NCBI GenBank assembly: GCA_009837815.1
Contig: VXSV01000086.1
Location: 1 to 46,927 of the forward strand
From: Acidimicrobiia bacterium
GTDB taxonomy: Bacteria > Actinomycetota > Acidimicrobiia > Spongiisociales > ZC4RG35
Reading direction: 5' to 3'
DNA: 46,927 nucleotides
The number at the start of each line of letters is the position of its first letter. Within the stretch, counting starts at the first letter, position 1. Below, in pieces: positions 1 to 46,927 of the stretch. Position numbers and translations under genes: made by a program. The notes under the pieces were generated by a model. It made no database searches, was not told the origin of the DNA, and saw only the letters and a list, made by a program, of their open reading frames with translations.

Positions 1-351
1 CCCCCCCACCGCCCAAACCCACCAGCGGGATGGAGGCAAGGAGACGCTCCGCACCATCAACACCGCGTACAGAGCCGGAAACACAGAGAGCACGATCACC
101 GGCGGGATGAAGGCAATGAGACCGAGTTCGGAGAGCCAGGGCATCAGGAACCCGAAGAAGGAGAGGCCGAAAGCCAAGCCGGTCATCACGGCGCTGAATA
201 CGCCTTCGCAGCGGCGGGTCTGCAGGAGGAACAGGGCAATTGCCGGAAGGCTGATCCACCACCAGCCACGAGGCGGGAAGGCCAGAGACAAGGCCCCGCC
301 GGCGAGAGCCGAAAGCAGAACCGGGGCGACGCGTCGTATCAGTGGGTCCAC
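1..351 (-). CDS. lnt: Apolipoprotein N-acyltransferase, N-terminal part (cut by window edge)
   Basis: The reading frame is open from a GTG at 351 to the window edge, giving 117 codons of the N-terminus. The codon just before the GTG is TAG, so this is the earliest possible start. The translation is very hydrophobic, with about four membrane segments. It carries the FPPRGWWW motif near residues 25-32, which resembles the N-terminal membrane domain of Lnt, the enzyme that N-acylates the lipobox cysteine of lipoproteins. The nitrilase-like catalytic domain lies outside the window, so the call rests on the membrane domain alone. Several lipoproteins encoded nearby would be substrates. The gene is divergent from the phosphatase gene at 398. 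Confidence 0.7.
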   Translation of the reverse strand, partial: MDPLIRRVAPVLLSALAGGALSLAFPPRGWWWISLPAIALFLLQTRRCEGVFSAVMTGLAFGLSFFGFLMPWLSELGLIAFIPPVIVLSVFPALYAVLMVRSVSLPPSRWWVWAVGG

Positions 352-397
352 CTAACCGAGAGGCTACCCCATAGGTGGCGGAGGTATTCTGTGCCGG

Positions 398-1195
398 GTG
401 AAACACGGCGCCCGCGGTCCAAGCGATCTGTCCCTGGCCGTGACCGCGGCCCGCCGGGCCGCCACGCTGTTGAGAGAGGCCTTGGGGAAGAGCGCCGAGG
501 TCGAGTTCAAAGGAGAGGTGGATCCGGTTACCGAGGTGGATCGTCGGGCGGAAGCCGAGATCCGGCGGATGCTCATGACGCACCGGCCCTCCGACGACAT
601 AGTGGGAGAGGAAGAGGGCGGAGTCCTGCCAACGGAAGGCCGGGCGTGGATAATCGATCCCTTGGACGGGACGGTGAATTTCATACACGGTTTGGCGCCG
701 GTGAGCGTCTCGGTGGCGCTCTGGGAAGATGGGGCTCCACTGGTGGGAGTGGTCATCGAAGCCATACACGGTGAGGAGTTCACCGCGGTCCGCGGGGAGG
801 GAGCCTGGCTCGACTCACAGCCGATTTCGGTCAGCTGCCAAGCTGCCCTCTCCCAGGCCCTGGTGGGAACCGGGTTTCCCTACGACCGGAGAGAGCGGGC
901 CCACGAATATGCGGCGCTAATCGGGGCGGTGCTGGCGGAGTCCCAAGGAATTCGGCGGCGGGGTTCGGCGGCATTGGACCTGTGCTATGTAGCAGTGGGT
1001 CGATTCGACGCCTTCTGGGAGCAGGGATTGGCGGTCTGGGACATGGCGGCCGGGATCCTCATGGTCGAGGAGGCTGGGGGAAAGGTGACCGGCCTCGACG
1101 GAAGGAAGGTTCCTTTGGACGGATCCGCGGTGATAGCCACCAACGGATTGGTTCACGACCAGTTTGCCAAGGTGCTGGCCGGAGCGGTCGGCTGA
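398..1195 (+). CDS. Inositol monophosphatase family protein
   Basis: A 265-residue Mg2+-dependent phosphatase of the IMPase/SuhB/HisN/CysQ superfamily. The metal-binding signatures are complete: GEEEG at residues 70-74, DPLDGTVNF at 87-95 and W214-D215 in the C-terminal WDMAAG motif. Length is normal for the family. The GTG start at 398 is preceded by GGAGG at 380-384, 13 nt upstream. Candidate substrates are inositol-1-phosphate, histidinol phosphate or PAP, and the sequence alone does not choose between them. The next gene starts 18 bp after its stop, so the two are probably co-transcribed. Confidence 0.9.
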   Translation: MKHGARGPSDLSLAVTAARRAATLLREALGKSAEVEFKGEVDPVTEVDRRAEAEIRRMLMTHRPSDDIVGEEEGGVLPTEGRAWIIDPLDGTVNFIHGLAPVSVSVALWEDGAPLVGVVIEAIHGEEFTAVRGEGAWLDSQPISVSCQAALSQALVGTGFPYDRRERAHEYAALIGAVLAESQGIRRRGSAALDLCYVAVGRFDAFWEQGLAVWDMAAGILMVEEAGGKVTGLDGRKVPLDGSAVIATNGLVHDQFAKVLAGAVG

Positions 1196-1213
1196 ACGAT
1201 CCTGGGAGAAGTC

Positions 1214-3187
1214 ATGGGCAATCACGCAGAAGAGATGTTCGACTACACGGCGATGACCGTTCCTGCAATAGAGAAGATCGCGTCGCGCGCCATTGACGAA
1301 GCGGAAAGGTTGCGATCAGAAGTGTTGGATGCCGACAAGCCTCGGACCTACGGAAACACCCTTGCTCCTTTGGAAGGGGTGGAGGAGGTCCTCTCCAGGG
1401 CTTTCGGCGAGGCCGGGTTCATGGGTTATGTGCACACCGACCCCGAAGTGAGGGCGGCTGGGCACGCCTGTTCGGAGAGATTGTCCAAGTGGCATACCGA
1501 CATGGCCTTCGACCCCAAGCTGTATCAGGCGGTGGAAGCGTTTCGGTCCACCGCACAGGCCGGAACGCTCACCGGAGAGAGAGAGCGCTACCTCGAATTC
1601 GTGGGCCGTGACCTCAAAAAGGCCGGACACCATCTACCTGTCGATTCCCAGGCCCGCGTGAAAGAACTGTCCGCCCGGATGATCGAGCTGGGGGTGGCCT
1701 TCGCCCAGAACATAGCCGAGTACGAAGATGCCTTGGAGGTGACCAGAGAGGACTTGGACGGTCTGCCGGACACCTACATCGACTCGTTGCCGCCCGCCGA
1801 GGAGGAGGGAAAGCTCCGGGTGACCATGGCCTACCCCCATGTGATCCCGTTCATGGAGAACGCCAGTCGAAGAGACCTGCGCCAACGCCTGGCCAAAAAG
1901 TTCAGCAATCGGGCGGTGGAAGCCAACCGGCCGATCCTCGAGGAGGCGGTGGCGATAAGGATGGAGATAGCGACGTTGTTCGGCGAGCCGTCCTGGGCGC
2001 ACCACCGACTGTCCGAGCGGATGGCCAAGACTCCCGAGACGGTGCAAGGATTCTATGACCTGTTGCTGGGACCACTCCAGGAGGCGGGGCGCCGGGAGGT
2101 TGCCCGGATAGCGGAGCTGTTGGAATCGGACGGCGAACAGGGTCCTGTGCAGTCTTGGGACTGGAGGTACTACGACAATCGCATCCGCCGGACCGAGTAC
2201 GGGGTCGACCAGATGGAGGTGGCCGCCTACTTCCCGCTCGACCGGGTGTTGGAGGGGATGCTGGATCTGACAGGGGAGATGTTCAGGATCGAGTACCAAC
2301 GAGTGCAGGCGCCTGTGTGGCACGAGGATGTGATCACCTACGCGGTCTTCGACGATGAGTCCGGAGAGCACATCTCCAACTTCCACATGGATCTCTTTCC
2401 CCGAGAGGGGAAGTTCAGCCATGCCGCTGCCTTCACCCTGGTGAAAGGCCGTCGCCGACCCGACGGGTCCTATCAGAAACCTCGGTCGGCGATTGTCGCC
2501 AATTTCACGCCGCCGTCGGAGGGGAACCCTGCGCTTCTGCAGCATTCGGAAGTGCTGACGCTGTTCCATGAGTTCGGCCACATACTGCATCAGGTTCTCA
2601 CCCGCGCCGATTCGGGCCGTTTCTCCGGAACAAGCACGGAGTGGGACTTCGTGGAGGCGGCGAGCCAGATCATGGAGAACTGGACGTGGCAACCCGAGAT
2701 TCTGGCCCGGTTCGCATTCCATCACCAGACCCGAGAGCCTCTCCCCGCCGGGCTGTTGAAGAGACTGACCGGCGCCAAGCTGTTGAATGTCGCCATCTCC
2801 AAGCTTCGCCAGGCGAGCTTCGGCCTGCTGGACATGGCTTTGCACGGTCCCGATCCCGAAAAGGACATCGACGAGATCCTGGAACGCTCCAACGAGGTCT
2901 CTCTGTTTCCCTTGCAGGAGGGGACCTTTTCGCCGGCCAGCTTTGGTCACCTCATGGGCGGATACGACGCGGGCTATTACGGATATCTGTGGTCGGAAGT
3001 CTTCGGCGACGACATGTGGAGACGCTTCGAGGAAGAGGGAATCACCAACCCGGAGGTGGGGATGGACTACCGCCGAGAAGTGCTGGAGGTGGGAGGCTCC
3101 CGCGACGCCATAGAGACGCTCCGCTCATTCCTGGGCCGGGAGCCCGACAACGGCGCCTTCCTCCGCAAGCTTGGAATCACCCCGTAA
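1214..3187 (+). CDS. M3 family zinc metallopeptidase (thimet oligopeptidase-like)
   Basis: A 657-residue cytosolic oligopeptidase with no signal peptide. The zinc site HEFGH is at residues 452-456, with the third ligand probably E481 in the EAASQ segment, as in the M3A branch (thimet oligopeptidase, Dcp, oligopeptidase A). The conserved C-terminal Gly/Tyr-rich loop (GYDAGYYGYLWSEVF) that closes over substrate is also present. Length matches the family. These enzymes finish the breakdown of short peptides. The gene closely follows the phosphatase gene and is convergent with the membrane protein gene at 3255. Confidence 0.93.
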   Translation: MGNHAEEMFDYTAMTVPAIEKIASRAIDEAERLRSEVLDADKPRTYGNTLAPLEGVEEVLSRAFGEAGFMGYVHTDPEVRAAGHACSERLSKWHTDMAFDPKLYQAVEAFRSTAQAGTLTGERERYLEFVGRDLKKAGHHLPVDSQARVKELSARMIELGVAFAQNIAEYEDALEVTREDLDGLPDTYIDSLPPAEEEGKLRVTMAYPHVIPFMENASRRDLRQRLAKKFSNRAVEANRPILEEAVAIRMEIATLFGEPSWAHHRLSERMAKTPETVQGFYDLLLGPLQEAGRREVARIAELLESDGEQGPVQSWDWRYYDNRIRRTEYGVDQMEVAAYFPLDRVLEGMLDLTGEMFRIEYQRVQAPVWHEDVITYAVFDDESGEHISNFHMDLFPREGKFSHAAAFTLVKGRRRPDGSYQKPRSAIVANFTPPSEGNPALLQHSEVLTLFHEFGHILHQVLTRADSGRFSGTSTEWDFVEAASQIMENWTWQPEILARFAFHHQTREPLPAGLLKRLTGAKLLNVAISKLRQASFGLLDMALHGPDPEKDIDEILERSNEVSLFPLQEGTFSPASFGHLMGGYDAGYYGYLWSEVFGDDMWRRFEEEGITNPEVGMDYRREVLEVGGSRDAIETLRSFLGREPDNGAFLRKLGITP

Positions 3188-3200
3188 AGCAGGAGTGCCT

Positions 3201-3218
3201 CACCGCGACAGGGCGGTG
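3201..3218. terminator. Hairpin between convergent genes
   Basis: A perfect 6-bp inverted repeat, CACCGC-gacagg-GCGGTG, lies in the 67-bp gap between the convergent peptidase and LiaF-like genes. It could act as a terminator for either side, but no clear T-tract follows. Confidence 0.3.
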
Positions 3219-3254
3219 CCGCGGGACTCGACTTGCACGAGGCAGACGCGGGGC

Positions 3255-3950
3255 TCAGGACTCCACTTCTATCCCGCCGAACAGGCACACGCCGGTAAGG
3301 GTGAGGCGCATCTCGGAAGAGCCCGATGGAGGCGTCGGGCGTTTGTCCTCCACTCCACCCAGGAGGTTGGTGGTCTGTATGTCGACGCTCCAGTTCTCCG
3401 GGACGCGGATCTCGGCGCCCCCGAACACCACCGTCACGTCCAGAGTGGCCTCCCCGCCGGCGAGGCCCGCTTCGGCCAGGTTGATGTCCACCGAGCCGAA
3501 TACTGCAACTACCTGACCACCCGAGATGCTCCGGTCAGTAACCTTCCGGCTGTCCGATCCGAACACGGAGGTGACGTTCACCTCCCCGGGGACGGAATCA
3601 TCCCTGACGCTATGCGGGTCATGACGTGAGCGCTTCTTCCTCCGCCCGAAAAGGATCCTGGCTCCGACGAGAATCAGGACCACCGGCCAGAACCGCCAGA
3701 CATCCCCGATGGAGTAATCCCAGATATCCAGTGTGCTAAGGAGGAAGAACACCCCGAGTGCGGTGACGAGCAGCCCGGCTAACCAAGATTTCTGTTTGAG
3801 GTTCCCGAGACCCACTGCAATGATGATCAGCGGCCACCAACTTGCCCAGGGGACTTCCCATTCCGTGAGGTTCTCAACCAGGAAGGCGCCTCCAACGGCC
3901 ACCAAAGCCAGTCCGACCAAAACCCGTCGGCTACGCCCGGAAGTCGTCAC
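3255..3950 (-). CDS. LiaF/DUF2154-like membrane protein (cell-envelope stress sensor family)
   Basis: About 231 residues from a GTG at 3950, which has AGGAG a few bases upstream. Longer in-frame starts reach 4031 but add a polar, poorly supported extension. The N-terminal half has about four hydrophobic segments with paired Trp residues. The C-terminal half is a soluble, beta-rich domain with repeating VFGS, VFGG, LLGG and LFGG turns. This is the layout of LiaF-like and cell-wall-active-antibiotic-response proteins. In Bacillus such proteins restrain the LiaSR two-component system; no partner kinase is present here, so the role is inferred. Confidence 0.75.
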   Translation of the reverse strand: MTTSGRSRRVLVGLALVAVGGAFLVENLTEWEVPWASWWPLIIIAVGLGNLKQKSWLAGLLVTALGVFFLLSTLDIWDYSIGDVWRFWPVVLILVGARILFGRRKKRSRHDPHSVRDDSVPGEVNVTSVFGSDSRKVTDRSISGGQVVAVFGSVDINLAEAGLAGGEATLDVTVVFGGAEIRVPENWSVDIQTTNLLGGVEDKRPTPPSGSSEMRLTLTGVCLFGGIEVES

Positions 3951-4081
3951 GATTCTCTCCTTTGGCACTTGATTGCCCACCCGGGATGTTAGGGACATTC
4001 TGAGATCACCCCGCGATGACAGCATGACCATGACGGTCTACAGGTTTTTCGAAAGAGGGAGCCAGCCTTTAGTAAAGGTGT

Positions 4082-4111
4082 TTGACAAATAGGTCAAGGC
4101 ACACATACACT
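4082..4111 (+). promoter_or_regulatory. Probable promoter with palindromic operator upstream of the ROK gene
   Basis: A consensus -35 TTGACA (4082-4087) is followed 18 bp later by TACACT (4106-4111), which matches the -10 consensus at four of six positions. The -35 box is inside a perfect inverted repeat, TTGAC-N6-GTCAA (4082-4097). A regulator bound there would cover the -35 box. The position, about 80 bp before the ROK start, suggests autoregulation. Confidence 0.45.
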
Positions 4112-4189
4112 CCTATCCACACCAGTCGGAAGCCTGTGGCGCCAAGTTCAGGAAAGACTGGCGAGTGGTACCGAAGGAGATATCCGCAG

Positions 4190-5392
4190 ATGCTTGAGGA
4201 GTCGGGATCCGGGATGCTCCGGCTGCGTAACGGCCAAGTGGTGTTCGACCGGTTCATGGAGGCCGGGACCAAGCCCATCTCCCGCGCCGAGATAGCCCGC
4301 CGGACCGGATTGTCCAAGCCCACAGTAAACACCCTGGTGCTGGATCTCGAAACGGCCGGTGTGGTCAGGTGTAATCCCTCGGCTCAGCCTCACGGTCGGA
4401 TCGGCAGGCCCGCTGCTTCCTATGAAGTGGTGTCGGATGCGGCGCTCGTGGTGGGGGTCGACATGGGCGCCACCAAGACCATTGTCGGTGTTGCCGATTT
4501 GCTGGGAGATGTGATAGCCACTGAGCAGATCGAGACACCTAACCACGCGGTGGCGGCCGTGAATGCTGTGGTAAGCACAGTCCGGCGTTTGCTGGAACGC
4601 CTAGGCGATAGTGGATCGAGGCTGGAAGCAGCCTGCGTGGGAGTTCCCGGCGTCTATCGACCCTCCCACGACAGGGTGGAAATGGCCCCCAACCTCCCCG
4701 GGTTCGTTGACCTTCCGATCAGGGCGGAACTATCGGACCGTCTCGGAATCGATGTGACCATAGAGAACGACGTGAACCTGGCCACGGTCGGGGAGGCGAA
4801 CGCCATGGCTACCGGCGGCAAGCACTTCGCCGCCATCTCCATCGGCACGGGGATCGGTATGGGGATGGTGTTGGAAGGCGCCCTATACCGGGGCGCACAT
4901 GGAGCGGCGGGGGAGATCGGGTCGGTCAAGCTGCCGCGGGTGGGCGGAGAGGTTTTTCACGCCCTCACCCTGGAGGACGTGGCCTCGGCGCCCGCAATAA
5001 GAAAGCTGTTTCACCGTTCGGTGGAGGCGGGGAGGCGTACCGGGCTGGAAGGAGACGCCGACGTTCCGGCCATATTGGCTGCCGCCGCGCGGGGCGACCA
5101 GGCGGCAACCGCCGCCCTCGATATCGCGGCTGACGCGGTTGCCTTCGCCACCTCCTACTTCTGCTGGGTAAATGATCCGACCTTGGTGGTGTTCGGCGGC
5201 GGGGTGGGCTCGAACCCCATCTTCGTGGAGGCGGTGCGGGCTCGGATCGGCCGCTATCTGACCGTCATACCCGAGATGGTCCCCTCCACCTTGGGAGGCC
5301 GGGCTGCGTTCCTGGGCGCGATCTCCACTGCTCTCGCCGAGGTTCGCGGCTCTCTGGTGGCCAAGCGCCTGGCGCGGAGGAGCGAGGGATGA
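4190..5392 (+). CDS. ROK family transcriptional regulator
   Basis: About 400 residues from ATG 4190, chosen because AAGGAG lies about 10 nt upstream; a TTG at 4082 would add 36 unlikely residues inside the promoter. The N-terminus is a winged-helix DNA-binding domain (ISRAEIARRTGLSKPTVNTLV). It is followed by a ROK sugar-kinase-fold domain with the phosphate loop GVDMGATKT, the ENDVN segment and the SIGTGIGMG and GAAGEIG motifs. The cysteine-rich zinc motif of many ROK kinases is missing, which fits a NagC/XylR-type repressor rather than a kinase. Its stop overlaps the next start (ATGA), so it heads the transporter operon and probably senses the imported or processed sugar. Confidence 0.9.
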   Translation: MLEESGSGMLRLRNGQVVFDRFMEAGTKPISRAEIARRTGLSKPTVNTLVLDLETAGVVRCNPSAQPHGRIGRPAASYEVVSDAALVVGVDMGATKTIVGVADLLGDVIATEQIETPNHAVAAVNAVVSTVRRLLERLGDSGSRLEAACVGVPGVYRPSHDRVEMAPNLPGFVDLPIRAELSDRLGIDVTIENDVNLATVGEANAMATGGKHFAAISIGTGIGMGMVLEGALYRGAHGAAGEIGSVKLPRVGGEVFHALTLEDVASAPAIRKLFHRSVEAGRRTGLEGDADVPAILAAAARGDQAATAALDIAADAVAFATSYFCWVNDPTLVVFGGGVGSNPIFVEAVRARIGRYLTVIPEMVPSTLGGRAAFLGAISTALAEVRGSLVAKRLARRSEG

Positions 5393-6660
5393 CCGACCAC
5401 GCCGCCTCCGTGGCGGCCTCGGTCGACGAGGGCGCCCTGGTCAACCTCGCCCGAGAGGCGGTGAGGATCCCCAGCGTCACTCCCGACGAGACGGCCTTCG
5501 CGGAGTGGGTGAGGGACCGGCTTGGGAAAGGCGGCTGGAACGAAGTCAGTTTGCTCGAGGTGGAACCGGGTCGGCCCAATGTCCATGCCTACGCCGGGGA
5601 TTCGGACGGCGGAGGTAGGTCGTTGGTGCTGGCGGGGCACCTCGACACGGTCCATGCCGATGACTGGACCCAGGAGTGGGCGGGCACCGATCGGGCCGAT
5701 CCCTTCAGGGCACACGTCATCGACGGGGAGATCTGGGCGCGGGGGGTGACCGATCAGAAGGGAGGGATCTGTACCATCATCGAGGCTGTCCGCGCCGTCA
5801 GCCGGGCGGGTTACCGGCTGGCCGGATCCCTAACCGGATTGTTTGTCTGCGACGAGGAGTCCGGCCAGCCCGGGAGCGGGCTCTCAGTGGGAATGCGAGC
5901 CGCCATGAGGGACTTGGTGGGAGGTGGCGGGAAAGCGCCTGACTTTGCGGTTTACACCGAGCCCACCACCGGCGCCATCTACACGGCGCAGATGGGATTC
6001 CTGATCGCCGACATCAGCCTGGCGGGGAGGTCGGCCTACTTCGGCACGCCGGAACTCGGGGTGGACGCGCTGGCGGCCGGACACGCTCTCTTGAGTGCCT
6101 TGTGGAGTTACAACGACACGCTGGGCGCGGGAGATGCTCATCCCCTGCTGGGCAAGCGGTTTCTCCTGGTTACCAGGGTGGCGTCGGGGGGAAACATCGC
6201 GGTACCGGGTAAGTTTCAGTTGTCCCTCATCCAGAAGCTGCTGCCCGGCGACGACCTCGATGCCGCGGCCCTGGCTCTCCGGGAGATCACCGAGAGTATC
6301 TCCGAGCAGTTCGAGGTCACCGGCGATGTGGTCTTCTCCGCGCCGAGGGACCACCCTGTCGGGGGCACGCCGGATGAAGTCCCGGCTAATCATCCCGCCG
6401 TCACCGAGTTGGCGGCCGCCATCCAGCGGACCACCGGTCGTCCGCCCCGGATCGAGGGGGCTCCATACTGGTCGGAGAAGCCGCTTCTCCGGGCAGCCGG
6501 CATTCCAGGTGTTTACTTCGCTGCAGGGGATATCGCCACCTGCCATACGCCTTTCGAACGTTTGCCGATCGACCAATTCGTCTCAGTTACCCGGACCCTG
6601 GCGTACTTCATTGCGGCTTGGTGCGGGATCGAGGAAGCAACAGAAAAGGAGGAACCATGA
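5389..6660 (+). CDS. M20 family metallopeptidase/deacylase (ArgE/DapE-like)
   Basis: A 423-residue di-zinc hydrolase. Metal and catalytic residues are visible: H84 and D86 in AGHLDTVH, D122 in GVTDQKGG, and the E156-E157 pair in CDEESG. A lid or dimerisation domain occupies the middle. The family removes acyl groups from N-acyl amino acids or trims dipeptides. It overlaps the ROK stop by 4 bp and the binding-protein start by 4 bp, so it is translationally coupled to the transporter. It may therefore deacylate the imported compound, though the substrate cannot be read from the sequence. Confidence 0.88.
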   Translation: MTDHAASVAASVDEGALVNLAREAVRIPSVTPDETAFAEWVRDRLGKGGWNEVSLLEVEPGRPNVHAYAGDSDGGGRSLVLAGHLDTVHADDWTQEWAGTDRADPFRAHVIDGEIWARGVTDQKGGICTIIEAVRAVSRAGYRLAGSLTGLFVCDEESGQPGSGLSVGMRAAMRDLVGGGGKAPDFAVYTEPTTGAIYTAQMGFLIADISLAGRSAYFGTPELGVDALAAGHALLSALWSYNDTLGAGDAHPLLGKRFLLVTRVASGGNIAVPGKFQLSLIQKLLPGDDLDAAALALREITESISEQFEVTGDVVFSAPRDHPVGGTPDEVPANHPAVTELAAAIQRTTGRPPRIEGAPYWSEKPLLRAAGIPGVYFAAGDIATCHTPFERLPIDQFVSVTRTLAYFIAAWCGIEEATEKEEP

Positions 6661-8861
6661 AAAAAAGAACCATGAACCTCAAACGCAATACGTCCGCAAT
6701 GTGGCTCGTCACCGGCTTGGTGGCGGTGCTCAGCCTGGTTGCGGCGGCTTGCGGCGACGCCGAGGAGGAAACCACCACTACCCGGGCGGCCGCCGCAGCC
6801 ACCACTACCCAGGCACCTGCTACGACACAAGCTCCAAGTGATCCTGTGGCGCCGGTTACTCAGGGGCCGGGTGGTGAGGAGGCTACTCCGTCGGGTGAGA
6901 TTGGTTTGAGTGGTGATGAGGTTGGTGAGGTTCGGTCTGGGGGGTACACGGCGGCTTTGTTGTGGCATACGGCGGGTGCGTTCACTGATGCGGTGAGCCA
7001 GGGCGCTCGGGATGCTTTCGCGGAGTTGGGCGTGGAGGTGATCGCTGAGACCAATGCGCAGTTTGACGCTGCTCAGCAGGCCAATGATGTGGAGACTGTG
7101 TTGGCGCAGGATCCTGACATCATTATCAGTTTGGTGATCGATCCGGTGTCGGGCGCGGAGGCTTTCCGTCCTGCGGTTGACGCCGGGGTGCAGTTGGTGT
7201 TCTTGAGCAATGTGCCCGAGGGCTATGTGCATGGCGTCGACTATGTGGGGGTGGTCACTGATGACTTGGCTGCGATGGGCATGGCGGCTGCGGATCTGTT
7301 GGCTGATGCGTTGGGTGGCTCGGGGAAGGTGGGTTTCATCTTCCATGACGCTGCCTATTACGTGACGAATCAGCGGGATCAGGCGTTCAAGACTTGGATA
7401 GCGGAGCGTTATCCGGGTATTGAGATCGTTTCTTCCCAGGGGTTGGCTGATCCGGCTGCTGCTGAGGAGATCGCTGCTGCGTTGTTGACCCGGAATCCTG
7501 ACCTGAATGGGATCTATGCGCCGTGGTCGGCTGGTCCGGCTGACGGGGTGTTGGCTGCTTTGCGGGCGGCGGGCGCTTCGGATGTGGCGGTGGTGACCCT
7601 GGATCTGGACACCAATGTGTCGCTGGACCTGGTGGAAGGCGGGAACATCGTCGGTATCGCGGCGGATGAGGCCTATGAGCTGGGGCGGACCATGGCGCTG
7701 GAAGGCGCCTACGGGCTGTTGGGCAAGGATGCGCCTCCGTTCACGGTGGTGCCGGCCATCAAGGTCACCGCGGACAACATCGTGGACGCCTATCGGCAAT
7801 CATTGGCCACCGACCCACCCGCAGAAGTCATGGAAGCACTCGGTGAGTCCGTGCCGATGGCGCCGGTTACTCAGGGGCCGGGTGGTGAGGAGGCTACTCC
7901 GTCGGGTGAGATTGGTTTGAGTGGTGATGAGGTTGGTGAGGTTCGGTCTGGGGGGTACACGGCGGCTTTGTTGTGGCATACGGCGGGTGCGTTCACTGAT
8001 GCGGTGAGCCAGGGCGCTCGGGATGCTTTCGCGGAGTTGGGCGTGGAGGTGATCGCTGAGACCAATGCGCAGTTTGACGCTGCTCAGCAGGCCAATGATG
8101 TGGAGACTGTGTTGGCGCAGGATCCTGACATCATTATCAGTTTGGTGATCGATCCGGTGTCGGGCGCGGAGGCTTTCCGTCCTGCGGTTGACGCCGGGGT
8201 GCAGTTGGTGTTCTTGAGCAATGTGCCCGAGGGCTATGTGCATGGCGTCGACTATGTGGGGGTGGTCACTGATGACTTGGCTGCGATGGGCATGGCGGCT
8301 GCGGATCTGTTGGCTGATGCGTTGGGTGGCTCGGGGAAGGTGGGTTTCATCTTCCATGACGCTGCCTATTACGTGACGAATCAGCGGGATCAGGCGTTCA
8401 AGACTTGGATAGCGGAGCGTTATCCGGGTATTGAGATCGTTTCTTCCCAGGGGTTGGCTGATCCGGCTGCTGCTGAGGAGATCGCTGCTGCGTTGTTGAC
8501 CCGGAATCCTGACCTGAATGGGATCTATGCGCCGTGGTCGGCTGGTCCGGCTGACGGGGTGTTGGCTGCTTTGCGGGCGGCGGGCGCTTCGGATGTGGCG
8601 GTGGTGACCCTGGATCTGGACACCAATGTGTCGCTGGACCTGGTGGAAGGCGGGAACATCGTCGGTATCGCGGCGGATGAGGCCTATGAGCTGGGGCGGA
8701 CCATGGCGCTGGAAGGCGCCTACGGGCTGTTGGGCAAGGATGCGCCTCCGTTCACGGTGGTGCCGGCCATCAAGGTCACCGCGGACAACATCGTGGACGC
8801 CTATCGGCAATCATTGGCCACCGACCCACCCGCAGAAGTCATGGAAGCACTCGGCGGATAA
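6657..8861 (+). CDS. Sugar-type ABC transporter substrate-binding lipoprotein with two tandem binding domains
   Basis: About 734 residues, twice the usual size, starting at ATG 6657 behind AGGAGG and overlapping the deacylase stop. A lipoprotein signal peptide ends at C32 (VAAAC) and a Thr/Ala-rich linker follows. Two complete type-I periplasmic binding domains (Peripla_BP_4, ribose/xylose-binding type) occupy roughly residues 65-396 and 402-733. They are identical in amino acids and apparently in DNA, and are joined in frame by a short junction. Each copy begins with a Gly/Glu-rich linker and ends with a VTADNIVDAY segment. Codon use in the first two thirds of each copy is richer in T-ending codons than the neighbours. 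A real fused double receptor is most likely, but an assembly artefact must be excluded. Confidence 0.88.
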   Translation: MKKRTMNLKRNTSAMWLVTGLVAVLSLVAAACGDAEEETTTTRAAAAATTTQAPATTQAPSDPVAPVTQGPGGEEATPSGEIGLSGDEVGEVRSGGYTAALLWHTAGAFTDAVSQGARDAFAELGVEVIAETNAQFDAAQQANDVETVLAQDPDIIISLVIDPVSGAEAFRPAVDAGVQLVFLSNVPEGYVHGVDYVGVVTDDLAAMGMAAADLLADALGGSGKVGFIFHDAAYYVTNQRDQAFKTWIAERYPGIEIVSSQGLADPAAAEEIAAALLTRNPDLNGIYAPWSAGPADGVLAALRAAGASDVAVVTLDLDTNVSLDLVEGGNIVGIAADEAYELGRTMALEGAYGLLGKDAPPFTVVPAIKVTADNIVDAYRQSLATDPPAEVMEALGESVPMAPVTQGPGGEEATPSGEIGLSGDEVGEVRSGGYTAALLWHTAGAFTDAVSQGARDAFAELGVEVIAETNAQFDAAQQANDVETVLAQDPDIIISLVIDPVSGAEAFRPAVDAGVQLVFLSNVPEGYVHGVDYVGVVTDDLAAMGMAAADLLADALGGSGKVGFIFHDAAYYVTNQRDQAFKTWIAERYPGIEIVSSQGLADPAAAEEIAAALLTRNPDLNGIYAPWSAGPADGVLAALRAAGASDVAVVTLDLDTNVSLDLVEGGNIVGIAADEAYELGRTMALEGAYGLLGKDAPPFTVVPAIKVTADNIVDAYRQSLATDPPAEVMEALGG
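6847..7843 (+). repeat. Direct repeat, copy 1 (997 bp, within binding-protein gene)
   Basis: First copy of a 997-bp tandem direct repeat. No base differences from copy 2 were found, and translations in several frames on both strands agree. The repeat period is 1011 bp, exactly 337 codons, so the duplication stays in frame. A 14-bp unique junction (7844-7857) separates the copies. Confidence 0.93.
7858..8854 (+). repeat. Direct repeat, copy 2 (997 bp)
   Basis: Second copy of the repeat at 6847-7843. Identity stops one codon before the stop codon region: copy 1 continues into the junction peptide, copy 2 into the stop codon. Confidence 0.93.
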
Positions 8862-8903
8862 CTTCCCTGAATAGCTGATCGAACAAGGAAACAATCCCCA
8901 GAG

Positions 8904-9911
8904 ATGAGAGTCCATGTCCGCGCCGGCGCCCGGTTGAAGCGGGCATGGGCTCGCCGGAGCGAAGATGGCGGGTATCGACAGTACGTGGTCTATCTGGCCT
9001 TCGTCTCGATACTTGCGGTCTTCGCTCTGATGCTGTGGGACGACGGCTTCCTGAGTTGGTCGAACCTTCTAAACATCGGCCGTCAAGCTGCTCCGATCGC
9101 GGTGATGGCGGTGGGCATGGCTTTCGCGCTGGCGTCGGCCGAGATAGATCTCTCGATCGGATCCACCGTGGCGCTCTCGTCGCTGGTCGCGGCGGCGGCG
9201 GTCGGCAATTACGGGTTCTTCATCGGGGCCCTGGCCGCGGTGGGGGTGGGAGCAGCGGTCGGGCTGGCGAACGGCCTGATCACGGTCAAGGTGAGGATCC
9301 CCTCCTTCCTGGTGACCTTGGGGACGCTGGGGATCATCAGCGGCATCGCCCGCAACATGAACAACCTGCAGTCCATGCCGATCCGAAGCGACGCCTTCTC
9401 CGCGCTGTTCGGCGCCGGGTCGCTGGGGCCCATCTCATCGCTGGTGATCTGGACCGCCATCGTCTTTGCCATCGGTCATTTCGCGCTGCACCATCTGCGT
9501 TGGGGGAGGCATGTTCTCGCCACCGGCGCCAACCGGGCGTCGGCCAAGGCGGCCGGTCTCAGCACCGACCGGATCAGGATAAGCGCTCTCATGGTCAGTT
9601 CGGTGGCTGCCTCCTTTGCCGGGGTGCTGCTGGCCGGACGGCTGGCCATCGGTCGCCACGATCTGGGCGAGAACGACCTGCTCACCGTGATCGCCGCAGT
9701 GGTGATCGGCGGGACCAGCCTGTTCGGCGGCCGCGCGTCGGTCGCCGGCGCGGTGACGGGGGCTCTGATCATGGCGATGCTCAACAATGGACTGATACTC
9801 ATGGGCCTCGAGGTGGCGGACCAGTTGATCGCCCGGGGTCTCATCATCATCGTGGCGGTGGCGCTCAGCATGAGGACGCCGTCGGAAAGTGTGGGTGACG
9901 ATGTTCCTTAG
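8904..9911 (+). CDS. Sugar ABC transporter permease (RbsC/BPD_transp_2 family)
   Basis: A 335-residue integral membrane protein with about eight to ten hydrophobic segments. The family signature is present: ASAEIDLSIGS in the first half and VVIGGTSLFGG near residue 270, the coupling loop to the ATPase. A polar N-terminal extension of about 25 residues precedes the first helix. It lies 42 bp after the duplicated binding-protein gene and overlaps the next gene by 11 bp. As the only permease in the operon it probably works as a homodimer. Confidence 0.92.
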   Translation: MRVHVRAGARLKRAWARRSEDGGYRQYVVYLAFVSILAVFALMLWDDGFLSWSNLLNIGRQAAPIAVMAVGMAFALASAEIDLSIGSTVALSSLVAAAAVGNYGFFIGALAAVGVGAAVGLANGLITVKVRIPSFLVTLGTLGIISGIARNMNNLQSMPIRSDAFSALFGAGSLGPISSLVIWTAIVFAIGHFALHHLRWGRHVLATGANRASAKAAGLSTDRIRISALMVSSVAASFAGVLLAGRLAIGRHDLGENDLLTVIAAVVIGGTSLFGGRASVAGAVTGALIMAMLNNGLILMGLEVADQLIARGLIIIVAVALSMRTPSESVGDDVP

Positions 9912-11106
9912 TTCTCTGATCGCCAGGAACCGGGCCTTCCTGGAGGCATCGGTCCAACTCCATCAGGACAACTTGATCCCTGCCAACAGTTACGTGCTCG
10001 ATCTGGATGCGGTGGAGGCGAATACCCGCCACATGGCGGCCGAGGCGCACCGCCGACGTCTGAAGGTGTATGCGATGAGCAAGCAGGTTGGCCGAGCCCC
10101 GGGGGCGCTCCGGGCGATCACCGACGGGGGCGCGGACGGCTATGTGGCGGTGGACATGGCATGCGCACGGCCCATTGTGGCCAACGGCCACCGGCTGGGC
10201 AACCTGGGCCACCTCGTTCAGGTGCCGAGAGCCGAGGCGGGCGAGGCAGCCAGTCTTGCGCCCGAGTATTGGACAATCTTTTCCCGGAACAAGGCGCTGG
10301 AGGCTTCCCAGGCCGTGTCCGGAGGCGACCGCACGCAACCGGTTCTCCTCCGGGTGTGGGATGAAGGAGATGTCTTCTATCCGGGACACGAGGGAGGCTT
10401 CCACGTCGACGAATTGTCGGCTGCGATCGAGTTCGTCAACCGTCTGGATGGGCTGACGTTTGCCGGGTTGACCACCTTTCCAGCCCTCCTGTATGACGCG
10501 GAGACCAGAAGGGTGAAGCCCACGCCCAACGTGGAAACTCTGGCTCGCGGCGTGGAGGTCGCTCTTGGACGCTTGGGAACGGGCTTTCCTATAGAGGTGA
10601 ATGCCCCCGGCACTACTTCCACTGCGGTGCTCGGGCTCCTGGCGGAGATGGGCGCCACCCAGATCGAACCGGGACACGGACTGACCGGCACCACGCCCCT
10701 CCATGCCGTGGAAGACCTTCCCGAACAGCCCGCCGTTCTCTACCTGACCGAAATTGCCCACCTGCATCAGGACGTGCCGCTCTGCTTCGGCGGGGGACTC
10801 TATGTGGATCCTGTCTTCGACCCCTATCAAACCAAAGTGGTGGCGGCCGGGGACCCCGAGGAGGTCGGCCTGGAGCCGGTCCGGATCGATATGCCGGACC
10901 CGGCGGGCATCGACTACTACGCCCGGCTCCATCCCCCGGAGGGTCGAAGGCTTCAAGAGGGAGACACTGTGATCGCGGGCTTTCGGATCCAAGCCTTTGT
11001 CACTCGGTCGTTGGTGGTGGGAGTGAAGGGCGTCAGCGTCGGGAATCCGGTGGTGTCGGGCATATGGAACGTGGACGGCGCACCGGTCGATTGGGGTCGC
11101 CGATGA
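9901..11106 (+). CDS. yhfX: YhfX-type PLP-dependent protein (alanine racemase-like fold)
   Basis: About 401 residues beginning MFLSSL, like the E. coli YhfX N-terminus as I recall it. ATG 9901 was therefore preferred over the GTG at 9889. The likely PLP lysine is K61 in YAMSKQVGR. Other family landmarks are GHLVQVP, the GLTTFPALL segment, IEPGHGLTGT and the C-terminal FVTRSLVVGV stretch. The fold is that of alanine racemase and D-threonine aldolase. The biochemical role of YhfX is not established to my knowledge; racemisation or deamination of an amino compound is inferred. Its place between the permease and ATPase genes ties it to the imported substrate. Confidence 0.82.
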   Translation: MFLSSLIARNRAFLEASVQLHQDNLIPANSYVLDLDAVEANTRHMAAEAHRRRLKVYAMSKQVGRAPGALRAITDGGADGYVAVDMACARPIVANGHRLGNLGHLVQVPRAEAGEAASLAPEYWTIFSRNKALEASQAVSGGDRTQPVLLRVWDEGDVFYPGHEGGFHVDELSAAIEFVNRLDGLTFAGLTTFPALLYDAETRRVKPTPNVETLARGVEVALGRLGTGFPIEVNAPGTTSTAVLGLLAEMGATQIEPGHGLTGTTPLHAVEDLPEQPAVLYLTEIAHLHQDVPLCFGGGLYVDPVFDPYQTKVVAAGDPEEVGLEPVRIDMPDPAGIDYYARLHPPEGRRLQEGDTVIAGFRIQAFVTRSLVVGVKGVSVGNPVVSGIWNVDGAPVDWGRR

Positions 11107-11870
11107 CCGCGCCGGCGCTCTCGGTGCGGAACATGTCGAAGGCGTTTCGAGCCGTGCAGGCCCTCGAGGATGTCTCCCTGGACATCCATCGCGGCCAGGT
11201 GACGGCGCTCCTTGGTGACAACGGTGCCGGGAAATCCACGCTGGTCAAGTGCATAGCGGGGGTATACCAGCCCGACTCGGGCACCGTGAGCATCGACGGC
11301 GAGACGCATCGCATCTCGTCTCCGGATGTGGCTCGGACCCTGGGCGTGGAGACGGTGCACCAGAACCTCTCGCTGATCGACAGCCTCAATGTGGTGGAGA
11401 ACCTGTTTCTCAACCGTGAGTACACACGGGGCGGGTCTTTCGGGTCCCGCATAGGTCTCCTCCACAAGAGGAGGATGTCCCGTGAGTGCCAGGCCACCCT
11501 GGCGCGGCTCGGGATCTCCATCCCCTCGCTGCGAAAGCCGGTGGGCCTTCTCTCTGGGGGCCAGCGTCAGGCCATCGCCATCGGGAGAGCGGTGGCCTGG
11601 GGACAGAAAATCGTTCTCCTGGACGAACCTGCCGCGGCCCTGGGCGTAGAACAGGCACAGAGGGTGCTCGATCTGATCGTGGCGCTCCGGGATGCGGACG
11701 TCGCGGTTCTGCTGATCACCCACAACATGGACCGCGTCACCCAGGTCTGCGACGGCGCGGTGGTCCTGCGCCGGGGCCGCAAAGCCGCCGAAGTGAAAGT
11801 CGATCAGGTCACCAAGGATGATCTCGTGGCATTCATCACGGGGGCCAAGACCACCGACAGCGGGACGTGA
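11103..11870 (+). CDS. Sugar ABC transporter ATP-binding protein (single ATPase domain)
   Basis: About 255 residues from ATG 11103, overlapping the preceding stop (ATGA). All ABC motifs are present: Walker A GDNGAGKST, signature LSGGQRQA, Walker B VLLDEPAA and the H-loop LITHN. The Q-loop is VHQNLSL. It has one nucleotide-binding domain, unlike the double-domain RbsA/XylG type, so it should dimerise as in the FrcA type. With the permease and the duplicated binding protein it forms a complete importer. Confidence 0.93.
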   Translation: MTAPALSVRNMSKAFRAVQALEDVSLDIHRGQVTALLGDNGAGKSTLVKCIAGVYQPDSGTVSIDGETHRISSPDVARTLGVETVHQNLSLIDSLNVVENLFLNREYTRGGSFGSRIGLLHKRRMSRECQATLARLGISIPSLRKPVGLLSGGQRQAIAIGRAVAWGQKIVLLDEPAAALGVEQAQRVLDLIVALRDADVAVLLITHNMDRVTQVCDGAVVLRRGRKAAEVKVDQVTKDDLVAFITGAKTTDSGT

Positions 11871-11916
11871 TACTCCTCATCGGCGTGCACGGGTACCTGC
11901 CCCGTCGGCCCTGAGC

Positions 11917-12660
11917 ATGAATCCGGTGGAGGTGATCGTGGAGGGAGATGCTCACACCTTGGCGCGCAGGGCCGCCGACGTGGTCCAGGAGTACCTTGGC
12001 TCCACGCAGGATCCGGTGCTGGGGCTCGCCACCGGAGCATCTGTGCTCCCTCTCTACGGCGAATTGATCCGTCGTCATCACCGGGAGGGTCTGAGCTTCA
12101 GGAGGGTGCGTTCCTTCTTGCTCGACGACTACATCGGTCTCGGTCCGGAGCATCCCCAGTGCTACGGCAACCTCATCGAAGCCGAGTTCGTCGGGCATGT
12201 GGACATCGACCCCGAAAACCTGTACGCGCCGGACTGCGGGGCTACCGACCCTGATCTGGAGTGCGATCGTTACGACCGGCTGGTGACCCGGGCGGGAGTG
12301 GGACTGCAGATCCTCGGGGTGGGGCGCAACGGCCATCTGGCGTTCAACGAGCCAGGGTCCTCCTTTGAGTCTCGCACACGGGTGGTACGTCTGGCGGCGG
12401 CTACCAGGGCTGACAACGCCCGGTACTTCGACGGCCCCGACCAGGTGCCGGCCCTTGCCATGACCCAGGGGATGGCCACGATCCGCCAGGCCGCCCATCT
12501 CCTGGTATTGGCGGCGGGACCTTCCAAGGCCGAAGCCGTGCGGGCGGCGCTCCAGGGGCCGATCACGTCTGCGGTTCCGGCCTCGGCGCTCCGGCTGCAT
12601 TCCAGGGTCACGGTTCTCCTGGATCCGTCGGCCGCCCGGCTCGCCGGACTGGGTGGGTAG
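11917..12660 (+). CDS. nagB: Glucosamine-6-phosphate deaminase-like protein
   Basis: 247 residues from ATG 11917, 46 bp after the ATPase gene. NagB-family features are present: the GLATG phosphate loop, the catalytic aspartate in FLLDDY (D70/D71) and the ring-opening motif GVGRNGHLAFNEP, with H140 and E145. N138 replaces the Asp of E. coli NagB; as I recall the Asn form also occurs in Bacillus-type NagB. The family converts glucosamine-6-phosphate to fructose-6-phosphate and ammonia. It points to an amino sugar as the substrate of this operon, but no sugar kinase or NagA is present, so the exact substrate may differ. Confidence 0.85.
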   Translation: MNPVEVIVEGDAHTLARRAADVVQEYLGSTQDPVLGLATGASVLPLYGELIRRHHREGLSFRRVRSFLLDDYIGLGPEHPQCYGNLIEAEFVGHVDIDPENLYAPDCGATDPDLECDRYDRLVTRAGVGLQILGVGRNGHLAFNEPGSSFESRTRVVRLAAATRADNARYFDGPDQVPALAMTQGMATIRQAAHLLVLAAGPSKAEAVRAALQGPITSAVPASALRLHSRVTVLLDPSAARLAGLGG

Positions 12661-12686
12661 GCCTCTCGTTTGAGCTTTAGGCCCGC

Positions 12687-13571
12687 TTACGGCAGGCGTT
12701 CACAAGCTATCCCGTTGTTGTTGGTGTCGATCAGCGCTACGTCGCCGTACAGGGGGAAATAGGTGTCGAACCACTCTTGGGCCTCTGCCTGGGTGGCGAA
12801 GTCATTACAACTCTTGGTGTTGCCGGGATTCTCCGGAACCGTCTCGTCGGCTGGTGCGGTGGTTGTGGCGGCAGACGGTTGGGTGGTGGCTGTGGTGGTT
12901 GTGGTGGTGGTGGCTTCCTGGACGGTCGGCACGTCGTTCTCGGCCCTGTTCCTGGCGAGAGCCTCGGTCCCTTCATCTCCGATCATCCCCGCCACACGGG
13001 ATATGGCTTCCTGGAAGATTTCATAGGCGGTCAGGAATCCCACCAGCGCTGATCGGCGGGCTTGGCCTGTGTCTGTGGACCGCAAGCCGTCGAGCATCTC
13101 CGCAGCTGTATCCGCCATAAGGACCACCGCCGCGGACGCGGTCTGATGTTCGAGGGGGATGTTGCCTTGCGCGGATGGCCGTATGCCCTCGAAGGCGTCG
13201 CGTAGCTCCTGGGCGCGCTGCGCGGCAGCCTCCATAGCCGCATCGGTTTCCCCGTAGGAAACCCCGACTTCGGATCGATTGTCCCAGTTCTCATTCAAGG
13301 TCTGTACGTCCGCAACCAGTTTGCCGATGTTGACCTCGACCGCCAACAGCACCTCGAGATAGTTCATCGACTCCTCGGTCAGAGAGATCAAGGTGGTCGA
13401 CGTGGTGGTGGTCTCCGGCAGGGTGGGTTCGGGCGGTGGAAGAGTGGTGGTTGCCAACCGGATGGTTGTAGTGGAAGTGATCGGCGCCAGGGTGGTGGGA
13501 ATGTCAGCGGAGGGATCGTCGCCGCAGGATGCACCGATCACGATCACTGCCATCAGGGCCCCCAGCTTCAT
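12687..13571 (-). CDS. Lipoprotein with C-terminal Excalibur calcium-binding domain
   Basis: About 294 residues from ATG 13571 (a longer frame opens at 13679 but only adds a non-signal-like extension). The signal peptide ends in a lipobox, IGASC. Thr/Pro-rich linkers flank a central helical region, and a second Thr-rich stretch precedes the C-terminal Excalibur domain of about 45 residues. That domain has the spaced Cys pair, CNDF and the DTNNNGIACE motif. Excalibur domains resemble the calcium loop of EF hands and are common on actinobacterial and Bacillus surface proteins. The function of the middle region is unknown. The gene is convergent with the deaminase gene, 26 bp apart. Confidence 0.82.
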   Translation of the reverse strand: MKLGALMAVIVIGASCGDDPSADIPTTLAPITSTTTIRLATTTLPPPEPTLPETTTTSTTLISLTEESMNYLEVLLAVEVNIGKLVADVQTLNENWDNRSEVGVSYGETDAAMEAAAQRAQELRDAFEGIRPSAQGNIPLEHQTASAAVVLMADTAAEMLDGLRSTDTGQARRSALVGFLTAYEIFQEAISRVAGMIGDEGTEALARNRAENDVPTVQEATTTTTTTATTQPSAATTTAPADETVPENPGNTKSCNDFATQAEAQEWFDTYFPLYGDVALIDTNNNGIACERLP

Positions 13572-13748
13572 GAGCCTACGCCGGAACAGGGTTGCCCGGG
13601 CAGAGCCGGGAGAGCCCGGAGGAGAGTCGGGGCCGCAGTGTCCCGACCAGGGTGTGAATACTGATCGCAATGTTGGCATGTTTCGTTCTTCTGCCAGGAA
13701 GACTACTCACGGACGATCCGGATGATGAGATGATCCTCCCGGGTCCAC

Positions 13749-14456
13749 TCAGGAAGAGCGCGCCGCCTTGCGTTTCCAGACCCTGGCGAGGTAGGAGACG
13801 GCGTCCGGGGTCTTGCAGGAGGTCCGACCGTGATCGACTTCCACCTTCCCGATGCGACCCGCGGCCTCCTCGGCTGCCTGCCGCAACTCCCGGCTCCGAC
13901 ACCCGATGGCGATCAGGGCGCCGTTCATGGAATGCCTGACCCGGTTGGCCGCAAACGCAATATGTCGTTCTATATGGGAAAGCTTTTCGGCGAAGTACTC
14001 GTGATGCGGAGAGCTTTCGACTTCCAGCGCCTGTGCGGCGACCAACGACCACCCGACCGTTCCGGCCCACTCATCTTCCGGGTCGGTGGTCCAATCCGTC
14101 GCCAGCTCGTCCCGGAAGCAGGTGCGACCCACCAGGGAGGCAAGGGCATCCGCCAGGACGTAGTTGTCAACATCGGCAAGGCGCTTGCGGAGGGTTCGCT
14201 CCGATATCCGGGAGGGGTCGTCCACCATCGTGGCCAACACCCGGGCGTCGTGGTTTCCCGAGGCCCACAACTCAACCGCCAGCTGGTGATCAGGACCCAG
14301 GCGTCCGGCGAGCTTTTTCAGGTTGGCGTAGCTGACTCCGAACAAAGGCCCTTTGACGCCATGCCGGGGGTAGACCTTGCGATTCTGGGCAGTGCCGAGT
14401 TCTTCCAGCTTGGCCAACGTTTTGCCGCATAGATCAGAAGAGACGGCGCTCGACAT
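13749..14456 (-). CDS. AlkD-like DNA alkylation repair protein
   Basis: 235 residues, all helical in character, matching the HEAT-like repeat family of DNA alkylation repair glycosylases (AlkC/AlkD, PF08713). Family-typical stretches include FGVSYANLKKLA near the N-terminus and LWASGNHDARVLATMV. AlkD enzymes remove cationic alkyl-purines without flipping the base; activity here is inferred from family membership. GAGGA lies a few bases upstream of ATG 14456. The gene stands alone between the Excalibur lipoprotein and the divergent serine hydrolase. Confidence 0.8.
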   Translation of the reverse strand: MSSAVSSDLCGKTLAKLEELGTAQNRKVYPRHGVKGPLFGVSYANLKKLAGRLGPDHQLAVELWASGNHDARVLATMVDDPSRISERTLRKRLADVDNYVLADALASLVGRTCFRDELATDWTTDPEDEWAGTVGWSLVAAQALEVESSPHHEYFAEKLSHIERHIAFAANRVRHSMNGALIAIGCRSRELRQAAEEAAGRIGKVEVDHGRTSCKTPDAVSYLARVWKRKAARSS

Positions 14457-14587
14457 GAGGTCCTCACATGTGGTCCGGGGGGATCGGCCTCAGTTTACGA
14501 TCCCGCGCCAAGTTATCCCGCGCCGGCAGGGGGCGGTGTTCCGTTTCACTCTTACCATTCGAGCAAAGGTGGCCGAAAGGAGACAAT

Positions 14588-15760
14588 GTGAACAACCTAT
14601 CCGCCGCGGCGGACGCGGTCCTGGATGGAGTGACCTCCGGGAGTCCCCGCGTGCCCGGTGTGGTCGCCCTGGCAACAAACCGCCAAGGGAACATCTACGA
14701 AGGAGCCCGCGGGGTCCGGTCCCTGGGCAACGGCGCGGAGATGACCACCGACACCATCTGCGCGATCTTCTCCACGACCAAGGCCATCGCAGGCGCCGCC
14801 TGTCTGCAGTTGGTGGAAGAAGGCAAGCTGGATCTCGACGCGCCGGCTAAGAATTACACGCCCGCCATCGGGGCACTGCAGGTGCTGGACGGGTTTGACG
14901 ACGACGGAAACCCCATGCTGCGTCCGCCGAAGCGTGATGTGACCACCAGGATGCTGCTTCTCCACACAGCCGGCCTCTCCTACTTCTTCTTCAATGAGAC
15001 GTACAACCGGTTGGCCCGGGACCACGGCCAAGTCAGCCCGGTCACGTCATCGAAGGAGTCGCTCATGACTCCCCTTCTATTCGATCCGGGCGACGAGTGG
15101 GAGTACGGAACGAACATTGACTGGGCGGGGCAGGTCGTGGAAGGGATCACCGGCAAGCGCCTGGGCGAGGTGATGCAGGAGCGCATATTCGAACCCCTCG
15201 GGATGAATTCCACCTCTTTTTACTTGAGCGATGAGATGCGGAGCCGGATGGCGTTGATACATCACCGAGATGACGACGGAGAGTTGAAGCCTCTCGATTT
15301 CGAGTTGCCGCCGGATCCCAAGGTGCACATGGCCGGTCACGGCTTGTACTCGACCGTGGAGGACTACATCAAGTTCATCCGAATGTGGCTGAACGACGGC
15401 ATGGGTCCCAGCGGTCAGGTTCTCGCCCCCGAAACCGTGGAGATGGCCGCGCAGAACGGCTTGGGAGAGATGAAGATCAAGGGTCTCCCCGCAGTGGACC
15501 CGTCTCTCACCAACTATGCGGAGTTCTTTCCAGGGATGCCCAAGTCATGGGCGCTGACCTTCATGATCAACGATGAGGACGCCCCGACGGGCCGCCCGGC
15601 GGGCGCCCTGGCCTGGGCGGGCCTGGCCAACCTGTACTACTGGATAGACCGGCAGAACGGAGTAGGTGGATTCTGGGCTACCCAGATCTTTCCGTTCGCG
15701 GACGCCACTTCGGTGGGCGGCTTCATGGACTTCGAGACGGCGATCTACGACAACCTGTAG
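14588..15760 (+). CDS. Beta-lactamase-fold serine hydrolase (class C/esterase type)
   Basis: About 390 residues from GTG 14588, which has AAAGGAG 5 nt upstream; an in-frame extension to 14468 lacks such support. The catalytic S62-T-T-K65 (SxxK) motif and Y173 of the YGT motif identify the PF00144 family (penicillin-binding proteins, class C beta-lactamases, EstB-type esterases). The LLLHTAGL segment is also typical. No signal peptide is visible, which argues for a cytosolic esterase or amidase rather than a beta-lactamase. The substrate is unknown. It is convergent with the transporter genes ending at 15864. Confidence 0.88.
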
Positions 15761-15780
15761 CTGGCGAACCCTCCCAAACG

Positions 15781-15813
15781 GACGGAAGGGGGTTCCCGTC
15801 TCTGGGCCCCTTT
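15781..15813. terminator. Candidate bidirectional terminator
   Basis: The 103-bp gap between two convergent genes holds overlapping inverted repeats. AAGGGG (15786-15791) can pair with CCCCTT (15807-15812), and GACGG (15781-15785) with CCGTC (15796-15800). A short T-rich run follows on the plus strand. Confidence 0.35.
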
Positions 15814-15863
15814 CTGCTGTGAGTACGCGTCACGGCGGATAGGCGCCGCCGATCCGGTCCTGG

Positions 15864-16814
15864 TTAGCGGTAGCCACCGCCTCTTCTCAGGCTGTCCAGG
15901 GTAACGGCGATGATCAGTATCGCGCCGCGCACCACCGACTGCCAGTAGATCTGCACCTGGAGGAGAATCAAGCCGTTCTGGACGACCCCGATTATCAAGA
16001 GCCCTAGGAGGGTCCCCAATAGGCCCCCCCGGCCTCCGCTCAGGGCGATGCCACCCAGCAACACCGCGGCGATGATGTCCAGTTCGGCGCCGTTGAGGGC
16101 GCTTGGCAAGGCCGTGCCGCTCTGGGAGGTGAGCATCAGGCCCGCCAACCCCGCCAGGCAGGCCTGGGCCACGTAAGTCCAGCCTCGCAGGCGGTCGACC
16201 CTGATACCGACGTTGCGACATGCCTCGCTGTTGCCGCCTATGGCGTAGAGGTGGTTGCCTGCCACAGTGAACCGCATGAAGCACATTCCCATCACGACCA
16301 CCGCCAGGAACAGCCAAACGGTTATCGGGGCTCCGAGCCAGGACCCCCTCCCCAGTTCGCTCCAGGCGTTGACGCCGATCACGATGTTGTCGCCCCCGGT
16401 GGACACGAACGCCAGGCCCCGGTAGAAGAGCAGAGTTCCCAGCGTGGCGATGATCGGGTTGATCCGGAACTTGACGATCAGCAGGGCGTTGAAGGACCCC
16501 AGGACCCCGGCGGCGGCTATGCCCAGCACGCCGACCAGGACGCTGTTGACCTCCAAGGTGATCAGGCTCGCCGTGACCATGCCGGCCACAGCTGCCACGG
16601 CGGCCATGGAAAGATCCAGACCTCCGGCGATCATCACCACCGTCAAACCGATGGCGATCAAGCCTCTGATGGAGATGGCCTGCCCGATGTTGATGAAGTT
16701 GCGGGTTGTGAAGAAGAACTCGGACTGCCAACTGAAAAGGGCAATGAGCATCAGCAGTGTGATGAACAGTCCGATCAGGGTCCAGTTGTCCTGCCTCTTC
16801 AGAGCCGAGATCAT
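15864..16814 (-). CDS. Sugar ABC transporter permease (RbsC family), second system
   Basis: About 316 residues from ATG 16814, chosen because it overlaps the ATPase stop as ATGA; a GTG at 16883 would run back far into that gene. There are eight or more hydrophobic helices. The family motifs are IAGGLDLSMAA in the first half and VLLGGIALSGGRGG in the coupling loop, close to those of the ribose permease family. It is the last gene of a minus-strand operon of binding protein, ATPase and permease. Sequence differs clearly from the permease at 8904, so the two systems are not recent copies. Confidence 0.92.
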   Translation of the reverse strand: MISALKRQDNWTLIGLFITLLMLIALFSWQSEFFFTTRNFINIGQAISIRGLIAIGLTVVMIAGGLDLSMAAVAAVAGMVTASLITLEVNSVLVGVLGIAAAGVLGSFNALLIVKFRINPIIATLGTLLFYRGLAFVSTGGDNIVIGVNAWSELGRGSWLGAPITVWLFLAVVVMGMCFMRFTVAGNHLYAIGGNSEACRNVGIRVDRLRGWTYVAQACLAGLAGLMLTSQSGTALPSALNGAELDIIAAVLLGGIALSGGRGGLLGTLLGLLIIGVVQNGLILLQVQIYWQSVVRGAILIIAVTLDSLRRGGGYR

Positions 16815-17605
16815 TGGGCGGAACCATTGTTCATCTCGCCCGCTCCGTTCCGGATATGAGGTGGGGCAACTCCGGTTATCCACCCGATGATCTGGTTGGT
16901 GGTCGTCTCTGACGAGGGTGCGTAGGCCCAGAGTTTGCCTTGGCGGAGCACTGCGATGCGATCGGTTATGTCCAAGATGTCGCTCAGGTCGTGGGTGATC
17001 ACCACGACCGCTTTGTCTTGTCGGCGCATGCTGGTGATCAGGTGGTGGACTTGCTGGGTCTGTTCCACTCCCAGGGCGGCCGTGGGTTCGTCCAGAAGAA
17101 GGATGTTGCCTCCCATGGCGATTGCCCGCGAAAGGGCAACCGCTTGTCTTTGGCCTCCCGACAGCAACTCGACATCGGTCTTCTGAGACGCCAAGCTGAT
17201 GTTCAGGTCCTCGAGCATCACGTTGGCGTCGCGTTCCATCTTGCGGCGGTCCATGAAGTACCCGAAGCGGCGAGGTTCCCGTCCCAAATAGATGTTGTGA
17301 GCCACAGATCTGGTTTCCACCAGCGCCAGGTCCTGATAGACGGTGGCGATTCCCAGAGCTTGGGCGTCGGCGGGGCGGTTGATGGTTACCGGCCGCCCCT
17401 GGTATTCGAAAGAACCCTCGTCGGCGTGATAGTTTCCCGACAGGATCTTGATCAGCGTGGATTTGCCGGCGCCGTTGTCACCCAGCAGACCCACGACTTC
17501 TCCTGCACGCAGGTCCAGACTCACATCCACCAGAGCTTTGACTTGGCCGAACGCCTTGGAGACATTCGACAAACGCATCAGCGGCGGTTTGCTCGGTTCA
17601 CCCAT
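16811..17605 (-). CDS. Sugar ABC transporter ATP-binding protein, second system
   Basis: About 264 residues from ATG 17605. Walker A GDNGAGKST, Q-loop VYQDLAL, signature LSGGQRQA, Walker B LLLDEPTAA and the H-loop VITHD are all intact. It is a single-domain ATPase of the FrcA/sugar type, clearly related to the one at 11103. A 38-nt stem-loop separates it from the upstream binding-protein gene, and its stop overlaps the permease start, so ATPase and permease are translationally coupled. Confidence 0.93.
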   Translation of the reverse strand: MGEPSKPPLMRLSNVSKAFGQVKALVDVSLDLRAGEVVGLLGDNGAGKSTLIKILSGNYHADEGSFEYQGRPVTINRPADAQALGIATVYQDLALVETRSVAHNIYLGREPRRFGYFMDRRKMERDANVMLEDLNISLASQKTDVELLSGGQRQAVALSRAIAMGGNILLLDEPTAALGVEQTQQVHHLITSMRRQDKAVVVITHDLSDILDITDRIAVLRQGKLWAYAPSSETTTNQIIGWITGVAPPHIRNGAGEMNNGSAQ

Positions 17606-17631
17606 ATCTCGTTGTCCATGCGGTTGTGGAC

Positions 17632-17669
17632 GTGCCCGGTGGTCGCCATGGCGGCGGGCCACCGGGCAC
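17632..17669 (-). other. Stem-loop between binding-protein gene and ATPase gene
   Basis: A perfect 11-bp inverted repeat, GTGCCCGGTGG and CCACCGGGCAC, encloses a 16-nt loop that itself contains the palindrome CGCCATGGCG. It sits 22 bp after the binding-protein stop on the minus strand. There is no T-tract in the direction of transcription. It is likely an mRNA-stabilising or partial-termination element that lets the binding protein be made in excess. Confidence 0.55.
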
Positions 17670-17690
17670 AATCCTATTTCGTTTTCGCTT

Positions 17691-19715
17691 CTACCCCGGG
17701 TAGAGGTCGAAGACGTTGTCTCTGGTTACCGGCGAGACGGAGGGGATGAGCCGTTCGGGAACGGTCTTGCCCTCGATCAGGTCCACGATGGCGGGCACCA
17801 GGTAGGTGCCGTAGCGCTCGGGGAAGTAGGAGATGGTGGCCTTGAACACCGACTCGTCGTCGGAGCGCTGCCGCAGATCCACCAGCGCCTCGTCGGAGGC
17901 GCCCAGGCTGGCGGCGGCCGCGTGACCGAGGTAGCCGCTCTGCTCCAAGGCCAGTGCGCAGTCCACGCCGGGCTGGTCGCTGTGTCCGAAGCAGAGAACG
18001 TGTTTGGCGTCGGGATTGCCGGTCGCCCAGGTGGTCACGTTGGGGAGCGTGTCGGTCAGACCCTCGGTGGGGATGTCGTGGATGTTCTCGTCCGGGATGG
18101 CGAAGCTCTCTCTGACGCCGTCCCTGGCCCCGTCGGCGCGGGCCTTGTGGACGGGCACGTCCGGCGTCCACACCAAGAGCAAATGGGTGTCCTCGGCCGC
18201 CCAACCCTGCTCCTGGGCGAAGGCGGCCAGGTACCGCCCCGCTTCCAGAGCGGCGTTGTAGTTGTCGGGGCCGAACGCCACGCATCCGGGGTGGGGTCCG
18301 TCGTAGGAGACACAGGGGATCCCGGCGTCTTGGAAGATCCCGGCGATGAGTTCCTCGGTGCCGGCGATCCAGTTGGCGAAGATCACTCCGTCGACCTGTT
18401 GGGTGACCAGCAGGTTGGAGCACTCCACGGTCCGCTCCTGGTCGTAGGCGTTGTCGCAGTAGACGATCTCCACGCCCATCTCGGCGGCGACCGCGTTGAT
18501 GTTGTCGGTGACGCTGTCTGTGAACGGAATACCCGACAGGCCGTCGCCATAACCGATCCTGAACGCTCCGGAAGCTTCCCGAATAACGGCTTGGTACTCG
18601 TCCTCGTCACCCATGGCTGTTTCGTCCAACTCGCCTCCCGGATACAACTGCTCAACGTTGTCCCTGGTCACCGGCGAGACGGAGGGGATGAGCCGTTCGG
18701 GAACGGTTTTGCCCTCGATCAGGTCCACGATGGCGGGCACCAGGTACTGGCCGTAGCGCTCGGGGAAGTAGCTGATGGTGGCCTTGAACACCGACTCGTC
18801 GTCCGAGCGGCCCCTCAGGTCCACCAGGGCTTCGTCGGAGGCGCCCAGGCTGGCGGCGGCGGCGTTCCCCAGGAAGCCACTCTGCTCCAAGGCCAGTGCG
18901 CAGTCCACGCCGGGCTGGTCGCTGTGTCCGAAGCAGAGAACGTGTTTGGCGTCGGGATTGCCGGTCGCCCAGGTGGTCACGTTGGGGAGCGTGTCGGTCA
19001 GACCCTCGGTGGGGATGTCGTGGATGTTCTCGTCCGGGATGGCGAAGCTCTCTCTGACGCCGTCCCTGGCCCCGTCGGCGCGGGCCTTGTGGACGGGCAC
19101 GTCCGGCGTCCACACCAAGAGCAAATGGGTGTCCTCGGCCGCCCAACCCTGCTCCTGGGCGAAGGCGGCCAGGTACCGCCCCGCTTCCAGAGCGGCGTTG
19201 TAGTTGTCGGGGCCGAACGCCACGCATCCGGGGTGGGGTCCGTCGTAGGAGACACAGGGGATCCCGGCGTCTTGGAAGATCCCGGCGATGAGTTCCTCGG
19301 TGCCGGCGATCCAGTTGGCGAAGATCACTCCGTCGACCTGTTGGGTGACCAGCAGGTTGGAGCACTCCACGGTCCGCTCCTGGTCGTAGGCGTTGTCGCA
19401 GTAGACGATCTCCACGCCCATCTCGGCGGCGACCGCGTTGATGTTGTCGGTGACGCTGTCTGTGAACGGAATACCCGACAGGCCGTCGCCATAACCGATC
19501 TTCCACGGCTGCTCGGCCGGGCGGATCATGGCCTCGTAGGGACCGCCGGGTTCCTCGGGTTCTTCCTCGGGAACCTCTTCCGGGGCCTCCTCAACGGGGG
19601 CGGCCGTGGTGGCGGGGGCGGCGGTCGTGGCGGGCGCCGCCTCTTCCTCGTCTTCCCCGCAGGCAGCCACCAGCAGGGCGATGATCGCAATTCCAAGTAT
19701 CAGCTTGCGTGACAT
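17691..19715 (-). CDS. Sugar-type ABC transporter substrate-binding lipoprotein with two tandem domains, second system
   Basis: About 674 residues from ATG 19715 with AAAGG 8-12 nt upstream. A lipoprotein signal peptide ends LLVAAC, followed by an acidic Pro/Ala/Thr linker. Two type-I periplasmic binding domains follow, each starting at IGYGDGLSGIPF and ending near PVTRDNV. They are joined by a bridging segment rich in Asp and Glu. The duplication period is 942 bp (314 codons). 621 bp are identical between copies, while the C-terminal part of each domain carries scattered changes. This looks like a true duplication partly homogenised by gene conversion. The domain sequence is unrelated in detail to that of the protein at 6657. 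The 147 bp upstream of the start hold no gene; I see no clear consensus promoter there. Confidence 0.88.
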   Translation of the reverse strand: MSRKLILGIAIIALLVAACGEDEEEAAPATTAAPATTAAPVEEAPEEVPEEEPEEPGGPYEAMIRPAEQPWKIGYGDGLSGIPFTDSVTDNINAVAAEMGVEIVYCDNAYDQERTVECSNLLVTQQVDGVIFANWIAGTEELIAGIFQDAGIPCVSYDGPHPGCVAFGPDNYNAALEAGRYLAAFAQEQGWAAEDTHLLLVWTPDVPVHKARADGARDGVRESFAIPDENIHDIPTEGLTDTLPNVTTWATGNPDAKHVLCFGHSDQPGVDCALALEQSGFLGNAAAASLGASDEALVDLRGRSDDESVFKATISYFPERYGQYLVPAIVDLIEGKTVPERLIPSVSPVTRDNVEQLYPGGELDETAMGDEDEYQAVIREASGAFRIGYGDGLSGIPFTDSVTDNINAVAAEMGVEIVYCDNAYDQERTVECSNLLVTQQVDGVIFANWIAGTEELIAGIFQDAGIPCVSYDGPHPGCVAFGPDNYNAALEAGRYLAAFAQEQGWAAEDTHLLLVWTPDVPVHKARADGARDGVRESFAIPDENIHDIPTEGLTDTLPNVTTWATGNPDAKHVLCFGHSDQPGVDCALALEQSGYLGHAAAASLGASDEALVDLRQRSDDESVFKATISYFPERYGTYLVPAIVDLIEGKTVPERLIPSVSPVTRDNVFDLYPG
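17938..18558 (-). repeat. Direct repeat, copy A (621 bp identical core)
   Basis: Identical by eye to 18880-19500, with a period of 942 bp. It encodes the N-terminal two thirds of the second binding domain. Beyond its lower edge (17703-17937) the similarity to 18645-18879 continues, but with scattered substitutions. Confidence 0.9.
18880..19500 (-). repeat. Direct repeat, copy B (621 bp identical core)
   Basis: Partner of copy A, encoding the N-terminal two thirds of the first binding domain. The exact identity ends sharply on both sides, which suggests a conversion tract. Confidence 0.9.
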
Positions 19716-19862
19716 TCTCAGCCTTTCTCTGTAAAAGTTTGACGGTGACGAATTGATTTTCGCCAAACCGGGAAAGCAAAGCACCACCAATATGGCGGTA
19801 TACAAGCGGTCCCGGTCAGAAAAGTATCCTACCCCGGCTTGGCCCCGCCTGATCGGAAGGGG

Positions 19863-21176
19863 CTAGCAGTGATGGGCTCCCATTGGCCGCGAGACGCCTT
19901 TGGCGTAGGCGATCAGGCTCCCGTTGACGGGGTCTTCAGGGTGGAAAGCCCCGGGCTCCAATGCAGCCACGTCGACAAGTTGCCCGGCCCGGAACACCTC
20001 CCGCACCCGCCGGATGTCATCTATCTCCGAGACGGGGTTTCCCTCGACCAAGAGAAGATCGGCCGACTTTCCTTCCTCGAGAGTCCCCGTTAGATGGTCG
20101 ATACCCAGCCTGCGGCTCGCTTCCCGGGTGGCCGCAGTGAGCACCTGAGCCGGCGTGAGTCCCGAAGTTGTCAACATCGCCAGTTCATCGTGGAGGCTGA
20201 ATCCGGGGATCAGGTAGGGCCAGGGCGCGTCGGTACCGACGACAATGGGTACGCCGGCTTGATAGAACCGCGGAACCGTCTTCCGGATCTCTGCCACCGC
20301 CGCCATCCGACCTCGGGATCCTTCCGGGTCATGGCGGTGGGGAAAGGCGTCCCAGCTCTCTTTGATCTCATCGGGCACCCACCGCAGCCGCGGGTCGGGC
20401 CGGGATACGAAGTGGCTGAGCCGAGCCAGGCGGTCCCAAACGATCACGGTGGGGCACAGCGCCGTGTCGGCTTCGATCAGTCCTGTGGTCACTTCCCGCA
20501 GATCCACCAGATGGGAACCGTCCAGGGGATGGATGATCCCGCTGAGGTGCTGAAGTTCGGCCACCCCGGCCCGGGCGGCTTCCAACGCGTCCACTTTTCC
20601 CAGATGGGCCACTACCGGCACCCCGGCTCGCCTGCCCGCCACCACGGCCGCCTTGACCTGTTCCAGGTCGAGATGAACGTAGAGCTTGATCTCGTCGACC
20701 CCGGCCTCGGCAAGCCTATCCACCGTTGCAGCCACTGCTGTCGGGTCTTCGTGGCCTTCTCCGAGCAGCGGCCAATTGACATGTGAGCCATCCAGCACCG
20801 GGCCGCAGCAGCGCACCCGGGGAGTGGGCCGGGGATCGGCGTCCAGGCGAGACCTCAATCCCAGTATCCACTCGAGATTGTTGCCGATGTCCCGCACCGT
20901 GGTCACCCCGGCGGCCAGCAGGGCGGGAACCATCCACGAAGCCATGTGAACGTGGGCGTCGATCAGGCCCGGCATGAGGGTGCAACCCGGGAACCGCACA
21001 CGGTCCAAATCCCCCGGGAGCGTCTTTAGATCTGTCAAACCTTCTATCCTGCCCGCCGAAATCAGCAAGGCCTTGCCGGGTTGCGTGTCGGAGTCCGGAG
21101 GATTCCATACCCGATCCGGTACCAGCGCCAACCGGGGTCGTTGACCGGGCGGGAGGGGTTGAGATGGGGTATTCAC
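19863..21176 (-). CDS. Metal-dependent amidohydrolase (imidazolonepropionase/prolidase-like)
   Basis: A 437-residue TIM-barrel amidohydrolase from GTG 21176. The metal ligands of the superfamily are visible: H75 and H77 in DAHVH, the likely carboxylated K164, H191, H210 and catalytic D316 in GTDAPWP. Small beta-sandwich pieces at both ends (MPGLIDAH and the C-terminal GKSADLLLVEGNP) complete the family layout. Related proteins hydrolyse C-N bonds in rings or Xaa-Pro and N-acyl compounds. It lies upstream of, and in the same direction as, the second duplicated transporter, so it may process its substrate. Confidence 0.88.
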   Translation of the reverse strand: MNTPSQPLPPGQRPRLALVPDRVWNPPDSDTQPGKALLISAGRIEGLTDLKTLPGDLDRVRFPGCTLMPGLIDAHVHMASWMVPALLAAGVTTVRDIGNNLEWILGLRSRLDADPRPTPRVRCCGPVLDGSHVNWPLLGEGHEDPTAVAATVDRLAEAGVDEIKLYVHLDLEQVKAAVVAGRRAGVPVVAHLGKVDALEAARAGVAELQHLSGIIHPLDGSHLVDLREVTTGLIEADTALCPTVIVWDRLARLSHFVSRPDPRLRWVPDEIKESWDAFPHRHDPEGSRGRMAAVAEIRKTVPRFYQAGVPIVVGTDAPWPYLIPGFSLHDELAMLTTSGLTPAQVLTAATREASRRLGIDHLTGTLEEGKSADLLLVEGNPVSEIDDIRRVREVFRAGQLVDVAALEPGAFHPEDPVNGSLIAYAKGVSRPMGAHHC

Positions 21177-21244
21177 AGAGGGCAGTCGGGTCGGCGGCGA
21201 GATTTACCCTACCGGAGTCTGAACGGCGTGGTCCCTGGTCGCCC

Positions 21245-21259
21245 TAGCCTCTGGAGACA
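21245..21259 (+). promoter_or_regulatory. Probable leaderless promoter -10 box
   Basis: TAGCCT (21245-21250) fits the actinobacterial TANNNT -10 pattern and lies 9 nt before ATG 21260. Transcription would start at or next to the start codon. The flanking CCTAGCCTCT is repeated with the same 9-nt spacing before the gene at 36725. Confidence 0.4.
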
Positions 21260-22366
21260 ATGACAGAGCGAGCAGATTCTTCGGACCGTGCACCTCTGAG
21301 GGTGGCGGTGGTCGGCGCCGGGTGGTGGGCGGTGGAAAATCACCTTCCGGTGTTCGCATCCCGGCCCGATGTGGAGATACGGGCCGTGTGTCGGAAGGGA
21401 GCGGTCGAGGCCGAGCGGGTGGCGGAGCGGTTCGGTGTACCCATTGCCACAGAGGATCACGAACTCCTGCCGTGGGACGAACTGGATGCGGTGGCGGTCT
21501 CTTCGCCGCACAGTTTTCACCACACCCATGCCATGGCCGCCTTGGACCGGGGTCTGCATGTGCTGTGCGAGAAGCCGTTGGCGATAACCGCCGCCGATGC
21601 CTTCGAGATGGTGAGGAGGGCCGCGGACCAGGAGGTGGTCCTCCTGGTGCCCCATGGATGGCAGTTCCTCCCCCAGGCGGTGGCGGCCCGCGACTGGATA
21701 AGAGGAGGGCGAATCGGCCGTCTGGAGCATGTCGTCGCTCAGATGGCCTCTCCGGCGCGGGGGCTGTTCTCCGGCGAGGAGGACTCTATCCCCGGCGCCG
21801 AGAGCCCGCCGGAACCTTCTACCTGGGTGGGGGAGGACGGCGGGTACGCCTACGGGCAGTTGAGCCACCTGTATTCGCTGGTCTTCTGGCTAACCGGCCT
21901 CATTCCCGCCGATGCAATGGGCGCTGTGTCTCCAGGACCGGCGGGAAGCGATCTGTATGACGCCTTTTTGACCACCACTCGGCAGGGTCCGCTGGTGTCG
22001 GTCTCCGGTGGGGCCGGAGTTCCGACCTCCCAGCGTCACCACATGGAGGTGCGGGTATTCGGCGCCGAAGGTGCGGTGATAGTCGATCTGGAGCGGGACC
22101 GTATAGAGATAGTCCGCCAGGACGGGGATGATTACTCGTTCCCGTTGATGAGAGGCGCCGCCATCTATCCTGGGACCTTGCCGGTTCACGCCTTCTGCGA
22201 CCTGGCTCTAGGGTATCCGGATGCGGTCAACCATGGCGATCCGGTCGCTTCCGCCCTGGGGATTGCGGCGATCGAAGCTGCCCTTCTCTCTGCGCGGACC
22301 CGCCGCGCGGAGGCGGTATCTCCTGCGGTGATCGAAGCCGAGGCTTGGGGACTCAAGCTGGACTAG
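21260..22366 (+). CDS. Gfo/Idh/MocA family oxidoreductase
   Basis: A 368-residue NAD(P)-dependent dehydrogenase. The Rossmann motif VVGAGWWAVENH is at residues 16-27 and the EKPL catalytic loop lysine follows at about residue 100. A C-terminal alpha/beta domain completes the family layout. Such enzymes oxidise sugars, inositols or sugar acids. It is divergent from the amidohydrolase, and its 3' end overlaps the convergent isomerase gene by 14 bp. With the next genes it suggests a sugar or polyol degradation set. Confidence 0.9.
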   Translation: MTERADSSDRAPLRVAVVGAGWWAVENHLPVFASRPDVEIRAVCRKGAVEAERVAERFGVPIATEDHELLPWDELDAVAVSSPHSFHHTHAMAALDRGLHVLCEKPLAITAADAFEMVRRAADQEVVLLVPHGWQFLPQAVAARDWIRGGRIGRLEHVVAQMASPARGLFSGEEDSIPGAESPPEPSTWVGEDGGYAYGQLSHLYSLVFWLTGLIPADAMGAVSPGPAGSDLYDAFLTTTRQGPLVSVSGGAGVPTSQRHHMEVRVFGAEGAVIVDLERDRIEIVRQDGDDYSFPLMRGAAIYPGTLPVHAFCDLALGYPDAVNHGDPVASALGIAAIEAALLSARTRRAEAVSPAVIEAEAWGLKLD

Positions 22367-23213
22367 CCAGGGCCTCGCGGACCTGGTTGCGAACGTATAT
22401 GGTCTCGCACAGGTTGTCAACCCGGTCGCAGGCCCATTTCTGCATCCAGACGTACTCGGCGGCAATGAACCCGTCGTAGTCCATGGCAATCAACTTGCGC
22501 ACCAGTCGTTTGATGTCGATGGTTCCTTCATAAGAGATGGCCTGCATCACCCCGTCGGCGGCTTGCCGGACCTGGTGGTGCCTGGAAATGGGCAAGAGCA
22601 TCTCGATGCGTTCCTGGGAGATTCCCTGATAGATGAAATGCGCGAGGTCGAGACAGACTTTCAACCCCGGTACCTCCGCCACGAATTGAGCTGTCACTTC
22701 AGGAGTCTCGGTTATGGAGCCGATGTGCGGCTCGAATCCAAGTTCCAGACCGGCCTCCTCGGCTACCTGTACCCTCCAGGCCAGTTCCTCTGTTGCCAGA
22801 CCCCAGTCCCGATCGGTACGGCTGTCCTCGAAGGGGCAGCCCGGCAGGATGGTGAGCCCCGGAGACTCCAGCACCAAGGTGAACTCGATGAACCGGCGGA
22901 AGTCATCTCGGGCTTGGCGGCGGACCTCGGCCGAGGGATTGTTGGGCGCCGCCGACTGAACATCGAAGACAGGTCTGAAGTCGGTGATCACGATGGGAAA
23001 GACGTCAGCCACTACTAACCCGGCGTCGTCGGTCATGGCCTTGATCCGCCGGCCGGCGCCGGTGGGGTCGGCTATGACGTCCTCGGCGGAGTTGTTGGGG
23101 TTTCCCGAGAACACGGCTACGTCCACCGCATCGAATTCCAACCCCTTGATCAGGGCGAGGTTCACGTCGTACGGCAGGAGCGGGAAGGAATAATCGGCGC
23201 ACGAAAGCCGCAT
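22353..23213 (-). CDS. Sugar phosphate isomerase/epimerase family protein (xylose isomerase-like TIM barrel)
   Basis: About 286 residues from ATG 23213, which has AAAGGA upstream; the frame extends to 23297 without support. The AP_endonuc_2/xylose-isomerase-like barrel is recognisable from GFEPHIGS (metal-binding Glu and His), VCLDLAHF and the terminal GFIAAEYVWM segment. The family includes IolE, IolI, hydroxypyruvate isomerase and tagatose epimerases. It is divergent from the isomerase-like gene at 23270 across only 56 bp, which probably holds the promoters of both. Confidence 0.83.
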   Translation of the reverse strand: MRLSCADYSFPLLPYDVNLALIKGLEFDAVDVAVFSGNPNNSAEDVIADPTGAGRRIKAMTDDAGLVVADVFPIVITDFRPVFDVQSAAPNNPSAEVRRQARDDFRRFIEFTLVLESPGLTILPGCPFEDSRTDRDWGLATEELAWRVQVAEEAGLELGFEPHIGSITETPEVTAQFVAEVPGLKVCLDLAHFIYQGISQERIEMLLPISRHHQVRQAADGVMQAISYEGTIDIKRLVRKLIAMDYDGFIAAEYVWMQKWACDRVDNLCETIYVRNQVREALASPA

Positions 23214-23269
23214 GGCGGTCGTTCCTTTCGTCGGCGGGATGTGGTCTGTTATTAAAGTTAGGCCAACCG

Positions 23270-24688
23270 ATGAGCCGCCCCTCTCCAGACCGCCCACCCC
23301 GCATCGGACAACTGTCCGTTTACTTCGGGCTGTTCGACGAGGCGATGCCCCCCGAGTTCCGCCGGGACCGGGAGGCTTTGGCTCATCGATTCACCGAGTT
23401 CCTCTCGGCCGGAGGGGATGTCGTGTATCCCGGTGTGGTGGACTCCGAGGAGGCCGGGCGCCGGGCAAACCGGGTATTCGCTGCCGAAGAAGTCGAGGTG
23501 GTGGTCTTCGTTCCCGCCATGGCCGCTCCCCCCAGCTACGGCTGGGAGGCGATCTCGGGGTTGGACGTCCCGGTGATCTCGGTGGCCGCCCAGGAACTGA
23601 CTTCCATACCCGACGTGTACACCACCGAGGAGGGGACCCAGCGGAGCACCCTGGTGGGTCTGGTGATGTTCACCAACGTCATGGCCAGGGAAGGAAGACC
23701 CATGGTGACCCTGGTAGGTCGATTGGAGTCGGCGGAATTCGCGGCTGAGGTGGCGGAGACAGTCCGGGCGGCGGCCTTGGCAAACCGACTCAAGGGTTCG
23801 CGGGTGGGAGCGATCGGAGCTCCGATCGGGGGGTATCTGGATGTTGAGGCCACCCCCGACGAGGTGGCTCGACTGGGTCTGCAGATGGTGTCTATTTCGA
23901 GGGAGGAACTGAACACCGCCTTTGCAGAAGCCTCGGCGGAGGGCGTGAAAGGACTTGCCGACGGTCTGCGGGACAGGTTTGAGACGAGTCGAACGTCCGA
24001 TGAGATCCTTCACCGTTCGGCCCGGCTGGCCCTGGCCCTCCAGGACATCTGCCAACGGAACGGCCTGGCGGGCGGGACGGTGAACTGTCATGGGGACATG
24101 TTCCGCTGGAATCCCGAAGTAGGCATCACCGCCTGTCTCGGGGTTACATGTCTAACCGAGGCGGGAACGCCGCTTTCCTGCACCGGCGACCTTCCGGCCG
24201 GCATCGCCCTGGTAATCGGGAAGGCGGTGGCGGGCGGTTCCCTGTACTGCGAGGTCTACGGGGTCGACTTCGAAGGGGATTGGGTGCTTTTGGCCAACGG
24301 CGGCGAGAGCGATGTGTCGATGGCCGATCCGACCCGCCCCATCACCCTCCTGCCCGAGGACCACTACATGGGGGTGGGCGGCCCCGGCACCGCGATCGTG
24401 TTCTCCCTGCCCACCGGACCCGCCACCCTGCTCAGCATGTCTCCGATTGCGGGCGCCGAGGGGGGCTGGGCGCTGGTGGTGGGTGAGGGTGAGATCATCG
24501 GCTCGCGGCACGAGGCGATCGAGGGACCGAACGGGATGTTCCGCTTCTCCTCGGGTCCGGCCCCCGAGGCCTTCCAGCGGTTCTGCAACGCCGGCGCCAC
24601 CCACCACAGCGTGCTGACTCCCGGCCATAACCTCCGGACGCTTCAACTGATGGCGGAGTGGATGGGCTTCGAGGTCCGGGCGGTCTGA
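23270..24688 (+). CDS. L-fucose/L-arabinose isomerase family protein
   Basis: 472 residues resembling the L-fucose and L-arabinose isomerase family. The N-terminal domain carries FVPAMAAPPSYGWEAISGLDVPVI. The central part has VNCHGDMFRWNPEVGITACLGVT, and a late segment ends THHSVLTPGH, providing the His ligand expected near the C-terminus. These enzymes interconvert aldoses and ketoses using Mn2+. Conservation of all catalytic residues cannot be confirmed by eye, so isomerase activity is inferred. Neighbouring dehydrogenase and dehydratase genes support a sugar pathway. Confidence 0.72.
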   Translation: MSRPSPDRPPRIGQLSVYFGLFDEAMPPEFRRDREALAHRFTEFLSAGGDVVYPGVVDSEEAGRRANRVFAAEEVEVVVFVPAMAAPPSYGWEAISGLDVPVISVAAQELTSIPDVYTTEEGTQRSTLVGLVMFTNVMAREGRPMVTLVGRLESAEFAAEVAETVRAAALANRLKGSRVGAIGAPIGGYLDVEATPDEVARLGLQMVSISREELNTAFAEASAEGVKGLADGLRDRFETSRTSDEILHRSARLALALQDICQRNGLAGGTVNCHGDMFRWNPEVGITACLGVTCLTEAGTPLSCTGDLPAGIALVIGKAVAGGSLYCEVYGVDFEGDWVLLANGGESDVSMADPTRPITLLPEDHYMGVGGPGTAIVFSLPTGPATLLSMSPIAGAEGGWALVVGEGEIIGSRHEAIEGPNGMFRFSSGPAPEAFQRFCNAGATHHSVLTPGHNLRTLQLMAEWMGFEVRAV

Positions 24689-24829
24689 CCCTTACCTCGG
24701 CCCGGGGACTCTCCCCGCCAAATTAACTCTTTCTCCAACCCGAGCGCAGGAGGGTCTGTGCTCTACCATTACCCCATAGGGCTTTCCTTGCAGAACTAGG
24801 GGCTGAGTGGTCCCGGAACAGGAGAAGTG

Positions 24830-25954
24830 ATGCGCATAGCCAACGTAACTCCAATCTCGGTCGCCTACCCCGAGCCCAACGACTCGGGCGCTACCCGGCA
24901 TCTCACTTTTTGCCGGATCGAGACGACCGATGGGACGGTGGGCTGGGGAGAGGCCATCACCATGTGGCCGGAGGCGTGCCGAGCAACCGAGCAGATCATC
25001 TCAGGGATGGGGGAACTCATCCTGGGAAGGGACGTGGTCGACAACATCGCCATCTGGAGGCAGTTGCGCAAACACGCCTGGTGGTACGGATATCGCGGCG
25101 GGCTTTCTCACTTCGCCCTCTCGGCGATCGACCTGGCCCTTTGGGACCTGAAGGGAAAGGACCTCGGCCAATCCGTCCTCAAGATGCTGGGCGGCCCCGT
25201 CCGGGAGTCGCTGCCGGCCATTGCCAGCACCCACGCCTTCCTGACCATGGACGAAGAGATCGAAAAACACGGCCGGTGGGTGCAGGAGGACGGTTACCGG
25301 GGGGTGAAGATCGGATTGGGCAAGGCGGGGATAACCCGCTTGGGTTACGATGCCAACCGGGACATCGAATTCATGCGCCGCCTCCGGGAAGCGGTGGGTC
25401 CCGATGCCTGGATCATGCTCGACCGCGGGGTCAATTGCACCTGGGACCTGGAACGCGCCATCCGAACAATCCGCGCATGGGAGGAGTACGGATTGCGGTG
25501 GATGGAGGAGCCCTTCGAGCCCCGTGAGTACATCAATTACCAGAAACTCCGCGGCGCGGTGAACACCATGCTGGCGTGGGGAGAGCGAGAGTGGGACGCC
25601 GACGGCTACCGCGAGGTGATCGCCACCGGCGCCGCCGACGTGTTGGGAGTCGACCCCGGTCGCGTCGGGGGCATCACCGGATCCCTGCAGATCATCCGAC
25701 TGGTGGAACAAGCGGGAGTGTGGTTCAACGCCCACGCCTGGAGCGGGGCGCCTGTGACCGCGGCCAGCCTGGCGCTGTCGTTCAGCACCGACCGATGCCT
25801 GCTGTTCGAGTTCAAACCCATCGAGAACCCGATGCAACATGAACTGGTCACCAACCCCTTCGTCCATGATCGGGGCACCGTCGGCATCCCGCCGGAGCAA
25901 CCCGGTCTGGGCATCGACGTGCAGGAGAGCGTCCTCCAGAAGTACAAGTTGTGA
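24830..25954 (+). CDS. Mandelate racemase/muconate-lactonizing (enolase superfamily) enzyme, likely sugar-acid dehydratase
   Basis: About 374 residues. ATG 24830 is preferred over GTG 24827 because GGAGA ends only 1 nt before the GTG. The layout is an N-terminal capping domain and a modified TIM barrel. Metal ligands are the Asp in IMLDRGVNC, the Glu in EEPFEP and the Glu in GERE. VKIGLGK holds the Lys region of the second strand, and NAHAW a possible catalytic His. Most such proteins dehydrate aldonic or uronic acids. The 141-bp gap before it contains no gene and no strong promoter match. It is convergent with the peptide transporter, 48 bp away. Confidence 0.88.
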   Translation: MRIANVTPISVAYPEPNDSGATRHLTFCRIETTDGTVGWGEAITMWPEACRATEQIISGMGELILGRDVVDNIAIWRQLRKHAWWYGYRGGLSHFALSAIDLALWDLKGKDLGQSVLKMLGGPVRESLPAIASTHAFLTMDEEIEKHGRWVQEDGYRGVKIGLGKAGITRLGYDANRDIEFMRRLREAVGPDAWIMLDRGVNCTWDLERAIRTIRAWEEYGLRWMEEPFEPREYINYQKLRGAVNTMLAWGEREWDADGYREVIATGAADVLGVDPGRVGGITGSLQIIRLVEQAGVWFNAHAWSGAPVTAASLALSFSTDRCLLFEFKPIENPMQHELVTNPFVHDRGTVGIPPEQPGLGIDVQESVLQKYKL

Positions 25955-26002
25955 TCGTCGACCGCTCCGGGAATCTCTCCGTGGCCGGGAAGCCCCTGTC
26001 CT

Positions 26003-26860
26003 TTAACGGTCGGTGCGGTAGGGGTTGAGGAGGTCGGTGAGGGTGTCGCCCAGAAGGGTGAAGACCAGCACCGTTATGAATATGGCGCTTCCCGCTCCCA
26101 ACGCCAGGTACGGATTGGTGGAGACCAGGGTCTTTCCGGCCAGCAGCATGGCGCCCCAGGACGGGGCGGGAGGCTGAGCGCCCAGACCCAGGAAACTGAG
26201 GGCGGCTTCGGTTAGCACCGCGGTGGCGAAGGTGAGAGTGAACTGCACCAGGATGATCGAGGTCAGGTTGGGCAGGAGCGACCGCTGCATCAGATATACA
26301 TGACTGGCGCCCAAGGCTCTGCCCGCGGTGATGAATTCGCTCTCTTTGAGGGAGAGGGCCATTCCTCGCACCAGGCGGGCGAAGCGGGGGATCTGGACTA
26401 TCCCGATGGCGATGATGGTATTGCGCAGGTTGGTTCCCAGCACCGCCACCATGGCCATGGCCAGGATGATGGGGGGAAACGCCAGCAGTCCGTCGGTGGC
26501 GCGCATCATTATGGTGTCGGTGAGCTTCCCGAAGTACCCGCTGACAACGCCCATCGGAACCCCGAACACCACCGCGATGGCGGTGGAGGCAAAGCCCACG
26601 TACAGGGAGACTCGCGACCCGTGGATGAGACGGCTGAAGATGTCCCTTCCTATCGAGTCGGTGCCAAGCCAGAACTGTCCGGTAGGCAACTCGAAGGGAT
26701 AGGCGACCACTTCGGTGGCGCCGTAAGGCGCCAGGAGATCGGCGAACACCGCGGTCAGCACCAGCAGCGCCACCATGCTGAGGGTGAAGAGGTGGAGGGG
26801 ATTGCGGACGATCCTCCTCCAGATCTTGCGTCTCTCCGAGAACTGTGCGGCAGATGTCAT
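26003..26860 (-). CDS. Peptide/nickel-type ABC transporter permease (DppC/OppC family)
   Basis: A 285-residue membrane protein with six helices and the DppC N-terminal tail. FWLGTDSIGRDIFSRLIHG and the EAA coupling loop, EFITAGRALGASHVYLM, are typical. It is the last gene of a five-gene minus-strand operon, 22 bp after the DppB-type gene, and would pair with it to form the membrane channel. Confidence 0.94.
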   Translation of the reverse strand: MTSAAQFSERRKIWRRIVRNPLHLFTLSMVALLVLTAVFADLLAPYGATEVVAYPFELPTGQFWLGTDSIGRDIFSRLIHGSRVSLYVGFASTAIAVVFGVPMGVVSGYFGKLTDTIMMRATDGLLAFPPIILAMAMVAVLGTNLRNTIIAIGIVQIPRFARLVRGMALSLKESEFITAGRALGASHVYLMQRSLLPNLTSIILVQFTLTFATAVLTEAALSFLGLGAQPPAPSWGAMLLAGKTLVSTNPYLALGAGSAIFITVLVFTLLGDTLTDLLNPYRTDR

Positions 26861-26882
26861 ATCCGGGTTGGTCCTTGTGCGC

Positions 26883-27830
26883 TCATGAACGGGCGATCCT
26901 CGGGTCGAGCCAGGAATAGGTCAGGTCCACCAGCAGGTTGACGATCACGAAGGTGGCGGCCGAGACCAGCACGGCTATCTGAACCACGTCGAACGCCCGG
27001 GTGAGGATGGATTGGATCATAAGCCATCCCAACCCCGGCCAAATGAAGATCTGCTCGATAACCACCATCCCTCCCACCAGCAATCCGAAGTTGACCCCCA
27101 CCTCGGTGACCAGCGGGATGGCGGCGTTCCGGAAGGCATGCCAGTAGTTGACCCGACGCTCCGTCAGGCCCTTGGCGCGGGCGGTGCGCACGTAGTCGGC
27201 GCTGAGCACTTCCAACATCCCTGCTCTCATGAACCGGGTCAGCCGGGCGGCGGTCACCGACGCGATGGTGAGCACCGGCATTATCAGTTGACTGAGGTGC
27301 TTGACGGGATCTTCTCCAAAGGGAACGTACCCCCCGGGAGGTAGAAGGGGGAACACTTCCGCCAGCAGGATGAGCAAGCCGATTCCCATCACATAGGTGG
27401 GCATGCTGAATCCCAGGGTGGTGAACACCCGGGCGATGTGGTCCACCCATGTGCCTTCCCGGATGGCCGAGATCATCCCCAGGGGCACGGCCACAATCAC
27501 CGCCAGGAGTATGGAGAGAGCAGCCAGTTCCAAGGTTCTCCCCAAGGCGGGAAAGACCAGGCCGGACACCTCGGCGTAGCCGTGAGTGATCGACTTCCCG
27601 AAGTCGCCGCGGGCCAGGTTCCCCATCCAGCGCAGGTATTGGACGTGGGTGGGGTCGTTGAGGCCCAACTCCTCTCGGAGTGCTTCGTAGTCCTCCGGTG
27701 AGGCGTCGAGGCCGAGCGTCATGGCGGCGGGGTCGCCTGGGACCAGTCGGAAGATCACGAACACGGCGGTCGAGACGATCCACATGACCAGGATCCCGTG
27801 CAGCAGGCGGCGGGCAACGTATCTGGTCAT
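26883..27830 (-). CDS. Peptide/nickel-type ABC transporter permease (DppB/OppB family)
   Basis: About 315 residues from ATG 27830, which overlaps the ATPase stop (ATGA). The N-terminus MTRYVARRLLHGILVMW and the following FRLVPGDPA are hallmarks of DppB/OppB. The EAA loop reads DYVRTARAKGLTERRV. Six membrane helices are expected. Longer frames back to 27941 run into the upstream gene and were rejected. Confidence 0.94.
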   Translation of the reverse strand: MTRYVARRLLHGILVMWIVSTAVFVIFRLVPGDPAAMTLGLDASPEDYEALREELGLNDPTHVQYLRWMGNLARGDFGKSITHGYAEVSGLVFPALGRTLELAALSILLAVIVAVPLGMISAIREGTWVDHIARVFTTLGFSMPTYVMGIGLLILLAEVFPLLPPGGYVPFGEDPVKHLSQLIMPVLTIASVTAARLTRFMRAGMLEVLSADYVRTARAKGLTERRVNYWHAFRNAAIPLVTEVGVNFGLLVGGMVVIEQIFIWPGLGWLMIQSILTRAFDVVQIAVLVSAATFVIVNLLVDLTYSWLDPRIARS

Positions 27831-28834
27831 GATCGAGGGCCGGAGTCTTCGGCGCCCGGGTAATGGCAGGCTACCAAGCTGTCGGAAACAGGCGCCAATG
27901 GTGGTTCCTGGTCGACGCAGAGTTGGTCGCCTCGCCGGCACCGGGTGCGGAAGCGGCAGCCGGATGGCGGATCGAGGGGATTGGGCAGGTCGCCGGTGAG
28001 AATGATCCGCTCCCGGGTCTGTTGACCCTGGGCGGCGGAGATATCGGGGATCGCCGACAGGAGGGCGATCGTGTAGGGATGCTGGGGGGAGTTGAAAACC
28101 GCGTCCCGGGGGCCTTCTTCCACGATGCGGCCGAGGTACATGACCGCCACGCGATCGGATACCTGGCCCACCACCGACAGATCGTGGGCGATGAATAGAT
28201 ACGCCAGGCCGAGTTCGGTTTGCAGGTCTTCCAGCAAGTTGAGAATCTGGGCCTGGATGGAGACGTCCAGCGCCGACACCGGTTCGTCCAGCACCAGAAG
28301 AGAGGGCTCCAGAGCCAGGGCTCGGGCGATGGCGATCCGTTGTCGCTGCCCGCCGGAGAACTCGTGGGGGAACCGGCGCAGGGAGTCGGGTGGCAACTGA
28401 ACCAGGGACAGGAGTTCGGGGATCTTTTGGCCGGCCACCGCTTTGGAGATGCCATGGATTCGGAAAGGCTCGTACAGGATCTGGCGGACTCTGAACCGAG
28501 GATTGAGGGAGGCGTAGGGATCCTGGAATACGATCTGCATCTCCTGGCGCAACGGACGCATCTGTTGGTGACTGAAGTGGGTGATGTCCTGTCCCGCGAA
28601 ACTCACCGTTCCGGCAGAGGGTTCAAGCAGTCGGATGATGGTCCTTCCCAGGGTGGACTTGCCGCACCCCGACTCACCCACCAGCCCCACAGTCTCCCCG
28701 GGCTTGATGGACAGGGTGACGTCCTCCACCGCCACCAGGGTGGTGGCCTTCTGGGCGCCGCTGCGGCGGATGTGGTAACTGGTGGTGATGTCCCGGATGT
28801 CGAGGATCGGCTTCTGGACGGCGGCGGTGTTCAT
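27827..28834 (-). CDS. Oligopeptide-type ABC transporter ATP-binding protein (DppF/OppF family)
   Basis: About 335 residues from ATG 28834, overlapping the upstream stop by 4 bp. Walker A GESGCGKST, Q-loop VFQDPYASLNPR, signature FSGGQRQR, Walker B LLVLDEPVSALD and H-loop FIAHD are all present. The C-terminal oligopeptide-transporter extension with a Cys motif (CRFRTRCRRGDQLC) may bind an iron-sulphur cluster, as described for DppD/DppF proteins. It is the partner of the ATPase encoded upstream. Confidence 0.94.
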   Translation of the reverse strand: MNTAAVQKPILDIRDITTSYHIRRSGAQKATTLVAVEDVTLSIKPGETVGLVGESGCGKSTLGRTIIRLLEPSAGTVSFAGQDITHFSHQQMRPLRQEMQIVFQDPYASLNPRFRVRQILYEPFRIHGISKAVAGQKIPELLSLVQLPPDSLRRFPHEFSGGQRQRIAIARALALEPSLLVLDEPVSALDVSIQAQILNLLEDLQTELGLAYLFIAHDLSVVGQVSDRVAVMYLGRIVEEGPRDAVFNSPQHPYTIALLSAIPDISAAQGQQTRERIILTGDLPNPLDPPSGCRFRTRCRRGDQLCVDQEPPLAPVSDSLVACHYPGAEDSGPRS

Positions 28835-29841
28835 GTTGCTCTCCCGGCGAGCCAGGATGCCGCCTCCTCGGTGAAGTGACATGCTGCCTGGTGGCGGGTT
28901 CCCATTTCGGCCAGCCGCGGGGAGTCGGATCGGCAGACCGAACGCTCCCCTCCGACGGCGCACCGGGGATGGAAGGGGCATCCCGGGGGGACGTTGGCCA
29001 TGTCGGGAGGCTGGCCGGGAATGGAGTAGAGTTTCGTCCTCCTTTGCGTGATCGAAGGAATGGAAGCCAGCAGCCCGATCGTGTAGGGGTGCCGTGGCCG
29101 GGAGAAGATGTCGCCGATGCGCCCTTCCTCCACGATCCGACCGGCGTACATCACTATCACCCGGTCGGCGATTTGGGAGACCAGCCCCAGGTCGTGGGTG
29201 ATCAGAATGGAAGCCGCCCCCGTCTCCCGGCGGGCTGCTTTGAGGGTTTCGATCACCTGCGCCTGGATGGTCACGTCCAGGGCGGTGGTGGGCTCGTCGG
29301 CGATCAGCAGCTTGGGCCGGTTGGCCATGGCCATGGCGATCATGGCCCGCTGGCGCATACCGCCTGAGTACTCGTGGGGAAACTGGTTGTAGCGCCGTTC
29401 CGGCTGCGGGATCCCCACCATGTCCAGCAACTCGATGCCGCGCCGGCGGTGATTGGACCTGGATTCGGAAGGATTGTGGGTCCACAGAGCTTCCCGCAGT
29501 TGCTCCCCCACCTTGATAACCGGGTTCAGCGAGGTCATGGGATCCTGGAATACCATGGAGATCTCCTGTCCCCGGATCGAGCGGAGGGCTTCCGTGGACA
29601 GGGGCAACAAGTCCTGCCCCTCGAAGAGAGCCTTTCCACCGGTTATCTCCCCGGGGGGTTTGGGGATGAGTCCCAGGATGCTCAGCACCGTCACCGTCTT
29701 GCCGGATCCGGACTCGCCGACTATTCCGAGGGTTTCCCCGGTGTTGAGGGAGAAGCTCACGCCATTGACGGCATTGATCACCTGATCAGGCATTTTGAAC
29801 CGGACCGAGAGGTTCTCGACGGTTAGCAACGGAACTTGCAT
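28831..29841 (-). CDS. Oligopeptide-type ABC transporter ATP-binding protein (DppD/OppD family)
   Basis: 336 residues from ATG 29841. Walker A GESGSGKT, Q-loop VFQDPMTSLNP, signature YSGGMRQR and Walker B LLIADEPTTALD are intact. The C-terminal Cys-rich segment, PPGCPFHPRCAVGGERSVC, is typical of OppD. Its first codon lies 95 bp after the binding-protein stop, with a strong stem-loop in between. Its last codon overlaps the next ATPase gene. Confidence 0.94.
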   Translation of the reverse strand: MQVPLLTVENLSVRFKMPDQVINAVNGVSFSLNTGETLGIVGESGSGKTVTVLSILGLIPKPPGEITGGKALFEGQDLLPLSTEALRSIRGQEISMVFQDPMTSLNPVIKVGEQLREALWTHNPSESRSNHRRRGIELLDMVGIPQPERRYNQFPHEYSGGMRQRAMIAMAMANRPKLLIADEPTTALDVTIQAQVIETLKAARRETGAASILITHDLGLVSQIADRVIVMYAGRIVEEGRIGDIFSRPRHPYTIGLLASIPSITQRRTKLYSIPGQPPDMANVPPGCPFHPRCAVGGERSVCRSDSPRLAEMGTRHQAACHFTEEAASWLAGRAT

Positions 29842-29885
29842 CGAGATTGAAGATACCTTGCTGTGCGAGGTTTGGGCGGGAGGAG

Positions 29886-29913
29886 AGGAGGGGACGCCGG
29901 AACGTCCCCTCCT
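29886..29913 (-). other. Stem-loop between binding-protein gene and ATPase gene
   Basis: A perfect 11-bp inverted repeat, AGGAGGGGACG and CGTCCCCTCCT, with loop CCGGAA lies in the 95-bp gap after the binding-protein stop (29937). No T-tract follows on the transcribed strand. Its position is the same as the stem-loop at 17632, and it may likewise limit expression of the distal transporter genes. Confidence 0.6.
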
Positions 29914-29936
29914 TCCTCAGTTGCCTTTAGCGGGAC

Positions 29937-31835
29937 TTAGCCACCGTCTGTCAGATAGACATTGGTGAGGTAGAGGGTCCCTTGTGTGTGCGAGATGAAG
30001 CCTTTCACGTCGGGACTGTGGGGTATGGGGTTCAGTCGTCCTCCGAGGACGATCTGGGGCTGTTCCTCCATGGCCCACAACTGCAACTGGTGGATGGCTT
30101 CCTTGTACTCGATGTTGGAGGCGATGGATCGGGCACTGGACAGCAGTTCGAAGAACTCGGGCTTGTGGTCGATCCATCCCATGGTCTCAACGAAGAGTTT
30201 GTTGTAGGGATGGTTCAGCAAGTCGTACTCGTCCGGCTTGGGCACCATTGCGCACAAGGCCAGGTCGTACAGGCCAAGCTGGTCAGGGTCATTCGTATGC
30301 GTGGGGAGCGTTCTGTCAACATAGGTCGCCACATCCATGATGTTCAGATCGATCTGGATGTTCAAGCCGGTTTTCAGTTGCTCCTGAACGGCCTCGGCCA
30401 GCCAGGTGTGCTCGATGTTTGTAGCGCAAACTATCATCTCCCCGCCGTCGAAGCCGTCGGCGTACCCCGCACTGGCGAGAACAGCCTTCGCTCCTTCGAC
30501 GTCAGGAGTGTTGTATGAGGCCGCGTCCGGGTTGAAGAACTGCGCGTTGTTCTCCATGGGGTTGGAAATAACCTGCATGTGGCCCAGCAGGGTTCGTTGC
30601 AGCGCAGGGCGATCAATCGCCATGCTGACCGCCTGGCGAACCAGGGGATTCGACCAGATGTCCCTGCGGGTGTTGACGTGGAAGTGATACAGGCCGGTGT
30701 TCCCCTGTGGAGGACTGGCGATTACGATGCCCGCGTCGCTGAGGGCTGCCAACTCGGGCAACGGACCCTGGGCCAGCATGTGGACCTCGCCGGATCGAAT
30801 CTGAAGCGACTGGACGTTCTCATCAGGAACGGTGACGTACTCGATCCTGTCCAGGTAAGCGTCGCCCCAGTAGTCGGGGTTGCGCTCTATGACAACCTTT
30901 TGGTTTTTCTCCCAGGAGACGAACCTGTACGGGCCGGTGCCGGTAGGCGTCGCGTTCAAGTCGATGTCCTCGGCAGGCGATATATACACGTCGATCAGCG
31001 TGCTGTGCAATATGCGATCCGGCTCTGAGAGTCGAACCTCCACGGTGAGGTCGCCAGTCGCTACGACTTCCGCGACTCGAGTCAGCAAGGAAGCTGTCCT
31101 TCCCGCCCCGGGCTCCTGCGCGCGTTCGATTGAGCGAACAACGTCAACGGCGTCCAGATCCGAGCCGTCGTGAAAGACCACGTCCGGACGAATATGGAAT
31201 TCATGCGTCAGACCGTCTTCTGAGACATTCCAGTGAGTGGCCAGCAAAGGCCTGATCTCGTAGGTGTTCAGGTTGAACTCAACCAGGGTTTCATACATGT
31301 TGGTGACGACGTTGCGGCCGGCTGTGGATCCGTACCGGTTGGGATGCATTTGGTTTGGATCGGCCGTTTGGGCGATGATGAGCGTCCCACCACGGGGAAT
31401 CTCCGCTGCCATTGCGGCCTCTTCCAACTCCTTCTCGGCCATGGCCGCTGCCTCTTCGGCTTCGGCTACCATAGCTTCGGCTTCGGCTGCGGCCTCCTCG
31501 GCTTCGGCTGCGGCCGCTTCGGCCTCAGCCAATGCCTCCATGGCTGCTTCGTCTCCTTCTTCGGCTGCCATCTTGGTGGCTTCCAGTTCCGCCATGGCCT
31601 CATCCAGGGCAGCCTGCGCTTCGGCAGCTTCCGCCGCTGCGGCTGCGGCGTCGGCTGCTGCGGCTTCGGCGGCCGCCTGGGCGTCGGCTGCCTCTGCTTC
31701 GGCTTCGGCGCGGGCTGCTGCTTCGGCTGCTGCTTCGGCTTCGGCCGCGGCCGCGGCGTCAGCGTCCGAAGTGTCTTCTCCACAGGCCGCTGCAACCAAG
31801 GCCAGGATGGCCAGCAGTGCGAGTAGTTTCTTCAT
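29937..31835 (-). CDS. Extracellular solute-binding protein family 5 (Dpp/Opp type) on a long Ala/Glu helical stalk
   Basis: About 632 residues from ATG 31835, with AAGGAGA 7-8 nt upstream. The lipoprotein signal peptide ends at C18 (VAAAC). Residues 27-145 are almost only Ala, Glu, Asp, Met, Gln and Leu, without proline, and should form a long single helix or coiled coil. The SBP_bac_5 domain starts at IPRGGTLIIAQTADP (residue 146) and has the family features: YETLVEF, a HEFHIRPDVVFHDGS region and YWGDAYLDRIEY. Family members bind peptides, nickel or small amides. The stalk is unusual for this family and would hold the receptor away from the membrane. Confidence 0.9.
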   Translation of the reverse strand: MKKLLALLAILALVAAACGEDTSDADAAAAAEAEAAAEAAARAEAEAEAADAQAAAEAAAADAAAAAAEAAEAQAALDEAMAELEATKMAAEEGDEAAMEALAEAEAAAAEAEEAAAEAEAMVAEAEEAAAMAEKELEEAAMAAEIPRGGTLIIAQTADPNQMHPNRYGSTAGRNVVTNMYETLVEFNLNTYEIRPLLATHWNVSEDGLTHEFHIRPDVVFHDGSDLDAVDVVRSIERAQEPGAGRTASLLTRVAEVVATGDLTVEVRLSEPDRILHSTLIDVYISPAEDIDLNATPTGTGPYRFVSWEKNQKVVIERNPDYWGDAYLDRIEYVTVPDENVQSLQIRSGEVHMLAQGPLPELAALSDAGIVIASPPQGNTGLYHFHVNTRRDIWSNPLVRQAVSMAIDRPALQRTLLGHMQVISNPMENNAQFFNPDAASYNTPDVEGAKAVLASAGYADGFDGGEMIVCATNIEHTWLAEAVQEQLKTGLNIQIDLNIMDVATYVDRTLPTHTNDPDQLGLYDLALCAMVPKPDEYDLLNHPYNKLFVETMGWIDHKPEFFELLSSARSIASNIEYKEAIHQLQLWAMEEQPQIVLGGRLNPIPHSPDVKGFISHTQGTLYLTNVYLTDGG

Positions 31836-31857
31836 AGGCTTTCTCCTTGGTTTGTTG

Positions 31858-31875
31858 GCTGTCAAAGCTGTCAAA
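31858..31875 (-). repeat. Tandem 9-bp direct repeat upstream of binding-protein gene
   Basis: TTTGACAGC occurs twice head to tail on the minus strand, 23 bp before the start codon of the transporter binding protein. Each copy contains TTGACA, but no suitable -10 box follows. A regulator-binding site is more likely than a promoter. The repeat lies in the 165-bp divergent region shared with the amide hydrolase genes. Confidence 0.4.
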
Positions 31876-32000
31876 GCAACAATAGGACTGAGATCGCAGC
31901 GAATTCCCGAATACCCTGGAAAATCTTGGTTGCCGGCCAAATCGTTACCCCAGGGATGGAAGCACCAGGAAGGTTCGATTAATATGGGCTTTAAGCAAAC

Positions 32001-32339
32001 ATGTCTGACTTTCTGAAGCGACCCCGACTTCCCGCCGGCATTGACGGTTCCCGCCGCGATCTGTGGGAGGAATTCCTTCGACAGCCCTTCGGCAAGCACT
32101 CTCCTGACCTCCAGGCGCTGCTGGAATACATGCGTGGCGGTCCCATCACCGGCAAGTACTTCCTGAAGCTGACCGGCCCGCATTCGGAGTGGACGCTGGC
32201 CCGTTTCAGCGAGACCTTCCCCCTGACTACAGAGACTTTGCCGGAGCACGTCTTCACCACCATCGAAGACGCCGAACACTTCGTATTCCGACGCCGCTGG
32301 GAGGAGATGTTCGGCGCCGACCCGGGAGCGGAGTCGTGA
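32001..32339 (+). CDS. dmfA1: N,N-dimethylformamidase small (alpha) subunit-like protein
   Basis: 112 residues, directly upstream of and overlapping the large-subunit gene (GTGA overlap). The RRDLWEEFLRQPFGKHSP segment and the C-terminal IEDAEHFVFRRRWEEMFG segment match what I recall of the light chain of bacterial dimethylformamidase, which is an alpha2-beta2 iron enzyme. A stop codon 9 bp upstream fixes the ATG at 32001. No Shine-Dalgarno sequence is visible, but TAATAT at 31980-31985 could be a -10 box giving a very short leader. The small subunit has no known fold outside this family, so the neighbour strengthens the call. Confidence 0.82.
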   Translation: MSDFLKRPRLPAGIDGSRRDLWEEFLRQPFGKHSPDLQALLEYMRGGPITGKYFLKLTGPHSEWTLARFSETFPLTTETLPEHVFTTIEDAEHFVFRRRWEEMFGADPGAES

Positions 32340-34570
32340 GCGTCAAGGCTGCGGTCATGGGATATGCGGACCGCCAGAGCGTGCGGCCGGGAGAGCGCAT
32401 CGAGTTCAAGGTGAGCGCCCTGGGTCCGGAGACCTACCGGGCGGACATCGTGCGGCTGATCGCTCCGGAGGTGGGCCTGGGCGAGGACTGTCCGGACTTC
32501 TGCGAGATCGAACTGGGTACCGATGTCTGCGGTGACTATCCTACGGAGTGGCAGCCCATCCATCCCGGTTCGGCGGTGCGGGTCCCGATGCCGGAGGGTC
32601 TTCCCCTGGGAGGGGGAGTAACCCTCAGCGCCAACATCTTTCCCACCCTGGCGTCGGCGGGTCGCCAGGGCATCCTCGGCACCTACAGCCCCACCGACGA
32701 CTCGGGCCTCAGCCTGATCCTGGAGGGCGGGGCGCTCGCCCTGGCGGTGGGAAGTGGGGGGTCCACAACCATCGTGACCAGTTCGATTGTCCCGGTGGAG
32801 CACCGCTGGACGGCGGTGGCCGTCACCTATGAGCCTGACCCAGGAACGGTGGAGTTCCACGCCCGGGGAATGGAGACCCATCGCCTCGAATCCGCGCTGT
32901 CATCCCGGGAGAGGATGGATGCAGCGGCGCCCGGAGCATTGGGAGGAAGCCACTTCCATGTAGGCGCCGTCCGAGCCGTGGACGACCGCGGCGTGGAGCA
33001 CACCGCGCTCTCTTTCAATGGCCGGATCGAAAGACCCCGGGTCTACGCCCGGTTGCTGGATGGTGAGGACATCTCCCGCCTGTCGAAGGTTGCCGGTCCC
33101 GCGCCGGTCGCAGGAGCGCATGCAGATTGGGACCTCTCGATCGGTATCGACACCGACTCGGTCACCGACGTGTCGGGCAACGGCCATCACGGGGAGACCG
33201 TCAACCTGCCCACCCGCGCGGTGGGAGGCTCCAACTGGGCGGGTGAGACCGACAACTGGCAGCTGCGGACCGAGCAATACGGCGCCATCCACTTCCACGA
33301 CGACGACGTCGACGACGCCCGGTGGCGGACCAGCTTCACGCTGGTGGTGCCCGAGGACTGGAAGAGCGGATGCTATGCGGCTCGCCTTCGGGCCGACGAC
33401 GCCGAGTTCTACGTGCCCTTCGTGGTGCGGCCGACTCCCGGCACGGAGGCCGACGCGGTGCTGCTGATCGCCACCGCCACCTACGGCGCCTACGCCAACC
33501 TGAGGCTTCGGGTCGTCTTCCCTTGGAACGAGTTGATCCACGGCCGGTTGACGGTGCTGGACGACACCGATCTGCTGATGCTCCGGTTCCCCGAGATCGG
33601 CTCTTCCACCTACGACAGCCACACCGACGGGAGCACCGTGGTCTATGCCTCGATGCGGCGCCCGGTCACCAATTTCCGCCCCAAGGGCCGCATCTACAAG
33701 TTCTGCCAGGACTTGCTGCTGGTCTCCTGGCTCGAGGAGGACGGGTACGACTACGACGTGATCACCGACGAGGACGTGCATCGCGAGGGCCTGTCTGCCC
33801 TGGAGCCTTATCGGGTGGTCATCACCAGTTCCCATCCCGAATACTTCAGCTCCCAGATGTTCGACGCCACCGAGGACCATGTCAGACAGGGAGGGCGGAT
33901 GATGTACCTGGGAGGCAACGGCTGGTACTGGGTGATCGGCTATCACCCCACTCGCTCGGGAATAGTGGAGGTCCGCCGGCCCGACGCTCCTCGCCTTTGG
34001 GCGGCCGACGTGAGCCAGGGGCATCTCTCGTTCTCCGGGGAGCGGGCCGGTACCTGGTCCTGGGCGGGCCGTCCCCCCGAGACCTTCCTGGGGGTTTGTT
34101 TCATCACCCAGGGATTCGACGAGTGCTCCTACTACCGGCGCACTCCCGCCTCCCAAGACGAGCGGGCCGCCTTCATCTTCGAGGGTGTGGACGACGAACT
34201 CATAGGCGACTTCGGTTTGCTGATGGGTGGGGCGGCCGGATACGAGATCGACCGCGCCGACTTCCTGATGGGCACCCCCCGGCACGCATTGGTGGTGGCC
34301 TCCTCGGAGGAGCACTCCAACCTGTACGACCTGATGGTCACCTCCCTGGTCGATACGTTGCCGCCCAGCAATCCCGATGACCCCGACCGCATCCGCGCCG
34401 ATATGGTGTTCTACGAGACCGCCGGAGGCGGGGCGGTGTTCTCGGTGGGCTCGATCGCCTGGTCGGGAAGCCTCAGCGCGGCGGGCTATGACAACAACGT
34501 GGCGGCGGTGAGCCGCAACGTCCTCAACCGCTTCCTGGATCCCGAGCCCTTCCAGATGCCCGCCGAATGA
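32336..34570 (+). CDS. dmfA2: N,N-dimethylformamidase large (beta) subunit-like amide hydrolase
   Basis: About 744 residues from GTG 32336. The N-terminal half contains a concanavalin/LamG-like beta domain (around residues 90-260) and the C-terminal half the catalytic DMFA2 domain. Y386, Y426 and E502, with H500, have nearly the spacing of the two-Tyr-one-Glu iron site reported for the Paracoccus enzyme (Y399, Y440, E521, H519, from memory). The SHPEY motif is clear. The known reaction is hydrolysis of dimethylformamide to formate and dimethylamine. Many homologues lie in clusters of unknown substrate, and the neighbours here suggest a larger amide. Confidence 0.85.
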   Translation: MSVKAAVMGYADRQSVRPGERIEFKVSALGPETYRADIVRLIAPEVGLGEDCPDFCEIELGTDVCGDYPTEWQPIHPGSAVRVPMPEGLPLGGGVTLSANIFPTLASAGRQGILGTYSPTDDSGLSLILEGGALALAVGSGGSTTIVTSSIVPVEHRWTAVAVTYEPDPGTVEFHARGMETHRLESALSSRERMDAAAPGALGGSHFHVGAVRAVDDRGVEHTALSFNGRIERPRVYARLLDGEDISRLSKVAGPAPVAGAHADWDLSIGIDTDSVTDVSGNGHHGETVNLPTRAVGGSNWAGETDNWQLRTEQYGAIHFHDDDVDDARWRTSFTLVVPEDWKSGCYAARLRADDAEFYVPFVVRPTPGTEADAVLLIATATYGAYANLRLRVVFPWNELIHGRLTVLDDTDLLMLRFPEIGSSTYDSHTDGSTVVYASMRRPVTNFRPKGRIYKFCQDLLLVSWLEEDGYDYDVITDEDVHREGLSALEPYRVVITSSHPEYFSSQMFDATEDHVRQGGRMMYLGGNGWYWVIGYHPTRSGIVEVRRPDAPRLWAADVSQGHLSFSGERAGTWSWAGRPPETFLGVCFITQGFDECSYYRRTPASQDERAAFIFEGVDDELIGDFGLLMGGAAGYEIDRADFLMGTPRHALVVASSEEHSNLYDLMVTSLVDTLPPSNPDDPDRIRADMVFYETAGGGAVFSVGSIAWSGSLSAAGYDNNVAAVSRNVLNRFLDPEPFQMPAE

Positions 34571-34616
34571 CCTGGGGCTTCGGGTTCAGAGACTCCGCCG
34601 GAGGACCGGGAAGGGC

Positions 34617-35390
34617 ATGACCGCGCAGGATTGGTCGCTGGGAGCAGGTCTCCAAGACCGGGCGGTGCTGGTGACCGGAGCGGCGAGCGGCATCGGAAGG
34701 GCGACCGCCCAGGTCATGGCAGCCCTGGGCGCCAGGGTGGCGGCATTGGATGTTCAGGAGACGGTGCGGGAGGTGGTGGCTGACCTGGAGGACCCCGGCC
34801 GACATATGCCGGTGGTCTTCGACCTGGCTGACAGCGGGTCGATGCCTTCGTTGGTGGCCGGTATCGAGGCGCGGCTTGGCCCTCTGTGGGCGCTGGCTCA
34901 TGTGGCGGCCTACCTGCGACGCAAGGAGTTGGGCGATGTGACCGAGGATGACTGGGACGCCCAACTCGATGTGAACCTAAAGGGTTCATTCTTTCTCAAT
35001 AAGGCGGTTGGAGAGGCGATGATCGCCACCGGCGGAGGGGGGCGCATCATCAATTTCACGTCCGGAGCCTGGTTGAGCGGGCCGGTGCACGGCAGCCACA
35101 TCTACGTTGCCAGCAAGGGGGGCGTGGTCTCCATGACCCGCGGGTTCGCCCGGGCCTACGGTCCTCATGACATTCTGGTGAACTGCGTGTCCCCCGGGCA
35201 GATAGACACGCCCATGCAGCACGTGGACAATTTTCCCGAAATCGTGGCGGCCGGAATCGAGCAATGCCCGCTGGGGCGGATGGGACAGCCCGAGGAGTTG
35301 GCCCGGGTAGTGGCTTTCCTGGCTTCCGAGCACGCCAGTTTCGTCAGTGGCGCCACCATCAACGTGAGCGGCGCGCTGACGATGTACTAG
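34617..35390 (+). CDS. SDR family oxidoreductase (first of two paralogues)
   Basis: A 257-residue classical short-chain dehydrogenase. It has the cofactor motif TGAASGIG (residues 22-29), the NLKGSFF Asn region and the catalytic YVASK, with a Ser about 14 residues before the Tyr. Asp after the second strand (ALDVQE) suggests NAD rather than NADP. It starts 46 bp after the amide-hydrolase gene. It closely resembles the protein encoded at 36725, including shared opening (SLGAGL) and closing (ATINVSG) segments. Confidence 0.92.
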   Translation: MTAQDWSLGAGLQDRAVLVTGAASGIGRATAQVMAALGARVAALDVQETVREVVADLEDPGRHMPVVFDLADSGSMPSLVAGIEARLGPLWALAHVAAYLRRKELGDVTEDDWDAQLDVNLKGSFFLNKAVGEAMIATGGGGRIINFTSGAWLSGPVHGSHIYVASKGGVVSMTRGFARAYGPHDILVNCVSPGQIDTPMQHVDNFPEIVAAGIEQCPLGRMGQPEELARVVAFLASEHASFVSGATINVSGALTMY

Positions 35391-35400
35391 AGGCGGATCA

Positions 35401-35431
35401 TTGAACGCCGGTCGACCCCGTCGGCTATTCT
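35401..35431 (+). promoter_or_regulatory. Candidate promoter for the diaminopentanoate-dehydrogenase-like gene
   Basis: TTGAAC (35401-35406) and TATTCT (35426-35431) are 19 bp apart, and the -10 box ends 7 nt before ATG 35439. This would give a leaderless transcript. The AGGA at 35433-35436 is too close to the ATG to be a good ribosome-binding site. Confidence 0.35.
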
Positions 35432-35438
35432 CAGGAAC

Positions 35439-36503
35439 ATGACTTCCACCGCAACCAGGGCGCCGGTGAGGGTGATCCTTTTCGGAATGGGAACAGTGGG
35501 CCGGGCGGCGCTCCGGCTCGCCCGGACCAGGCAGTGGCTGCATCCGGTGGGGGCGGTGATCGGCAGCAGCGCCTCTGCTCGAGGGCGCATCGAATCCGGG
35601 GAGCACCCGGCCGATCTGCGGTGGTCCACCGACGCCGACCTCTTACTGGACCAACTCCGACCGGAAGTCGCCCTGATCGCCACCCGATCTCCGGTTGCCG
35701 ATGTCAAAGAAGACATCATCAGATGCGTGGAGCGGGGGGTGAGCGTGGTTACCTCGAGCGAAGAAATGTTCGACCCGAACGTCGCCGACCCGTCGGCGGC
35801 CGGAGAGATCGAAGCAGCCTGCCGCGCCGGGGGAGCGGCGGTGGTGGCCACCGGCATCAATCCCGGGTACGTGTTCGATGTCATCCCGGTGGTGATCGCC
35901 GGCGCTTCCTGGGACGTCCAGCGCGTATCGGTGACCCGCATGCTCGATTGCTCGGTATTCGGGCGGACCGTCCATCGCTTGTTGGGGGTGGGCTACAGTC
36001 CGGCCGGGTTCGAGGAAGCCCGCCGAGCAGGGATCATCCGCGGTCACATCGGGTTCGAGGAAAGCGCCCGGGTCATCGCCAGGGTGATGGGCAGAGACCT
36101 CGACCGATTCGAGGAGAATGTCCGCCCATTGATCGCCGAGCAAACCTATCAACTTGCCGAGTATGTGGTCTCCGCGGGGGAGACGGCCGGGGTGGTTCAG
36201 GATGCGACCGGCTGGGTTGGCGGGACTCCCTGGCTCCGGTTTGACCTGTCCCTGCACGTGGATCCGGAGTCGGTGGGTATCCAGACCCGTGATCACATCC
36301 GGATAGAGGGCGAGAACACCCTGGACGTGACCATCCAGCCCGGAACCCAGTCGATACTCACCACCTCGGCCCTGTTGGTCAACACCATCCCGTCGGTGTT
36401 GTCGGCGCCTCCGGGCCTCTACACCGCCACGGATCTTCTTCCTGCCGCTCCGTGGTTGGACGCCGACCCGCCGCCCGGAATACGGAGGCGGATCCAGGGC
36501 TGA
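35439..36503 (+). CDS. NAD(P)-binding protein of the dihydrodipicolinate reductase/2,4-diaminopentanoate dehydrogenase type
   Basis: 354 residues. The N-terminal Rossmann domain starts VRVILFGMGTVGRAALR. It contains the VVTSSEEMFDP and TGINPGYVFDVIP segments, typical of DapB-like proteins that include the amino-acid-fermentation enzyme 2,4-diaminopentanoate dehydrogenase. The latter oxidatively deaminates diamino acids. The C-terminal domain is longer than in DapB. The gene lies between two SDR genes in the amide island, so an amine- or imine-oxidising step is plausible but inferred. Confidence 0.75.
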   Translation: MTSTATRAPVRVILFGMGTVGRAALRLARTRQWLHPVGAVIGSSASARGRIESGEHPADLRWSTDADLLLDQLRPEVALIATRSPVADVKEDIIRCVERGVSVVTSSEEMFDPNVADPSAAGEIEAACRAGGAAVVATGINPGYVFDVIPVVIAGASWDVQRVSVTRMLDCSVFGRTVHRLLGVGYSPAGFEEARRAGIIRGHIGFEESARVIARVMGRDLDRFEENVRPLIAEQTYQLAEYVVSAGETAGVVQDATGWVGGTPWLRFDLSLHVDPESVGIQTRDHIRIEGENTLDVTIQPGTQSILTTSALLVNTIPSVLSAPPGLYTATDLLPAAPWLDADPPPGIRRRIQG

Positions 36504-36603
36504 CCTGTCGCAGGCTTGCTGTCCTGTGGCGTTCTGCTAGTCGGCGAGATTCATCCCCCACGATGGCGTGCTTCGGAGTCAACTTCCTACAGTTAGTCCT
36601 CAC

Positions 36604-36661
36604 GAGGGCCTCCTTTCGATCCGAAGGAATTTCTACCCACGAATCAAACCAGGAGGCCCTC
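36604..36661. repeat. 11-bp inverted repeat in intergenic region
   Basis: The arms GAGGGCCTCCT (36604-36614) and AGGAGGCCCTC (36651-36661) are perfectly complementary across a 36-nt spacer. They lie in the 221-bp gap between the dehydrogenase-like gene and the second SDR gene. The element could be a terminator-like hairpin or a binding site; nothing else is recognisable in the gap except the -10 box at 36710. Confidence 0.45.
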
Positions 36662-36709
36662 ACACAACCAAGCACTCCAACTGTCAACCACCTCCCTGGA
36701 CAGTACACC

Positions 36710-36724
36710 TAGCCTCTAGTGATC
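36710..36724 (+). promoter_or_regulatory. Probable leaderless promoter -10 box
   Basis: TAGCCT (36710-36715) lies 9 nt before ATG 36725, inside CCTAGCCTCT. The same ten bases at the same spacing precede ATG 21260. No Shine-Dalgarno sequence is visible for this gene. Confidence 0.4.
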
Positions 36725-37504
36725 ATGACAGACGACCGGCTTTCTTTGGGGGCGGGGCTTTCCGGCCGGGGGGTGATAGTCACCGGCGCCGCCAGCGGTA
36801 TCGGAAGAGCCACGGCCAGGTTGGCTGCGGCCTGCGGGGCGCGCGTGTGCGGAGTGGACGTGAACGGTCCCGCGCTGCGGGCGGAGACGAGGGAGTGGGA
36901 GAATCCCGACAGCCATCTGGCCATCGAGATCGATCTGACCGGATCCGAGGCGCCCCGAAAAGTGGTCGACGGGGTTTTGGAGGAATTCGATGACCTGTGG
37001 GGGTTGGTTCACTGCGCCGGCGTCCTGATCCGACGGTCGAGCACCGCCGAGATCACCCGGGAGGACTGGGACATCCAGCACGATGTCAACTTGAAGGCGT
37101 CCTTTTTCTTGAATCAGGCGGTGGGCGAAGCGCTGAAGGCACGGGGGGGAGGAGGGCGAATGATCACCCTGAGTTCCCAGGGTTGGTGGACGGGAGGAAG
37201 CCACGGATCCGTGGTCTATTCCGCCTCCAAGGGAGGCATCGTCTCGATGTGCCGGGGTCTCTCCACTGCCTACGCTCCACATGGGATCATGGTGAACTCG
37301 ATCGCACCCGGGGTGGTGGACACCCCCATGCTGGGGGTGGGCTTGACCTCGGAAGACCTCGCTGCCCTTGCAGCATCATGCCCCATGGGTCGGCTGGCCA
37401 GACCTGAAGAGATCGCCCGGGTGGCGGTGTTCCTTCTCTCCACTCACGCCAGCTATATATCGGCGGCGACCATCAATGTCAGCGGGGGACTGCTCATTTA
37501 CTGA
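36725..37504 (+). CDS. SDR family oxidoreductase (second of two paralogues)
   Basis: About 259 residues from ATG 36725; a GTG at 36719 is also in frame. It has TGAASGIG near residue 21, VNLKASFF and the catalytic YSASK. VDVNG after the second strand indicates NAD preference. It is a clear paralogue of the protein at 34617 but not a recent copy at the DNA level. The two probably act on related alcohols or on the two enantiomers of one alcohol. Confidence 0.92.
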   Translation: MTDDRLSLGAGLSGRGVIVTGAASGIGRATARLAAACGARVCGVDVNGPALRAETREWENPDSHLAIEIDLTGSEAPRKVVDGVLEEFDDLWGLVHCAGVLIRRSSTAEITREDWDIQHDVNLKASFFLNQAVGEALKARGGGGRMITLSSQGWWTGGSHGSVVYSASKGGIVSMCRGLSTAYAPHGIMVNSIAPGVVDTPMLGVGLTSEDLAALAASCPMGRLARPEEIARVAVFLLSTHASYISAATINVSGGLLIY

Positions 37505-37613
37505 TTCAACAAATTGCCACCGCCAAGACAATCACAGGGGAGGGGTCGGCCAAGGGCCAGCCTCCCTATAGTCGGGGCGACCGGAGAGTCAGCCGAACAA
37601 AGGAAGGGCATTC

Positions 37614-39071
37614 ATGACTTCCAATAGCAGCCTGCGGGGAGGGGTGGGTCGGACCGACATCACTCCGCCGGTCCCCGCCGACCTGGTTGGATACGTGCGG
37701 CGATGGATTCCCGCAACGGAGGTGCGAGCGCCGCTCACAGCCACCGCCCTGGTGCTCGAATCCGAGGCCGAGCGGGTGGCGATACTCGGAATCGACCTGG
37801 CCATTCTGAACCCTGATTACGCCACCATGATTCGCGAGCAGATAGCCGAGGCCATCTCCACCCGGCCCGAATCGGTGCTGCTGAATGTGAGCCACACCCA
37901 TGCCGGACCCCACACGCCCGGACGCGTGAAGCTGGGAGGACGCCTCGACGAGATCAAGGCCTCCGAGCAGGCCTACTTCGAGATACTCCCCCACCAGTTG
38001 GTTTCGGCCGCCCGGATAGCGGCGGAGAACACCGTGCCCGTGAGGGTCGGCTCGACCAGTACGGAGGTCCAGGGGTTGTCGGTGAACCGGCGCGAGCGGG
38101 TTCAAAGCGTTGAGGGCACGGTGGGGTCTCTCAACACCATCCTGGGGTGGAACCCCGACGGTCCCATCGATCGGGATGCGGGTGTGATCAGAGCCGACCG
38201 CGAGGACGGTTCGCCCCTGGCGGTGGTGGTGAGCTTCGGGTGCCACCCGGTGACGGTGGGACCCGAGGACCCGGCCATCAACCCCGACTTTCCCTGGCCG
38301 CTCAGAGAGGCAGTCGAGGAGGCGACCGGAGCGATGTGCGTCTTCCTCCAGGGCGCGGGAGGAAACGTCCTTCCGCTGCAGGCCTTCCTGCCCGAGACCG
38401 GCGCCGAGAAGGCGTTCGGCGAGAAGTTGGCGGCCGAGGCTCTCCATGCCATGGGCAACATCGAGACCTTTGAGACCCGGGTCGACCGGCTCTCCTACGG
38501 GTCGGTGACCCCCATCGCCCTCTACCGGGTGGTGCGCGCTGAGGCGCAGAAGCCGCAGGAACTTGCCGTAGCGTCCACGGTGGTGGACCTGCCGCTGAAG
38601 CGGGTTCCCTCCATCGCCGAGGTGCAGGCCGAGCGGGACCATTACCAGGACAACCTGGATAAGGCCCGGGAAGCCGGCTCCGGCTGGGAGGAACTCAACC
38701 CGATCCAGTACCACATCAGCTGGGCGGAGGCCGCCATCGCTCAACTCCAGGAGGCCCCCTACGATCGGGTTCCGGCCTTCATACAGGCCATCCGGATAGG
38801 AGACACCGCGATCGTGGCGATCCCGGGCGAGGCGTTCGCCGAGATCGCCCTGGCCATCAGGGACCGGTCTCCGGCGGACCGGGCCAAGACCGTCTTCTCC
38901 GGCTACTCCAACGGGGTCATCTCCTACCTGCCCAGCGCCGCCGAGTACCCTCATGGTGGATACGAAGTGGACTACGCCCACCACAGTTACGGTTTGATCG
39001 AACAGGTCGCCCCCGAATCCGAAGCAATACTGGTGGAAGCGGGCGTCGAAATGCTAAAGGAGTTGTGGTAA
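37614..39071 (+). CDS. Neutral/alkaline ceramidase family protein, probably cytosolic and not a ceramidase
   Basis: 485 residues with the ceramidase N-terminal domain fold. The zinc-site regions H94/H96 in VSHTHAGP and H211 in GCHPV are present, as are TDITPP at the N-terminus and a QGAGGNVLP loop. True ceramidases have a catalytic Ser in the equivalent GDVSPN-type loop; here no Ser is present, and there is no signal peptide. A zinc-dependent hydrolase with another substrate is therefore likely. Start ATG 37614 has AAAGGAAG upstream. The next gene begins directly after its stop. A TATAGT at 37567-37572 may be its -10 box. Confidence 0.82.
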   Translation: MTSNSSLRGGVGRTDITPPVPADLVGYVRRWIPATEVRAPLTATALVLESEAERVAILGIDLAILNPDYATMIREQIAEAISTRPESVLLNVSHTHAGPHTPGRVKLGGRLDEIKASEQAYFEILPHQLVSAARIAAENTVPVRVGSTSTEVQGLSVNRRERVQSVEGTVGSLNTILGWNPDGPIDRDAGVIRADREDGSPLAVVVSFGCHPVTVGPEDPAINPDFPWPLREAVEEATGAMCVFLQGAGGNVLPLQAFLPETGAEKAFGEKLAAEALHAMGNIETFETRVDRLSYGSVTPIALYRVVRAEAQKPQELAVASTVVDLPLKRVPSIAEVQAERDHYQDNLDKAREAGSGWEELNPIQYHISWAEAAIAQLQEAPYDRVPAFIQAIRIGDTAIVAIPGEAFAEIALAIRDRSPADRAKTVFSGYSNGVISYLPSAAEYPHGGYEVDYAHHSYGLIEQVAPESEAILVEAGVEMLKELW

Positions 39072-40091
39072 ATGGTCCGGATGCGGATGAACCAGGCGGT
39101 GGCCGCCGCCCTGGCCGACGAGATGCGCGAAGACCCCGATGTGGTGGTGTTCGGGGAGGACGTGGCTGTGGCCGGTGGTCCTTTCAAGACCTCCGACGGG
39201 CTCTTGGAGGAGTTCGGGCCATCCCGGGTGAGGGACACTCCCATCTCGGAGATGGGATTCCTGGGGATGGCGGTGGGAGCGGCCGCCTCCGGCCTTCGTC
39301 CGGTCGCCGAGATCATGTTCATCGAGTTCCTCGGCGTGGCGCTCGACATGGTGGTGACCGAGGCCGGCAAGTTTCACTTCCTGTCCAGGGGGGCCTTCAC
39401 TTGCCCGATCACCGTCAGGGCTTCCATCGGTGCCGGCTTGGGCTTCGGGTGCCAGCACTCCCAGACCATGGAGAACTGGATGAGCCACGCTCCCGGCCTG
39501 AAGATGGTGATGCTCTCCGGCCCACAGTCCGCCTACGGCCTGTTGCGGTCGGCGATCCGCGACCCCAATCCGGTGGTGGTGCTGGAGCCGCGCGCGCTCT
39601 ATGGAGGCCGGGGACAGGTGACCACCGGCGCCGACGGCATCCTCCCGCTGGGCGAAGCCCGACGGGTTAGGGAGGGCGACGATGTGACCGTGGTCTCCGC
39701 CGGAGCGATGGTGAAGGTGGCGCTGGCCGCCGCCGAGGCCTCCGATGACTGGTCGGCGGAGGTGATCGACCTCCAGACCCTCATCCCCTGGGACCGCGAC
39801 GGCGTCGTCTCGGCGGTGAGACGGACCGGTCGGCTGGTGATAGTTGAGGAGAGTCCGTACACCTCGGGGTGGGGGACCGAGATCGCCGCCTACGTGGGCG
39901 CCCGGTTGTTCGGGGAGTTGCGCGCCCCGGTGCTGCGGATCACCTGTCCGGATGTACCGGTGCCGTTCGGGCGGGAACTGGAACAGCGCTACATGCCCAA
40001 CCCCGGATACGTCACCGACCAGATAGATCAACTGCTGGCCACCGGTCGGGTGCCTGACCCGTGGTGGGTGGGAGAAGGGAGAAGCGCGTGA
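39072..40091 (+). CDS. 2-oxo-acid/acetoin dehydrogenase E1 component, beta subunit
   Basis: A 339-residue protein with the transketolase pyrimidine-binding domain and C-terminal transketolase domain. MNQAVAAALADEM and VFGEDVAVAGGPF, then the thiamine-contacting Glu region in RDTPISEMGF, are typical of PdhB, AcoB and BkdB. The start codon follows the previous stop directly. It pairs with the alpha subunit encoded next. The beta-before-alpha order is the reverse of the common pdhAB order. No E2 or E3 gene is nearby. Confidence 0.93.
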   Translation: MVRMRMNQAVAAALADEMREDPDVVVFGEDVAVAGGPFKTSDGLLEEFGPSRVRDTPISEMGFLGMAVGAAASGLRPVAEIMFIEFLGVALDMVVTEAGKFHFLSRGAFTCPITVRASIGAGLGFGCQHSQTMENWMSHAPGLKMVMLSGPQSAYGLLRSAIRDPNPVVVLEPRALYGGRGQVTTGADGILPLGEARRVREGDDVTVVSAGAMVKVALAAAEASDDWSAEVIDLQTLIPWDRDGVVSAVRRTGRLVIVEESPYTSGWGTEIAAYVGARLFGELRAPVLRITCPDVPVPFGRELEQRYMPNPGYVTDQIDQLLATGRVPDPWWVGEGRSA

Positions 40092-41083
40092 TGGGCGACT
40101 CCGACAGAATGGAACGCCGCCGAGCGGTCGCCGCCGACCGGGTGGCCCGCTATGAGCGGATGGTGGAGATACGAGCCTTCGAGGATCGGGTGCAGGGACT
40201 GTTCTCCGAGGGGCGGGTGCACGGCACCACCCACACCGCCCAGGGCCAGGAAGCGGTTGCGGTGGGCATCGCGGCTGCGGTCCAGACCACCGACCTGGTG
40301 ACCTGCACCTATCGAGGCCACGGTATCGGCCTGGCGCTGGGCATGACTCCCGAGGTGATCCTGGGAGAGATCATGGGACGAGACATCGGCTGTGTCGGGG
40401 GGATCGCCGGCTCCATGCATCTCTGTGATCGGGAACTGGGCCTCCTGCCCACCTTCGCCATCATCGGCGCCGGCATCCCGGTTGCGGCCGGGGCGGCCCT
40501 CACCGCTCAGGTGCGAGGAACCGACGACGCGGCTATCGGAGTGTTCGGCGACGGGGCCGCCAACATCGGCGCCTTCCATGAGGGCTTGAACCTGGCGGCT
40601 ATATGGAACCTGCCGGTGGTGTTCATATGCGAGAACAACCAGTACGGGGAGTACAGCCGCATCGACCTGACCACGCCCATCGAGGACCTGGCCGACCGGG
40701 CGGCCTCCTACGGCATCCCGGGGATCATCGTCGACGGACAAGACCCCGATCAGACTTTCGAGGCGGTGAGTGCGGCTCTGGCTGTGGCGAGGTCGGGCGG
40801 GGGCCCCACCCTGCTGGAGATGAAGACCTACCGTTATGCTGGCCATTCCCGGGCGGACAAGGCCGAATACCGTCCCGAGGGAGAGTTCGAGCGCTGGTAC
40901 GAGCGCGACCCTATCAACACTTTCCGGGCCAGGCTGGAATCCGAGGGTCTGCTGGCCCCGGGAGACGCCGAGGCGATAGACGAACGGGTGGCCGCCCGCC
41001 TCGAGGCGGCGTTGCAAGCGGTCGAGGAAAGTCCCCCGGCCACCGTCGACGCCATGTTCGGAAACATCTACGCGCCGGTCTAG
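40091..41083 (+). CDS. 2-oxo-acid/acetoin dehydrogenase E1 component, alpha subunit
   Basis: About 330 residues from ATG 40091, overlapping the beta-subunit stop (TGATG). The thiamine diphosphate motif runs from GDGAANIGAFHEG (about residue 153) to the closing ENN near residue 183. The phosphorylation-loop-like YRYAGHSRADKAEYR follows. It is closest in style to AcoA/PdhA proteins. The substrate could be a 2-oxo acid, acetoin or a related alpha-hydroxyketone made by the SDR enzymes upstream. Confidence 0.93.
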   Translation: MGDSDRMERRRAVAADRVARYERMVEIRAFEDRVQGLFSEGRVHGTTHTAQGQEAVAVGIAAAVQTTDLVTCTYRGHGIGLALGMTPEVILGEIMGRDIGCVGGIAGSMHLCDRELGLLPTFAIIGAGIPVAAGAALTAQVRGTDDAAIGVFGDGAANIGAFHEGLNLAAIWNLPVVFICENNQYGEYSRIDLTTPIEDLADRAASYGIPGIIVDGQDPDQTFEAVSAALAVARSGGGPTLLEMKTYRYAGHSRADKAEYRPEGEFERWYERDPINTFRARLESEGLLAPGDAEAIDERVAARLEAALQAVEESPPATVDAMFGNIYAPV

Positions 41084-41099
41084 AAGGGCAGGTCGACGG

Positions 41100-41336
41100 A
41101 TGCGTTACGAGGTGAGGATGCCCAGGCTGGGCGAGACCGTGGACGAGGTGGTGCTGTTGGAGTGGCTGGTCGAGGTGGGGGACCAGGTCGATGAAGGCGC
41201 CGAACTGGCCCTCGTGGAGACCGACAAGGTCGAGACCGAAGTCCCCTCCCCCGTGGCGGGGACCGTAACCGAACTAACCGTGTCAGAGGACGCTGAGGTA
41301 AAAACCGGCGACGCGATCTGTGTGATCGAGACCTAG
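41100..41336 (+). CDS. Free-standing lipoyl (biotinyl/lipoyl-attachment) domain protein
   Basis: 78 residues forming one lipoyl domain and nothing else. The lipoylation motif ETDKVE has its target at K43, and MPRLGETV at the N-terminus is typical of E2 proteins. There is no peripheral-subunit-binding or acyltransferase domain, and the gene ends normally. It starts 16 bp after the E1 alpha gene, so it should carry the acyl or aldehyde group made by this E1. The missing acyltransferase must be elsewhere or not needed. Confidence 0.9.
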   Translation: MRYEVRMPRLGETVDEVVLLEWLVEVGDQVDEGAELALVETDKVETEVPSPVAGTVTELTVSEDAEVKTGDAICVIET

Positions 41337-41661
41337 CCGGCCCGGTCGCCGTGTAGTGCCGCACCTGCCGTGGGTTCGCGACAGGCTGTGAAAAAATCTG
41401 CGGTCGAGAGGTTGACTCTGTCCCACCCACATTCCACACTGATACCAGCCAAACACCGAGACCGTCCGCTCAGGCGCCGCCCGGACCGAGTCGAGGGATC
41501 AAATCGACCTACTCAGCCAGCCTTGTCTGAGGCTGGACAGAGCTGTTCGACCATGGAAAGGTGAGCTGGCGGGGGAGGGATCCCGAAATAGGGGTCGAGA
41601 ATTTCGCGACTTCCCGTCGTTATCGGCAGAACCCGTTATGTGACTGCCCGAGCCGGAGGGG
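41337..41661. other. Convergent intergenic region with a hairpin
   Basis: No convincing gene is seen in these 325 bp. The only clear structure is CCAGCC-ttgtctga-GGCTGG (41517-41536), a perfect 6-bp stem that could terminate transcription from either side. A TTGACT at 41411 has no matching -10 box. Confidence 0.4.
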
Positions 41662-42084
41662 TTACCGGGAGTCTTCTTCGGCGTCGGGTTCCAACCAGCG
41701 CACCTCCGAACCGGGCGGGGCGTAGAACCAGAGCACCGTGAGACCGTCAGGTCCCGAACGGGTTATATGGGGAAGGTTGGAAGAGGCCAACACGATGGTT
41801 CCCGCCTCCATGTGATGGGACTCCCCGTCGATGTCCAGCCAGCCCGAGCCGGAGATCGCCACGGCCACCTCTTCTGCCTCGTGGGAGTGGGGCGCCGTCG
41901 AAAAGTTGGGCGGCAGAGCCGACAGCCCCATCACTATCTTGTTCGAATTGCCCAGTTCGGGGGAGGCTTTCACCTTCATCGCCCGACCTTCTATCAGCCC
42001 GCCATCACCCGCAATACCCTTCGCTAAGGCCTCCTCTACCTCCGCGGCCAACTGCGAGAGAGTCCACTTAGGTATTTCGGCCAT
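41662..42084 (-). CDS. Cupin domain protein
   Basis: About 140 residues from ATG 42084, with GAGGA 13 nt upstream in the 18-bp gap after the RidA gene. The cupin core is visible: PHSHEAEEVAVAISGSGWLDI supplies the His-His-Glu metal ligands, and LPHITRSG the second-motif His. Small one-domain cupins act as dioxygenases, isomerases or sugar-binding sensors; no choice is possible here. It is the last gene of a two-gene unit with ridA. Confidence 0.82.
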   Translation of the reverse strand: MAEIPKWTLSQLAAEVEEALAKGIAGDGGLIEGRAMKVKASPELGNSNKIVMGLSALPPNFSTAPHSHEAEEVAVAISGSGWLDIDGESHHMEAGTIVLASSNLPHITRSGPDGLTVLWFYAPPGSEVRWLEPDAEEDSR

Positions 42085-42102
42085 TAGATTTCGTATCCTC
42101 AA

Positions 42103-42495
42103 CTAATCGCAGACGGCGGTCGCTTCGATCTCGATCAGAAAGCCCGGGTCCAGAAAACTAGACACCTCGACCATCGTGGATGCGGGCTTTATCTCACCGA
42201 AGACCTCGGCGTGGGCCCGCCCGGCTTCCTCCCACCGTGAGATGTCGGTCAAAAACATCCTGGTCCGGATCACGTTTTCCGGCGTGGCGCCCAACTCCGC
42301 CATCGCGGAGAGCATTATCTTCAGACAGGCCTGGGTCTGTCCGTACATGTCCCCGGGCGCGATCACGGTTCCATCAGGCGCTGCGGCGGTGGTTCCGGCT
42401 ACTTCCACAAGGTTTCCCATCCGTACCGCCCGAGAGTAACCCACCGGGTCCCACGGACGGTTGGAAGACACCTGTTGTCGCTTTTCGGTCGGCAC
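42103..42495 (-). CDS. RidA family protein (YjgF/YER057c/UK114)
   Basis: A 130-residue trimer-forming protein. The conserved Arg in VIRTRMFLTDI, the AGTTAAAPDG strand and C-terminal IEIEATAV are family marks. RidA-type proteins hydrolyse reactive enamines and imines released by PLP enzymes. The usual catalytic-site environment appears kept. Co-transcription with the cupin gene suggests a metabolic role, possibly linked to the amide island 1 kb away. Confidence 0.9.
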   Translation of the reverse strand: MPTEKRQQVSSNRPWDPVGYSRAVRMGNLVEVAGTTAAAPDGTVIAPGDMYGQTQACLKIMLSAMAELGATPENVIRTRMFLTDISRWEEAGRAHAEVFGEIKPASTMVEVSSFLDPGFLIEIEATAVCD

Positions 42496-42531
42496 GGACA
42501 GCCTCCTGACATCTGGGTCTTGCTATTTGGC

Positions 42532-42543
42532 GGGTGCGCACCC
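42532..42543. repeat. 12-bp perfect palindrome between ridA and rplI
   Basis: GGGTGCGCACCC lies in the 103-bp gap between the ridA start and the rplI stop. Adding TGG and CCA outside, with one mismatch, extends it to 20 bp. It could be the rplI terminator stem or an operator for ridA. Confidence 0.4.
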
Positions 42544-42598
42544 ACCACGATCGGGGCCTGGCCTGCTCCGTGGGGACGACTGCCTCTGACCTGAAGGC

Positions 42599-43060
42599 CT
42601 ATTGCTCTTCGGCCGGGTAGACATCCACCGTGATCGGGAACTGGACCTCCTCGTGGGGGCTGATAGTGATAGGAAAGGTGCCGACCTGGCGGATGGGCGT
42701 CTCCAACACCACATGTTGCTCTTCGAGATTGAAGCCTGTGTCCCGCCGCACCGCCTCCACCACGTCCTTGGCGCCCACCGAGCCGTAGAGGTTCCCCGCC
42801 TCGGAGGCGCGGGCGGCGATGACCACCATCTTGCCGACGAGTTTGGTGGCGATCTGCTCTGCATCGCTCTTGAGACGCAGAAATTCCGCCAGCTTCGCTT
42901 GCTTCAAAGCCTGAACATGGGCGATCGCCCGCGGGGTGGCCTTGACTGCCTTGTTGCGGGGAATCAGGTAGTTTCGGGCATAGCCCGGCGCCACTTCCAC
43001 CACCTCCCCTTTGTATCCCAGCCCGGCGATGTCCTCGGTCAGGATGAGCTTGGCGCTCAT
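42599..43060 (-). CDS. rplI: Large ribosomal subunit protein bL9
   Basis: 153 residues from ATG 43060, overlapping the rpsR stop (ATGA). The N-terminal rRNA-binding domain has the signature [20 protein letters not shown]; a long connecting helix and the C-terminal domain follow. Length is normal. It is the last gene of the classic rpsF-ssb-rpsR-rplI operon. Confidence 0.97.
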
Positions 43061-43323
43061 TGGTTGGTGTAGGGCAAGAGCGCCATCTCGCGGGCGTTCT
43101 TGACCGCGCGGGCGACCGCGTTCTGGTGTCGCTGGCAGTTGCCGGTGGATCGCCTGCCGCGGATTTTGGCGCGGGCGTCGGAGATGTACCTGCGCAGCAG
43201 GGTGATGTCCTTGTAGTCCACGTAGCTGATCTTCGAGTCGCAGAAATAGCAGGAACGCTTCTTGACTCTCCGGTAGCTCGACCCCGACCGCGGTCGTCTC
43301 CTGGTTGAAGCTTTGCGTGCCAT
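43057..43323 (-). CDS. rpsR: Small ribosomal subunit protein bS18
   Basis: 88 residues. The conserved [15 protein letters not shown] and [11 protein letters not shown] motifs identify bS18. C25 and C28 (CYFC), with C63 and H66, could bind zinc, making this the cysteine-containing form of the protein. It lies 12 bp after ssb and overlaps rplI by 4 bp. Confidence 0.97.
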
Positions 43324-43335
43324 ATCTTTCCTTTC

Positions 43336-43794
43336 CTAGAAGGGTTCCTCGTCGCGGTCGAAGGAACCGGACGGGTTGACCGGGCCGGCAGGAGTGCTTG
43401 ATCTCTGGCCGCTGTCGTAGTAGCCGCCGCTGTTTTCGCGGGTGGTGCGTCTCACGTCGGCGGTGGCCCAACGCAGCGAGGGCCCGATCTCTTCGATCCT
43501 CACCTCCACCACCGAGCGTCGGTCTCCGTCCGAGGTTTCCCATTGGCGCTGTTGGAGACGGCCGGTGACGATGACTCGGGATCCCCGTTGCAGTGATTCC
43601 GCGACGTTCTCGGCGTACTGGCGCCAAACGGTCCCGCTGAAGAAGCTTGTCTCCTCCTGCCACTCATTGTTCGAGTCACGCCAACGGCGGTTGACGGCCA
43701 GGCGGATATTTGCTCGGGGTATACCCGAAGTCGTAAAGCGAAGTTCGGGATCCTCCACCAGGTTCCCGACCAACGTCACGGAGTTGTAGGCCAT
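43336..43794 (-). CDS. ssb: Single-stranded DNA-binding protein
   Basis: 152 residues. The OB fold starts MAYNSVTLVGNLVEDPELR, with aromatic ssDNA-stacking residues in NEWQEETSFF. A glycine/serine-rich flexible tail ends in the acidic tip DRDEEPF, a variant of the usual DDDIPF partner-binding tail. It lies between rpsF and rpsR as in most bacteria. Confidence 0.96.
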   Translation of the reverse strand: MAYNSVTLVGNLVEDPELRFTTSGIPRANIRLAVNRRWRDSNNEWQEETSFFSGTVWRQYAENVAESLQRGSRVIVTGRLQQRQWETSDGDRRSVVEVRIEEIGPSLRWATADVRRTTRENSGGYYDSGQRSSTPAGPVNPSGSFDRDEEPF

Positions 43795-43827
43795 GTCTCT
43801 ATTCCTCTCTCGTTCTTGGGGCCTCGT

Positions 43828-44115
43828 TCAGCTTTCAGGACGGACAACTTTATGACGCAGCACATCATCGGCCAGTGAAAGGACTCGGCGAAGGGCGTCC
43901 ACCGCGGCGGGCGCCGACTCAAAGCGGCTTACCGTGTAGTAGCCCTCGGAGACGTGGTCTATCTTGTAGGCCAACCGGCGCTTACCCCAGGAGTCTGTCT
44001 CGTGGTTGACGGCTCCCTGGTTGGCTAGGAACTCGCTCAACTCCGAGACCTTTTGCTGGTACTCGCCCTCGGTTAACTCGGGACGATGGATCGTCATCAA
44101 TTCGTACTGACGCAA
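43828..44115 (-). CDS. rpsF: Small ribosomal subunit protein bS6
   Basis: 95 residues. The conserved start RQYELMTIHRPEL fixes the initiator as the TTG at 44115; AAAGGAGG lies about 10 nt upstream and no ATG or GTG fits the family alignment. The longer open frame upstream to 44445 is leader. bS6 pairs with bS18 on the 30S platform. First gene of the operon. Confidence 0.95.
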   Translation of the reverse strand: MRQYELMTIHRPELTEGEYQQKVSELSEFLANQGAVNHETDSWGKRRLAYKIDHVSEGYYTVSRFESAPAAVDALRRVLSLADDVLRHKVVRPES

Positions 44116-44118
44116 GAC

Positions 44119-44225
44119 AGCGTCACCTCCTTTGGTCATCTGCTTGACACGCAGAAGGCCCCAGGTGATGGGGCAGGATCGCGGTGCCCGCAGGCACCTT
44201 GGGGGGTATGCAGGCCATGATAATA
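44119..44225 (-). promoter_or_regulatory. rpsF operon promoter and structured leader
   Basis: TATTAT (44225-44220, minus strand) is a likely -10 box. The leader contains a perfect hairpin, GGTGCC-TGCG-GGCACC (44198-44183), followed by CCG, and a second stem, GCCCC/GGGGC (44158-44174). Leaders of rpsF operons in many bacteria bind the S6:S18 pair for feedback control; the hairpin with CCG is compatible with that, but the match is not proven. Confidence 0.35.
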
Positions 44226-44269
44226 CCTGGCGAATTATTGGGCAATCCGCGTTTGGCCGTAACAAAACC

Positions 44270-44947
44270 TCAGGGCGCGATGGTTTTCTTTCGCGGGACG
44301 AGAGCTTCCTCGGGGGCCACGTGGTCGAAAAACCCGGGAAGGGCCTCGAGGGCGTAGATGATGGGAGCGTTCGAGGGATATCTGGGACACGGGTCGGCCT
44401 GGCATGGGACCATGTGCAAAACCAGCAGCAGTGACCCGCTCTCATCGAAGAATCCGATGTCCAAGGGGATGAGGGTTTCTTTCATCCAGAACGACACGGG
44501 GACGGGAGAGTCCCATGCAAAGAGCATCCCGTCCAGGTCCCCGAGGGACATCACCCCCATCAGGCCGCGTTGACGCAGGGTGGGAGTGTCTGCCAAAGCC
44601 AACCGGAGGGACCGGTCGCCCAGTTGGGCGTTGATGATCTCGAATCCGGATATGTCTCCGGTGTCGAGCTGTGACAGGATGGCGCTGTCTGTGGCAGGGA
44701 TGCTCGCGGTGCTGGTCGAGGGGACGGTGGCAGTGGTTGTCGAAGACGAGGTGGTCGAGCTCTGCGGCGCCGCGGAATCGGCCCCGCCTGCAGCCGGGAG
44801 GGTTGTGGTGATCACCGCGGCTGTGCCGGTGTAGGCAGTTCCGCCTTCCGACCGGGTTTCGGCCGGGGCCTCCCCACAAGCCCCGGCCAAAAGGGTCGCG
44901 CAAACTAGAGAGAGGAGAAGCTCGCGTTTGAAGGGGTGTCTCCCGAT
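44270..44947 (-). CDS. DUF192 family lipoprotein
   Basis: The C-terminal domain is a clear DUF192: RQRGLMGVMSLGDLDGMLF, the FWMKETLIPLDIGF motif and the PCxxxPC pair, ending near YALEALPGFF. A long Thr/Ser/Pro linker precedes it. A typical lipoprotein signal peptide (KRELLLSLVCATLLAGAC) is encoded in frame up to about 44930, but no ATG, GTG or TTG precedes it. The only standard start, TTG 44890, falls inside the lipobox. An ATC at 44947-44945 with GAGGA 6 nt upstream is the best candidate, so it was used here with low certainty. It overlaps the 3' end of panB. Function of DUF192 is unknown. Confidence 0.75.
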   Translation of the reverse strand: MGRHPFKRELLLSLVCATLLAGACGEAPAETRSEGGTAYTGTAAVITTTLPAAGGADSAAPQSSTTSSSTTTATVPSTSTASIPATDSAILSQLDTGDISGFEIINAQLGDRSLRLALADTPTLRQRGLMGVMSLGDLDGMLFAWDSPVPVSFWMKETLIPLDIGFFDESGSLLLVLHMVPCQADPCPRYPSNAPIIYALEALPGFFDHVAPEEALVPRKKTIAP

Positions 44948-45765
44948 AGGGCTTCCTCGAGACTGGCGTCCACGTTATAGGTCTCTTTCCGGGAGGGAAA
45001 GCGACCGGCCCGCACATCGTTGCAATAGCGGCGAAGCGCATCGGTGGCGATGGCGCGCAGGTTGGCGTATTGGCGGACGAACTTGGGATAGCTGCCGAAT
45101 CCCAGTCCCAAGAGATCGTGGAAGACCAGGACTTGTCCATCTGCCGAAATCCCGGCGCCGATGCCGATGGTCGGCGCGGAGACGCGTTCGGTCACGACCG
45201 ATGTCACCACTTCGGGTATGCCTTCCAAAACCAGCGCGAAAATCCCCGTCTCATCCAATGCCTGGGCGTCCTGGATGATCTGGCGGGCGGTGTCGAGCCG
45301 GCGCCCCTGGATGCGATATCCGCCCTCGGCATGGATGGATTGGGGGGTGAGTCCAAGATGACCCATCACCGGGATCTCGGCGGCCAGCAGTCGCTCGATG
45401 TGGGGAACTCGTTCGGATCCCCCTTCGATCTTCACCGCCTCGGCGCCCGCTCTGATCAGGGTGGCCGCATTGCGGACCGTCTCGTCGGGGGAGAGGTGGA
45501 AGCTCATCCAAGGCATGTCGGCGACAACCAGAGAATGGGGCTTGGCCCGGGCGACCGCGCCAACGTGGTGGGTCATCATCTCCAGGCTCATCGAAAGGGT
45601 GTTGTCAAAGCCATGGACGGCATTGGCAGCCGAGTCTCCGACCAGGATGATGTCGATTCCCGCTTCGGAAGCCAGCTTGGCCCCGGGATAGTCGTAGGCG
45701 GTCACCATGGCGATCTTTTCAATGCCTTTGCGGGCTCGGATGGAAGGCACCGTTACTCTTGCCAT
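44905..45765 (-). CDS. panB: 3-methyl-2-oxobutanoate hydroxymethyltransferase (ketopantoate hydroxymethyltransferase)
   Basis: 286 residues, full length. Family motifs include MVTAYDYPGAKLASEAGID, LVGDSAANAVHG, the KIEGG substrate region, VMGHLGLTPQS and GIGAGISADGQVLVFHD. The enzyme transfers a hydroxymethyl group from methylenetetrahydrofolate to 2-oxoisovalerate in pantothenate and CoA synthesis. Start ATG 45765 has GAGGAG upstream. panC and panD are not nearby. Confidence 0.96.
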   Translation of the reverse strand: MARVTVPSIRARKGIEKIAMVTAYDYPGAKLASEAGIDIILVGDSAANAVHGFDNTLSMSLEMMTHHVGAVARAKPHSLVVADMPWMSFHLSPDETVRNAATLIRAGAEAVKIEGGSERVPHIERLLAAEIPVMGHLGLTPQSIHAEGGYRIQGRRLDTARQIIQDAQALDETGIFALVLEGIPEVVTSVVTERVSAPTIGIGAGISADGQVLVFHDLLGLGFGSYPKFVRQYANLRAIATDALRRYCNDVRAGRFPSRKETYNVDASLEEALSGDTPSNASFSSL

Positions 45766-45885
45766 GTTTTCTCCTCTCTCCCCACCACGGAGGGTTGGGG
45801 GATCGGGTGAGTTGGTTTGTCAGCCCGGTGGTCGGGGGTCAGCACGCTCCGAGTCGAGTCGACCGCCCCCTTTGGGCTGCACCCA

Positions 45886-45914
45886 ATAGTAGAGACTCCC
45901 ATTCGGAGACCAAA
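45886..45914 (-). promoter_or_regulatory. Weak candidate panB promoter
   Basis: TTTGGT (45914-45909) and TACTAT (45891-45886) on the minus strand are 17 bp apart, about 120 bp before panB. Nothing else is recognisable in the 225-bp gap. Confidence 0.25.
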
Positions 45915-45990
45915 CCGGAATAGACGAATAGCGCTGAAGGGTTCCCCACTCCTTCCCGCTTTTGCTCTCGCTCTCGAGGGTGAGGGACTG

Positions 45991-46344
45991 CTACAGGTAA
46001 ATTCCTATCAGAATCAAGCCAAGAGTGAGAACGGTCACAGCCGTGAGCCTCTTTCCCCTCACCGGCTCCTCGACATTGGCGGTCCTGACTTTTCCGACCT
46101 TGAACACCCCGGCTGCAATCAACATGACCACGGGATGGAAGAGGTCGGCCCACGTCTGGTTGACGATCAAGAGGATGACCCCCAGCAGCACCTGGACATC
46201 CAACATGATGGATGAAACCTTTACCAGGAGGCGGTGATGGGAGGAATCCCTGTTCCATCTGGCCAGCCCGATCACCAGCATGGCGATCAAAGCTGCCAAA
46301 ACCAGCCAACGCAGCCCCGAATGTGTCTCGAGCAGAAAGTCCAT
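45991..46344 (-). CDS. Small four-helix membrane protein, possibly haem-binding
   Basis: 117 residues with four hydrophobic segments. H8 in THSGLRWLV, the His pair SHHRLL at about 36-37 and H70 in FHPVVM are placed at helix ends, as in small b-type cytochrome-like proteins. I do not recognise a characterised family. The ATG at 46344 has no Shine-Dalgarno sequence and lies 9 nt after a consensus -10 box, so it is probably translated from a leaderless mRNA. Confidence 0.7.
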   Translation of the reverse strand: MDFLLETHSGLRWLVLAALIAMLVIGLARWNRDSSHHRLLVKVSSIMLDVQVLLGVILLIVNQTWADLFHPVVMLIAAGVFKVGKVRTANVEEPVRGKRLTAVTVLTLGLILIGIYL

Positions 46345-46353
46345 AGGTCCGAA

Positions 46354-46384
46354 ATTATATCCGTACGGCCATGGATGTCATCAA
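46354..46384 (-). promoter_or_regulatory. Leaderless promoter of the small membrane protein gene
   Basis: A perfect TATAAT (46359-46354, minus strand) lies 9 nt before ATG 46344, with TTGATG (46384-46379) 19 bp upstream. The expected transcription start is at or beside the ATG. Confidence 0.5.
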
Positions 46385-46478
46385 AAGGCTCCCGCGGTTC
46401 TGAGCGGTTGGTGGGCAGTGAAGATCGTCCGACGGGAAGAGTCGGTGAACTCCCGGCTCAGCCTGCCGCCGCGGTCGG

Positions 46479-46927
46479 TCATCCGGCGGCGGTCTGGTCT
46501 CGAAGCCAGACGATGTCGGCTTCCTGGCCCTCGGACGGGGTCTCCACCACCACCGGGGCTCGGGCGTCTCGGACCACCTCGGCAAGAAGGTCCGGTGGGA
46601 TCTCTCCTGACTTCAGGTTGGCGTGGCGGTCCCGGCGAGAGTTGAACGGATCTCGGGAGTTGTTGGCATGCACGAGGTCGATCCTGCCGGTCACGGCCAT
46701 GACCCGTTCCACCAGCCCCTCCAACGGCTCACCCCCTGCCCACGCGTGGCAGGTGTCGAGCACGAATCCGACTTCCAGGTCACCGATTTCCTCCCAGAGC
46801 CGGCGCACGTCCTCGAGGCGCCGGGCAGCGGCAAGATCCCCGGAGGCGGTGTTCTCGATCAAGATCGGAACTTCGGTGCGGACTTGGGCGAGGGCCTTGC
46901 GCCAGCGCCCCGCCGCCGCCCCGAGGC
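46479..46927 (-). CDS. nfo: Endonuclease IV family AP endonuclease, C-terminal part (cut by window edge)
   Basis: The frame is open to the window edge, giving 149 codons of the C-terminal part. PILIENTAS, FVLDTCHAW, the RRDRHANL region and VVVETPS correspond to the metal-binding segments of endonuclease IV (Glu, Asp-His, Asp-His, Glu). One family position differs: the usual HLNDSK appears as HANNSR. Endonuclease IV cuts DNA 5' to abasic sites. A related TIM-barrel isomerase is less likely. The 134 bp between this gene and the membrane-protein gene hold only the promoter at 46354. Confidence 0.78.
   Translation of the reverse strand, partial: LGAAAGRWRKALAQVRTEVPILIENTASGDLAAARRLEDVRRLWEEIGDLEVGFVLDTCHAWAGGEPLEGLVERVMAVTGRIDLVHANNSRDPFNSRRDRHANLKSGEIPPDLLAEVVRDARAPVVVETPSEGQEADIVWLRDQTAAG

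Follow-up and report, generated by a model that had tools for sequence, protein, structure and literature searches.

SBP-A, SBP-B and their surroundings

The window, by which we mean the whole stretch of 46,927 nucleotides of Acidimicrobiia DNA analysed here, carries an operon with the order ROK-family regulator, M20 hydrolase, SBP-A, permease, YhfX-like enzyme and ATPase (Table 1). SBP-A is one open reading frame, from the ATG at 6657 to the stop at 8861, with zero internal stops. A single signal peptide with its lipobox is followed by a spacer rich in Thr, Ala and Pro and then by two Peripla_BP_4 domains (238.8 bits in two stretches, against a curated Pfam cut-off of 35.1). Direct comparison of the two repeat copies gives complete identity at a period of 1011 bp, or 337 codons, and just outside the repeat identity drops to 19/60 on the left and 14/60 on the right; an origin of this repeat by chance is excluded. 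The earlier note had described a perfect in-frame tandem repeat behind one signal peptide, encoding a receptor whose lipid anchor carries two complete binding domains. Both statements are borne out by the 997/997 identical bases at that period, the intact frame, the single lipobox and the two Peripla_BP_4 matches. A search of the genome (2.34 Mb in 156 contigs) found no third copy of the repeat, and the protein did not match any NCBIfam equivalog at its cut-off. AlphaFold, run on 17 sequences, gave a poor model of SBP-A (mean pLDDT 52).

Table 1. Features of the SBP-A and SBP-B loci in the window
Feature	Position	Strand	Basis
ROK-family regulator of the SBP-A operon	4082..5392	+	Pfam PF00480
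M20 family hydrolase of the SBP-A operon	5389..6660	+	Pfam PF01546
SBP-A, fused two-domain receptor lipoprotein gene, 734 aa	6657..8861	+	Translation, exact repeat, Peripla_BP_4 twice
SBP-A lipobox LVAAAC, Cys32 codon	6750-6752	+	Read from translation
SBP-A repeat copy 1 = binding domain 1	6847..7843	+	997/997 bases = copy 2
SBP-A 14-bp unique junction, part of inter-domain linker, LGESVPMAPVTQGP	7844..7857	+	Homologous linkers in G004, G070, G038, G075, G077
SBP-A repeat copy 2 = binding domain 2	7858..8854	+	997/997 bases = copy 1
ABC permease, CUT2 type, AraH/RbsC-like	8904..9911	+	Pfam PF02653
YhfX-like alanine-racemase-fold enzyme	9889..11106	+	Pfam PF21279, PF01168
ABC ATPase, single ABC domain	11064..11870	+	Pfam PF00005
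ABC permease beside SBP-B	15864..16883	-	Pfam PF02653
ABC ATPase adjoining SBP-B	16811..17671	-	Pfam PF00005
SBP-B, fused two-domain receptor lipoprotein, unrelated to SBP-A	17691..19715	-	Peripla_BP_4 twice
SBP-B exact run, 621 bp, period 942	17938-18558 = 18880-19500	-	Copy comparison

The translation of SBP-A has the export signal and lipid-anchor cysteine that characterize CUT2-type receptors, and genes for the cognate permease (PF02653) and ATPase (PF00005) lie downstream, as is also typical of them. The ATPase contains only one ABC domain, and the transporter is therefore likely to be homodimeric. More distant receptors are found near sugar isomerase/epimerase and Gfo/Idh/MocA genes; the SBP-A operon has the M20 hydrolase and the YhfX-like enzyme. 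The open-access literature yielded nothing usable on YhfX in connection with alanine racemase.

Codon usage switches within each repeat copy. In the first 250 codons (6847-7600 and 7858-8610), third positions are 34% T, 48% G and 0% A; T accounts for 10% of third positions in the last 80 repeat codons and for 11-16% in the genes adjoining SBP-A. This odd switch is common to most relatives of the order and absent in G069 and G070.

A family search of the genome revealed a second double receptor, SBP-B, located 9 kb from SBP-A and absent from the earlier note. Its two domains are 98% identical over 257 residues, with copies that differ at the 3' end. Comparison of SBP-B with SBP-A gave no convincing similarity (best E 0.006).

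Assembly and the tandem arrangement in relatives

In the window's genome, the terminal 55 bases of the tuf contigs C109 and C101 are exactly the same, an indication that short reads were assembled in a de Bruijn graph with k=55. Both EF-Tu gene copies of this genome (G000) are cut at the ends of C101 and C109 (L106, L105), with the 55-base overlap. An assembler working at k=55 is unable to phase a 1-kb repeat, and may collapse the copies into a loop that is then output twice. Zero differences and a count of exactly two in the window are consequently unproven by its sequence alone. The earlier note had considered a repeat collapsed or expanded in assembly as the main alternative to a real duplication. 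This caution stands for the exact identity and the copy number, which may stem from graph collapse and loop unrolling; it does not stand for the tandem arrangement itself, which is genuine. That at least two SBP-A copies lie in tandem is not an artefact, a conclusion that rests on the sequences of relatives.

Two-domain homologues were sought in related genomes, as the earlier note had suggested, and two SBP-A domains in one frame are present in G038, G075 and G077. In G075 and G077 both domains are identical in sequence, as in the window. The two complete domains of G038 (MAG p16x65bins.30) differ at 83 of 981 bases but at only 5 of 327 residues, and therefore do not represent one contig piece written twice. 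With dS 0.383, dN 0.0097 and dN/dS of about 0.025 between them (Nei-Gojobori), both are under strong purifying selection. In G004 and G070, the upstream contig carries signal peptide, domain 1 and linker and ends exactly 55 bases into domain 2, and another contig begins exactly 55 bases before linker and stop diverge. A k=55 graph breaks in this way at a tandem repeat, so that at least two copies must be present in these genomes. Matching contig breaks flank the repeat on both sides in G051 and on its downstream side in G045, and in G074 a gap of Ns starts at the repeat start. Tandem domains of 1 kb are masked or obscured in short-read genomes; several relatives break exactly at the SBP-A repeat, and counts of such proteins are therefore probably too low. 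In a different clade of the class, a contig stretch of Acidimicrobiaceae SB0675_bin_16 (L045, 1-1082) starts 55 bases before a fork and reads end of domain, linker, whole domain and stop; its linker is unlike that of the window's order.

A single SBP-A domain was found in six relatives, G001, G002, G003, G058, G069 and G078, of which G002 is a PacBio-Illumina hybrid assembly (bin76, OM1 clade; PMC5649159). Single-domain forms also occur in other parts of the class, in G710 (one contig) and G734 (six contigs). One- and two-domain states are intermixed among close relatives, although some of the short-read singles could be collapsed doubles. With single-domain forms in six relatives, the second SBP-A domain is dispensable, which counts against the interpretation proposed below.

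These data make it very improbable that the assembler wrote a single 1-kb domain twice or joined two loci. The k=55 short-read origin of the window's genome, the exactly identical copies in the window, G075 and G077, and the six single-domain relatives would all suit such an error. However, the junction is an in-frame linker with homologous forms in other genomes, the G038 domains differ at 83 bases, the forks in G004 and G070 need at least two copies, and the window's genome has no other locus with an SBP-A domain. For the SBP-A family as a whole, an assembly artefact is largely refuted. The double-domain architecture is conserved, patchy and recurrent, and demonstrably real in relatives.

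Origin and homogenization of the domains

SBP-A junctions in the order consist of LGE, a few residues and then APVT(Q/R)GP, where the gene end reads LGG-stop. This common form suggests that the domains were fused in frame once, in an ancestor, and that one copy was later lost repeatedly. The L045 junction (LGMAVPAAEAP) looks separate from it. The earlier note had proposed a very recent duplication or, alternatively, copies kept identical by gene conversion. The first proposal is not supported in that form: the same junction class recurs in another family of the order and the G038 domains stand at a dS of 0.38, so that the architecture does not go back to a single recent event; the last homogenization of the window's SBP-A domains may nevertheless be recent.

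The second proposal fared better, in both receptor families. In G038, the two domains agree at 32 consecutive polymorphic sites (shuffle p 5e-5), and the pair carries 23 private alleles, a pattern that resembles gene conversion. SBP-B is double in G003, G004 and G005, with domains that have diverged (dN about 0.08) and show 88-92% and 96-97% protein identity to domain 1 of the window's SBP-B; the G001 contig is broken inside the gene, and G002 and G068 have SBP-B with one domain. In the relatives, the two domains can be told apart at sixty diagnostic sites. At 46 of the 60, domain 1 of the window carries the domain-2 letter, returning to domain-1 letters at the 3' end, so that it has largely been overwritten by domain 2. 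Exchange may run both ways, because five diagnostic sites have the domain-1 letter in both window copies. We take the overwriting to be biological, since the replaced stretch would be too different for ordinary bubble removal.

Operons of the alphaproteobacteria Aminobacter and Nitratireductor share with that of SBP-A the order ROK, M20, receptor(s), permease, alanine racemase (YhfX-like) and ATPase, and SBP-A is about 57% identical to their receptor 1. They have two separate receptor genes, whose products differ at 130-148 of about 323 residues, whereas SBP-A is one fused ORF; Ruegeria has the same operon with one receptor. In Rhizobium sp. NIBRBAC000502774 (L087, about 6071-6821), the second receptor matches residues 6-229 only, has no gene annotated and looks broken.

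The identical gene order, with two receptors in a row, raises the question of whether the fused pair derives from two such adjacent genes that were homogenized later. In the tree, however, the domains of each genome cluster together within Acidimicrobiia, and alphaproteobacterial receptor 1 groups with receptor 2 in an older pair outside this clade. Sister Acidimicrobiia and Ruegeria carry a single receptor, and no Acidimicrobiia operon was found with a second domain that groups with alphaproteobacterial receptor 2. Complete homogenization could mask such an ancestry, but we regard descent from the alphaproteobacterial pair as improbable.

Proposed role and comparison with known systems

We estimate at about 0.72 the probability that SBP-A is a free-standing lipoprotein receptor of a CUT2-type importer in which an in-frame duplication, homogenized by recombination, has placed two domains of the same specificity on one lipid anchor. 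Homologous recombination between the domains, through gene conversion and unequal exchange, would keep them alike and alter their copy number. Both domains would serve the permease of the operon, and the second would give each anchor more binding sites, and a higher local concentration of them, close to the permease.

A duplication that is neutral and transient, with copies arising and then vanishing by recombination without functional benefit, would leave the patchy occurrence seen among close relatives, and tandem repeats are unstable. We nevertheless consider this unlikely. The G038 domains have been kept at dN/dS of about 0.025 over dS 0.38, although conversion from a copy under selection would in part imitate so low a ratio. 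Moreover, the architecture recurs. A third unrelated fused double receptor, with an exact run of 956 bp at a period of 981, was found in a genome from another family of the window's order (L123, G047:C43, contig 21843-23598), and our Peripla_BP_4 survey of the order gives, as a lower bound, at least three unrelated double receptors (SBP-A, SBP-B and that of G047). Reading of SBP_bac_1 receptor matches in ten genomes detected no fused doubles. Long open frames in G023, G024, G049, G126 and G137, considered as possible doubles, proved not to be doubles.

A single double receptor would be a curiosity; recurrence in at least three unrelated receptors, together with visible conversion between domains, makes a testable pattern. 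Beyond the duplication of SBP-A itself, it is tempting to speculate, with distinctly less assurance, that in the Acidimicrobiia examined here in-frame domain duplication is a recurrent and reversible means of changing receptor valency, with recombination determining how many copies there are and preserving their similarity. Several unrelated CUT2 receptors might then exist in one- and two-domain (perhaps more) versions among close relatives, a suggestion that we hold just as tentatively. Natural one- and two-domain versions in related species provide ready-made pairs for testing the effect of a second site.

SBP-A resembles ordinary CUT2 (RbsB-like, Peripla_BP_4) receptors in its domain family, its signal peptide and the BPD_transp_2 permease and ABC ATPase encoded alongside, but these receptors have one domain per polypeptide. 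More than one binding domain per polypeptide or complex is a feature that SBP-A shares with GlnPQ and OpuA; fusion to the permease is one that it lacks. A search of the open-access literature for free-standing tandem receptors found nothing usable.

In GlnPQ, tandem substrate-binding domains that differ in ligand specificity are fused to the permease (PMC8025302). As in SBP-A, two binding domains follow each other in one polypeptide with a short linker. Unlike GlnPQ, SBP-A is a separate lipoprotein with domains that are the same, and its permease is encoded by its own ORF. Specialization of this kind, with domains binding different ligands or binding with different affinities, could be argued from the more diverged SBP-B domains of G003-G005 (dN about 0.08) and from the 130-148 differences between alphaproteobacterial receptors 1 and 2. 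At the sequence level, however, differing specificities of the GlnPQ type are not apparent in SBP-A; because its domains are identical in the window and only five residues apart in G038, we think that specialization is highly improbable.

OpuA brings two equal domains close to one translocator, which results in a millimolar local concentration and apparent cooperativity (PMC11065425). Two equal binding domains for one translocator are probably also what SBP-A provides; each OpuA domain is fused to a permease subunit, whereas both SBP-A domains lie on one lipid-anchored chain. OpuA is the better analogy, and by this analogy the second SBP-A domain would increase, for each anchor, both the capacity for binding and the local concentration of receptor, the two domains working like the multiple equal domains of OpuA and not broadening specificity as in GlnPQ. 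Importers with tandem binding domains, in the descriptions that we found, carry them as fusions to the permease; SBP-A is a free lipoprotein with two domains that are nearly identical. Such a free two-domain lipoprotein separates valency from specificity and from permanent tethering to the channel.
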